From: Thermodesulfovibrionales bacterium
Lineage (GTDB): Bacteria > Nitrospirota > Thermodesulfovibrionia > Thermodesulfovibrionales > JdFR-86
Assembly (NCBI GenBank): GCA_030682405.1
Contig: JAUXOF010000008.1
Span: 1-47,505 of the forward strand
Direction: 5' to 3'
DNA: 47,505 bases
Position 1 is the first letter of the stretch, and every line of letters starts with the position of its first letter. A program made the translations under genes and the position numbers. Shown here in pieces: positions 1 through 47,505 of the stretch. Below the pieces are notes generated by a model. It was given only the letters and a program-made list of their open reading frames with translations. It had not been told where the DNA came from and made no database searches.

Positions 1-126
1 GCGGTCGGGCTTTCGGAGAAATACCAGCTTAAGACGCCTTTTGACGAAAAGGCATGGAAGCGCAAGGCAGAGGAAATACTTGAGAGAGAGTACGGGATAA
101 AAAGAGACGGCGGGAATGGAAAATAA
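1..126 (+). CDS. C-terminal end of an unidentified protein (partial)
   Basis: The reading frame is open from base 1 to the TAA at 124-126 and gives 41 residues. The tail is strongly helical and charged, with a stretch AWKRKAEEILEREYGI near the end. Codon use (ATA, AGA, AAG) matches the neighbouring genes, so it is probably real. scpA often lies before scpB, but this tail does not resemble the winged-helix end of ScpA, and I do not recognise the family. It is followed by a repeat-bearing gap of about 180 bp, so it is probably not co-transcribed with scpB. Confidence 0.6.
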   Translation, partial: AVGLSEKYQLKTPFDEKAWKRKAEEILEREYGIKRDGGNGK

Positions 127-189
127 AAAGCCGCGCCTCCACCATGCACAAGGGCCGGTGGGAGATGCCGACAGGCACATATGGGCCTA

Positions 190-260
190 TGCGTATTAAC
201 CAAATAGGACATTTCTACTTTGGTAGGAATAGGACATTTCTAAATTGGCTTGACACCGGG
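190..260 (+). repeat. IS-end-like repeat between gene fragment and scpB
   Basis: The 20-mer TATTAACCAAATAGGACATT at 194-213 recurs exactly at 33930-33949. Within this copy AATAGGACATTTCTA is repeated at 203-217 and 228-242 (period 25). The right part, TTGGCTTGACACCGG at 245-259, recurs in inverted orientation at 31825-31839. Multiple short repeats of this kind resemble the ends of an insertion sequence or a miniature element whose body has been lost. No transposase is present next to this copy. Confidence 0.6.
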
Positions 261-277
261 TTCCCGCAGCATTGAAT
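250..277 (+). promoter_or_regulatory. Candidate promoter for scpB inside the repeat
   Basis: A perfect -35 box TTGACA (250-255) lies 16 bp from a 4/6 -10 box TTGAAT (272-277). Transcription would start near 284-286, just upstream of the ATG at 310. The -35 box belongs to the repeat TTGGCTTGACACCGG, so the mobile element may have supplied this promoter. This is inference from consensus only. Confidence 0.4.
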
Positions 278-309
278 TTATGCATGGGCATCTGTTATCT
301 TTAGAATCA

Positions 310-840
310 ATGGAAGAAGCACGGAAAAAACCCCTGCTTGAGGCCCTCCTGTTCGTCTCAGGAGAGACTGTGACGGTCCCTGAGTTTAAGGCGGCATCGG
401 AGCTGCCGGAGGCGGAAATAAAGGGACTCATGGAGGAGCTTATTCAGGAGTACAGGGAAAGAAACTCCGGCGTTGTCATAGCCGAGATAGCAGGCGGCTA
501 CCAGATGGTTACGAACCCGGAGTATGCGGAGTGGGTAAGGAAATTCAGCGGCGCGGCAAAGGCGCAGAAGCTTTCCCTGCCGGCGCTTGAGACCCTTGCC
601 ATCATAGCCTATAAGCAGCCTATGATAAAAGCCGAGGTAGAGGAACTAAGGGGTGTGAATTCCGACGGCGTGATAAAGACCCTCCTTGAAAAGAGGCTCA
701 TAAAGATAGTGGGCAAAAAAGAGGCGCCCGGAAGGCCGCTCCTTTATACCACCACAACGGAGTTCCTGCAGTACTTCGGTTTGAAAGACCTCTCGGAGCT
801 TCCCACGCTCAAGGATTTAGACAGGCAGGAAGCGGCCTGA
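310..840 (+). CDS. scpB: Segregation and condensation protein B (ScpB)
   Basis: ScpB is the kleisin-associated winged-helix subunit of the SMC-ScpA-ScpB condensin that compacts and segregates the chromosome. The protein (about 176 residues) starts with the usual helix LLEALLFVSGE and carries tandem winged-helix domains. The second has the conserved stretch LETLAIIAYKQPM and a GRP turn (APGRPLLYTT). I place the start at the ATG at 310, which gives MEEARKK as in other ScpBs. The longer TTG start at 250 lies inside a repeat and its promoter, and the ATG at 280 would precede the predicted transcription start. No clear Shine-Dalgarno sequence is seen. The SMC partner is in this window at 42.5-46.0 kb; ScpA is not visible. 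truB follows after 26 bp. Confidence 0.93.
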   Translation: MEEARKKPLLEALLFVSGETVTVPEFKAASELPEAEIKGLMEELIQEYRERNSGVVIAEIAGGYQMVTNPEYAEWVRKFSGAAKAQKLSLPALETLAIIAYKQPMIKAEVEELRGVNSDGVIKTLLEKRLIKIVGKKEAPGRPLLYTTTTEFLQYFGLKDLSELPTLKDLDRQEAA

Positions 841-866
841 TTCGGGATGTCCGCTAAAATATCCGG

Positions 867-1757
867 ATGCACGGTGTAATAAACCTCAATAAGCCAAAGG
901 GCATCACGTCTCAGGATGCGGTAACCATGGTAAAAAGGCTACTTAAGGCCAAAAAGGCCGGGCATGCCGGCACCTTGGACCCGATTGCAACCGGAGTCCT
1001 CCTTGTGTGCGTAAACGAGGCAACAAAGGCGGCCCGCTTCCTTCAAAACCTCGATAAGGAATACATCGCCGAACTAAAGTTAGGCGAGCGCACTGACACC
1101 CTTGATGCCGATGGGAGGGTCATAGAGAAAAAAGAGGGCTTTTCCGTCACAGAGGACGATATAAGAGGCGTGCTTGAAGCATTCAGGGGCGAAATCAGAC
1201 AGGTGCCTCCTATGTATTCGGCCTTAAAGAGACACGGAAGGCGTCTTTATGAGCTTGCGAGAGAAGGCATTGAGGTTGAAAGGCAGGAAAGGGTCGTAAA
1301 CATCCTCAGGCTTGATGTCGTAAGGTTTGAGCCTCCTTACCTTGAGATTCTGGTTGCCTGCTCAAAAGGCACATACATAAGAACCCTTGCCGACGACATA
1401 GGCAGGGAACTTGGAACAGGCGCACACGTCACAAAGCTCATGCGCACAAAAATCGGCGGCTTTAAGGTCGAGGACTCATGCACACATCGGGATGAGGCCC
1501 TAAGGGATAAGGTCATTCCCCTTGACAATGCCCTCTCGCACCTGAGGGAGCTTAATGTCAATGAAGCTGACTTCCCGCTTTTAAGCAAGGGGACACAAAT
1601 AACCTTAAACGACACGGCCTTGGCAGGTTTATTAACCCCTAACGAGCACCTTAGGCTCAAGTCCCCGGACGGAAAGCTCTTTGCCTTGGGAACAGCCTCT
1701 TTTAAGCCCGGAATACCCTTGCCCCGGATAAATATAGAGAGACTGCTTCACATCTGA
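867..1757 (+). CDS. truB: tRNA pseudouridine(55) synthase TruB
   Basis: TruB isomerises U55 to pseudouridine in the T-loop of elongator tRNAs. The 296-residue length is typical. The N-terminus NLNKPKGITSQD and the catalytic motif GHAGTLDPIATGVL are clear, with the nucleophilic aspartate at about residue 38. Further family motifs are VPPMYSALKRHGRRLYELAREG and CSKGTYIRTLADDIG, the latter close to residue 170. A poorly conserved C-terminal ~70 residues corresponds to the variable PUA-like tail. It lies 26 bp after scpB in the same direction and is probably co-transcribed. The start codon is ATG and the Shine-Dalgarno sequence is weak. Confidence 0.96.
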   Translation: MHGVINLNKPKGITSQDAVTMVKRLLKAKKAGHAGTLDPIATGVLLVCVNEATKAARFLQNLDKEYIAELKLGERTDTLDADGRVIEKKEGFSVTEDDIRGVLEAFRGEIRQVPPMYSALKRHGRRLYELAREGIEVERQERVVNILRLDVVRFEPPYLEILVACSKGTYIRTLADDIGRELGTGAHVTKLMRTKIGGFKVEDSCTHRDEALRDKVIPLDNALSHLRELNVNEADFPLLSKGTQITLNDTALAGLLTPNEHLRLKSPDGKLFALGTASFKPGIPLPRINIERLLHI

Positions 1758-1834
1758 AAGATAATAAACCGGAAATCTTAAACCAATATTTTAAGAAGCA
1801 ATTAGAAGATTCTGAATTTAATTAAAAAAAATGC

Positions 1835-1863
1835 TTGACAAGGACAGCCATTTTTGTTAATCA
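1835..1863 (+). promoter_or_regulatory. Promoter of the pilMNOPQ operon
   Basis: A perfect -35 box TTGACA (1835-1840) is followed after 16-17 bp by an AT-rich -10 candidate, TTAATC (1857-1862) or TAATCA (1858-1863). Transcription would start at about 1869-1871, which coincides with the pilM ATG at 1870. There is no Shine-Dalgarno sequence before pilM, so the message may be leaderless. Confidence 0.5.
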
Positions 1864-1869
1864 TATGCT

Positions 1870-2922
1870 ATGCTTTTTAAAAGCAAGGATTCCATAGGAC
1901 TGGACATCGGGTCAAGTTACCTTAAGGTGGTTCAGCTTAAGGAGAAGAAAGGCGCCTATTCCTTGGAGCTTTTTGACATGCTCCCCCTGCCTCCGGAACT
2001 CATAGTTGAAGGCTCAATCATAGACTCCCTCAGGCTTGTGGAGGCACTGAAAGAGCTTATAAAGAAGGCTCGCATAAAGACGAAGAACGCGGCAATAGGG
2101 ATAGCCGGCCACGCCTCGGTCATCATCAGGAGAATCTCCGTGCCCGAGATGACTGAGGAAGAATTGAGCGAATCCATAAAGTTCGAGGCTGAGCAATACG
2201 TGCCCTTTGACGTCGAAGACGTCAACATAGACTTTCAGATACTGGGGCCAAAGGAAGAGGCCGGGCAGATGGACGTCATGCTCGTTGCCGTAAAAAAGGA
2301 CATTGTCAACGAATACGTCTCCGTGGTCAAGGAGGCGGGGCTCAACCCGATTGTAGTCGATGTCAACGCCTTTGCCGTCAGCAACATGTACGAGGTCAAC
2401 TACGGGATATCCCCTGACAGGAACATCGCCCTTGTCAATGTGGGCGCAAGCACGATAAACCTCAATGTCCTTAAGGGCGGCAGTTCCGTATTTACACGGG
2501 ACAGCGCAATAGGCACAGACCTCCTCACCGAGGCACTGCAAAAGGAATTCAACATATCTTACGAAAACGCCGAGCGGCTCAAAAAGGGCGAACCGGTAGA
2601 AGGCATCTCCCCTGAGACCGTCGCACCAGTGATGGCCTCCGCCTCTGAGGACATACTTGATGAGATAATCCGTTCCGTGGAGTATTTCAAGAGCGCCACC
2701 TTCCACGAGGATGTGCACGAGATAGTCCTAAGCGGAGGAGGCGCCATGATAAAGAACTTCCCGATGCTGCTTGCGGAAAAAGCCGGCTCCGAAGTCATCG
2801 TCGCAGAGCCCTTTAAAAACATAGCCATCCCCAAGAAGTTCGACATTACCTACATAGAGGAAACCGCGCCTATGGCCGCAGTAGCCATGGGCTTGGCATT
2901 AAGAAAGATAGAAGACAGATGA
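1870..2922 (+). CDS. pilM: Type IV pilus assembly protein PilM
   Basis: PilM is the cytoplasmic actin-like ATP-binding protein of the pilus alignment subcomplex. It binds the N-terminal tail of PilN and links the inner-membrane ring to the cytoplasmic motor. The 350-residue protein has the phosphate-1 motif GLDIGSSYLKVVQL at residues 11-24, a central FEAEQYVPFD segment, and the C-terminal adenosine loop VLSGGGAMIKNF. These match the SHS2/FtsA-like PilM fold. It opens a five-gene operon, and its TGA overlaps the pilN ATG in an ATGA (2919-2922), implying translational coupling. The ATG at 1870 has no Shine-Dalgarno sequence. Confidence 0.96.
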   Translation: MLFKSKDSIGLDIGSSYLKVVQLKEKKGAYSLELFDMLPLPPELIVEGSIIDSLRLVEALKELIKKARIKTKNAAIGIAGHASVIIRRISVPEMTEEELSESIKFEAEQYVPFDVEDVNIDFQILGPKEEAGQMDVMLVAVKKDIVNEYVSVVKEAGLNPIVVDVNAFAVSNMYEVNYGISPDRNIALVNVGASTINLNVLKGGSSVFTRDSAIGTDLLTEALQKEFNISYENAERLKKGEPVEGISPETVAPVMASASEDILDEIIRSVEYFKSATFHEDVHEIVLSGGGAMIKNFPMLLAEKAGSEVIVAEPFKNIAIPKKFDITYIEETAPMAAVAMGLALRKIEDR

Positions 2923-3458
2923 TACGGATAAACCTTCTTCCGACCAAAAGAAAGGTAAAGAAAAAACCAAAGCCCGTCCCTAACTTCGTTATAGTCGGGG
3001 TGTTGCTCTTGACCGCCTCGGTGGTGGCATCCGTTTACACCCGCTACTTCCTGAACGCAAAGATAGAGGCCCTTGAGACCAAAAAAGCGGAAAACGCCAA
3101 GAAAATCGCAGAGTTGAACGAGAAGATAAAGGAGGTCAAGGATTTTGAGGCGCGGAATAAGCTTTTTACGGATAGGAAAAACATCATAGAGGACCTGAGG
3201 AAAAACCAGAGCCTGCCTGTCAAAATACTCGATGAGATGTCTATGAGGCTCACCGAAGGCGTTTGGCTTATATCAATATCAATAACCGGCAACAACATAA
3301 ATATAGACGGCGTAGGGTTTTCTAACTCCGAAATCGTCTCCTTCGTCCAGAACCTGAAGGCCTCGGCGCTCTTTAAGGAGGCCTATCTCCATGAGACAAG
3401 ACAAGCGGCGATAGAGGGGATAGAAGTATACACCTTTAAGATAACGATGCAGGTATAG
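2919..3458 (+). CDS. pilN: Type IV pilus assembly protein PilN
   Basis: PilN is a bitopic inner-membrane protein that pairs with PilO and docks PilM through its short cytoplasmic N-terminus. The conserved INLLP motif is at residues 4-8, where PilM binds. A lysine-rich stretch and one transmembrane segment (about residues 23-44) follow, then a coiled coil (about 47-85) and a small periplasmic ferredoxin-like domain. The length of 179 residues is normal. Its ATG overlaps the end of pilM by 4 bp, and pilO begins 7 bp after its stop. Confidence 0.94.
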   Translation: MIRINLLPTKRKVKKKPKPVPNFVIVGVLLLTASVVASVYTRYFLNAKIEALETKKAENAKKIAELNEKIKEVKDFEARNKLFTDRKNIIEDLRKNQSLPVKILDEMSMRLTEGVWLISISITGNNINIDGVGFSNSEIVSFVQNLKASALFKEAYLHETRQAAIEGIEVYTFKITMQV

Positions 3459-3465
3459 GCATAAT

Positions 3466-4059
3466 ATGGCGAAAATAAACATCAAAAACCTGAAAAACCT
3501 GCCCAAGTCGGCTGCAATATCCATAGCGGTGGTGCCGGCCGTGCTCTTTACCCTCGTCTTCGGCTATCTGGTACTGCTTCCGAAAAATAAGCAGGTCGAA
3601 CAATTTAAGCAGGACATATCCGCACAGGAAAACGAGATAACAAAGAGCCAGAGCATGGCCGACAGGCTTTATGAGCTTAAGGCCGAAAACCAGAAGCTTA
3701 AGGAGAGGCTTCAGGAACTCGAAAAGCAGCTTCCCGAGGAAAAGGAGATATCCGTACTCCTGAGCCAGGTATCAGACCTCGGAATAAGGGCGGGGCTTGA
3801 GATATTAACATGGAAGCCCTCGCCCCGCGTAAGCCACTCCAGCGGGATAGTCTATGAGGTGCCGGTCTCAGTGGATATGAAGGGGAGCTATCACCGCCTC
3901 GGCGCTTTCTTCAGCAGCCTCACAAGGCTCGACAGGATAGTAAACATAACCAATATCAGGCTTTCAGGCCCCCAGCCCAAAGGGAACGAGGCCATGCTGG
4001 GCATCACTTTCTCCGCCCTTACGTTCACTGCCGTCTCACAGGGAGGGATTGCACAATGA
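3466..4059 (+). CDS. pilO: Type IV pilus assembly protein PilO
   Basis: PilO forms heterodimers with PilN in the inner membrane and contacts PilP, helping to connect the pilus motor to the secretin. The 197-residue protein has a short cytoplasmic tail, one transmembrane helix (about residues 18-40), a coiled coil (about 45-90, rich in EL/KL heptads) ending in LPEEKEISVLLSQ, and a periplasmic ferredoxin-like domain. The LP..KEIS.LL motif is typical of PilO. It lies between pilN and pilP and overlaps the pilP start by 4 bp. Confidence 0.94.
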   Translation: MAKINIKNLKNLPKSAAISIAVVPAVLFTLVFGYLVLLPKNKQVEQFKQDISAQENEITKSQSMADRLYELKAENQKLKERLQELEKQLPEEKEISVLLSQVSDLGIRAGLEILTWKPSPRVSHSSGIVYEVPVSVDMKGSYHRLGAFFSSLTRLDRIVNITNIRLSGPQPKGNEAMLGITFSALTFTAVSQGGIAQ

Positions 4060-4601
4060 AACTGCGGACAGCAACCCTTGCCGTCGTCCTCGGGGCATCG
4101 CTCCTCTCAATGGATTCTTATGCGCAAGAGAGGGAGCCGGTTCGGCCTGAGGCGCAGCCCCAGCCCGCAGTGCAAAATGCCGCAGCCCAGTCCGCAGTTC
4201 AGAATGCCGCAGCCGGGGAGGGAAAGGTGGAAAAAGAGGTATACATATATAATCCCTCCGGCAGGCGCGACCCCCTCCTTTCCATCATAACTGCGTCAAG
4301 AGAAGTCGAAACAAGAAGGGGCAGGCCGGGCGAGTTCACGCCTCCGACAGAAGACTACGACGTAAGCCAGTTCAACCTCATAGCCATAATATGGGCAAAG
4401 GCCGAAAGCCATGCGCTCGTGGGCCTTCCCGACGGAAAATACTACACCCTGAAAAAAGGGTTGAGGGCGGGCATCAACGAGGGAAAGGTCATACAAATCC
4501 TGCCTGACAGCGTAATCATCAGGGAATTCGTGAAAGACTACAAGGGAAAAACCACAGCCAAAGATACTACATTAAAACTCCGTAAGGAGGAGGAAAAATG
4601 A
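4056..4601 (+). CDS. pilP: Type IV pilus assembly protein PilP
   Basis: PilP is the periplasmic connector between the PilN/PilO inner-membrane ring and the N0 domain of the PilQ secretin. The 181-residue product begins with a signal peptide (residues 1-23, cleavage probably after SYA). A Pro/Ala/Gln-rich linker follows, with a tandem AVQNAAA duplication (about residues 34-52), then the conserved PilP beta-sandwich beginning YNPSGRRDPLL. Unlike many PilP proteins it has no lipobox cysteine, so it may be soluble or tethered only by its partners. It overlaps pilO and pilQ by 4 bp each. Confidence 0.92.
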   Translation: MKLRTATLAVVLGASLLSMDSYAQEREPVRPEAQPQPAVQNAAAQSAVQNAAAGEGKVEKEVYIYNPSGRRDPLLSIITASREVETRRGRPGEFTPPTEDYDVSQFNLIAIIWAKAESHALVGLPDGKYYTLKKGLRAGINEGKVIQILPDSVIIREFVKDYKGKTTAKDTTLKLRKEEEK

Positions 4602-6706
4602 AGAAAAAAATAACAGCTATTGCCCTTTTAATTTTACTATTAACCCTCGTTGCGGGGCAGGCCGCACTCGGGCAGGAATATACGGCAACCCTTACTGCCA
4701 TTGACGTTACGGACAATTCCGTGGAGATAAAAGCAAGCAGTCCGTTTACGTATACCGTGTATAAGCCTTCCGACCCCTATCTCGTGGTGGTTGAACTTCC
4801 GGGTGTGGGCATAGGCAGCTTAAGCGACAGAATCGTCCCCGGCAAAAAAGGGATATCCGAGATAAAAGTCTCAACCATAAGCGCGCCCTCGCCAGCCTCA
4901 AAGATAGAAATACTCCTTGATGCGCCAAACGACATAGAGCCGAAATACACCAATAACACGCTTACCCTGAACATAAAGGAGATAAAAACCGCAGCGCCCG
5001 CCAGAAAGAGGGCGGAAGAACCGGCAGCCGGACAGGCAGCCGTGGAGACGCAGGCGATGGAAGAAGCGGTAGAGACTTCCGAAGAGTTCCCGGCCATTGC
5101 CCTCCCCCCTGCAAAGGAAATAAAAAACGTAACATTCGGCTACAAAAACGGCTACCTGAACCTAATAATCAAAGCCGACGGCGCAATGAAGCCGAATGTC
5201 TTTACCCTCGGCAATAAAATCGTGGTAGATATCCCCGGTGTCTCGATGGCGGCAGCCCTGCCTGAGGCCGTGGTATCGCCGGTCAAGGCCATGAGGTACG
5301 GCTTGCATAAGGACAAGGCGCGCATCGTAGTTGACCTGACGGAAAAAAACGACTTCAAAACGCGGATTGAGGGCGACTCCATGGTGATAGCCTTCAGGGT
5401 CGCGGAAATCCCCGTGGGCTTTAAGCCCGAAACCATGGCCGCGGCAGAGAAAGCGGAGGCAGCCCCTACCCCGGTCTTGGAGCCGAAGGCGGCGCCTGTG
5501 GTCAAGATAACGGAAAAGCTCATATCCCTTGATTTCCAGACCGCGGACATAATACCCATATTCAGGCTACTTGGCGACGTAAGCGGGTACAACACTGTGA
5601 TACACCCTCAGGTCAGCGGAAAAATCACGATAAAACTCCTGAATGTCCCGTGGGAGCAGGCCCTTGCCATAGTGCTTGAGACGTTCAACCTTGAGAAATC
5701 CATGGAAGGCAACATCCTGAGCATCGCGCCTTCAGGCACATTCACAAAGAGAAAAGAGGAGGCAAAAAGGCTCAAAGAGGCCACGCAGAGGGAAGAGCCT
5801 CTGGTTGAGGAGGTCATACCCCTTGAATACGCCGAGGCAGGGGATATAAAAACCTCCATAGAAAACGGAAAGCGCCTAAGCCCGAGAGGCAGCGTTGAAG
5901 TACACCGCGGGGAAAACACCCTCATCGTAAGAGACGTGGCGGAGAAGATTGAGGAGATTTTAGAATACATAAAGATACTGAACACCCCTGTGCCTCAGGT
6001 GATGATAGAGGCAAAAATCGTGGAGGTGAGCACGGACTATGCCCAGAGCCTCGGCATCAGGTGGACAGGCTCTGCCGACGGCTCAAAGATAGCAGGGGTG
6101 GGCGACACCGTAAAGGGGCAGTTTTCAGTCAATTCGCCTACTACAACCGCGACCGGCCCCGGCGGGGTGCTCGCCATGACTGTCGGCACGGCGGCCACCA
6201 AGATGGTGAACCTCTCGCTTGAGGCTCTGGAGACCGTTATGAAGATAAAGAAGCTCTCAAACCCGAAAATCCTCACGATAAATAAAAAATCGGCAAGCAT
6301 ACAGCAGGGCGTGCAGATACCGGTGCAGACGACAACCGCCGCAGGCTCCACCACTGAGTTCAAAAACGCAAACCTGAGCCTCACCGTAACCCCCACGATT
6401 AAGAGAAACTACATTGAGATTACGGTTCAGGCCAATAACGACACACCTGTGTCCGTCGGAGGCGCAACCGGAATAAACACCCAGAGCGTAACCACGCAGG
6501 CGCTCGTCAAGGACGGAGAGACTCTGGTCTTGGGCGGCATTTACACCCGCTCGGAAACCGAGAGTACGCAGGGGGTTCCTTACCTGAGCAAAATCCCGAT
6601 AATCGGCTGGCTCTTTAAGACAAAAAGCACATCAACTCCGACCAAGGAGCTTATGATATTCATAACCCCGGTAATCGTAAAAAGCGATAGGGCGGCAGTT
6701 GAATAG
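4598..6706 (+). CDS. pilQ: Type IV pilus secretin PilQ
   Basis: PilQ is the outer-membrane secretin through which the pilus fibre passes. In the 702 residues I see a signal peptide (1-25), a first AMIN domain (about 30-125), an acidic linker, a second AMIN domain (about 175-270) for peptidoglycan binding, the secretin N0/STN domain (about 310-370, SLDFQTADIIPIFRLL), an N1 domain (about 400-470) and the secretin beta-barrel domain (about 520-695). The last carries VPYLSKIPIIGWLFK, the typical secretin signature. A GGAGG lies 7 bp before the ATG. It is the last classical gene of the operon; the giant surface protein follows after 41 bp. Confidence 0.96.
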   Translation: MKKKITAIALLILLLTLVAGQAALGQEYTATLTAIDVTDNSVEIKASSPFTYTVYKPSDPYLVVVELPGVGIGSLSDRIVPGKKGISEIKVSTISAPSPASKIEILLDAPNDIEPKYTNNTLTLNIKEIKTAAPARKRAEEPAAGQAAVETQAMEEAVETSEEFPAIALPPAKEIKNVTFGYKNGYLNLIIKADGAMKPNVFTLGNKIVVDIPGVSMAAALPEAVVSPVKAMRYGLHKDKARIVVDLTEKNDFKTRIEGDSMVIAFRVAEIPVGFKPETMAAAEKAEAAPTPVLEPKAAPVVKITEKLISLDFQTADIIPIFRLLGDVSGYNTVIHPQVSGKITIKLLNVPWEQALAIVLETFNLEKSMEGNILSIAPSGTFTKRKEEAKRLKEATQREEPLVEEVIPLEYAEAGDIKTSIENGKRLSPRGSVEVHRGENTLIVRDVAEKIEEILEYIKILNTPVPQVMIEAKIVEVSTDYAQSLGIRWTGSADGSKIAGVGDTVKGQFSVNSPTTTATGPGGVLAMTVGTAATKMVNLSLEALETVMKIKKLSNPKILTINKKSASIQQGVQIPVQTTTAAGSTTEFKNANLSLTVTPTIKRNYIEITVQANNDTPVSVGGATGINTQSVTTQALVKDGETLVLGGIYTRSETESTQGVPYLSKIPIIGWLFKTKSTSTPTKELMIFITPVIVKSDRAAVE

Positions 6707-6747
6707 GGTAATTTAAGGCGCTTAACTTTCTTAAAACGGAGGGGACA

Positions 6748-9700
6748 ATGAAAACCTGCTTGAAATCCTTGCTATGGGTTCTTTTAATAATCAGCCTTGC
6801 CGCGTTTACTTTTGCATGCGGCTCTCAGGATACAGGGCTGTCCGCACAGTCCGGCGCTGACGGCTTCGGGCGCATAGAGGCGGCCTCCAAGGTGCTTGCT
6901 AACGACCTGCCCATAGACACATCTCCCGACGACCAGTCCCAGCCGGATACGGCATACGACACCAAAAACAACCTCTATCTCACGGTCTGGTCCGATGCGC
7001 GCAACATGGGCATAAAAAACGGAACCGACATCTACGGGGTGCTCGTCAGCGGCATTACGAATTCGGTTTCAGGAGCTTCTTTTAAGATATCTAACTCCGT
7101 CGGGCCGAACAGCAGCGCCCTCCAGCCCAAGGTCGCCTACGACAAGTTCAACAACAGGTATCTTGCCGTTTGGACGGATACACGCACAGGCGCAGGCAGG
7201 ATATACGGCAGGTTCATAGACGGCACAGGGACCCCCCTCAATTCGGATTTCCTCGTCTCTCAAAGCACGATGAACACCACAGAGGCCGCAAATTCGACCA
7301 TCGGTATAGAACCCCCAGATGCGCTCATCTATATAGACAACGGGGCAAACTACATACCCGGAATTTGGAACAGCATTACCGTCAGCACCGCAAAAAAGAT
7401 CTACGCGTCCGAGCAATCCCCGTCAGTGGCGTTCAACGATATCACAGGCAAGTTCATGGTTGCGTGGCTTGACAGCACCAACAGGGACAGTACTTATTTT
7501 TATAACAGGGCCGATGTCTCAAGCAAGGTCTGTTCGCAGGATTTCGGCAATGACAACCTCAACGACTTTAACCCGCTTTTTGTCCCTCCCATAAAGGAAG
7601 ACACGACCGGCGACAAAAACATCTTTTACTTCTCGTATCCTTCACCTACGGTCGCCGACTCCGGGATGGTCAATTACAGGGATGTGGATTTCGCAAACGC
7701 TACGGACGGAGCAGATGCAGACTTAGACGGCTCGCCTGTTGACTCTGCTATTGACTACTACAGCAGGGTTACTTATATCGAACCGTTGAGCGAAAGCGAA
7801 GCCTGCTCAAGCACATCCGAAAGCCTTACGGTAAGCGCGAAGATGCGCGTTATGAATAGCGAAAGTTATCCCGTAATTACCTATAACCCGATAGACGGCG
7901 CGCCGTATCTCATCTGGTCCGGCAGAAGCAGTGTCGTTACGATGAGCAAGACATGGTCAAGGAGTTTTGATAAAACGCTCTGGGTATGGTCTCCATGGGG
8001 TGTAACGACTGCAACTTATACGACAACCGACAGTGACAGTATTCAGAAGATATATGTCAGGATAAATGCTTTCAACGTATGCACCGACTTCGCGGTGAGT
8101 TCAGGCACCCCGTCGCACAGCCCGACTGCCGCGTTCGACATATATAAAAAGAGACTGTTAGTTTCATGGGAGACTCAGGCAACAGTCACCGGCAAGGACA
8201 TATACGGGCAGCTCATAGACCTTGAGAACTACCAGCCCTACGGAAGCCAGATAGTCGTCTCCAAGGAGCAGTACGACCAGACCGCGCCAAAGGCGGCTTA
8301 CGACAGCGTAAACCAAAGATATCTGGTCGTATGGGAAGACGCACGGAACACAGAAGTCAACGTCTCCAACATGGACATCTTCGGCCAGTTCATAGACCCG
8401 CAGGGCCAGCTTTCGGGAGGCAATTTCACCGTAACGGTAAACTCCTCAAACCAGATTGCCCCGGCGGTCGCCTTCGGGGACAACGACGTAAGGAGGTTCC
8501 TCATCGCATGGAAGGACGGCAGGCAGGACCAGAATGCTGACATCTTCGGCCAGCTATGGGAGTACTCCGTCGCGCCGCAGCTACTGATAACCGACAGCGG
8601 AGGCACGCCTCTTTACAATCAGGCCATGGATTTCGGCGGAGTGAAGGTTCCTCAGGCCCAGACGAATTCCTTTAAGATATATAACAAGGGCAATGCGCCC
8701 CTTACCATAGCCTCCATTACAACTACAACCAGCGCCACAGTCAATGTGAGCAGTATCACGGACATCACAAAGCCCTTTAACATCACGACTCCCATTCCCG
8801 TGACCATCAACCCGGGCACATATTACGAGATGTCCGTGCATTTCTCGCCGCCTGTAACAGGCAGCTACAACGGAAACATAACCATAGACTCAAACGGCGG
8901 AAAGACGAACATATATTTCAGCGGCGTAGGCATTAGTCCAGACCTGAGAGTGACCGTGCCGCCTCTTCTTTCAAACATGACCGCGATTACCGGCATAGGA
9001 GCAGACGCCGCCTTCACCGTGGGCAACACCGGGAACGCGGACCTCTCAATCACATCAATAACCGTGGATTCCCCTTTCTCGATGCCGGGCACCCCGTCTG
9101 CCTTCACCCTCACCCCGGGCGCATCAAGACAGATTACCCTCCGTTTTGCGCCGCAAACGACAGGCACATACTCCAAATACGTCACCATAGTCTCAGACGA
9201 CCTTGACGCGCCGATAAAGAGCTTCCTTGTAAAAGGCCAGGGCGTAGACGTGCTGAGCATCACGACCGCGAGCCTACCGGACGCCCTAATCAGCAATGCC
9301 TACGGCTATACGCTCAGCGCATCGGGCGGGAAGTCGCCGTTTACATGGACCGCATCCGGCCTGCCCACGGGCCTGCTGATTAACGCTACAACAGGAGAGA
9401 TATACGGCGCCCCTTCAACAGCAGACACTTACACATTAACGGTTACGGTTACCGACAGTTCGGCCCCGCAGATCGTGTCCAAAGACCTGACCCTCATCGT
9501 CTCCTCCGCACCAATAAGCATCACGACCTCGACATTTCCCGAATGGACAGTCAATCAGCCGGGCTTCAGCAATACCATTGCCGCAGTAGGCGGCGCGGCG
9601 CCTTATGCATGGAGCGTGACAACCGGCTTGCTTCCGCCCGGGCTTACATTAAACACCTCATCCACGGCGTTCACAACGACAATCACCGGCACTCCCACAT

Positions 9701-11199
9701 CATCCGGCAGTTACACATTCACTGTTCGTGTTGATGCAAGCGGCACATCCGCTGTAAAGGCGTTCACAATCAGCATCAACCCCGCCCCTTACATAACAAC
9801 GACAAGCCTTTCTGCAGGCGTGATAGGAGATGTATATAACGACACGCTCACAAACTCCGGCGGCACCAGACCTCTTGTATGGACGATTACCTCCGGCTCG
9901 CTTCCCAACGGCATTAGCTTTGACAACACCACCGGACAACTAACCGGAACGCCGTCGGCCTCCGGCGCTTACAGCTTTACAGCCGCGGTGACGGACGCCA
10001 TAGGCGCAACCGCCTCAAGGGCATTAAGCATCCTGGTTTCGGATGCCCTGAGCATCACAACAGCAGCGCTTGCCGACGGCTCGCTTAACACCTCCTACAG
10101 CATCACACTTGCCGCCTCGGGCGGAAGGGTTCCCTACATCTGGACGATAATAGCCGGTGCTCCGCCTACGGGGCTTACGCTTAACTCCAACACCGGCCTG
10201 ATAAGCGGCACGCCCACGTCCTCCGGCATTTACAATTTTGTTGTAAAAATAACCGATTATAACGGAAAGACTGCGACAAAGACTCTCTCGATAACCATAT
10301 CCGACCTTCAGGTTACATCCACTTCCATGGCTGACGGTTCGCTCGGCGCTATATATAACGCCACGCTTTCAGCAGCAGGCGGCACAAAGCCGTATACGTG
10401 GGTGGTATCCGGCCTTCCCCCAGGCCTGAGCCTCGTTAATCCCGCAACAGGCGCTGTATACGGCACACCCACACTGAGCGGAAGCTTTGATATTTCCGTT
10501 CAGGTTACAGATGCCGCCGGAAGGACAGCCTCAAGAAGCCTCTCCATAAACATATCCGACCTCCAGATAACGATAACTACTCTTCCGGACGGCTCACTGA
10601 ACACCTCTTACAGCACCACACTTACGGCAACCGGCGGAACAAAGCCGTATACATGGTCAATAGTATCGGGAGTTTTGCCTACCGGCCTGTCCCACAATGC
10701 AAACACCGGCCTGATAAGCGGCACGCCTTCTGCCGCAGGCACATATGATTTCATAATAAAGGTTACGGACAACAACAGTAAAACCGCAACCAGACTCCTC
10801 TCAATAACGATAGCCGCAGGCGCCACTACTACTACGACAACCGCAGCGGCCCCGGCAAGCGAAAGCGGGCCCTGCTTCATAGCCACTGCCGCATACGGAA
10901 GCTACTTAGACCCGCACGTCAAGGTGCTGAGGGACTTCAGGGACAGATACATGCTTACAAACGCACCGGGCAGGGCTATGGTTGCATTCTATTACAGGAC
11001 TTCCCCGCCGATAGCCGACCTTATAGCAAGGCACGACGGCCTGAGGACTGCCGCAAGGCTTGCGCTTACACCGGTGGTCTACGGGGTGAAATACCCGTTC
11101 TTGGGCTTCGGGCTTGTGTTCCTTGCAGCCGGGCTGTTTGGACGCAGATTAAGAGGAAGGAAACAAAGAAGACTCCTTAAACATTGCGGCAAGGCTTGA
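6748..11199 (+). CDS. Giant surface protein: lipoprotein-like start, W-repeat domain, Ig-like repeats, CFI-box C-terminal sorting tail
   Basis: This 1,483-residue exported protein has a signal peptide with Cys24 in FACGS, possibly a lipoprotein although the lipobox is poor. Residues about 60-600 carry at least five repeats of the form YD..N..YL.VW.DAR....DI(Y/F)G, likely a beta-propeller. Two choice-of-anchor/HYDIN-like beta-sandwiches follow (about 610-830), then six putative-Ig (He_PIG type) repeats of ~85-90 residues (about 835-1355), each with a G(L/I)..N..TG.I.G.P motif. After a Thr-rich linker come [10 protein letters not shown] (about 1377), a hydrophobic helix and the tail [10 protein letters not shown]. 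This is the CFI-box C-terminal tail, a presumed sorting signal. It has a good Shine-Dalgarno sequence (GGAGGGG) 41 bp after pilQ and is probably in the pilus operon. The last 51 bp overlap malQ tail to tail. Confidence 0.85.
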
Positions 11200-13320
11200 G
11201 AGCCTGTCGTCGTTTAAAATTTCATTGACCTCAAGCGGGAGTCTTCTGGACCAGTTCGGCGCATCCACGGTGCCGGGCATGTTCGGCTGCTCCATAACCC
11301 CAAGCATGTCGTCAAGGCTTACTGCCACAAGCGCCGAAGGCGTGGCCGCAAGAAACCCGTAGACGGCAAGGCACATCTCCGGCGTCATTTCAGGGACGGA
11401 CTCAACATCCCGAGGGAAGCCCTCAGGCAAAAACCCGCTGAGGGCATCGAGCATAAGCGCCCTGTCCGCATTTCTCTCTTCCGCATCCCTTTGCCTGAAC
11501 CCCTCTCCGGAATAAAGCCCAAGGGCATCCTTTAACTCTATGTCCCTGCCGGCCCAGTAGCCGTAAAGCGTGGGCAGGTCGTGGGTGGTGACGGCAGAGA
11601 GCGAAAGCTCAGGGTAGTCACCGGGCGCAATGAAATCCCTTTGAGGCCAGTTGCGCTCAAAATAAAAGAGCCTGTAGGAGAGCATGCGGAACCTCCTTAG
11701 GGCCTCTCGTGCCTCATCGGTTATGGTGCCTAAGTCCTCGGCTACGATTATAGCCCTCTGCCTTACGCTCTCAAGAGCGATTATCCTTAAAATGTCCTCA
11801 TGGGGATATGCAACATATGCCCCGTCTTGGGGCTTCATGCCCTCCGGTATCCAGAAGAGCCTGAAAAGCCCCAGTGCATGGTCAATCCTCAGGGCGCGGG
11901 AACGGCTCAGGTTCTTCCTTATGGTCTGAATGAGAGGCTCATAGCCTGCCTCCATGAGCTTCTCTGGTATGGGGGCCATGACCCCCCAGTCCTGCCCGTT
12001 GGGGTTAAACGCATCAGGTGGAGCGCCCACTCCCGCATCCGGCGCAAAGGCCCCGGGAAATGTCCATGCCTCAGAGCCGCCTTTTATCGTGCCCACGGCA
12101 AGGTCCTGATAAATCCCCACGGCCATGCCCTCTTCGGAGGCGATGCCCGATGCCTCCCTAAGCCCGTTGTCTATAAGCCACTGGACATACATGTAATAGA
12201 GAACCTCTTCCCAGTGTCTTTGCTTAAACTTAAGGGTATCCGGGCTTAAAGGGGACCGGAAGCCCTTAGGCCACTGCCTGAAGTCGTATGTCCCGGAGTG
12301 CTTTTTTGCTATGGCCATGAAAAGCGCAAACGACTCAAGGGGGCTGCCTTCTTCAGTAATATATTCTTTGAATTCAAGCCCTCTTTGCGTGCCGGTTTCA
12401 TAGTGGTTCTTATAGAAAGCGGAAAAACAGGCACTGAGGGCCTTCTCCTTAACCGAGGCAACGGCCTCATAGTCCACGAGACTGCCTTTACGAATGGCCG
12501 CAAGTTCGCGGGCAAGCTTCTTAGACCTGCTCATTGCCGTCTCCTTAAACTCGGGGACGCCTTCTATGTCTATATATATGAAATTGCCATAGAGCCTGCT
12601 TATCGGAGAGTAGGGGCTTATCCCGTACGGCCTCTTGTTCGGGATGGCATGCAGGGGATTAATCCCGGCAAAACCGCCGCCCATGCCTGCTATGCCCTTG
12701 ACCAAAGTAGAGAGGTCCGTAAGGTCCCCTATGCCCCAGTTGTTTTTTGAGCGGACGGCATAGAGGTTCACCGTAACCCCCCATGTGCGGAAGCCGCCGG
12801 GGGGGACATAGCACGCATCAGGGGCGATTATGAGCCTCATCCTGCCGCTGTGCTCGGCGTGGGGAGTCTTGCACCTTACATCCAGACGGTAATAGCCTAT
12901 ATCCCATTGCCCCTCAAGAGATATGTCCGCACGGACATATCTGAGTCCACTTATAAGATTAGTATCCGAGGGACTTACGCCTTTTAGAGAGCCTTGCTTC
13001 ATGCCGCCCTCTTCGTCCTCCAAAGACCATGTAACTGAGACCTCTTTTTCGCGGCCCTCCTCAAGCTGAAAATAGAGCGGGATGACCACGGAAGGGGAGT
13101 TGACCGAGACCACTGTCACAGGCCTGATAAACCTGCCCCACGGCCTTGACCTCATCTCATCGAGGCCGGACTCTGAAATTTCAACGCCCATTGCGCGAAG
13201 GATGGCGGCCTTTGTCTCCAAAGACGAGGCATGCCTTTTGCCCCATATGTCGTAATACTCCGGTATTATGCCTGAAAGCTCCGACAGGGCGTCTATGAGC
13301 TCGGGCCGTAAGTCCGTCAA
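11149..13320 (-). CDS. malQ: 4-alpha-glucanotransferase (amylomaltase, GH77)
   Basis: MalQ transfers maltodextrin segments between alpha-1,4-glucans in glycogen and maltodextrin metabolism. The product (about 723 residues) has an N-terminal beta-sandwich extension (about 1-170) and a GH77 barrel. The nucleophile aspartate is in [10 protein letters not shown], the acid/base glutamate in [10 protein letters not shown] and the third carboxylate in TTHDLPTL. I chose the TTG at 13320. It has AAGGA 7 bp upstream and overlaps the glgC stop as TTGA (13317-13320). A start at 13392 would add 24 unrelated residues inside glgC. The 3' end overlaps the surface-protein gene by 51 bp on the other strand. 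Confidence 0.94.
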
Positions 13321-14543
13321 AAAGATTCCTTGGCCCTCATCTTTCTTCCGCCTCTGGGAAGTATGGCTATGCCTGAGGCGTCTATGTGGCACCTGAAGCG
13401 GTCGCGGGCAGGGTCAAACCCTATCTCCTCGCCCTCCCCTATAATGTTGAGCTTGTCTATTATGACCCTTTTTAGCCTGCAGTTTTTCTTAAGCACCACG
13501 CCGTCCATCACGATAGAGTCCTCTATGCTCACGCCGTCCTCCACGACCACGTTCGGCCTGATTACGGAGTTTCTGATTTTGGCCCTGTGTATGACGCACC
13601 CCTCGGCAACCATGCTGTTTTTTATGTCACCCCTCAGTATTTTTGCCGAAGGCCCCCCGTAACTCCCCGAAAGTATGGGCCACTGCCTGTTGTTGAGCTC
13701 AAAGACAGGCTCTGCGCCGAGCATGTCCATGTGGGCGCGGAAGAACGCATCTATGGTGCCCACGTCGCGCCAGTATCCTGCTTCCTCGTAGGGCATGACC
13801 CCGGGGACGATGTTAGTGGCAAAATCATAGGCAAAGAGCTTTCCGGTGTCAACGAGCCCGGGCAGGATATGGGCGCCGAAATCGTGCTGCTTTTTCCCCT
13901 GAGCGCGGGCGAGCGCGTTCACGAGCACACCCTTGGAAAATATGTAATTGCCCATGGAGACATACGCCCGCTTGGGGTTCGTAGGCATCGGGGAAGGCCT
14001 CTTCGGCTTTTCCTGAAACTCTATAATCCTGTTTTCGCCGTCTATGGCTATAACCCCGAATGCCGACGCCTCCTTAAGGGGCACAGGACGCGCGGCAATA
14101 GTGACGTCTGCCTTGCGCTCGATATGGAAGTCTATCATCTGCCGGATGTCCATCCTGTAGATGTGGTCCGCTCCGAAAACTATGACCAGCTCGGGGTCCT
14201 GCTGCAGTATGAGGTTTACGTTCTGCAGCACGGCATCAGCAGTCCCCTGAAACCACTCAGGCCCCATGCGCATTTGGGGCGGCACAAGGGCGATGAAATG
14301 GTCTTTTACCAGGGGGGGCAGCACCCAGTTCTGCCTGACGTGCTCTATGAGGGACTGGGATTTATACTGCACAAGCAGGTATATGGAATATATGTGGGAA
14401 TTGACGAGGTTGCTCAGGACGAAGTCCACTATCCTGTATCTGCCGCCGAACGGCACCGAGGGTTTTGAACGCATAGTGGTAAGAGGAAAGAGCCTCTCGC
14501 CCTTGCCGCCCGCGAGCACAAATGCAAGCACCTTAGGATGCAT
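13317..14543 (-). CDS. glgC: Glucose-1-phosphate adenylyltransferase
   Basis: GlgC makes ADP-glucose from glucose-1-phosphate and ATP, the committed step of bacterial glycogen synthesis. The 408-residue protein has the nucleotide-binding start VLAGGKGERLFPLT (residues 8-21), KPSVPFGGRYRIVDF, GTADAVLQN for substrate binding, and a C-terminal left-handed beta-helix with hexapeptide-like repeats (about 300-395). It is the first gene of a two-gene operon with malQ and overlaps it by 4 bp. No Shine-Dalgarno sequence precedes the ATG. A TATAAT lies 9 bp upstream, so the message may start at or next to the start codon. Confidence 0.96.
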   Translation of the reverse strand: MHPKVLAFVLAGGKGERLFPLTTMRSKPSVPFGGRYRIVDFVLSNLVNSHIYSIYLLVQYKSQSLIEHVRQNWVLPPLVKDHFIALVPPQMRMGPEWFQGTADAVLQNVNLILQQDPELVIVFGADHIYRMDIRQMIDFHIERKADVTIAARPVPLKEASAFGVIAIDGENRIIEFQEKPKRPSPMPTNPKRAYVSMGNYIFSKGVLVNALARAQGKKQHDFGAHILPGLVDTGKLFAYDFATNIVPGVMPYEEAGYWRDVGTIDAFFRAHMDMLGAEPVFELNNRQWPILSGSYGGPSAKILRGDIKNSMVAEGCVIHRAKIRNSVIRPNVVVEDGVSIEDSIVMDGVVLKKNCRLKRVIIDKLNIIGEGEEIGFDPARDRFRCHIDASGIAILPRGGRKMRAKESF

Positions 14544-14551
14544 CGTTATGA

Positions 14552-14580
14552 ATTATAAACCATACGGAGTAAAAATTCAT
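14552..14580 (-). promoter_or_regulatory. Candidate promoter of glgC-malQ
   Basis: On the minus strand a perfect -10 box TATAAT occupies 14557-14552. Nothing better than a weak -35 (ATGAAT around 14580-14575) is seen. The predicted transcription start at about 14544-14546 is one or two bases from the glgC ATG at 14543, giving an almost leaderless message. Confidence 0.4.
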
Positions 14581-14596
14581 TATTTCGGTTCTCCAT

Positions 14597-15979
14597 CTAT
14601 TCGGAGCTACGAATGCCTTGCAATAAAGTAATTGAATATCTCTCATGTTGAATCGGATGTATCTTGGGAAATTTAGAATAAAGCCATCCCTTATAAATTT
14701 CTCGACCATTCTCAATTACTACAACTCTGATTGCAGGATTATTTGGTTCATTCGATGCAGAAGTAATTGTAGCACCATTTATAGAGAAATCCGGGAGAAA
14801 GTCACCAAGCATAATCTGCAAAGCAGTATCGCCATTTCCTATTAAGTAGTCGCTATGCAACTTTACGGCCACATGTTTTTCGCTTTGTTCAAATTTATCC
14901 TGCAATAAAAGAATTGCGCCTGTCCACGTTTTTTTAACTTCATCCGACATCTGGACAGTAACTTGGAGAGGGTTTTTCGGCATCTTCCTGCCGAACATGT
15001 CGTTGTATATTTTATCTGCTACTGCGCTTCTTTCCTCAGCAGTCGTGCTTCTGTAAACAGTTGGGGCTGGCGGGGTCTCAAGGTCGTCATTTGTATCTGG
15101 CGGGAACATGTCGTTGTATATTCTATCTGCTTCTTGCTCGTATATGTCGGGCATTATGGCGTCCCTTTTAGAAATAGGTTTTTGTTGATTTTCTTTTGGC
15201 ATATTCATCCTATCGCTGTACCCTTCAAAAACAGCAATGCAAATAATGCAAATATAGAGAATTATTACTGCGCTTACTCTAATGCCACCGATATGAGAAT
15301 GAGTAACGGTAAAATTAAACCTTTTATCCCATGCCGTTTTGCCATGTCTTTTAAGCTTTATATATGCTACCAACTGAGGGATAATTGGTATCGGCAAGCC
15401 CGCTACCAATCCGGCAAAATATATATAAATGCCTCTTTTTAGTGCTTCTGTAAAAGATAAGTCCCTACCGCGTTCATTGAATATTTTTATCCTTAAAATT
15501 GCTTTTGCAGGCGTATTCCCGAAAATTGAAATTACGAACGCCTCAACAACAAACACGAAAGGGAGTATTAATAAAGAAAAAACGTCCTCGCCGTATTTTC
15601 TTCCTAAAATATCTCCAGACCACTTTGGGAATACGAGGACGAATATAAGGCCGGTTAACAATCCCAATATAATTAAATCCAACAGTCTTGCCCAAAACCG
15701 CACCCACGGACGCGGAGGACTGTTTTTTAGCGGAGGATTGTTTTTTATTTGTTGGATGTACCAAGGGTGTTCAGTCGGCGCTTCGGGAGGCAAAGAATCA
15801 GACTCATCGGTTTGTTTATTAAAAATGCCTCGATATTCCGATGATTCACTCTCCGCCTTGTTAACTTTTAAAAAAGAACCCTCATCCAAATGACCGCCGC
15901 AAGTGGGACATAACAACATGCCGCCGGCAATGCCCTCAAAAACTGAGCCGCATTCAATGCATTTATAGTTCCGCATCAT
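14597..15979 (-). CDS. Zinc-ribbon RDD-family membrane protein with C-terminal soluble domain
   Basis: The product has an N-terminal zinc ribbon (YKCIECGS ... LCPTCGGHL, residues 5-30) and an acidic Pro-rich linker. An RDD domain follows with about three membrane helices, starting WVRFWARLLDLIILGL and including FGNTPAKAILRIKI. One more transmembrane segment (VSAVIILYICIICIAVF) precedes a C-terminal ~200-residue part of unknown function. Two copies of an A.(R/K)IYNDMF motif are 37 residues apart in that part. I start at the ATG at 15979 (tandem ATGATG), overlapping the AbiGi-like gene by 17 bp. The 16021 start would lie deep within that gene. Base composition is lower in GC than the neighbours. 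Function is unknown; the gene pair suggests it works with the AbiGi protein. Confidence 0.75.
   Translation of the reverse strand: MMRNYKCIECGSVFEGIAGGMLLCPTCGGHLDEGSFLKVNKAESESSEYRGIFNKQTDESDSLPPEAPTEHPWYIQQIKNNPPLKNSPPRPWVRFWARLLDLIILGLLTGLIFVLVFPKWSGDILGRKYGEDVFSLLILPFVFVVEAFVISIFGNTPAKAILRIKIFNERGRDLSFTEALKRGIYIYFAGLVAGLPIPIIPQLVAYIKLKRHGKTAWDKRFNFTVTHSHIGGIRVSAVIILYICIICIAVFEGYSDRMNMPKENQQKPISKRDAIMPDIYEQEADRIYNDMFPPDTNDDLETPPAPTVYRSTTAEERSAVADKIYNDMFGRKMPKNPLQVTVQMSDEVKKTWTGAILLLQDKFEQSEKHVAVKLHSDYLIGNGDTALQIMLGDFLPDFSINGATITSASNEPNNPAIRVVVIENGREIYKGWLYSKFPKIHPIQHERYSITLLQGIRSSE
14993..15131 (-). repeat. Intragenic direct repeat encoding the IYNDMF motif
   Basis: A 28-bp segment at 14993-15020 recurs at 15104-15131 with one mismatch (period 111 bp). 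Both lie in frame in the RDD-protein gene and encode A-D-(R/K)-IYNDMF. The bases are more alike than needed for the protein motif, so this is a recent or converted duplication. Confidence 0.8.
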
Positions 15980-16700
15980 CTGCCGCCATAATATCTTCGT
16001 AACAAAACACGGGGAATTCATGGGGATTATCTATTTTATCTCTCCAATTTCGCGGCGCTACAAGAAAAGCGACATTATCTTTGTCAAACCCAAAGAATTT
16101 TTCTTTCCCGTCCGTTTCTAAGCGGCCACTATAAGGAGGGTAACCTTCTTGTCTGGCTTGCCATTTAGGATTCGGCCGATTTAATTTTTCTGCGGGGATG
16201 AGCGTTTGCTCACCAAGTCGCCATTCCCGTTCGTAATAAAAAGTATCCTCTCCATCTGCGCGGCCCTCGGAAAACTGCTTAATAAAATAGAAGTGACGGT
16301 GCAGGGCTTGATATAATTTCACATCTATCGTCGCTTGTCCGACTTGCTCTTTTTGAAGAAATTTAAAAATCACATTTAGATCGCCCTTACAGGGATGGCT
16401 GGCATAGAATACAGGCTGTGCGCCAACGTTCATTAATTTTAATTTATGGAAGGCAACACCGAATTTTCCATAGTGCCTGCAATGTTTGACTGAATGACCC
16501 AGCGGCACATCAGTGAAACATACCATTTTCTCGTGAATTTCGTGATAGAGGTCAAAAATATGTAATCGGTTATAGGAGAGCAGAAGCCTGCAAGAAGAAG
16601 CGATTTTCGATAGGGTATCTGCGCCCTCCTCCTCGCCACCTTTTCCCGTCCAGTGGATGAGATGCTTGCTGATGTACCCATTATCTTGAGAGACAGTCAT
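15963..16700 (-). CDS. AbiGi-family abortive-infection protein
   Basis: The 245-residue protein matches my knowledge of the AbiGi family (first component of the lactococcal AbiG phage abortive-infection system, described as an antitoxin). The pattern includes HLIHWTGKG near the start, MVCFTDVPLGHSVKHC, then HYGKFGVAF, GAQPVFYASH and a YEREWRLG block at about residue 168. These residues fit an ADP-ribosyltransferase-like or DUF2971-like core, so a role in modifying or sensing nucleotides is possible but unproven. It has its own strong promoter and overlaps the zinc-ribbon/RDD membrane-protein gene downstream, forming a two-gene unit of lower GC than the flanks. The usual AbiGii partner is absent. 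Confidence 0.75.
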   Translation of the reverse strand: MTVSQDNGYISKHLIHWTGKGGEEEGADTLSKIASSCRLLLSYNRLHIFDLYHEIHEKMVCFTDVPLGHSVKHCRHYGKFGVAFHKLKLMNVGAQPVFYASHPCKGDLNVIFKFLQKEQVGQATIDVKLYQALHRHFYFIKQFSEGRADGEDTFYYEREWRLGEQTLIPAEKLNRPNPKWQARQEGYPPYSGRLETDGKEKFFGFDKDNVAFLVAPRNWRDKIDNPHEFPVFCYEDIMAADDAEL

Positions 16701-16717
16701 TTGTTACCACTGCCGTT

Positions 16718-16746
16718 ATATTAAGCAGCCACATCTTTCCTGTCAA
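16718..16746 (-). promoter_or_regulatory. Strong promoter of the AbiGi/RDD operon
   Basis: On the minus strand TTGACA (16746-16741) and TAATAT (16723-16718) are separated by exactly 17 bp. The start of transcription would be near 16711, leaving a leader of about 10 nt before the ATG at 16700. Confidence 0.65.
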
Positions 16747-16795
16747 TATGTTTTTGAAATTGATTTTACCCAATCTTTGGTGTCTACTTTTCCAG

Positions 16796-17863
16796 TTACC
16801 TCAGCAGGGCGACGGCCTTTAAAAACCTCTTCATGTCAAACCCCTCGCCGATAATCTCCTTTGCCCTTGCCGCCTTGCCCTTGCCGCTTATCCCGGATTT
16901 TCCCACAAAGGCTTCTATCCTGCTGATGGCGCCGAAGGTATCATCAGCCACGGATATCAGGGGTATGCCCTTGGACTCGGCCCTGCCTATGACCACATCG
17001 TTGGTGTACAGTCCTCCTGTGAGGATTATGCACTTTGTTGAGGTCTCCATCGCGGCAAGCTGTATGTCCGAGCGGTGCGCACCGGTGATTACTGCCTTGT
17101 TCGGGGTTTTCCTGAAATAATTGAGCGCGCTGTCCACATCCATCGCGCCTATCGAGAAGTTCTCGACGAACTCATCGAGCCTGCCGGCAGAGCAGAGCAC
17201 CTTGCCCCCGAGAACCTCGTTAAGCTGCCTCACCGTTACAGACTCAAGCAGGCTGTCCTTCTTAAGCACGCCGAATATCTTAACCCCTTTTTTCTCCGCA
17301 AACGGCTTAACGCCGTCGCGCACCTGCTCATGCAGGCCTGCGGGGACTTTGTTTATGACCGCACCTGCAAAGTTCTTCCCTATGAGCCTCATGCCCCCGA
17401 AGAGCGAATCAGAAGAGACGTCGCCGCTCCACGGCTCTATCATAAGGACGCGGGCCTTCATCGCCGGTATGAGGTCAAGCGCGCCGATGTTCAGCGCCGA
17501 ACCTTCAAAGAGGTCTCCAGCCCCTTCTATGATAACGAAGTCCTTGTTTTTACTTGCGGCCCTGAATGCCTCCATCACCTGTTTTTTTGCCTCCAGTATC
17601 TTGCCCTCAAGCATCAGGCTTTGGGTCTCATAACTCAGGACAAGGGGGGAAATGACATTAAGGGGGTCTGTCAGGGAAAGCGCCTCCTTCATGAACACGG
17701 CATCGGCATCGAAAACCTTCCTACCCTTCTTTATGGGCATCCTGCCTATGGGCTTCATATAGCCGACCTTATAGCCCTCTGCCATCAGCATGAGGCCGAG
17801 GCCCAAACTCATAAAAGTCTTGCCCGCATACCCCCTGTTTGACGCTATGAATACCGGAATCAT
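16796..17863 (-). CDS. Phosphotransacetylase-family P-loop protein with DRTGG domain
   Basis: The 355-residue protein has an N-terminal dethiobiotin-synthetase-like P-loop ATPase domain (FIASNRGYAGKTFMSLGLG at residues 5-23, DFVIIEGAGD near 110) and a C-terminal DRTGG-like domain (about 215-320, ending LISVADDTFGAISRIEAF). This is the N-terminal architecture of large phosphotransacetylases without the catalytic Pta domain, so acetyl transfer is not expected. It lies 60 bp downstream of the ADP-forming acetate-CoA ligase, with a GGGGAGG Shine-Dalgarno sequence 4 bp before the ATG. A regulatory or sensing role in acetyl-CoA/acetate metabolism is inferred from that neighbour. Confidence 0.85.
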   Translation of the reverse strand: MIPVFIASNRGYAGKTFMSLGLGLMLMAEGYKVGYMKPIGRMPIKKGRKVFDADAVFMKEALSLTDPLNVISPLVLSYETQSLMLEGKILEAKKQVMEAFRAASKNKDFVIIEGAGDLFEGSALNIGALDLIPAMKARVLMIEPWSGDVSSDSLFGGMRLIGKNFAGAVINKVPAGLHEQVRDGVKPFAEKKGVKIFGVLKKDSLLESVTVRQLNEVLGGKVLCSAGRLDEFVENFSIGAMDVDSALNYFRKTPNKAVITGAHRSDIQLAAMETSTKCIILTGGLYTNDVVIGRAESKGIPLISVADDTFGAISRIEAFVGKSGISGKGKAARAKEIIGEGFDMKRFLKAVALLR

Positions 17864-17874
17864 AATTCCTCCCC

Positions 17875-17901
17875 GGGGCTATTTCGCCCCCTTTTATTTT
17901 T
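17875..17901 (+). terminator. Hairpin with T-tract between acetate-CoA ligase and P-loop gene
   Basis: GGGGC (17875-17879) pairs with GCCCC (17886-17890) around a 6-base loop and is followed by CTTTTATTTTT, the form of an intrinsic terminator on the plus strand. No plus-strand gene ends here, so it could block antisense transcription. On the minus strand the same hairpin sits directly before the GGGGAGG ribosome site of the gene starting at 17863 and might affect its translation. Confidence 0.4.
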
Positions 17902-17923
17902 AAAATTCACCTGCTCAAAGCCC

Positions 17924-20062
17924 TTATGACGCCGCGCCTCCTTCGGAAGGATTCGTAACCCCTGCCGCCGGGTTCGCAACCCCGAGGATAATCCTTGCAT
18001 CAAGCGCAACGGCCTCCTTTTCGCTTACGACGAGCGGGTTTATGTCAAGCTCCCTTATCAGAGGGAAATCGGTTGCCATTGACGAAAGCCTCAGAATGCC
18101 GTCAACTATCAATCCTATATCAACCGGCCTTTCCCCTCTTGCGCCCTTCAGAAGGGCGGAGGCCTTTACCTCATGGACCATGGCAAACGCATCTTTTTCC
18201 GACACAGGCGCTATCCTGAAGGAAACGTCCTTTAAGACCTCGACGTATATCCCGCCGAGGCCGAACATGACCATGTGCCCAAACGTCCTGTCATAGGTAA
18301 GTCCGAGTATCACCTCTTTGCCGGGCCTGACCATCTCGTAGAGCAGAACCCCTTCTATAAAGGCATCTGGCATGAGCCTCCTTGCATTGGACGTTATCTC
18401 CGTGAAGGCGTCCTCAGCCTCTCTTTTGGTTCTGATGTTAAGCCTCACCCCTCCGATATCGGTCTTGTGAAGTATGTCCGGGGAGGAGATCTTCATCACA
18501 ACCGGAAAGCCCAACTTTGAGGCGGCTTCAGCAGCCTCCTTGGAGGTCTTTGAAAGCATCCTTTGAGGAAACCTGAAGCCGTAAATGGAGAGGACCCCGA
18601 CCGCCTCTGCTTCAGCCATCTGGAGCCTTCCGGCATCAACATGCCTCTGGATTATGCCCCTTACAGCCTCCCTGTCCGCAGGATAATGCCTGAACCGCTC
18701 AGGGGCGGCGTCTTTCCATGCCTTAAAATCGCTGAGCCTTTTAAACGCCTTTACCGCCCTTTCGGGATAGGGGAAATTGTATATCGAGGCCTCCTTAAGC
18801 CTGTCTATTGCCTCCCTCACCCTTTTTTCACCCATAAAAGAGGTTATCACCGGCTTTGAAGTGCCTTTGGAGGCATGTATCACCGTCTCTGCGGTCATTC
18901 CGACATCTATCATTGCCTGAGGCGTAAGTATCACCACTACACCGTCCACATTAGGGTCTGAGACCGCCCTTTCAAGCACCGAGGCATAGCGCTCGTGTGT
19001 TGCGTCCCCGATTATGTCAACCGGGTTATAGAGCGAGGCGTTAGGGGGCAGGCTCTTAAGAAGCGCGTCAATAGAGTCTTTTGACATCATGGGCAGCCTG
19101 AGGCCGAGCCTCTCTGCGGCATCGGCGGCTATTATACCCGGGCCTCCCGCATTTGTGATTATGAGGAGTCTGTCGCCTTCAGGCAGTTTCCCGGATGAAA
19201 ACGCAAGCGCCGTGTCAAAGAGTTCCTCTATATCGGCAGCCCTTATCACCCCTGTTTGTTTGAAGGCCGCATTGAATGCAGCCTCGGAGCCTGCCAGAGC
19301 GCCGGTGTGCGAGGAGGCCGCCCTTGCGCCTGCCGCGGTTCCGCCGGATTTAAGAATTACTACCGGCTTTGTCTTAGTCGCCCTTTTGGCGGCATCAAGG
19401 AACCTTCTTCCGTCCACCACGTCTTCCACATACCCCAGTATGATGTCGGTCTCAGGGTCTTCGATGAAATACTCTATGAAGTCTATCTCCGAAAGGTCGC
19501 TTTTGTTGCCGAGGCTTATGAACTTGGAAAACCCGATGTTGTTGCCTATGGCCCAGTCAAGTATTGCGATTCCGAGGGCGCCGGACTGCGAGAAAAAAGC
19601 CGTCCTGCCCGGAGGAAGCATCCCGGCCGCAAACGTGGCGTTCATGCCGTTTGCAGTGTTTATGATGCCGAGGCAGTTTGGGCCCAGAATCCTCACCCCG
19701 TGCTCCCGCCCTATCCTTCTTACCTCCGCCTCAAGCCTTACGCCCTCCGGCCCAGCCTCCTTAAACCCCGCGCTTATTACTACTGCGGCCTTAACGCCGG
19801 CTGATGCGCAGTCAAGGAGGGCGTCAGGGACGCTCCTTGCCGGGATTGCGATTACCGCAAGGTCTATTCCGGCGCCCGCTGCCGAGGCAGTGGGATAGGC
19901 CTTAAGCCCGAGTATCTCCGGGGAGTTAGGGTTTACAGGATATAGCCTGCCCCTGTAGCCGAAGCCGAGAAGGTTGCTCATAACTGCATGCCCGACCTTT
20001 TTGGGGTCGTTGGATGCCCCGAAGACGGCTATTGAGGCAGGGTCAAAAAGAGGGCCGAGCAT
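17924..20062 (-). CDS. Acetate-CoA ligase (ADP-forming), fused alpha-beta subunits
   Basis: This enzyme interconverts acetyl-CoA + ADP + Pi and acetate + ATP + CoA, giving ATP from acyl-CoA or activating acetate. The 712 residues contain a CoA-binding Rossmann domain (about 5-125, SIAVFGASNDPKKVGHAV), two succinyl-CoA-ligase-like domains (about 140-450) with the phosphohistidine loop SSHTGALAGS (about residue 247), and an ATP-grasp beta domain (about 480-700) with FPVVMKISSPDILHKTDIGG. The order alpha-then-beta in one chain is a common bacterial form. The tail GVANPAAGVTNPSEGG is encoded by a dispersed DNA repeat (17950-17983). The ATG at 20062 has no Shine-Dalgarno sequence. Confidence 0.93.
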   Translation of the reverse strand: MLGPLFDPASIAVFGASNDPKKVGHAVMSNLLGFGYRGRLYPVNPNSPEILGLKAYPTASAAGAGIDLAVIAIPARSVPDALLDCASAGVKAAVVISAGFKEAGPEGVRLEAEVRRIGREHGVRILGPNCLGIINTANGMNATFAAGMLPPGRTAFFSQSGALGIAILDWAIGNNIGFSKFISLGNKSDLSEIDFIEYFIEDPETDIILGYVEDVVDGRRFLDAAKRATKTKPVVILKSGGTAAGARAASSHTGALAGSEAAFNAAFKQTGVIRAADIEELFDTALAFSSGKLPEGDRLLIITNAGGPGIIAADAAERLGLRLPMMSKDSIDALLKSLPPNASLYNPVDIIGDATHERYASVLERAVSDPNVDGVVVILTPQAMIDVGMTAETVIHASKGTSKPVITSFMGEKRVREAIDRLKEASIYNFPYPERAVKAFKRLSDFKAWKDAAPERFRHYPADREAVRGIIQRHVDAGRLQMAEAEAVGVLSIYGFRFPQRMLSKTSKEAAEAASKLGFPVVMKISSPDILHKTDIGGVRLNIRTKREAEDAFTEITSNARRLMPDAFIEGVLLYEMVRPGKEVILGLTYDRTFGHMVMFGLGGIYVEVLKDVSFRIAPVSEKDAFAMVHEVKASALLKGARGERPVDIGLIVDGILRLSSMATDFPLIRELDINPLVVSEKEAVALDARIILGVANPAAGVTNPSEGGAAS
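17950..17983 (+). repeat. REP-like repeat in the 3' end of the acetate-CoA ligase gene
   Basis: The segment has the form (TTCGT)AACCC-CTG-CCGC-C-GGGTTCGCAACCCC. Its 14-bp core GGGTTCGCAACCCC (17970-17983) recurs on the opposite strand at 42514-42527, again with CCGC and AACCC blocks in the same order. The core is itself an inverted repeat (GGGTT-CGC-AACCC). It codes for the Asn-Pro-rich C-terminal tail of the ligase. Confidence 0.6.
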
Positions 20063-20161
20063 GGGGTAAGTTTACGTATAAACAGCCCCGGAATCAAGGG
20101 GGGGCGGCACAGGGAGCCTCAAAAAAACCGGCATATCCAATAGTCAAAGACAGGAATCGGC

Positions 20162-20191
20162 TTGACAAAATCTCCATATTCCAGCTATTTT
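20162..20191 (+). promoter_or_regulatory. Candidate promoter upstream of the carboxylase operon (P1)
   Basis: TTGACA (20162-20167) is followed after 18 bp by TATTTT (20186-20191). A second TTGACA (20243-20248) with a poor -10 candidate TAAAAA (20266-20271, 17 bp spacing) lies closer to the gene. Both face the biotin carboxylase gene at 20307, in an otherwise gene-free gap of 244 bp. Confidence 0.4.
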
Positions 20192-20306
20192 AGGGCTATA
20201 AAAGGGAGTAGCTGAGTCTGTGTCTATCGGCAGCTGAAGCGCTTGACAAAGTGTCTGATGTTTACTAAAAAATAATTCAAGGCGACTAAAAGAAGGGCTG
20301 TTTTAT

Positions 20307-21764
20307 ATGAAAAAGACTATAAAGAAAATATTGGTTGCAAACCGCGGCGTCCCGGCAGTAAGAATAATGCATACGTGCAGGGACAGGATGATTCCCACGA
20401 CCGCTGTTTACAGCACCCCTGACAGGCTCGCCCACCATGTGTTCATGGCAGACGCAGCGGTGCACATAGGCGAGGCGCCGCCGATAGAGTCATACCTTAA
20501 TATGGATAAGATGATACACGCCGCATTCCAGAGCAAGGCCGATGCCGTACATCCCGGATGGGGCTTTCTTGCGGAGAACGCGGAATTCGCCCAGAGGGTG
20601 ATGGACGCAGGGCTGACATGGATAGGGCCTTCCCCTGATGTCATCAGAACGATGGGGGACAAAATACAGGCCAAGGTGCTCGCACAGAAGGCCAACGTCC
20701 CTACCATCCCCGGCATCAGTAGTGTCACAGATATCGAGCAGATAAAAAAATGGATGAAGGACGAGGGCGTGAGCTTCCCCATCATGATCAAGGCGGCGGC
20801 AGGCGGCGGCGGCAGGGGCATGGTAAAGGTGGAAGGCGGCGGGGAACTGGCTCAGGCCTTAGCGCAGGCGCGTTCCGAGGCAAGAAAGGCCTTTGGAGAC
20901 GAGACCATGCTGGTTGAAAAATATATAGAGAACGGCAGGCATATAGAGGTTCAGGCCGTTGCGGACGAATACGGCAATGTGGTTCATCTTTACGAAAGGG
21001 AATGCACCATCCAGAGACGGAACCAGAAGATAATCGAGGAGGCGCCGTCCCCGACTCTGGATAAAGACCTCCGTCAGGAGATATGTTCTACGGCAGTCCG
21101 CCTGCTGAAGGAGATAGGCTACACCTCGGCAGGGACGGTCGAGTTCCTTTTTGATTCCTCGACAAGGAAGTTTTATTTCCTTGAGGTTAACACCCGCCTG
21201 CAGGTGGAGCACGGCATCACCGAACTGATAACCGGCCTTGACATCGTCGGAATCATGCTGGACGTGGCAATGGGCAGGAAACTGCCTTTCGGACAGTCGG
21301 ACATACATCCGAACCGGTGGGCACTGGAAGTCCGCCTTAATGCGGAAGACCCCAAAAATTTCAGCCCTTCCTTCGGAACTATCACCCGTCTTCAGGTGCC
21401 TATGGGACCTAATGTCAGGGTCGCAACAGGCGTTTACGAAGGTGCGGACATCCCCCCGTATTATGATTCCCTGTTCATGCTCCTGATGACGGCGGGCGCC
21501 GACAGGGCGGATGCCATAAGGGTCATGGACCGCTCTTTAGGCGGGAACCTCAGGGTCGAAGGCATAAAGACGCTGCAGCCGCTGCTTCTGAGCATAATCA
21601 GGCATCCCGGATTCATAGCCGGAGAATTTTCCACGCGCTTCATAGAAGAGCACATGGATGAGCTCATATCGATGTTCAAGGAAAAAAACAGCGAAGACGA
21701 GGTGCTTAAGATAGCAAGATACGTGGCTGAGATATCCGCCCTCGGGCCTCAGAAATGGATGTGA
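20307..21764 (+). CDS. pycA: Biotin carboxylase subunit (pyruvate carboxylase subunit A type)
   Basis: This subunit uses ATP and bicarbonate to carboxylate the biotin carried by the partner subunit. The 485-residue length is right. Motifs are KILVANRGVPAVRI (residues 8-21), HPGWGFLAEN, the glycine-rich ATP loop KAAAGGGGRGMVKV (about 163-176), the EVNTRLQVEHG active-site block (about 295) and ALEVRLNAEDP. It has ribosome site AGAAGGG 8 bp before the ATG and overlaps the next gene by 10 bp. The pairing fits two-subunit pyruvate carboxylases, as in Aquifex and methanogens, but similar pairs carboxylate 2-oxoglutarate, so the substrate is not certain. Confidence 0.9.
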   Translation: MKKTIKKILVANRGVPAVRIMHTCRDRMIPTTAVYSTPDRLAHHVFMADAAVHIGEAPPIESYLNMDKMIHAAFQSKADAVHPGWGFLAENAEFAQRVMDAGLTWIGPSPDVIRTMGDKIQAKVLAQKANVPTIPGISSVTDIEQIKKWMKDEGVSFPIMIKAAAGGGGRGMVKVEGGGELAQALAQARSEARKAFGDETMLVEKYIENGRHIEVQAVADEYGNVVHLYERECTIQRRNQKIIEEAPSPTLDKDLRQEICSTAVRLLKEIGYTSAGTVEFLFDSSTRKFYFLEVNTRLQVEHGITELITGLDIVGIMLDVAMGRKLPFGQSDIHPNRWALEVRLNAEDPKNFSPSFGTITRLQVPMGPNVRVATGVYEGADIPPYYDSLFMLLMTAGADRADAIRVMDRSLGGNLRVEGIKTLQPLLLSIIRHPGFIAGEFSTRFIEEHMDELISMFKEKNSEDEVLKIARYVAEISALGPQKWM

Positions 21765-23791
21765 GGGCGGCTATGGAGGATAAAGGCTTAGTCAGGCCGG
21801 GCATGTCCCCCAAGGAAATAGTCGGCAGGGTTCGTTCCCTTGACGGCGTATGCTTCACTTCAACGGGGATGCGTGATGCAGGGCAATCCGACTATAAAAA
21901 CCGCCACCGCTTATACGACCTTAAAACCCTTGCGCCGTATTACGACAGGATGGGGCTTTTCAGCGCGGAATGTCACGGCGGCGCCAGATGGCACGTAGGC
22001 GTAATGAACAGAAGGGAAAGTCCGTTTGAGGAGTTGAGTATTCTAAGGGAGCTTATGCCCGGGGTGCTTTTGCAGACCCTTATCAGGGAAACGAACCTAT
22101 GGGGGTACAGGCCCTATCCGAAAAATGTCATCGAGTATGTCATCTCAAAGGTCGATATAGACGTATGGCGGTGTTTTTCATTTCTGAACGACGTAAGGAA
22201 TATGCGCACGGTGGCGGAAGTCGTAATGAAAAGGGGAAGGCTCTTTGAGCCGACCATATCGTTTACCGCAGCCGACTGGACTACGAATGATTATTACCTG
22301 TCCGTTGTCAGAGACATAGTCGGCCTGTGCGCGGGCACGGACGAGATAGTCCTCTGCATAAAGGATATGGCAGGAGTCGGCGACATCACGAGAATCGGCA
22401 ACCTCATCGATGCCGTCAAGCAAAAATACCCGGAGATGGTAATCCAGTATCACAGGCATGTGACGGACGGGCTTGCAGCGCCCGCGCTTTTGGCTGCCGC
22501 ACGCGCGGGGGCTAAGATATTCGACGTAGAGGAGGATTCCCTCGTCCGTTTTTACGGACAGCCGCCCATGCTCGGCATTCAGGCATATTTTGAGGAATCA
22601 GGCATACCCGTGCACCTTGACAGGAAAGAGGCCGAGGCCGCCGTACAGAATGTCCGCCAATGGATAAGCCACTACGAATGGGCCGAATCGCCGTTTAAGG
22701 GGTACGACCATACGGTAACGCTCCATAAGATGCCGGGCGGCGCATTCCCAAGCTCTTTTGAGCAGGCGGACAAGGGCGAATTCCTCCACCTTATGCCTGC
22801 AATCCTGAAGGTGATGTCCCTTTACAACAGGATTGTAAAGTACTTTGACGTTACGCCCGGCTCCCAGATTACATGGGTCACCTGTAGCGGAATAATAAAC
22901 AAGTATGCAAAGGAAAAAGGAGACGCGGGCGTCAGGCATGTAACCGGGCTTCTCGCAAGGTTTATCGAAGAAAAGAAACAGGACTTTGAGTCTATGGAAA
23001 GGCAGGAGCAGGAAGAGCTGCTCATGCTTTTCAGGAACGCACCCGGGGATTTCAAAAACCTGCTGCTCGGCAATTACGGGAAGCTCCCGGTAGGCTGGCC
23101 TCCGGAGTGGGTATATAAAAGCGCATTCGGGAACGAATGGGATGAAAGGATAAAGGAGCGCAAGGAACAGTCTCCGCTGGAGATATTAAAGGACGACAAC
23201 ATAGAAAAACTCAGGGCCGACCTCTCGGAAAGCATTGACAGGGAACCCGCGGAGGAGGAGTTCATCCTCTACCTCATGCACCCGAAGGATGCCCTTGAAA
23301 TGATAGTCTTCAGGGACAAATACGGGGAGGCGCCGCTTGTGCTCCCTACGGACGTCTGGCGGGAAGGGCTTAAAAAACCCGGAGACACCGTGGATTTCGA
23401 ACTCTGGGGCAAGCCCTACTCCATAGAGCTTTTATCAATCGGCGCCGAGCACGAAGGCGTAATCCATGTTGTAATGCGCGTCAATAATAAGACGAGGGTT
23501 TATACTGTTGAAACCCCACGGGCCAAAAAGGTTGCCACCCGGATGGCAAAGGGGGCTAACGAGGTGGGCGCGCCCATCAACGGAAACATCTGGAGAATCG
23601 GCAATCCTGAAAGAGGCGCACTCAAGGTAGGCGATATCGTCCATAAGGGAGAGGAGGTCGCAAATCTGGAGGCAATGAAGATGGAGAATGCGATTTCAGC
23701 CCCGTTTGACGGACAGATTGCCGAGGTATGCGCCAAACTAAACGATACTGTGCAGGAAGGCCAGCTTCTCTTCGTCATTGAAAAGGCCTGA
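21755..23791 (+). CDS. pycB: Carboxyltransferase plus biotin-carrier subunit (PycB/OadA-like, divergent)
   Basis: The 678-residue protein has a carboxyltransferase TIM barrel (about 30-310), a conserved helical domain (about 320-510) and a C-terminal biotinyl domain with the attachment motif EAMKMEN (lysine near residue 644). Metal ligands appear kept: Asp in MRDAGQS (about 41), Lys in CIKDMAG (about 206) and the two His of YHRH (about 232). However, the usual LRDAHQS has Gly in place of His, and the usual HTHD(T) is HRHVTD, so the substrate pocket is unusual. It forms an operon with the biotin carboxylase subunit. The function is likely acceptor carboxylation (pyruvate or 2-oxoglutarate), with decarboxylase less likely as no membrane partners are nearby. 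Confidence 0.88.
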   Translation: MDVRAAMEDKGLVRPGMSPKEIVGRVRSLDGVCFTSTGMRDAGQSDYKNRHRLYDLKTLAPYYDRMGLFSAECHGGARWHVGVMNRRESPFEELSILRELMPGVLLQTLIRETNLWGYRPYPKNVIEYVISKVDIDVWRCFSFLNDVRNMRTVAEVVMKRGRLFEPTISFTAADWTTNDYYLSVVRDIVGLCAGTDEIVLCIKDMAGVGDITRIGNLIDAVKQKYPEMVIQYHRHVTDGLAAPALLAAARAGAKIFDVEEDSLVRFYGQPPMLGIQAYFEESGIPVHLDRKEAEAAVQNVRQWISHYEWAESPFKGYDHTVTLHKMPGGAFPSSFEQADKGEFLHLMPAILKVMSLYNRIVKYFDVTPGSQITWVTCSGIINKYAKEKGDAGVRHVTGLLARFIEEKKQDFESMERQEQEELLMLFRNAPGDFKNLLLGNYGKLPVGWPPEWVYKSAFGNEWDERIKERKEQSPLEILKDDNIEKLRADLSESIDREPAEEEFILYLMHPKDALEMIVFRDKYGEAPLVLPTDVWREGLKKPGDTVDFELWGKPYSIELLSIGAEHEGVIHVVMRVNNKTRVYTVETPRAKKVATRMAKGANEVGAPINGNIWRIGNPERGALKVGDIVHKGEEVANLEAMKMENAISAPFDGQIAEVCAKLNDTVQEGQLLFVIEKA

Positions 23792-23823
23792 TGCGGTTTC
23801 ACTGCACCCCGGGCTGCAAGCAT

Positions 23824-23899
23824 TGGTAGTCCCAACGGGAGTCGAACCCGTGTTTTAGCCTTGAGAGGGCCACGTCCTAGGCCTCTAGACGATGGGACC
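23824..23899 (-). tRNA. trnE: tRNA-Glu (CTC)
   Basis: The minus strand folds into a cloverleaf with acceptor GGTCCCA/TGGGACT, discriminator A and an encoded CCA. The anticodon loop CTCTCAA carries CTC, reading GAG, and the T-arm contains GGGTTCGACTCCC. The 76-nt length includes CCA. It lies 32 bp beyond pycB on the opposite strand, and it follows the tRNA-Gln gene by 6 bp, so the pair is probably one transcript. Confidence 0.95.
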
Positions 23900-23905
23900 A
23901 TTAAG

Positions 23906-23976
23906 CTGGGGAGAGAGGATTCGAACCCCTATAAACAGATCCAGAGTCTGCCGTCCTGCCGTTGGACGACTCCCCA
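23906..23976 (-). tRNA. trnQ: tRNA-Gln (CTG)
   Basis: The minus strand gives acceptor TGGGGAG/CTCCCCA, discriminator G, anticodon loop CTCTGGA (anticodon CTG, reading CAG) and a GGTTCGAATCC T-arm. The body is 71 nt and, unlike the adjacent tRNA-Glu, CCA is not encoded (GCT follows). It is first in the two-tRNA unit and lies 35 bp downstream of a consensus TATAAT. Confidence 0.93.
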
Positions 23977-24011
23977 AAAATCAATGATTTAGGCCACTTA
24001 CGACAAGTAAG

Positions 24012-24050
24012 ATTATACCTAAAACCGTCAAAAACCGTCAATAGCCGTCA
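24012..24050 (-). promoter_or_regulatory. tRNA promoter with three tandem TTGAC boxes
   Basis: On the minus strand a perfect TATAAT (24017-24012) lies 18 bp from a -35-like TTGACG (24041-24036). TTGACGG-type blocks occur three times in a row at ~10-bp spacing (24026-24031, 24036-24041, 24046-24051), as CCGTCAAA on the plus strand. Only the middle one has a standard spacing to the -10 box. The extra copies may be replication slippage or helically phased binding sites. Confidence 0.6.
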
Positions 24051-24085
24051 AAATTTGTATCGCTTTTTGCCCCACCGCCTCATCG

Positions 24086-25783
24086 TCAATCCGGAACGAT
24101 TATTCTTAAATCCGTCAGGGCCAGTGCAAAACCATAGCCCTTCGGCTCCTTTTGAGCCGCGTCTTTCAGCTCGGGGATTGAAAATTCAATCTCATTCATC
24201 CCCATAGGGATAAGCAGGCTGCCATCGAAAACAACAGCCTTTTCCTCAGGGCTTCTGCCGAATATAAGTCCCCCCAATGGCGCGCCGTTAATCCTGATGT
24301 CAACCCTTTGCCCTCGTGATGAGCCTGCCTTTATGAGCAATGCATACCCCGGCCTTTTCGGGATGTCCCCGGCTTTAAATAAGACAGAGGCCCTCCGGCC
24401 CTCATCCCATATGATGGGGATGCCCTGTCCGAGGTCCCAGTGTCCGGGGAACAGCGCCACCGGCTTGCCCTTTGAAATCATGGAGATGCCCGATTCATAA
24501 ACTCTAAGCAGCCCCTCGGTCCTCATGTATAGCTGCCTTTTGCCCTCCAGAAACTGGGGGTATCTCCAGTCGAACAACCGTTCCGTATGCTCGTTTATAT
24601 TCGGAAAGGTATTCCACCACTGCCCTGCATAAGGGTTATACAGTCCCTGCGCCGTGTTTATGAAAATTCCCGCTGCGCCCAAGACAAAAAAAACCGCCGC
24701 ACATGCAACCGTTATCCATTTTTTTGCCGCTGCGCCGGATATCCCGCGCCAGAGCAAAGCGGTAAGCAGTATCAGTCCCGGCAGCGCATCCGCAAGAAGC
24801 CTTGAGCCATAGCTCCACCCGCCCCACCAGTGCGGGAAATTAGATACCGTTGCCAGATGAAGAACAAACCATACGGACACCAGATAAAACATGCCCTGTG
24901 ACCTAAGTTCCCTGAAATAAACTATCGCCCCGAAGAAGACCGGCACAAGGAACGGGCTGAAAATCAGGATGCCCCTTGCCGGACTGAGGAGATTACCGTA
25001 AAGGGCCGTCCAGAATGCGCCTGTTTCAAGCCTTCCGGGGCTGTAGTAATCAGGCAGTATCTTGCCGTATTCGAATAGAGAGAAGACCGCAAAAAGGACA
25101 AACAGAAGGGACAATGCAGCAGATAGCCTGTAGGCGGCGCTTCTTTGCCTGAGGAAGACATATACGACAACGCAGGCGGCAAAGACCGATGCCGTGGGTC
25201 TGCAAAGATAGGCGGAAAAGAGCACAGCACCCAACAGGTAGGGGTTAACCGTCTTTGTCTTTCCGCTGTCATGAAGCGCAAGCATGTAAAGCCCGATGCC
25301 GGTAAAAAGCGTTGTGAAATTCAGGCTCCATAAAGCCGTCCCCATCGTGCTCATAAGCGAGCTTCCAAGGAACGAGACTGTTGAGACGGCAAAACTCGGC
25401 CACGGAGCGAGATAGCACCTTAAGGTCGCATAAATAATCAGATAGACTGCCGCGCACAAAAGCGCCGCTATTGCAATCTGGGTCTTGTAATCGCTCTGGA
25501 ACATGTCCTCTCCGAGCATGTTTGCGGCACAGACAAGGGGCGCGGAAAAGAGAGATGTCCCTATGGGAAAGTAATAGTAATAATGGCCGTTGGCCGCCTC
25601 TTTGATATGAAGCCCGCCCTGCATGCCCAAGAGGTGGTCGTCGAACCTGAGCGTCTGATGTTGGATTAGAAGTTGAGAAAGATGAAGGCTCCCGGCCGGG
25701 TCGGAATCCGTATTCCTCACCTCGGCATTAACGACCAGAAAAAATATCGCCGATGCCCCGATGAGGGGGAGAAGGGCTTTCAT
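24086..25783 (-). CDS. Polytopic membrane protein, GT-C glycosyltransferase-like
   Basis: The 565-residue protein has about ten transmembrane helices (residues 1-20 and roughly 80-350), then a soluble C-terminal ~190-residue beta-rich domain that could bind carbohydrate. A large loop after the first helix contains NTDSDPAG (about residues 24-31), the position where GT-C enzymes keep catalytic acidic residues. No close family is recognised. It is the last gene of the DprE1-DprE2 operon (4-bp overlap with dprE2), so the best guess is a transferase that uses the polyprenyl-phosphate pentose made by that operon. That function is inference from fold and position. Confidence 0.7.
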   Translation of the reverse strand: MKALLPLIGASAIFFLVVNAEVRNTDSDPAGSLHLSQLLIQHQTLRFDDHLLGMQGGLHIKEAANGHYYYYFPIGTSLFSAPLVCAANMLGEDMFQSDYKTQIAIAALLCAAVYLIIYATLRCYLAPWPSFAVSTVSFLGSSLMSTMGTALWSLNFTTLFTGIGLYMLALHDSGKTKTVNPYLLGAVLFSAYLCRPTASVFAACVVVYVFLRQRSAAYRLSAALSLLFVLFAVFSLFEYGKILPDYYSPGRLETGAFWTALYGNLLSPARGILIFSPFLVPVFFGAIVYFRELRSQGMFYLVSVWFVLHLATVSNFPHWWGGWSYGSRLLADALPGLILLTALLWRGISGAAAKKWITVACAAVFFVLGAAGIFINTAQGLYNPYAGQWWNTFPNINEHTERLFDWRYPQFLEGKRQLYMRTEGLLRVYESGISMISKGKPVALFPGHWDLGQGIPIIWDEGRRASVLFKAGDIPKRPGYALLIKAGSSRGQRVDIRINGAPLGGLIFGRSPEEKAVVFDGSLLIPMGMNEIEFSIPELKDAAQKEPKGYGFALALTDLRIIVPD

Positions 25784-26511
25784 AGCTTGAGCCGTTTAAA
25801 CACGGCCTCAGGGATATGCCTTATTGCAAGCATGATATATCTCCAGAACCACCTCGTATATACCACGTCTTTTTTCTTCTTTAGCGCCCTTAAGACATCC
25901 CGCGCAACCTCGTGCGGCTCTGCAGTCAATGCCGGCGGCAGATTCATGCCCTCGGTCATCTTCGTATGAACGAATCCCGGCTTGACGGTCATCACATGAA
26001 CCCCTGATTTAAAAAGCCTGTTTCTCAGGCCGGAAAGATACACTGTAAACCCTGCCTTGGCGCTCCCGTAGACATAATTGCTCTGCCGCCCCCTGTCTCC
26101 GGCAACAGAGCTTATGCCGATTATAAAGCCCTCTCCTTTTGCCTCGAAATCCCCTGCTATGATATTGAGGATTGAAACGCACCCTGTATAGTTCGTGTCC
26201 ATAATCCTTTTTGCCTCGTTGAAATCCTTCTCTGCCTTCTTCTGCTCCCCGAGATACCCGACCGCACAGACCGCACCTGAGGGTTTTTCATCCAGCCCTT
26301 CATAAAACGCCTTATGGCCTTCGTAGTCAAGCAGGTCGAACTCAAGCGCACTGACCTTCACCCCGTATCGGATGCTCAGGTCGGAAACATCTGGCTCAAT
26401 TTCCTCATGCCCCCTTGCAGCCAGATACAGGTCGTAACCCCTCATAGCCAGTCCGCGCGCAATCTCCCTTGCCATATCGGACTTTGCACCAAAAACGATT
26501 ACCCGGCTCAT
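25780..26511 (-). CDS. dprE2: SDR oxidoreductase, DprE2-like (decaprenylphospho-2-keto-ribose reductase)
   Basis: The 243-residue short-chain dehydrogenase has the cofactor motif VFGAKSDMAREIARGLA (residues 5-21), catalytic Ser in ISSVAGDRGRQSNYVYGSAKAG with YxxxK at about residues 148-152, and VMTVKPGFVHTKM. These, including the SNYVYGSAKAG stretch, are the ones I know from mycobacterial DprE2, which reduces the 2-keto intermediate to polyprenyl-phospho-arabinose with NADH. It starts one base after the dprE1-like gene stops and overlaps the membrane-protein gene by 4 bp. A generic SDR role cannot be excluded, but the gene order supports DprE2. Confidence 0.85.
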   Translation of the reverse strand: MSRVIVFGAKSDMAREIARGLAMRGYDLYLAARGHEEIEPDVSDLSIRYGVKVSALEFDLLDYEGHKAFYEGLDEKPSGAVCAVGYLGEQKKAEKDFNEAKRIMDTNYTGCVSILNIIAGDFEAKGEGFIIGISSVAGDRGRQSNYVYGSAKAGFTVYLSGLRNRLFKSGVHVMTVKPGFVHTKMTEGMNLPPALTAEPHEVARDVLRALKKKKDVVYTRWFWRYIMLAIRHIPEAVFKRLKL

Positions 26512-27843
26512 CTATATCCCAAGCCTCCGCGACTGAAGCGACCGGAACTTGCCGGCCTTATCAAGCGCATGTTTATATTCCATAAACCTTGCGGAATCGA
26601 TATAGCTTTTTCTGAACATTTCGCCGCTCATTCTAACATCTTTTGTCAGGTAGAGTCTGCCTCCGTACGCGAGCACTATTTCGTCCATCTCATCGAAGAA
26701 CTTAAACAAATTGCGGGTGACCGGGAAATCAAGCGCAAGGGTGTAGCCCTCCATCGGGAAGGAAAGAAGGTTTTCGTTTCCCCTCCCGAAAAGCTTCAAA
26801 ACCGCAAGGAATGCGCCCCTGCCGCTTGCGCCTATCTTATGGAGTATCCTTCTGCACCCCTCCCTGCCGGCTTCTTTCGGAAGTACGAACGGATACTGGG
26901 CAAAACCCCTTGAACCGTAAATCCTGTTCCAGTTGTGGATGCCGTCAAGGGGGAAGAAAAACTTATCGTAACCGACAAGGGACTCATGCGCCCTTGAATG
27001 CAAATTGTAATAAACGGCATTGAACCCCTTTGCGGTAAATGAGTTGAGCACAAGGCCGGGGAAATCAAACGGTATGTTAAGTTTATAACCGCCCTTAAGT
27101 GAAAGACCCCCCTGCGCCTCATCCCTTTCAGCATGCTCTCCAAGCATCAATATGCCCCTGCCTAACCGCCCTCCCCCTGCGAGGCAGTCAATCCATGCAA
27201 CCGAGTAGGAGGATTCCTTATGCCCCTCGAACAAGTCCATTATCTCATCGAGGTTCCCCGCCCTCAGGGTCTTCTGCTTGATAAAGGCGGTCTCGATTTT
27301 TTTCATCCTCAGGGTCGCATTTAAAATAAAACCCGTAAGCCCCATGCCTCCGCAGGTGGCCTTGAATAATTCATTGTTTTCTTTTTTCGAGCAGGCCGTG
27401 ACCTCACCGTTCGGAAGCATGACCTCAACGGATGCGAGGTGGTCGGAAAAGGAACCTTCCCTATGGTGGTTTTTGCCGTGTATGTCCGAGGCAATGGCGC
27501 CCCCTAAGGAAACGAACTTCGTGCCGGGCGCAACAGGCAAAAACCAGCCCTCAGACACAAAGACATCGAGCATCTCGGCAAGGCTCACCCCGGACTGGCA
27601 CTTAAGCAGTCCCTCCTTTTCATCGAAGGCCAGCATCCTGTCGAGCCTGCCTGTGGCTATGACATCGCTGTTTAGCGAGGAATCGCCGTAACTTCTTCCA
27701 AGCCCCCGCGGGATAAGGGAATCCAGTTTGAAAAGACACCCATTCAGGCTTCCCTGAGAATCCGGGGAATGCACCCTTGCCTCCGCCGCGGCATATCTGC
27801 CCCATCCCGAAATTCTCATCTGCCTGCCTGAGGGACAGTCCAT
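26512..27843 (-). CDS. dprE1: FAD-linked oxidoreductase, DprE1-like (decaprenylphospho-ribose 2-oxidase)
   Basis: DprE1 oxidises decaprenyl-phospho-ribose at C2 in the first half of the epimerisation to arabinose. The 443-residue protein has RMRISGWG-like start, FAD motif PRGLGRSYGDSS, the flavin-linking-region HGKNHHREGSFSDH, and the C-terminal block AVLKLFGRGNENLLSFP followed by LALDFP and GGRLYLTKDVR. The active-site lysine (LTKD, Lys418 in M. tuberculosis) is kept. The benzothiazinone-reactive Cys387 (NVCVDFP) is Ala here (TLALDFP). I start at the ATG at 27843, which overlaps the ubiA stop (TGATG). The longer start at 27879 would add 12 residues inside ubiA. Confidence 0.9.
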   Translation of the reverse strand: MDCPSGRQMRISGWGRYAAAEARVHSPDSQGSLNGCLFKLDSLIPRGLGRSYGDSSLNSDVIATGRLDRMLAFDEKEGLLKCQSGVSLAEMLDVFVSEGWFLPVAPGTKFVSLGGAIASDIHGKNHHREGSFSDHLASVEVMLPNGEVTACSKKENNELFKATCGGMGLTGFILNATLRMKKIETAFIKQKTLRAGNLDEIMDLFEGHKESSYSVAWIDCLAGGGRLGRGILMLGEHAERDEAQGGLSLKGGYKLNIPFDFPGLVLNSFTAKGFNAVYYNLHSRAHESLVGYDKFFFPLDGIHNWNRIYGSRGFAQYPFVLPKEAGREGCRRILHKIGASGRGAFLAVLKLFGRGNENLLSFPMEGYTLALDFPVTRNLFKFFDEMDEIVLAYGGRLYLTKDVRMSGEMFRKSYIDSARFMEYKHALDKAGKFRSLQSRRLGI

Positions 27844-28748
27844 CAAAAGTAAAGCAGCATCCCGAAGGTTAGCAGCCATCCTGAAATGGAGAGTTGCAGG
27901 AACCTGTCTCGGAGAAGGACTTTAGTCGGAGAGCCGCAGGCCTGCTCAAGAAAGGTTATCTGCATGTATCTCATAACCCCGAGAATCACAAAGAAGACCG
28001 TTATATAAAGCTTGTCGGTCCCTGCCTTGGCTATTATCTCCGGCGAGACCGTGTACATGATATAAGCCACTATGATGACAGAGGACAGGGTCACCAATGC
28101 GGCATTCAGCGTCTCAAGATTATACCCGTCAAGCACCGCCCTCGTCCTCTCCTTTGTCTGAAGATAAATAATAAGGTCGTCCCTCCTTTTTGCAAAGGCA
28201 AGGAAAAGGGCAAGAAGGAATGTCACAAGTATAATCCACATTGAAAGTTCAACGCCGGTGACGACAGAACCGACAAAAAGCCTGATGACAAAACAGGCGG
28301 CCACAACGAACACATCTATGATGGCTATATGCTTAAGCTTAAGCGTGTATAAGACATTCAGCACAAGATAAGACACGAACAGGTAAAACGCATTTATGTT
28401 TAAGAGAAAGCTCATTGCAAGCCCTGAGACCGCCAGCGCCGCCATTAAAACAAGGGCCTCTTTCTGAGGCACCTTGCCTGAGGCCAGCGGGCGGTTTTTC
28501 TTCTCAGGATGCCTCCTGTCTTCTTCTATGTCGTGATAGTCGTTGAAGATATAAACCGAACTGGCAAAAAGCGAAAAGGCGATAAAGGCAAGCGCGGCAT
28601 TTAAGAGAGGCCCTGATTCGAATATGCGCCTTCCGAAGAACAAGGGCAGGATGATAAAAACATTTTTTACGTATTGGTGCGGACGCATAAGCAGGATATA
28701 ATCTTTTATTCGCCCGGTCATTTTTTGCTCAAGAAAAGGCCGTTTCAT
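27843..28748 (-). CDS. ubiA: UbiA-family prenyltransferase (polyprenyl-phosphate phosphoribosyltransferase-like)
   Basis: In mycobacteria this family member (Rv3806c) transfers 5-phosphoribose from PRPP to decaprenyl phosphate, starting arabinose donor synthesis. The 301-residue protein has eight to nine transmembrane helices, RPHQYVKNVFIILPLFFG near residue 18, the Mg-binding NDYHDIEEDRRHPEKKNRPLA (about residues 69-88), and a second acidic loop near FAKRRDD. The RPxQ-KN start and the NDxxD-HP-R-RP pattern are specific for the phosphoribosyltransferase branch rather than ubiquinone UbiA. The next genes are dprE1 and dprE2. The 5'-phosphatase step has no evident gene here. Confidence 0.88.
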   Translation of the reverse strand: MKRPFLEQKMTGRIKDYILLMRPHQYVKNVFIILPLFFGRRIFESGPLLNAALAFIAFSLFASSVYIFNDYHDIEEDRRHPEKKNRPLASGKVPQKEALVLMAALAVSGLAMSFLLNINAFYLFVSYLVLNVLYTLKLKHIAIIDVFVVAACFVIRLFVGSVVTGVELSMWIILVTFLLALFLAFAKRRDDLIIYLQTKERTRAVLDGYNLETLNAALVTLSSVIIVAYIMYTVSPEIIAKAGTDKLYITVFFVILGVMRYMQITFLEQACGSPTKVLLRDRFLQLSISGWLLTFGMLLYF

Positions 28749-28758
28749 TGCCCCTGCT

Positions 28759-29805
28759 TCAGTTTTTGGAAGGAGCGGCCTTCATCTGCCGGTCCACTTC
28801 CTCGTATGTAAGGCGTGAGACCTCGGCTATCGTGGCGATGAGCGCGGGGTAGTTCTTCCCTTTCGTCATAACGCAAAGCAGGTAAGGATAGTCCGGGTAA
28901 TAGACAATGCCGCAGTCGTGGAATTGTTTGCCGCCATCGGAGCCATGCTCGGCGAACTTGTGGGCAACAGGCACATCGGGAGGCACACCGGCGACGAGCC
29001 CGCCGATGAACTCGGTCCTTGAAAGTATCGAAAGCGCTAAGACGGAGGCATCCTTCGTAAGATACGAGGCATTAAACAGCACCCTCAAAAACGCGGCGCT
29101 GTCTACGATGTCCAAGGTGTATTCCCTTCCACTGATGTCTCCGGGCACCGGAAGGCCGAGGTCATTATATACCCTGCGTTTATACCCGATGGTGTCGTTT
29201 GAGTCCAGAAGCCATGTCGCATTGTTGTCTGAATAGACTACCATCCTATAGATAAGTTCCTTGACTGAATAAGACTGCCCTGACTGGAGATTTTCCGAAG
29301 GGGAGACATACTGATTGGCAGGCAGGCTGGTCTCAAACTTGATTTTTCTGTCAAGCACCGAGGGGTCAACCTCTGCCTGTTTCAAATAGGCCATCATTAT
29401 GGGAATCTTAAGAATGCTTCCGGGTACGAACTTCTCCCCTCCCTCTACATCAAGGAACTCCTCCCCTCCCTCTACATCAAAGAAAGGGCCGTTGTTAAGG
29501 TCGCGGAAATAAACCGCGATGCTTTCCGCCTTGCCCTCCTCTATTGTCTCTTCGACCTTATCTTCAATAATTTCCCTGAACTGGGAAAGCTCCCTGCGTA
29601 TGAAGGTCTCGCTGTTTTCGCACTCTAAAAGGGGGTTTATGAAACCGTACTGCCCTGTGTGCTGCTCAAGCATTGGCTTAGGTTCCGGGGCGTTTAAAAG
29701 CAGGTTTGTAAAAAACCCGGCTGTACCGCCCAAGACGAACAAAAACACCCCTAAAAGCCATTTAGGCCGTCGGCTGAGGAGTCTCCTCAAAGCGCCCTTT
29801 TCCAT
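28759..29805 (-). CDS. Beta-lactamase-fold serine hydrolase, membrane-anchored
   Basis: The 348-residue protein has a cytoplasmic start, one transmembrane segment (about residues 16-34) and a periplasmic class-A beta-lactamase-like domain. The active-site Ser-x-x-Lys is in VPGSILKIP (about residue 132), the SDN motif in YSDNNATW (about 194) and the third motif is AHKFAEHG in place of KTG. These forms belong to the PF13354-type serine hydrolases, often without lactamase activity. Just before SxxK a 9-residue unit (DVEGGE-x-F-x) is tandemly duplicated, from 27-bp DNA repeats at 29434-29480. It lies between aconitase and the arabinose-donor genes, with 10 bp to ubiA. Substrate is unknown. Confidence 0.85.
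   Translation of the reverse strand: MEKGALRRLLSRRPKWLLGVFLFVLGGTAGFFTNLLLNAPEPKPMLEQHTGQYGFINPLLECENSETFIRRELSQFREIIEDKVEETIEEGKAESIAVYFRDLNNGPFFDVEGGEEFLDVEGGEKFVPGSILKIPIMMAYLKQAEVDPSVLDRKIKFETSLPANQYVSPSENLQSGQSYSVKELIYRMVVYSDNNATWLLDSNDTIGYKRRVYNDLGLPVPGDISGREYTLDIVDSAAFLRVLFNASYLTKDASVLALSILSRTEFIGGLVAGVPPDVPVAHKFAEHGSDGGKQFHDCGIVYYPDYPYLLCVMTKGKNYPALIATIAEVSRLTYEEVDRQMKAAPSKN
29434..29480 (-). repeat. 27-bp tandem duplication in the serine hydrolase gene
   Basis: CTCCCCTCCCTCTACATCAA occurs at 29434-29453 and again at 29461-29480. The in-frame 27-bp period adds nine residues next to the catalytic SxxK motif, which suggests recent slippage. Confidence 0.85.
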
Positions 29806-31734
29806 TTAACTGGAATGCTTCTTGGTGTAAGGCAGAAGCCCTCCTTCGGATATGATTTCAGCCTCGCGTTCGTTGAAGTTGCCGGCGGCCTCGAATGTAA
29901 ACCCCTTGTTCAGATTCTCCACCAAAAAGACCCCGGACAGCCCTTCCCTTGCGCCCTTTATGAGGAGCCTGTCTCCTTGTTCCACTCTATCATAATCCTC
30001 AGGGTTCTTAAAAACAAGCGGTTGAACGCCGAAGTTTATGAGATTGGACCTGTGAATTCTCGCAAAAGACCTTGCTATGACCGCCTCAAGCCCCAGATAC
30101 ATGGGCGCCATGGCGGCATGCTCCCTCGAAGAGCCCTGGCCGTAATTGTCGCCTCCAACGATTATAAACCTTCCCGCGGCCTTTGCCCTCCTGCTGAAGT
30201 TGCCGTCAATGCCGCTGAATACATATTCGGAGATTGCAGGGATGTTAGACCGCAAAGGCAGTATCTGCGAGCCTGCGGGCATTATGTCGTCGGTCGTTAT
30301 ATTGTCGCCGAGCCTTAAAAGCACCTCGGCCTCTATGTCCCCTGATAGAGGGGCCTTAACAGGCGCCTCCTTTATGTTGGGGCCTTTTACAACTTCAACC
30401 CCTGACGTATCCGCCATAGGGGGGATAAGCATATTGTCGTTTATGAGATATTTTTCCGGCTCCTCAAGCTCCTCCACCTTGATATCAGAGGTCATCGGGT
30501 CTACAATCTCCCCCCTGAGGGCAAAGAGCGCCGAGACGAGCGGGTTTGCAAGATACACAAACGCATCCTTGCTGCCAGAGCGGCCCTTGAAATTCCTGTT
30601 ATAAGTCCTCACAGAGACATGGCCCGTGCCGGGCGTGCCGCCCATGCCTATGCACGGCCCGCAGGAGACCTCAAGCATCCTTGCGCCGGAGGCTGCCATG
30701 TCCGTGATATAGCCGTCCCTTGAGAGCGTCTCGTAGACCTGCTTGGAGCCTGGGTTTATAAGAAGGCCCACACCCTCTGCCACAGTCCTGCCCCTCAGCA
30801 CAGAGGCAACCTGCCTCATTATGTGATAAGAGGAGTTCGTGCAGCCCCCTATGCAGACCTGATTTACCACCTTGCCTGCAAGCTCCCGCGCAGGCGCTAC
30901 ATTATCAGGGCTGTGGGGCTGCGCAATCAGGGGTTCAAGCCCCAAGAGGTCTATGTCCATCACGCGGCCGTAGTCCGCATCCTCATCCGCGGAAAGCTCC
31001 ATCCAGTCCCCCTCCCTGCCCTGTGCCTTGAGGTAAAAGCGCGTCCTTTCGTCGCTCGGGAATATAGAGGTCGTGGCCCCGAGTTCTGCGCCCATGTTGG
31101 CGATGGTCGCCCTTTCGGTTACGCTGAGGTCTTTGACGCCGGGGCCGCCGTACTCGATTATATAGCCCGCCCCGCCTTTAACCGTAAGTCTTCTCAGAAG
31201 CTCAAGTATCACGTCCATTGCCGTAACCCACGGCCTCCTCAGCCTCCCGGTGAGCCTCACGAGCATCACCTCCGGCACATTAAGTTCAAACGGGGCGCCT
31301 GCCATCACAGTGGCCGCATCAAGGCCGCCCACGCCGATGCTCATCATGCCTATGCCCCCGCCTGTGGGGGTGTGGCTGTCCGTGCCGAGGGCAATCCTGC
31401 CCGGCGCGGAGAACCTCTCAAGGTGCACCTGATGGGAGATGCCGTTTCCCGGCCTTGAAAAATATGCGCCGAACTTCCGGGCGGCGCTTTCAAGGAAGGC
31501 ATGGTCGTCGGCGTTCATGAAATTAGACTGCATCATGTTGTGGTCAACATACGAGACGGCCAGCGGCACCCCCACCCTCTCAACGCCGATGGCCTCAAAC
31601 TGAAGCCATGCCATTGTGCCGGTTGCATCCTGCGTGTATACTTGGTCAACCCTCAGGCCCAAGGGGCTTCCGGCCTTCGCCTCGCCGTAAACCCTGTGCG
31701 CATCAAGAATCTTCCTTACGATGCCCTTACCCAC
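29806..31734 (-). CDS. Aconitate hydratase (short, single-subunit type)
   Basis: Aconitase isomerises citrate and isocitrate in the TCA cycle (or its reductive version) using a [4Fe-4S] cluster. The 642-residue protein is the short form common in Aquificota, Nitrospirota and Desulfobacterota. Cluster cysteines are in CIGGCTNSS (about residue 300) and SCGPCIGMGG (about 362). GTDSHTPTGGGIG near 119 and the swivel domain with GDNYGQGSSREHAA (about 540) are clear. The start is GTG at 31734 giving MGKGIVRKIL, as in relatives. It directly precedes the serine hydrolase gene with no gap, and the arabinose-donor genes follow. Confidence 0.95.
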   Translation of the reverse strand: MGKGIVRKILDAHRVYGEAKAGSPLGLRVDQVYTQDATGTMAWLQFEAIGVERVGVPLAVSYVDHNMMQSNFMNADDHAFLESAARKFGAYFSRPGNGISHQVHLERFSAPGRIALGTDSHTPTGGGIGMMSIGVGGLDAATVMAGAPFELNVPEVMLVRLTGRLRRPWVTAMDVILELLRRLTVKGGAGYIIEYGGPGVKDLSVTERATIANMGAELGATTSIFPSDERTRFYLKAQGREGDWMELSADEDADYGRVMDIDLLGLEPLIAQPHSPDNVAPARELAGKVVNQVCIGGCTNSSYHIMRQVASVLRGRTVAEGVGLLINPGSKQVYETLSRDGYITDMAASGARMLEVSCGPCIGMGGTPGTGHVSVRTYNRNFKGRSGSKDAFVYLANPLVSALFALRGEIVDPMTSDIKVEELEEPEKYLINDNMLIPPMADTSGVEVVKGPNIKEAPVKAPLSGDIEAEVLLRLGDNITTDDIMPAGSQILPLRSNIPAISEYVFSGIDGNFSRRAKAAGRFIIVGGDNYGQGSSREHAAMAPMYLGLEAVIARSFARIHRSNLINFGVQPLVFKNPEDYDRVEQGDRLLIKGAREGLSGVFLVENLNKGFTFEAAGNFNEREAEIISEGGLLPYTKKHSS

Positions 31735-32074
31735 CTGTACCCGCCTGAAACCTTCCTGAACGATTTTTTATCCGTAATCCCTAAATTTAACACATGCACC
31801 GGCATAAATCCACCCTCCCTGAGGCCGGTGTCAAGCCAAATCTCTTGACAGAAAAGAGGCGGCCGCTTAGTATAATGCAATCGGAGTCTTTCCTACTTCA
31901 ACAAAGGAAGGGACAATATCTGGACAGATGTGGCTCATAGTGTAAGTTATTATTGGTAATCAACTATGGGGAATGTAGAGCGTTTCCTGACTAATATACA
32001 AATTCCGATATATTATCGGGGCGGTTTCCGTCTAATAACTGGTTAGGCTTTGAACAGGAGGATGTAACTTTACA
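31735..32074. other. Intergenic boundary region: aconitase leader, repeat ends, promoter and leader of the ankyrin gene
   Basis: This 340-bp gap separates divergent genes. It holds CCCTCCCTGAGGCCGG (31813-31828), which recurs in direct orientation at 33967-33982, and CCGGTGTCAAGCCAA (31825-31839), the inverse of 245-259. A TTGACA (31845-31850) with TATAAT (31871-31876), 20 bp apart, points to the ankyrin gene. The 200-nt leader contains two inverted repeats: CATAGT...ACTATG (31936-31968) and CCGATA-TAT-TATCGG (32005-32019). I see no convincing protein-coding frame in it. Confidence 0.6.
31845..31876 (+). promoter_or_regulatory. Promoter-like boxes at the left edge of the accessory block
   Basis: Both boxes are perfect (TTGACA 31845-31850, TATAAT 31871-31876), but the 20-bp spacing is longer than the usual 16-18 bp. 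It may therefore be weak or need an activator. It would give a ~200-nt leader before the ankyrin gene. Confidence 0.4.
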
Positions 32075-33037
32075 ATGAACGAGACGGAATTGATCAAGGC
32101 AAGTAGAATAGGAGATGCTGATCGAGTCCAACAGCTTTTAGCTTCAGGAGCAAATGTGGAAGACCGAGATGAGCATGGCCATACCTCTCTTCATATTGCA
32201 GCGGATGCGGGCAATATAGAAGTTGTTAAACTGCTTGTCGCTCACGGTGCCCAAATTAATGCTCCTACGATTCTCTATGGGACAGCAATTAACTATACGC
32301 CGGTGTCGGCCGCCACATCCCGTGGCCATCTTGAAGTTACCAAGCACCTCTCTGAGAACGGGGCGATACTGTATGAGCGTGATGGGTACATGGGATTCTT
32401 TTCTGTAATGTTAGGCGCGGCAGCGAGTGGAAATCTCGATATAGTTAAGTATCTTCACGAGGAAAAGAAACTACCTGTTAATGAGGCGGATGGTATGGGC
32501 GTGACCCCTTTGAATATGGCGATTGAAAAGGCACATGAGCACATTGTTGCTTACCTATTTGAACACGGAGCGGATCCCAACAAGAAAATCGGCAGCATGT
32601 CATCGGCGCGCGAATACGTGCGAGAACGTTTGGTGTCGAATAAAACCACAGAAACAGCCAAGACAAACCTGCGAGTGGACCGGAAGGAAAAGCCGCCAAT
32701 GGCGGTACCCGCGGTCGATGATCTTGGGCCACGAAAAGAGCAAAGGGGGAGATTACCTATGAGTTGGCTAAGAAATTGGCTCGATATGCGCAAGGCGAGG
32801 TCGTTGGTAAAGAAGGACGAATGGGGCCGCGAAGCTGATTTCCTAATCGAGGATCACAGCAAAGAGTCCAAGAAATTGGTTCTCGATCACTTGACCACTT
32901 TGTTGCCTATATTGGAAGGCAGTCTTGCGAAAGTGCGTGAACTTCCAGAAGCGGACTTCGAGGCGGCTCGGGTCCGGGTCGAGTTTATTCGTAATCTAAT
33001 CCAATTCTGCGGCTTGAAAAAAGAACTGGGGCTATAA
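32075..33037 (+). CDS. Ankyrin-repeat protein with unknown C-terminal domain
   Basis: The 320-residue cytoplasmic protein has about five ankyrin repeats (residues 4-175), for example LLASGANVEDRDEHGHTSLH and AADAGNIEVVKLLVAHGA. A basic linker (about 180-225) and a helical C-terminal domain (about 228-320) follow, which I do not recognise. Ankyrin repeats bind other proteins, so the partner would define the role. Codon use (CGA, CGC, ATT, GTC) and tone differ from the ATA/AGG-rich neighbours, suggesting transfer. AGGAGG lies 13 bp before the ATG, farther than usual. It stands alone in a block bounded by short repeats and beside a toxin-antitoxin pair. Confidence 0.85.
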   Translation: MNETELIKASRIGDADRVQQLLASGANVEDRDEHGHTSLHIAADAGNIEVVKLLVAHGAQINAPTILYGTAINYTPVSAATSRGHLEVTKHLSENGAILYERDGYMGFFSVMLGAAASGNLDIVKYLHEEKKLPVNEADGMGVTPLNMAIEKAHEHIVAYLFEHGADPNKKIGSMSSAREYVRERLVSNKTTETAKTNLRVDRKEKPPMAVPAVDDLGPRKEQRGRLPMSWLRNWLDMRKARSLVKKDEWGREADFLIEDHSKESKKLVLDHLTTLLPILEGSLAKVRELPEADFEAARVRVEFIRNLIQFCGLKKELGL

Positions 33038-33168
33038 GCCCGAAGAAATTTCAGTCAAAGTTAGCTCTTCAATGTCAAGGTCAAGAAAAATCGTTTTAAA
33101 AATCAAAGCCTTAATCAATGACTCCACGCTTGCCACTCTACGAGCCTTCGGCCTGCTCATCGGTTATT

Positions 33169-33537
33169 TTACCTCAATGTAGCGGTTATCTGCTTCTGTA
33201 GATAGGCACCGAGTCTTTGAAGCAGCCTTTTAAGACGCTCGGAGGATATTTCTCCCAAAACCCCCTCCAACACGGCTGACTCCACGGTGGCGAGCTTTCC
33301 AAGCCGTATGAGTGAAGGGCATTTCAATCCAGAGGTGGAAAAATCCGGGTCACTGGCATTTATAACTTCATCCCAATCATCGACTTTATGCTGTAGCTGA
33401 GAGGTCAAGGCGCATATCAGCCAGTCGCCAAACGGTCCGGGCAAGGATGAAAGCAGAACAATGGGCCTGTATTTGCCTTTCTCAAGATCGGAACGGGGAA
33501 ATCTCACAAGGGACACAATCCCGGGCTTGAGATTCAT
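33169..33537 (-). CDS. MazF/PemK-like endoribonuclease toxin
   Basis: The 122-residue protein fits the MazF/PemK/CcdB-type toxin fold. It begins PGIVSLVRFPRSDLEKGKYR (residues 5-24), continues RPIVLLSS and has CPSLIRLGKL in the second half, where MazF-like proteins hold dimer and active-site strands. Such toxins cut mRNA at short motifs and are neutralised by their cognate antitoxin. Its ATG overlaps the antitoxin stop in an ATGA at 33534-33537, so translation is coupled. It is at the right end of the ankyrin/repeat accessory block. Confidence 0.85.
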   Translation of the reverse strand: MNLKPGIVSLVRFPRSDLEKGKYRPIVLLSSLPGPFGDWLICALTSQLQHKVDDWDEVINASDPDFSTSGLKCPSLIRLGKLATVESAVLEGVLGEISSERLKRLLQRLGAYLQKQITATLR

Positions 33538-33737
33538 TTTCCCTGTTTAAGGTCGGCTAAAGCGTATTCTGCTTCTTCAGGTTCATTCCAGAAATCAAAG
33601 GCCCCGGACTCAAGGGCAAACGTACTCCACTGCCCTGCTTTTTTCACTTCAAGGAACTGGATAAAATCATATACTTCCTCAAGTATGCCCTCCGGAAGCC
33701 CCTCTATCTCTTCCTTGATTTTCTCTTTGATAGACAT
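33534..33737 (-). CDS. DUF2281-like antitoxin of the MazF-type pair
   Basis: The 67-residue acidic protein begins MSIKEKIKEEIEGLPEGILE with the amphipathic helix typical of DUF2281 antitoxins, followed by EEVYDFIQFLEVKKAG. The acidic tail FWNEPEEAEYALADLKQGK probably wraps the toxin. I chose the ATG at 33737 because AGGAGGG lies 5 bp upstream. The frame stays open to 33767, but those extra codons include the likely promoter -10 box (TATAAT, 33764-33759). It is first in the operon, the usual order for such pairs. Confidence 0.85.
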   Translation of the reverse strand: MSIKEKIKEEIEGLPEGILEEVYDFIQFLEVKKAGQWSTFALESGAFDFWNEPEEAEYALADLKQGK

Positions 33738-33758
33738 TGCCAGCCCTCCTATTGCCTT

Positions 33759-33764
33759 ATTATA
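33759..33764 (-). promoter_or_regulatory. -10 box of the toxin-antitoxin operon
   Basis: On the minus strand TATAAT (33764-33759) precedes the antitoxin start by 21 bp, with AGGAGGG in between. I see no good -35 box at the right distance. The antitoxin probably binds here, as in other autoregulated pairs. Confidence 0.4.
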
Positions 33765-33779
33765 CATAAAAACGCCGCC

Positions 33780-33890
33780 TTATTTTATAGCGTCCTTTAA
33801 TGCCTTCCCCGCTGTAAACTTCGATGCTGACCGTAGTGTAGTGTAATCAAGGCGCACGGCTATCTCACCAAGCGTATAGCCGTACCCCCC
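33780..33890 (-). pseudogene. Remnant: transposase C-terminal helix joined to an HU-like C-terminal tail
   Basis: A minus-strand frame with no start, cut by a TGA just upstream (33893-33891), reads YGYTLGEIAVRLDYTTLRSA and then SKFTAGKALKDAIK to a TAA at 33782-33780. The first part resembles the C-terminal helix-turn-helix of REP-associated (RAYT-type) transposases. The second is nearly the C-terminus of HU-family DNA-binding proteins (usually K-F-x-P/A-G-K-x-L-K-D-A-V). It is too short to be a gene and looks like debris from two genes brought together at the edge of the accessory block. Confidence 0.55.
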
Positions 33891-33919
33891 TCATGCGTAA
33901 CTTTATCATAAAAAAGGAG

Positions 33920-33982
33920 GGCTTACGCTTATTAACCAAATAGGACATTATCGCTTTGGCGGGACGCCCTCCCTGAGGCCGG
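33920..33982 (+). repeat. Second copy of the IS-end-like repeat plus 16-bp block
   Basis: TATTAACCAAATAGGACATT (33930-33949) exactly matches 194-213, and the flanks TA(C/T)GC upstream and CTTTGG downstream also agree. CCCTCCCTGAGGCCGG (33967-33982) matches 31813-31828 directly, so this 16-mer flanks the ~2.1-kb accessory block on both sides. Confidence 0.6.
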
Positions 33983-33989
33983 CCCTAAG

Positions 33990-34018
33990 TTGATTTTATT
34001 TTCTGAAAGCAGTATTAT
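33990..34018 (+). promoter_or_regulatory. Promoter of clpC
   Basis: TTGATT (33990-33995) and TATTAT (34013-34018) are 17 bp apart. Transcription would start near 34025, leaving a 13-nt leader that includes AAGGAG before the ATG at 34038. Confidence 0.5.
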
Positions 34019-34037
34019 TTTATTAAGGAGTACTATA

Positions 34038-36476
34038 ATGTTTGAAAAGTTTACGGATAAGGGAAGAAAGATAATCATATACGCCAAGGAAGAGGCCGAG
34101 AGGCGGCAGAACGACTATCTCGGCACCGAACACGTGCTGCTGGCCATCCTCAGGGAAGATGATGCGATGCCCGTTGCAATTATGAAAAAGATGGGCATAT
34201 CCATGGACGAACTCCGCATGGAGATAGAGAGAAACCTGCCGGCAGGCGGCAACATCATGACGTTCGGCGACATACCGTTTACGCCGAGGGCAAAAAAGGT
34301 GCTTGAGCTTGCAGTGGAAGAGGCGCGCCTGCTCGGCCACAATTACATCGGAAGCGAACACCTGCTTTTAGGGCTCGTAAGGGAGGACGAGGGCATCGCC
34401 GGAAAGATTCTGAGGAGTTTTGGGGCTAATCTCCTCGGCGCACGGCAGCTTACAATCAACCTCTCTCTTAGGACATCTCCTCATGTCAAGGAGAAAAAGA
34501 GCCTTACCCCCGCCCTCGATGAGTTCGGAAAAGACCTCACCGCCCTTGCAAGGGAAGACAGGCTTGACCCGGTCATAGGCAGGGAGACGGAGATAGAGCG
34601 CATAATGCAGATACTGGGCAGGAGGCTCAAGAACAACCCGGCGGTAGTCGGGGAGGCCGGGGTCGGAAAGACCGCGCTCGTAGAGGGCCTTGCCCAGAGG
34701 ATAGTCTCAGGGGACGTGCCGGAGGACCTCATAGGCAAAAGGCTCGTCTCCTTGGACCTCGGCTCTCTCATAGCAGGCACCAAATACAGGGGACAGTTCG
34801 AGGAGAGGCTTAAGGTCGTAATGAAGGAGATAGTGCAGTACGACAACATAATACTATTCATAGATGAATTCCATACCCTGATAGGGGCGGGCGCGGCGGA
34901 AGGCTCTGTAGATGCCTCAAGCATGCTCAAACCCGCACTCTCCCGCGGGGAGATACAGTGCATAGGCACTACCACCCCAAACGAGTACAGGAAATATATC
35001 GAGAAGGACGCAGCGCTTGAGCGCAGGTTCCAGCCCATCTACCTGCAGCCGCCGCAGGTGGATGAGGCCATAAACATACTGAACGGCCTCTGCAGCAGAT
35101 ACGAGATGCACCACAAGGTGAAATATGTCGGCGCCGCTTTGGAGCAGGCCGTAAAGCTTTCGGACAGGTATATCACCGACAGGTCACTGCCTGACAAGGC
35201 GGTTGACGTCATTGACGAGACCGGCTCAAGGATAAAGCTGAAAAGGAACATCCCGCCGCCTGAACTGAAGGAGCTTGAGGAAGACATCAACAGGCTCTCA
35301 AAGGAAAAAAACCTCTACATCAAGCTCCATGACATAGAGAAGGCCGCTGCCGTAAGGAGCGAGGAGGAAAAAACAAAAAAGCTCCACGAGCAGGTCCGCA
35401 GGCAGTGGAAGAACAACCTCAACAAGGAGATCCCGGTCGTGACCGAGGATGATATCGCATACACGGTCGCAAAGATGACCGGAATACCTCTTTTCAAGCT
35501 TGAAGAAAAGGACTCGGACAAACTCATCAGGATGGAGCAGGAACTCCACAGGCGGATAATAGCGCAGGATGAGGCTCTGAGGATGGTATCAAAGGCGGTG
35601 AGAAGGTCGAGGGCCGGGCTTAAGAGCAGGAAAAAACCCATAGGCTCCTTTTTCTTTCTCGGGCCTACGGGCGTGGGTAAGACCGAACTGGCCAAGGCCC
35701 TTGCGGAGTTCCTCTTTAACGACGAAAACGCACTGGTAAAAATCGACATGTCCGAGTATGTCGAGAGGTTCAATGTATCGAGGCTTACGGGCGCCCCTCC
35801 CGGCTACGTAGGCTACGAAGAAGGCGGCCAGCTTACGGAGAAAATAAGGAAGAGGCCGTACTCCGTCATCCTGTTCGACGAGATAGAAAAGGCGCACCCG
35901 GATGTGTTCAACGTCCTGCTTCAGGTGCTGGACGAGGGCGTGCTCACGGACAGCTTCGGGAGAAAAGTGGATTTCAGAAACTGCGTCATAATCATGACCT
36001 CAAACCTCGGCGCAAGGATAATAGAGAAGGCAACCCCTCTGGGGTTCCAGAGGTCCACTGCCGAAGACGTCTACCGGCAGATTAAGGAGAACGTCCTTAG
36101 CGAGCTTAAAAAAACCTTCAACCCCGAATTCCTAAACAGGGTGGACGAGACCGTAGTCTTCCACCCTCTTGACAAAGGGCACCTGCACTCCATCATAGAC
36201 ATGCTTATTTCCGAAACCAACAAGCTCCTCATCGAGCAAAACCTTGTAGTGGAGCTGGACCGCACGGTCAGGGACTGGCTGATAGACAAATACTACCAGC
36301 CTGCATACGGCGCAAGGCCCATGAGGAGGGCGGTGCAGAAGGAGATAGAGGACCCGCTCTCCGAAGAACTCCTGAAGGGGAGGTTCAAGGATACGGCTGT
36401 CATAAGGGTTACCCTTGTAGATGGCGTCCCGGCCTTCACGGAGATGGAAAGTCCCGTGCTGACCGGGGTCAACTGA
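34038..36476 (+). CDS. clpC: ATP-dependent Clp protease ATP-binding subunit ClpC
   Basis: ClpC is a double-ring-domain AAA+ unfoldase that feeds proteins to ClpP. The 812 residues include two ClpN repeats (about 3-140; YLGTEHVLLAIL and YIGSEHLLLGLV), NBD1 with Walker A GEAGVGKTA (about 205) and Walker B IILFIDEFH, a short middle domain with a UVR-like segment IEKAAAVRSEEE, and NBD2 with GPTGVGKTEL and VILFDEIEKAH. The short middle domain marks ClpC rather than ClpB. The start is the ATG at 34038, with AAGGAG 8 bp upstream; the TTG at 33990 is in the promoter. A TlpA-like gene follows after 10 bp. ClpP is not in the window. Confidence 0.94.
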   Translation: MFEKFTDKGRKIIIYAKEEAERRQNDYLGTEHVLLAILREDDAMPVAIMKKMGISMDELRMEIERNLPAGGNIMTFGDIPFTPRAKKVLELAVEEARLLGHNYIGSEHLLLGLVREDEGIAGKILRSFGANLLGARQLTINLSLRTSPHVKEKKSLTPALDEFGKDLTALAREDRLDPVIGRETEIERIMQILGRRLKNNPAVVGEAGVGKTALVEGLAQRIVSGDVPEDLIGKRLVSLDLGSLIAGTKYRGQFEERLKVVMKEIVQYDNIILFIDEFHTLIGAGAAEGSVDASSMLKPALSRGEIQCIGTTTPNEYRKYIEKDAALERRFQPIYLQPPQVDEAINILNGLCSRYEMHHKVKYVGAALEQAVKLSDRYITDRSLPDKAVDVIDETGSRIKLKRNIPPPELKELEEDINRLSKEKNLYIKLHDIEKAAAVRSEEEKTKKLHEQVRRQWKNNLNKEIPVVTEDDIAYTVAKMTGIPLFKLEEKDSDKLIRMEQELHRRIIAQDEALRMVSKAVRRSRAGLKSRKKPIGSFFFLGPTGVGKTELAKALAEFLFNDENALVKIDMSEYVERFNVSRLTGAPPGYVGYEEGGQLTEKIRKRPYSVILFDEIEKAHPDVFNVLLQVLDEGVLTDSFGRKVDFRNCVIIMTSNLGARIIEKATPLGFQRSTAEDVYRQIKENVLSELKKTFNPEFLNRVDETVVFHPLDKGHLHSIIDMLISETNKLLIEQNLVVELDRTVRDWLIDKYYQPAYGARPMRRAVQKEIEDPLSEELLKGRFKDTAVIRVTLVDGVPAFTEMESPVLTGVN

Positions 36477-36486
36477 ATCTGCGGGC

Positions 36487-37032
36487 TTGAAAACGGCCTC
36501 CCGATTTAAGACAACGAGCCTCGTAATAATCGGACTTGCAGCCGCCTTTACGGCAATCGTCCTGTTTGTGCCGGAGACGAAAAAGACGCCTCCAAGAACC
36601 GCAGAGGTCGGGGCCGCCGCCCCGGAATTTGAACTCAAGGCACATAACGGAAAACTCTGGAGGCTCTCGGACCAGAAGGGCTCGGTGGTGCTCGTTAATT
36701 TCTGGGCCTCGTGGTGCGATTCGTGCAAGAAAGAGATGCCGTCCCTCCAAAGGCTGTATGACCTGACAAAAGACAACCCCGGCTTCCGCATCATGACCGT
36801 CCTTTTCAACGACAAACCGGAGGATGCCCTCCAATATCTCAGGCAGAATAAATACACCCTGCCCTTTCTCATAGATGCCGACGGCTCAGTCTCGGCTGCC
36901 TACGGCCTCACGGGGGTGCCGGAGACGTTCGTCATAGACAAAAACGGCATCATCCTGAACAAAATAATCGGACCCTTAGAGTTCGACTCCCCTCAGGCGA
37001 TAGATTATTTCACAGGGCTGACAAAGGGATAG
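36487..37032 (+). CDS. TlpA/ResA-like thiol-disulfide oxidoreductase
   Basis: The 181-residue protein has an N-terminal signal anchor (about residues 8-28) and a periplasmic thioredoxin domain with NFWASWCDSCKKEMPSL (CxxC at about residues 77-80) and a cis-Pro segment GVPETFVIDKNG. Such proteins reduce or deliver disulfides in the envelope, for example for cytochrome c maturation. The start is TTG at 36487 with a weak ribosome site 10 bp after clpC, so co-transcription with clpC is likely, although the two have no obvious shared job. Confidence 0.9.
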   Translation: MKTASRFKTTSLVIIGLAAAFTAIVLFVPETKKTPPRTAEVGAAAPEFELKAHNGKLWRLSDQKGSVVLVNFWASWCDSCKKEMPSLQRLYDLTKDNPGFRIMTVLFNDKPEDALQYLRQNKYTLPFLIDADGSVSAAYGLTGVPETFVIDKNGIILNKIIGPLEFDSPQAIDYFTGLTKG

Positions 37033-37056
37033 CGGTGACGTTTCTGATAGAGAAAG

Positions 37057-38220
37057 CTATTTGAATATCCCGATAAACGCCTTCATAAGCGAGGGGTCGT
37101 AGAGGGTTCCGCTTCCTTCAAACATCGCCTTCAGGGCCTCCTCCGTCCGAAGCGGCGTGCGGCTGTAAACCTTCCCGGAGACCATGGCGTCGAAGTCGTC
37201 GGCCATGCCCACGATGCGGCTCATCAGGTTCAGCCGCCTCCCGGCCGAGGTCCGGGGATAGCCGGAAAGGTCGGACTTCATGTGGTGCTCGTAAGACACG
37301 AGCATGGATATTATCGAGACCTCGTTGAGGCCGAATGCCTTCAGAAGGATTTTTATGCCGTCAACCGGATGCCTCTCTATAAGCTCTTTCTCCTTAGGGC
37401 TGAAATCCGTTTTTTTGTTGAGGATGCTCAGCGGTATCTCGGCCTTGCCGATGTCGTGAAAAAATGCCGCCATGGCAAGCCTGCTCAGATGCACCTTGTT
37501 GAAACCCACCCTTTTGCCGAGTGTCGCGGAAAGGATGGCCACATTCGCGCAATGGTGATAATTGTAGTTGGCGACATCCCTGACAGTCGTAAAACCGAGT
37601 ATATAGCTCTCGTCGGATAAAATAGAGCCGACCATCGACTGAATGGCCTTTTTGACTTTTTTAATGTCCGGGGGTCTGCCGGTCTTAATGGAGGCATCAA
37701 CCTCTTTTGCGGCCGCAATCGCCCTCAGGTAAGCATACCTTGCAACTGTCTGGCCGTCCTTTAAATCGATAATCCCTTCCATCTGGAAAAATACTGGCCC
37801 GCCGACTGTAATGCCCCTTGTGAGCTTGCTTTCGAGGGCCGACTGCACCTCTGCAGCTTCCGCCCCGCCCTTTATGGCATAGGCAAGATATATAAGGTCG
37901 TCGGCCTGCAGGGGGGCCCTGAACTCCAGCACCCCTATTGATTTTTTCTTCAGCTCCTCCGCAAGGTAAGTAAAGTTCTCTATATCGGATGAGGAGGCCC
38001 TTATCCTTTCTCCCTCGACATAAAACAAACCCTCCATCACCTTGACGGTAATCTCACCGGTGTCGCCGAGGAATATCTCAAGATTCGAGATAAGCCTCTT
38101 TGCCGCATTCAGGACGGTCTCGTTCATGGAATCATACATCCCCGTCACCTTGACGAGGGCGTAAAGGTTCGCTATCAGCAGCCTGCCGTGCTTATGGATT
38201 TTTTCTCTGAGAGTTTCCAC
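37057..38220 (-). CDS. HD-GYP domain protein with a shared N-terminal domain
   Basis: The 387-residue protein has an unknown N-terminal domain (about 10-130) and a C-terminal HD-GYP phosphodiesterase-like domain (about 200-385) with HHCANVAILSATLG, FFHDIGKAEIP (HD pair near residue 260) and LSGYPRTS. The usual HHExxDGxGYP is EHHMKSDLSGYP here, so the GYP is kept but the glutamate is changed. Cyclic-di-GMP (or cGAMP) hydrolysis is possible. The N-terminal domain matches that of the HEAT-repeat protein encoded just upstream. The start is GTG at 38220, overlapping that gene by 29 bp. Confidence 0.88.
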   Translation of the reverse strand: METLREKIHKHGRLLIANLYALVKVTGMYDSMNETVLNAAKRLISNLEIFLGDTGEITVKVMEGLFYVEGERIRASSSDIENFTYLAEELKKKSIGVLEFRAPLQADDLIYLAYAIKGGAEAAEVQSALESKLTRGITVGGPVFFQMEGIIDLKDGQTVARYAYLRAIAAAKEVDASIKTGRPPDIKKVKKAIQSMVGSILSDESYILGFTTVRDVANYNYHHCANVAILSATLGKRVGFNKVHLSRLAMAAFFHDIGKAEIPLSILNKKTDFSPKEKELIERHPVDGIKILLKAFGLNEVSIISMLVSYEHHMKSDLSGYPRTSAGRRLNLMSRIVGMADDFDAMVSGKVYSRTPLRTEEALKAMFEGSGTLYDPSLMKAFIGIFK

Positions 38221-39841
38221 CCTGTGTCGCTTCCTTTATGGCCTTTTGGCAGGCCTCCCTTAAAAGGCTTTTCCTTGACCCTGTTTCTTTCTGAAGAAGT
38301 GAGACTGCCTGCGGCGTTCCGATAACGCCCAGTCCGGATGCCGCGCATGCCCGTATCTCGGTAACCATGTCCTTTTCTATCAGCCCCCTCTTTTTAAACA
38401 ACTCCGAAAGCAGCGGGAACGCCTCCTCCCCCCCGACTGCGGCAAGCGTCTCAAGCAGCTCCTTTTTCTCTGTAAACGACTTCTTTTTCAAGGCATCCAG
38501 CGATACGCCCTCCTTCATCACATTGAAAAGTTCCGGGCCCCTGAACCTCCTGAGCGCCCTCATGGCGCTGACCCTGATGCCGGCGTCTTCGTCCTTCATG
38601 GCTGATAGAAAAAGATTTTTTGTTTCACCGGAAGGGATGCCCTCAAGCGACCTCATAGCCTCCTTCCTCACCCTTAATTCCGGGTGTCCCAGCGCCTTGC
38701 CTATAAGGTTTATTGCGGCAGGCTCTTTCATCATGCCTAAAATCATCGCTATATTCCTTACGACATACCACCTTCCGTCGTTTATAGCCTCGGAAAAGAC
38801 CCCTATATCCTGCCTGCCCAGTTCGGTAAGGATATGGCAGAGGAGTCTCCGCATCTTCCTGTCCTCAAGCTCCCCCAGAATCTCTATTATGTTCGGTACG
38901 GAAGCCTTTTCCAGCAGGGAAAGATACCGGCTTATTTCCGCGCCGTCCGAGCCCGCCGCAAAGAGCCTCTTTAAGTTTTCACGGCCTCCCGCCTTGTTAA
39001 AGACCCCTTCAATTATCTTATGCTGTTCAGGAACGCCGGAAACGACCGAGATCTTCTTGAGCATCCCCAGTATCTCAATCGCCCCCCCCACATCCTTATT
39101 ATGCATCCTGATGTCAACTATCCTTCCGAGGTTTCTCACCATCTCGGAAAACACCTCCATATCCCTCTCCCCGGAGAGCAGCTCGAAAAAGAGGTTGACG
39201 GCTGATGAAAGGAGCGACCTGTCGTCAAGCGCAAGAACCTCGGTCTTTATCTCCTCACGCTCATCGGCCGTCAAAGGCTCAGTCCGGATATCGAGGGACA
39301 CGGGCTTTATTGTCAGCGTAGAATAAGCTGCGCCGTGAAGAGTGGCCGCCCCTTCCAAGCCTCCCGCCACGGCAAGCTCCTCCACAGCCTCCTCGGCCAC
39401 GGTATAATCGAGGTTCTTGATATTCTTCTCCCAGAGAAGAGTCACCGTATCGTCATGAGAGCCTTCCCCCGGCGCAAGCCTCATGACATCTATAAAGTCA
39501 ATTATCTCGTCAAGGGTTATGCCCTTATTGAACGTTAGCTGCCTTATGCCGTCGGCAAAGAGCAAGGTTGCGATGTTTTCGGCCTGCTCCTCGCTGCGGA
39601 AGACCTCGGCGTCCTTATAACGCAGGGAATGCAGCTCTACATCAAGTTCAAGCTCGTCTTCCGATTTAAAAAACGTTTTGAATTTTTCCAAGAGGGCGTC
39701 CGCAAACTTCTGGTATACGGGATTGTCCTTGGGGTAGGCGTTAAAAGTCTTTATCGTCTTCGTAACGGTTCTCAGGATATCCCTGACGGATTCAAGAGTT
39801 CTCCCGTCTACACCCGTCTCTAAGCCCTTTTCACGCATCAT
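38192..39841 (-). CDS. HEAT-repeat protein with N-terminal domain shared with the HD-GYP protein
   Basis: The 549-residue soluble protein has an N-terminal domain (about 15-130), a linker (about 150-200) and HEAT-like helical repeats (about 330-545), e.g. LIGKALGHPELRVRKEAMRS and SAMKDEDAGIRVSAMRALRR. HEAT repeats bind partners; no catalytic motif is seen. It overlaps the HD-GYP gene, so both are translated together, and it lies divergent to a histidine kinase operon. The start is ATG at 39841 (ATGATG); a promoter lies immediately upstream, so the transcript may be leaderless. Confidence 0.85.
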   Translation of the reverse strand: MMREKGLETGVDGRTLESVRDILRTVTKTIKTFNAYPKDNPVYQKFADALLEKFKTFFKSEDELELDVELHSLRYKDAEVFRSEEQAENIATLLFADGIRQLTFNKGITLDEIIDFIDVMRLAPGEGSHDDTVTLLWEKNIKNLDYTVAEEAVEELAVAGGLEGAATLHGAAYSTLTIKPVSLDIRTEPLTADEREEIKTEVLALDDRSLLSSAVNLFFELLSGERDMEVFSEMVRNLGRIVDIRMHNKDVGGAIEILGMLKKISVVSGVPEQHKIIEGVFNKAGGRENLKRLFAAGSDGAEISRYLSLLEKASVPNIIEILGELEDRKMRRLLCHILTELGRQDIGVFSEAINDGRWYVVRNIAMILGMMKEPAAINLIGKALGHPELRVRKEAMRSLEGIPSGETKNLFLSAMKDEDAGIRVSAMRALRRFRGPELFNVMKEGVSLDALKKKSFTEKKELLETLAAVGGEEAFPLLSELFKKRGLIEKDMVTEIRACAASGLGVIGTPQAVSLLQKETGSRKSLLREACQKAIKEATQGGNSQRKNP

Positions 39842-39844
39842 ACA

Positions 39845-39874
39845 TTTTTATCATTAAATTCAATTTAAAGTCAA
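39845..39874 (-). promoter_or_regulatory. Promoter of the HEAT/HD-GYP operon
   Basis: On the minus strand TTGACT (39874-39869) is 18 bp from TAAAAA (39850-39845). Transcription would start at about 39838-39840, coinciding with the ATGATG start of the HEAT gene. No ribosome site precedes this start. Confidence 0.4.
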
Positions 39875-39960
39875 TACCTTGGTCTGCGTGCCGGACGCTA
39901 CGGCCTACGGGGCATAAGGAACTTGAGGAAATTAATGCCGCAGATAGGTTAAAATTGAAT

Positions 39961-41007
39961 ATGGCCGCACAGGCGCTTGCCGTCCTCAACTTTATAAGGC
40001 TTTCCATTATGGCCGGGATAATGGTTTTTATCTGGCTGCTTCTGGCGATGACGTATTTTGAGAGGTTTATCCCGCCCTTTGACCGCTTCATCCCGTGGCT
40101 TATGCCGTGGAAGGGCCTTTACGCAATCCCCTTTTTGGCCGACCTTTCGGAGCGCATGTCCTTGATGCAGGGCTTGCTCGATGCGTCAAGCAGGGTGGCG
40201 GACGCCGCATTCATGGCAATAATAATATCCTTTGCGCTCTTCAGCGGCTATATGACCTATGTCTACCAGCAGAGGCAGAGGAGGTCGCACGAAAACAGAA
40301 TGCTCATGATAAAAAACCAGGAGATATTGCGCAGAAACGAGTTCATCCGCTACATCTCGGCCACCATCGGCCACGAGTTCAAAAACAACCTCGGGAGAAT
40401 AAAGCGCCGGATAAATCTCTCCGCAGAGCTTCCCGCCGAAGTCAAAGAGCGCATAGACGGCAACTTCGAGAAACTGTTTGCGGACATCGACATCTTTAAA
40501 AAAATCGCTGACGAACGGGAGGCCGGACTGGTAGACTTCACAAAGGTCAATCTGAAAAAGATGCTCGAAGAGATGGCTGCCCAGTACAGCGATCTGGCCG
40601 ACATCTCATTCCAAAACAGCGCTGCGCCGTCGACGATATTCGCCTCGCAGTCCTTGTTAAAAACGGTCTTTGAAAACCTCATCGACAATGCAATCAATTA
40701 TAAAAAGCCCTCCATGGACCGTGCGCGCGTCATCCTGGCCTGCAGCTCCGACATGGACGGCATCCGCCGCTATGTCTCGCTTTCATTCAAAGACGAGGGC
40801 ATCGGCATGGACGAGCAGCAGGCGGACCGGTGCTTCTACAAAGGGAAGGGTTCAGGCGGCGGATGGGGCGAAGGGCTTTACTTTGTAAAATACATCATCG
40901 GCCTTCATGCAGGCAAGATCCGCATCGGCAAGGAATACACAGCCCCGGGCGTCGGCACTGAAATCATCATACACCTGCCGTTTGTCGAGGAGGCTATAAA
41001 TGTTTAG
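39961..41007 (+). CDS. Membrane sensor histidine kinase
   Basis: The product (about 348 residues) has two transmembrane helices (about 10-32 and 75-97) around a short periplasmic loop, a coiled linker, and a kinase core. The phosphoacceptor histidine is in ATIGHEFKNNLGRIKRR (about residue 139), the N box is FENLIDNAINYKK, the G1 box is DEGIGMD and the G2 box is GGGWGEGLYFVKYIIG. A compact periplasmic part suggests sensing within the membrane or of a small ligand. I start at the ATG at 39961. It overlaps the response-regulator gene by 8 bp, forming a three-gene operon divergent from the HEAT/HD-GYP genes. Confidence 0.9.
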   Translation: MAAQALAVLNFIRLSIMAGIMVFIWLLLAMTYFERFIPPFDRFIPWLMPWKGLYAIPFLADLSERMSLMQGLLDASSRVADAAFMAIIISFALFSGYMTYVYQQRQRRSHENRMLMIKNQEILRRNEFIRYISATIGHEFKNNLGRIKRRINLSAELPAEVKERIDGNFEKLFADIDIFKKIADEREAGLVDFTKVNLKKMLEEMAAQYSDLADISFQNSAAPSTIFASQSLLKTVFENLIDNAINYKKPSMDRARVILACSSDMDGIRRYVSLSFKDEGIGMDEQQADRCFYKGKGSGGGWGEGLYFVKYIIGLHAGKIRIGKEYTAPGVGTEIIIHLPFVEEAINV

Positions 41008-41884
41008 GGTGCTCATCGCGGACGACGACTACGAAGACAGGGAACTCCTGAAACTCGAAATCCAGAAGGCGCTCGGAAAGAAGGCCGTAGAGATACGGTT
41101 CCACGAAGCGTCAAACATAAAAGACGCAATGAAGATGCTGAAAAATCAGCCCTTTGACCTCATGACCCTTGATATCCAGTTCGACAGGATGAACGAGGGC
41201 ATAGATGCCCTGCCGGATATATTCGAAGGCCATCCGACCCTCAACGTCATCGTCATAAGCGGCAAGCTGAACAAGTCCGAGGTCTTCGAACGATTGTTCC
41301 GCTTCACAAAAGACAACCTTCTGAAGGGCAAGCGGTGGGCAAGGCATTTCGACATCCTCGATAAAAAGGACGATAAGACCGAAGCCCTGAACCGCGCCTA
41401 TTCGTTCGTTTTCAGGCAAAAGGACGTCACAGACAAGATACGGGACCTTTTTCTTCTGGCCGAATCCTATATGGACAAAGGGGAAATGGACAAGTGCATT
41501 GAGGTATACCAAAAAATACAGGCCATAGCGCCGGGAGAAAGCGAATCAGGGGAAAACGTCAACATCTTCAAGGGCGCCTCTGCCGAGCGGGCCGTCGAGT
41601 ACTTGAGGAAAGGCGAGACCGTTGTGGCAGCGCTCCTCCTCGGGTATCATGTGGAAACAAGACTGAGGGCGCTCACAAGAAAACTGCTTGGCCGCTCGAT
41701 ACCGGGTCTTCAGGACTCACTTAAGGAGCTTGAGCGAAGCCGCAGAATCACCCCATATAAAAAGAGCCTCTTTCAGCACGTCCTGCGCCTTAGGAACAAG
41801 GCCATTCACCACCCGATGACCGTTTCCGAGGCAGATTTCGATACGGCGTTCAAAAACCTGAAACTTATCGAGGCCGATTTCTGA
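41000..41884 (+). CDS. Response regulator with TPR-like linker and HEPN-like output domain
   Basis: The 294-residue protein has a receiver domain (about 1-140) with acidic pocket IADDDYED and phosphoacceptor Asp in LMTLDIQFD (about residue 56). One TPR-like hairpin follows (about 152-182, LAESYMDKGEMDKCIEVYQK), then a helical domain (about 195-294) ending HVLRLRNKAIHHPMTV. RNKAIH is the RNxxxH active-site motif of HEPN RNases. No DNA-binding domain exists. The expected logic is kinase-controlled RNA cleavage or protein binding; HEPN activity is inference. It is translationally coupled to the kinase upstream and to a small membrane protein downstream. Confidence 0.85.
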   Translation: MFRVLIADDDYEDRELLKLEIQKALGKKAVEIRFHEASNIKDAMKMLKNQPFDLMTLDIQFDRMNEGIDALPDIFEGHPTLNVIVISGKLNKSEVFERLFRFTKDNLLKGKRWARHFDILDKKDDKTEALNRAYSFVFRQKDVTDKIRDLFLLAESYMDKGEMDKCIEVYQKIQAIAPGESESGENVNIFKGASAERAVEYLRKGETVVAALLLGYHVETRLRALTRKLLGRSIPGLQDSLKELERSRRITPYKKSLFQHVLRLRNKAIHHPMTVSEADFDTAFKNLKLIEADF

Positions 41885-42513
41885 TGAAGTTGGAAGAACT
41901 GAAAGACTACGTCCTGCCCCCCGGCCCGGTGCTCGGCCTGACCCTGATAGGCATCCTGCTTCTGGGAGCGGTCATTTATTACCGCGCCGTCAGGATACAG
42001 AGATTTCTTGAGCCAGCCGTGGCCATCTCACAGCCGAGGGTTGAATTTGCAGGGAACATCAGGCTGCTCCTCCAAAAGGAGTTCGGGGAAAAAGCAGTCA
42101 GGGGCGTAATGTTCACCACGGACTCCATACTCGTTGAAAAGTCTCTGCTTAAGGACGCCAACTCCTCATCCATAATCCTCAAAAAGCTGGGCAGGATATT
42201 CCTCTCCATGCTTAATGACCCGCAGATGAAAAACTACATCAACCTCATACTCATCAACACAAGACCGCCCCTCAGTCAAAATCACGAGTCAAACAGGGCG
42301 GCCAGACTCAAAATGCAGGACACGTCCAAGCAAATACTCAATGCCCTTTACGACGAAGAGCCCGAACTTGAAAACTACGACATATACTTTGCGGCCACTG
42401 CCGTAACCATAGACGCCGAAACAGGCAAGGCCGACTGGGTGGAGTTTAAGATTATCCCCTCGGAACAGCTTCACATAGATGTGCTCATGAAACTCGAAAA
42501 ATACATCCGCTAA
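41884..42513 (+). CDS. Small membrane-anchored protein of unknown function
   Basis: The 209-residue protein has one N-terminal transmembrane helix (about residues 14-34) and a soluble domain (about 55-209) with mixed alpha/beta character, for example GVMFTTDSILVEKSLL and YDIYFAATAVTIDAETG. I do not recognise the family. Its ATG shares a base with the stop of the receiver-HEPN gene (TGATG at 41882-41886). It is thus the third gene of the kinase operon and might be an effector, target or sensor partner. The gene ends 4 bp into the tail of smc on the other strand. Confidence 0.8.
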   Translation: MKLEELKDYVLPPGPVLGLTLIGILLLGAVIYYRAVRIQRFLEPAVAISQPRVEFAGNIRLLLQKEFGEKAVRGVMFTTDSILVEKSLLKDANSSSIILKKLGRIFLSMLNDPQMKNYINLILINTRPPLSQNHESNRAARLKMQDTSKQILNALYDEEPELENYDIYFAATAVTIDAETGKADWVEFKIIPSEQLHIDVLMKLEKYIR

Positions 42514-45500
42514 GGGGTTGCGAACCCTGCGGATGGGTTGAGAACCGGGCCTGCGTCTGCGAATTGGAGGGAGATGACCTTCGATACCCCGGCCTCTTCC
42601 ATTGTTATGCCGTATATGTAATCCGAGGCCTCCATGGTCACCTTGTTGTGGGTTATCACTATGAACTGTGTATCCCTTGAGAGGTCCTTGAGCATCCTTG
42701 AGAATTTCTCGGTATTGGACTCATCAAGGGATGCATCCGCCTCATCCAGAATGCAAAGCGGCGTCGGCTTTATGAGGAAGCTTGCAAAAAGAAGCGAAAG
42801 CACGGTAAGCGTCTTTTCCCCTCCTGAGAGCAGGTTTATGTTCTGAAGCCTCTTGCCCGGAGGCTGGACTGATATGTCTATGCCTGTCTCCAGTATGTTG
42901 TTTTCGTCGGTCATGCGGAGCTCGGCCCTGCCGCCGCCGAAAAGCAGGATAAACACCTCGGCAAATTTTAAGTTCAGGGCCTCGTATGCATCCCTTAGCC
43001 TCTTCCTCGTCGTGGCATTTATCTTTGTGATGGCCTCCTCAAGCTCTGCAATGGACTGCTCTATATCGTCCTGCTGCTTTGTAAGAAACTCGTACCTGCC
43101 CCTGAGTTCCTCGTACTCTTCTATGCTGCCGAGGCTCACAGTCCCCAACTCCTGAATCTTGCCCCTGAGGACCTCAAGCCGTTCCTCATCCTCAGGCGCA
43201 GGCGGCTCCAACTGAAGGGCCTCAAGCTCGACAGCGTAGTTGTTTTTGATATTGCCTGCAAGGTTTTCCATCCTAAGCTTATGTTCCGCCTTTGCCACCT
43301 CAAGCTCGGAAAGCCTCCGTGAACACGGCTCCATCTTGGCCCTCAGCGCCTTAAGCCTCTCTTCCGACGCAGACGCCAGAGCGGACTCCGCAGCCATGGC
43401 GTCCCTTTCAGAGGCTATCGCGCCGCCAAGCTCGTTGGCCTTCAGGACGTGCTCCTTGAGAACACCGTCCTTCTCCATTATCTGCTCTTCCTTCTGCCTT
43501 ACTCTGGCCTCGCTGAGGGAAAACTCCTCGCCTATGAAGCCGGTCTTCTCCTTGAGTTCCGCCTGAAGCGTACTGAGGGCATCGAACTCTTTATCGAGCG
43601 AATCCATCCTTTCCCTGCACGAGTTTATTGAAAGCCTTATATCAACGGTCTTTGACCTCTGCTCCTCATAACCGGCCTTCTCTTCTGCAAGCCGCTCCTG
43701 AAGCCCGGTTATCTCCTCCTCTATAATCCTCGCGCCTTCCTCAGCCTCTTTCAAGACGGTCTCCTTATCGGCAATGGCCTTAAGGAGCGTATCCTTCTCC
43801 TTTGCCGTCTCCTCCATCTCCATCCTGAGGTTCTGAAGCTTCCTCTCAATCCTCTCTATCTCCTCAAAGCCCCTCTCGGATTTTAGACCGAGTTCATGAA
43901 GCTCCCTGTCGTTGCCAAGCATTTCAGCGGCTGCGGCCCGAAGAGCCTCCTCCGTCTCCCTGATATTTGCCGAAGCGGCCTCCATCTCGCCTGAGATTGA
44001 CAGTATCCTCGCCCTCAGCGCCTCGGCCCCGGATTCGACCTCCCTTATCTGGCGCTTCATCCTGAGGATGCCCTTGCCCCTTCCGGCAATCACGGCCCCG
44101 GAAGGCTCGACCATGTCGCCCTCAAGGGTCACGTATGTCATCTCAGGGTCTGCCGCCTCAAACGCGGCCTTCAGGTCATTGACGACCACAACGTTGCAGA
44201 GCATGTTTTTTATGATGCGCAAGTATTCGTCCTTGACCCTAATGAGTTCCGATGCAAACCCCAATGTGCCTTCAGGCAGTCCTTTTTCAGTGCGCTGCCT
44301 GCCGGTGTCAAGCGGAATGAGTGCGGTCCTCTCCGCATCCTTTTCCCTGAGCATGGCGGCCGCGGCCTCAACGTCGCCAAGCCCGGGCAGGATAAGTCCT
44401 CCCGCCGCCTCCCTGAGCGCGGCCTCAACCGCCTTTTCGTACTCCGCCGGCACTTCTATGGCCTCGGAAACGGATGTCCCCCTGCCACCGAGCCTGCTGA
44501 GGATTTCCAAAGACGGCTCTCCTCCTGATACCATCTCTTTTAAGGACTCAAGCCGCGAGGTGTCCGAGGCAAGCTCCTCCCTTGACTCAGACAAAGAGAC
44601 CCTTGACTCATCAAGCTTCTCTTTATGCCCGGTCATTTCCTTTTCAAGGGATTCCTTCCGCCCGGACAAGCCGAGCGCCTCGTTTTTCTTTTCAATGCCG
44701 AGGGCCTCGATGGTTTTAAGGGCGGAACGGGCCTCCTCCATGGAATCTTTCGTTTCGTCGTATTCCAAGGCGGCTGAATCCTGCTTTTTATTTAAGTTCT
44801 CAAGAAACCGGGCCTGCATGCGGAGTTCGTTTCTCTGAAGGCTCAGTTCCTCCGAGGCCATGAACAACTCTTTCCTCTTTGCATCGAGCAACCCTTCCTT
44901 TTCTGAAAGCTCGTCCTCCTTGATGCCCAAAGACTCGTTTTTCATCATGAGCTCGTCATTAAGCGAATCCAGATTTACCAAAAGGGCGCTCTTTGAGGCT
45001 TCCATCCCCTCTTTTTTGCCTTCCGCCTCTGTTGTCTTGTTCCTGACCTCTTCCTCCTGAAACTTAAGCTTTGTAATGTACTCCTTCAGGTTGTCCCTGT
45101 CCGTATTCAGGACGGCGACCGTGCGCTCAAGGTCAGCTATGTCCATTTCTTTTGACCTGAGCTCTTCCTGCCGGGCGCCGAGCCGTTTTTCCCTGTCAAG
45201 AAGCGCAAGCTTCCTTGTCTCAAGGTCGGCCTCTATGTTCGTCATCTCCGCCCTTAAAGAGGCGTCTTCTTCTTTTAACGCCGTGTACTCGCCGATTATC
45301 CCTGCGAGGGAATCCTTCAGCGAAGAATAATCCCTCTTTGCGAGCCTTAGCTCTATCAGGCGCATCTCCTCCATAAGCCTCTTGTATCTCTCGGCCTTTT
45401 TGACCTGCCTGTCAAGGGAGTTTATCTGTCTTTTTACCTCTGCTATGACGTCCGTTACCCTCTGGAGGTTCAGTCTTGAGGATGCAAGCTTGGACTGGGC

Positions 45501-46025
45501 CTCGGCCCTTCTGACCTTGTATTTTACGACCCCGGCCACCTCTTCTATCAGAAACCTTCTGTCCTCGGGCTTTGCGTTTAGCACAGCCGCAATCCTGTCC
45601 TGCTCCAGGATGGAATAGCTTTTGACCTCAAGCCCGGTGTCAAGGAATATGTCCCTTACGTCCCTCAGACGGCAGACGTCCCTGTTCAGCATGTACTCGC
45701 TGTCTCCCGACCTGTATAGTCTCCTCGTAACTGCCGTAAGCTGAGAGTCGTCCCCGGGGTTGCCAAGCCCCGTTACGGACAGGGTCACGTCAGCCATGCC
45801 TCTGGGCTTTTTCGTTTGCGAGCCGCTGAATATGACCTCTTCCATCTTATCCCCCCGCAGACTCTTTGCGCTCTGCTCCCCCAAGACCCATTTGAAGGCA
45901 TCCACCACATTGCTCTTGCCGCAGCCGTTTGGGCCGACAATACAGGTAATCCCCTGATGGAGGTTAAAGACGGTCTTATCCGCAAAGGACTTAAAGCCTA
46001 TGAGTTCAATTTTCTCTATTCGCAT
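42510..46025 (-). CDS. smc: Chromosome segregation protein SMC
   Basis: SMC is the ATPase core of the bacterial condensin and works with ScpA and ScpB (scpB is at the left end of the window). The 1,171-residue protein has head motifs FKSFADKT, Walker A GPNGCGKSNVVDA (about residue 33), two long coiled coils with a hinge (about 500-680; GRGKGILRMKRQI), signature LSGGEKTLTVLSLLFA and Walker B CILDEADASLDESN near the C-terminus. Length and layout are normal. The last codons (PVLNPSAGFATP) come from a dispersed DNA repeat. The ATG is at 46025, with a promoter 35 bp upstream. Confidence 0.96.
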   Translation of the reverse strand: MRIEKIELIGFKSFADKTVFNLHQGITCIVGPNGCGKSNVVDAFKWVLGEQSAKSLRGDKMEEVIFSGSQTKKPRGMADVTLSVTGLGNPGDDSQLTAVTRRLYRSGDSEYMLNRDVCRLRDVRDIFLDTGLEVKSYSILEQDRIAAVLNAKPEDRRFLIEEVAGVVKYKVRRAEAQSKLASSRLNLQRVTDVIAEVKRQINSLDRQVKKAERYKRLMEEMRLIELRLAKRDYSSLKDSLAGIIGEYTALKEEDASLRAEMTNIEADLETRKLALLDREKRLGARQEELRSKEMDIADLERTVAVLNTDRDNLKEYITKLKFQEEEVRNKTTEAEGKKEGMEASKSALLVNLDSLNDELMMKNESLGIKEDELSEKEGLLDAKRKELFMASEELSLQRNELRMQARFLENLNKKQDSAALEYDETKDSMEEARSALKTIEALGIEKKNEALGLSGRKESLEKEMTGHKEKLDESRVSLSESREELASDTSRLESLKEMVSGGEPSLEILSRLGGRGTSVSEAIEVPAEYEKAVEAALREAAGGLILPGLGDVEAAAAMLREKDAERTALIPLDTGRQRTEKGLPEGTLGFASELIRVKDEYLRIIKNMLCNVVVVNDLKAAFEAADPEMTYVTLEGDMVEPSGAVIAGRGKGILRMKRQIREVESGAEALRARILSISGEMEAASANIRETEEALRAAAAEMLGNDRELHELGLKSERGFEEIERIERKLQNLRMEMEETAKEKDTLLKAIADKETVLKEAEEGARIIEEEITGLQERLAEEKAGYEEQRSKTVDIRLSINSCRERMDSLDKEFDALSTLQAELKEKTGFIGEEFSLSEARVRQKEEQIMEKDGVLKEHVLKANELGGAIASERDAMAAESALASASEERLKALRAKMEPCSRRLSELEVAKAEHKLRMENLAGNIKNNYAVELEALQLEPPAPEDEERLEVLRGKIQELGTVSLGSIEEYEELRGRYEFLTKQQDDIEQSIAELEEAITKINATTRKRLRDAYEALNLKFAEVFILLFGGGRAELRMTDENNILETGIDISVQPPGKRLQNINLLSGGEKTLTVLSLLFASFLIKPTPLCILDEADASLDESNTEKFSRMLKDLSRDTQFIVITHNKVTMEASDYIYGITMEEAGVSKVISLQFADAGPVLNPSAGFATP
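42514..42546 (-). repeat. REP-like repeat in the 3' end of smc
   Basis: Read on the minus strand this is (TTCTC)AACCC-AT-CCGC-A-GGGTTCGCAACCCC. The core at 42527-42514 is identical to 17970-17983, where it lies in the opposite orientation relative to its gene. Both copies sit at the very end of minus-strand coding regions and encode their C-terminal residues. Confidence 0.6.
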
Positions 46026-46059
46026 AATCAGAAGCGCCTAACCATGTCTGGGATTAGAT

Positions 46060-46089
46060 AGTATAACCCTAAGGCCGCATCCATGACAA
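46060..46089 (-). promoter_or_regulatory. Promoter of smc
   Basis: On the minus strand TTGTCA (46089-46084) and TATACT (46065-46060) are separated by 18 bp. Transcription would start near 46053, with a ~28-nt leader before the smc ATG. Confidence 0.45.
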
Positions 46090-46151
46090 GGACGGCTTCA
46101 TACAGGCCTTTTATTTGCTTTTTCCCACCGCCATATTTTATCTTAAATATC

Positions 46152-47138
46152 ATGAATTTAGAGGCCGTTCTTAAAAATTTCGGAAAGAAAAAAATCCTCG
46201 TCATAGGCGACCTTATACTTGACCGCTACATATGGGGAAAGGTGGAAAGAATATCACCCGAGGCGCCTGTGCCGATTGTGGACGTGACCGAGGACAGTTA
46301 CATGCTGGGCGGCGCTGCAAACGTCGCAACCAACATCGCCTCATTAGGCGGGCACGCCACGGTCGCGGGCGTTGTCGGGAAGGACAGGGCGGCGGATGTT
46401 TTAAGAGGGCTTCTCAAGGCCAAGGGGATGGATTTTGCGCTCTTTGAAGACAAAAGGCCCACTACCGTAAAGACACGGGTCATCGCCCACAACCAGCAAG
46501 TCGTAAGGTTCGACACTGAGGACAAAAGCAAAATAAACGGCAGGGTGCTTAAAGACCTCCTGCTGTTTTTGAAAAGGGCGGTACCCGAGCACGACGCAGT
46601 CATAATCTCGGACTATAAAAAAGGCGTCATAACCTCTGCGCTCATAAAAGAGACTCTCAGGCTTACGGGAAAAAAGAAATTCGTTGCGGTTGACCCAAAG
46701 GTAGGGCATTTCCATCTTTATAAAGGGGTCTCCATTATAACCCCGAACCTCGGAGAGGCATCCGAAGGCTCGGGCATTAAGATAACCGATGAAAAGACCC
46801 TCATCAAAGCCGGACGCACCCTGATGAAAAAGCTGAAGTGCTCTGCGGTTCTGATAACCATGGGGAATCAGGGCATGTGCCTCTTTGAAAAGGACGGCGT
46901 AGCCCGGATACCTACCTTTGCCAAAAAGGTCTATGACGTAAGCGGAGCAGGCGATACGGTAATTGCGGTCTTCTCCCTGACGTACGCATCAGGCGCATCC
47001 CTGCTTGATTCAGCCGTGATTGCAAACCATGCGGCAGGCATAGTGGTGGGCGAGGTAGGCACGGCAACGGTAAGACCGGAGGAACTCCTGAAATCCCTGA
47101 GACTTCAGGCCAAACAGCCGATAACCAAACTGAAATAG
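46152..47138 (+). CDS. rfaE1: D-glycero-beta-D-manno-heptose-7-phosphate kinase
   Basis: This PfkB-family kinase makes heptose-1,7-bisphosphate on the way to ADP-heptose for LPS inner core. The product (328 residues) has KKILVIGDLILDRYIWGKVE (near residue 12), PEAPVPIVDV, GGAANVATNIASLGG, and the catalytic anion hole and base in DVSGAGDTVIAV (about residue 265). The separate kinase lacks the nucleotidyltransferase half of fused HldE, so the second domain must be elsewhere. I chose the ATG at 46152, giving the family start MNLEAVLKNFGKK; the frame stays open to 46083, but that part is unrelated. No ribosome site is seen. Confidence 0.92.
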   Translation: MNLEAVLKNFGKKKILVIGDLILDRYIWGKVERISPEAPVPIVDVTEDSYMLGGAANVATNIASLGGHATVAGVVGKDRAADVLRGLLKAKGMDFALFEDKRPTTVKTRVIAHNQQVVRFDTEDKSKINGRVLKDLLLFLKRAVPEHDAVIISDYKKGVITSALIKETLRLTGKKKFVAVDPKVGHFHLYKGVSIITPNLGEASEGSGIKITDEKTLIKAGRTLMKKLKCSAVLITMGNQGMCLFEKDGVARIPTFAKKVYDVSGAGDTVIAVFSLTYASGASLLDSAVIANHAAGIVVGEVGTATVRPEELLKSLRLQAKQPITKLK

Positions 47139-47350
47139 CGGCCCGCTAAGAAACCTAAATCTACAGCTTCAAGAAACATCATATACGTAAACCCAAGTGT
47201 GTAAAAAACCCAATCCTGCGTCTTTTCGCTTATTGCAAAGAAATATGCCGGGGGCTGCCCGATGAAAAAGTTTCCGTTTTATTTAGCGTTTTGTTTATGC
47301 TATGCTAATAATGGTAACAGGCATTATATTTGCAAGTTAAATAGGGTATA

Positions 47351-47505
47351 ATGAAGAAAAGCCGCCTTATCAAGCTTCTAATCGCCGTAGTAGTTCTTGC
47401 CAATCTGGCAATGGCCTCCATATTTGTTTTCCACGAGTTCTTCAATTTCACAAGCTCAAACAGCGCACTCTATGTCCTTAAGGGCAAAATGGGCGGCATC
47501 GAGAT
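47351..47505 (+). CDS. N-terminus of an unidentified membrane-anchored protein (partial)
   Basis: The frame from the ATG at 47351 runs open to the end of the window (51 residues). It starts with Lys/Arg residues (MKKSRLIK), then a hydrophobic segment (about residues 9-27) consistent with a signal peptide or anchor, then FHEFFNFTSSNSALYVL. The family is not recognised from this much. The ~210-bp gap before it holds AT-rich sequence including TATGCTATGC and TATAAT overlapping the start codon, but no clear promoter pair. Confidence 0.55.
   Translation, partial: MKKSRLIKLLIAVVVLANLAMASIFVFHEFFNFTSSNSALYVLKGKMGGIE

Follow-up and report, generated by a model that had tools for sequence, protein, structure and literature searches.

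An AbiGi-family gene and an overlapping RDD/DUF2155 membrane-protein gene in a low-GC segment of a Thermodesulfovibrionales genome

We asked whether two overlapping genes in the genome of a Thermodesulfovibrionales bacterium form a conserved defence pair. The window analysed was the whole of a 47,505-nucleotide stretch of contig JAUXOF010000008.1. A sequence-only reading of this DNA had proposed that an AbiGi-like protein and a zinc-ribbon/RDD membrane protein work together, the latter as a membrane effector of abortive infection. ORF A, ORF B and the features mapped on them lie on the minus strand. ORF A (15963-16700, 245 aa) was assigned to the AbiGi family (PF10899) from the list of open reading frames, Pfam and PADLOC matches and an AF2 model. 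ORF B (14597-15979, 460 aa) encodes a zinc ribbon, an RDD domain, a fourth hydrophobic segment and a DUF2155/ResB-like C-terminal domain. Its start was placed at the ATG just 5' of the zinc ribbon, at position 15979; an in-frame ATG further upstream, at 16021, would give a protein of 474 aa. The two genes overlap by 17 nt (15963-15979; a start at the second ATG would shorten this to 14 nt), and the overlap, ATGATGCGGAACTATAA, holds both the start of ORF B and the stop codon of ORF A (TAA, 15963-15965).

Both genes look foreign to the host bacterium in composition. The GC content is 0.439 for ORF A and 0.406 for ORF B, where the genes of the window average 0.518 (sd 0.034); for GC3 the values are 0.424 and 0.385, where the average is 0.629 (sd 0.074), making both genes outliers and bearing out the claim that the pair is poorer in GC than its flanks. 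The claim that it lies between ordinary metabolic genes also held: the downstream flank encodes proteins read by eye as MalQ (747 aa) and GlgC (408 aa), and the upstream flank, also by eye, a BioD/DRTGG-like protein of 355 aa and an acetyl-CoA synthetase-like protein of 712 aa. The malQ-glgC side is collinear with one relative (G002) and the opposite side with two others (G006 and G017), so that the gene pair sits at a synteny break between two blocks. No empty site proving joint insertion was found, the glgC and 355-aa-protein regions being non-adjacent in the relatives. A promoter of its own had also been claimed for the pair. A sigma-70-like site, TTGACA-N17-TAATAT (16718-16746), which matches the consensus at 10 of 12 positions, is indeed present 17 nt upstream of the ORF A ATG, but the support that this consensus match gives is weak because promoter-like sites are no commoner in the region (7) than in shuffled sequence (6.1). 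Elsewhere in the window, an ankyrin-repeat gene (32075-33037) has a GC3 of 0.495, below that of its neighbours. No other recognised defence system was found within the window, where the PADLOC matches at 1e-10 look generic.

ORF A belongs to the AbiGi family, as had been read from its sequence. It scored 51.3 bits against PF10899, for which the Pfam gathering score is 22.4, and matched the PADLOC AbiGi model (PDLC02331) at 1.2e-13; against the NCBI AbiGI equivalog NF042957 it scored 21.4 bits, far under the cut-off of 300. The suspected kinship with DUF2971 gained support from profile comparison, in which hhalign gave a probability of 84-89% and a score of 48.8 against a maximum of 20.8 with shuffled columns, indicating that the AbiGi and DUF2971 families are homologous. 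Across 25 relatives, H16, P66, P96, Y99 and R158-E159-W160-R161 of ORF A are invariant, a pattern suggestive of an active site. The AF2 model is of good quality (pLDDT 81, pTM 0.82); a Foldseek search of the PDB with it returned no significant solved structure, CteC and TreX appearing at noise level only, and profile searches of the PDB returned nothing significant. An ADP-ribosyltransferase fold was considered on the strength of an H-x-T/G...E motif pattern. We keep this reading as a lead without support, because Foldseek gave no significant match and hhalign against DarT gave 0.4%, inside the shuffled range.

The distribution of ORF A relatives is sporadic. None was found among 40 close genomes, and of 396 genomes of the phylum 7 contain PF10899. 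Scanning one genome per species with a single peptide pattern, and so incompletely, recovered 21 relatives. The closest belong to other lineages, one in Ca. Manganitrophus (69% identity) and one in a Nitrospinia MAG (58%). Phage and plasmid records yielded no relative, and among viral contigs a single contig carrying one was recovered, in two scans. The Manganitrophus relative (L019:10001-10756) diverges from the family past about residue 195, as if frameshifted. AbiGi had been said normally to pair with AbiGii, and we saw no such partnership: PF16873 had no match in this genome or in 24 other AbiGi-bearing genomes, although the absence of AbiGii is not proven, because the search matched nowhere and was run without a positive control.

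AbiGi genes are mostly single, and some lie within defence operons. In one genome (G140, contig C18; L163:9110-11619) AbiGi comes third in a Pycsar operon, after PycTIR and PycC, all three in one orientation and separated by 12 and 122 nt; the arrangement may be a three-gene variant. The Nitrospinia relative (L018:1585-4463) lies 272 nt upstream of a DRT unit made up of SLATT (PADLOC, 4.5e-42) and the UG17-type reverse transcriptase RT_UG17 (6.6e-151), with a HigB-like toxin gene further downstream; a NucC-like gene was found near another AbiGi (L034). At 1e-15, genes neighbouring AbiGi had matches to 58 PADLOC families, and an equal-sized control of 85 genes from the glgC and P0004 regions of relatives had matches to 9. 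This excess comes from a crude comparison and is suggestive only, because families and not systems were counted and the control was drawn from other genomes.

ORF B matched RDD (PF06271) with 63.3 bits against a cut-off of 24.1, over residues 89-219 (15323-15715), and the characteristic R (WAR), D (LLD) and D (WDK) positions are present. At its N-terminus, residues 5-30 (15890-15967) hold two CxxC pairs (C7, C10, C24, C27), a zinc-ribbon-like motif that stays below the Pfam cut-offs (17.3 against 34.4) and is to be read as a motif only. Hydropathy showed four hydrophobic segments, the fourth at residues 231-253 (15221-15289), followed by a soluble C-terminal region. The description of the overlapping partner as a zinc-ribbon/RDD membrane protein with a soluble C-terminus was thus accurate. 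In the linker, a 31-nt direct repeat (14993-15023 and 15104-15134, spanning 14993-15134) encodes two ADxIYNDMF motifs. RDD relatives of ORF B have swapped ends, with a J-domain N-terminus, a TPR C-terminus or a zinc-ribbon-like N-terminus. In four membrane proteins (L089, L090, L093, L094) a J-domain at the N-terminus precedes RDD segments in one chain, and two of the four end in TPRs. The nearest RDD relative (48-50% identity) lies amid genes that by eye look like those of a mobile element, resolvase-like and primase-like.

The C-terminal domain of ORF B (residues 337-460; 14600-14971) is related to a lipoprotein found across the order and to the periplasmic domain of ResB. Its match to DUF2155 (PF09923) is marginal, because only the isolated domain clears the cut-off of 27, with 28.2, and the full protein scores 26.3; all 16 members of the C-terminal-domain family match DUF2155. 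The last 120 aa are 40-55% identical to proteins of about 165-200 aa with a lipoprotein-like N-terminus, and the DUF2155 lipoprotein occurs in 38 of 41 genomes, this genome included. The domain is 52-55% identical to homologs in the order's other families, against about 50% to the paralog in its own genome. It matched a protein confirmed as ResB weakly (E 3e-4), and Foldseek with the model of the domain gave CcsBA as top hit (E 9e-3, probability 0.99). The structure prediction for ORF B covers this domain only, and full-length alignments were misaligned. Given these two relationships, to the lipoprotein and to ResB, the C-terminal domain probably lies outside the inner membrane, and we infer a topology with the zinc ribbon inside and the ResB-like domain outside. 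The conserved DUF2155 lipoprotein of the order (for example L117:8317-8901), itself related to ResB, has a possible link to cytochrome c biogenesis.

The pairing of these two proteins was not seen elsewhere. In a tblastn search with ORF B, none of 26 other AbiGi neighbourhoods contained an RDD relative (the longer neighbourhoods total about 430 kb, and the set includes two near-duplicate loci), nor did AbiGi stand beside the nearest RDD relatives of ORF B. Because the combination is absent from the other genomes examined, a defence pair is unsupported as a conserved unit, and failure of the two genes to co-occur had been named beforehand as the finding that would speak against it. A defence setting is seen for some AbiGi relatives in other genomes, within or next to defence operons. 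A membrane effector is likewise not supported: the C-terminal domain comes from a common family of envelope lipoproteins and ResB-like domains, and the RDD proteins described in the literature include a Na+/H+ antiporter (PMC5996927) and a protein that regulates a membrane protease (PMC7568657), roles of antiporters or membrane-complex subunits and not of pore-formers. A functional link between ORF A and ORF B is unproven; the close overlap and the similar composition would fit just as well a functional pair that is too rare to turn up in our sample.

We favour, with a probability of about 0.6, a recently acquired low-GC two-gene segment consisting of a standalone AbiGi gene and an acquired gene for an RDD/DUF2155 envelope protein, probably co-transcribed. 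ORF A would be a small soluble standalone accessory protein, spread horizontally and at times riding in defence operons. It would most likely act alone, as a host-protective or toxic enzyme using its conserved HxxG and EREWR positions, and is possibly defensive. ORF B would be an inner-membrane envelope protein of the phylum's modular RDD family, with its predicted zinc ribbon in the cytoplasm, its RDD segments in the membrane and its DUF2155/ResB-like domain in the periplasm; a role in the envelope, in ion movement or in redox chemistry seems likelier for it than that of a phage-triggered pore. The nearest competitor, though an unlikely one, is that AbiGi was inserted by chance directly upstream of the RDD gene, its 3' end coming to overlap the start of that gene, so that the two would share a transcript but not a function. 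Standalone AbiGi is the rule in this sample, the genes lie at a synteny break, and the C-terminal domain is slightly nearer to homologs of other families than to its own paralog, as a separate acquisition history would have it; yet both genes are similarly foreign in composition, which one acquired segment explains at least equally well.

Somewhat less probable still is a two-component defence unit, in which the periplasmic ResB-like domain of the RDD protein would sense envelope or phage-entry stress and control a soluble AbiGi effector at the membrane. The 17-nt overlap, the low GC3 common to both genes, the single candidate promoter that would serve both and the occurrence of AbiGi in defence operons elsewhere all agree with it, but the pairing is missing at the 26 other AbiGi loci, RDD relatives occur without AbiGi, and the C-terminal domain comes from a housekeeping-like lipoprotein family. 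We give little credence to the more specific idea that AbiGi is a divergent ADP-ribosyltransferase-like enzyme placed under a trans-envelope zinc-ribbon/RDD/ResB-like sensor. Least of all do we expect a toxin-antitoxin pair with AbiGi as the antitoxin and the RDD protein as a membrane toxin. It would suit the order of the genes, with A preceding B as is common in such operons, and the Pfam description of AbiGi as 'antitoxin'; against it, AbiGi is found alone, a toxin role of RDD proteins is not described in the RDD literature searched, and the Pfam label is itself weakly founded, because a published E. coli screen found no toxicity for either of the lactococcal proteins AbiGi and AbiGii (PMC3985639).

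AbiGi carries the label of antitoxin in a two-gene Abi system. The family members in our sample are mostly single genes, with one in a Pycsar operon and another next to a DRT unit, and the family is related to DUF2971; this makes the standalone AbiGi protein, and not the pair, the better subject for experiment. Should the ORF A-ORF B pair prove to work as one after all, it would represent a new, envelope-coupled type of defence.

The locus resembles the lactococcal AbiG system in its AbiGi domain family and its bicistronic layout, and differs from it in the partner, which is an RDD/DUF2155 protein here and AbiGii there. Relatives in PF10899 share the conserved positions of ORF A. DUF2971 (PF11185), named in one paper of the literature searched, which says next to nothing about it, resembles AbiGi along the CF-[DE]IP...FGxxF segment spanned by the profile homology and, by eye, in similar H-Y/F-T and E-x-EWR motifs; it is nevertheless a distinct family, and only 1 of 25 AbiGi members touches DUF2971 in Pfam, weakly (E 0.097). 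For ORF B, the J-domain/RDD/TPR membrane proteins of the same order (L089 and L090) share an RDD core, 48% and 35% identical, and a modular layout, but a J-domain takes the place of the zinc ribbon and TPRs that of DUF2155. The DUF2155 lipoprotein carries a lipoprotein signal, whereas in ORF B the same domain is fused behind RDD membrane segments.
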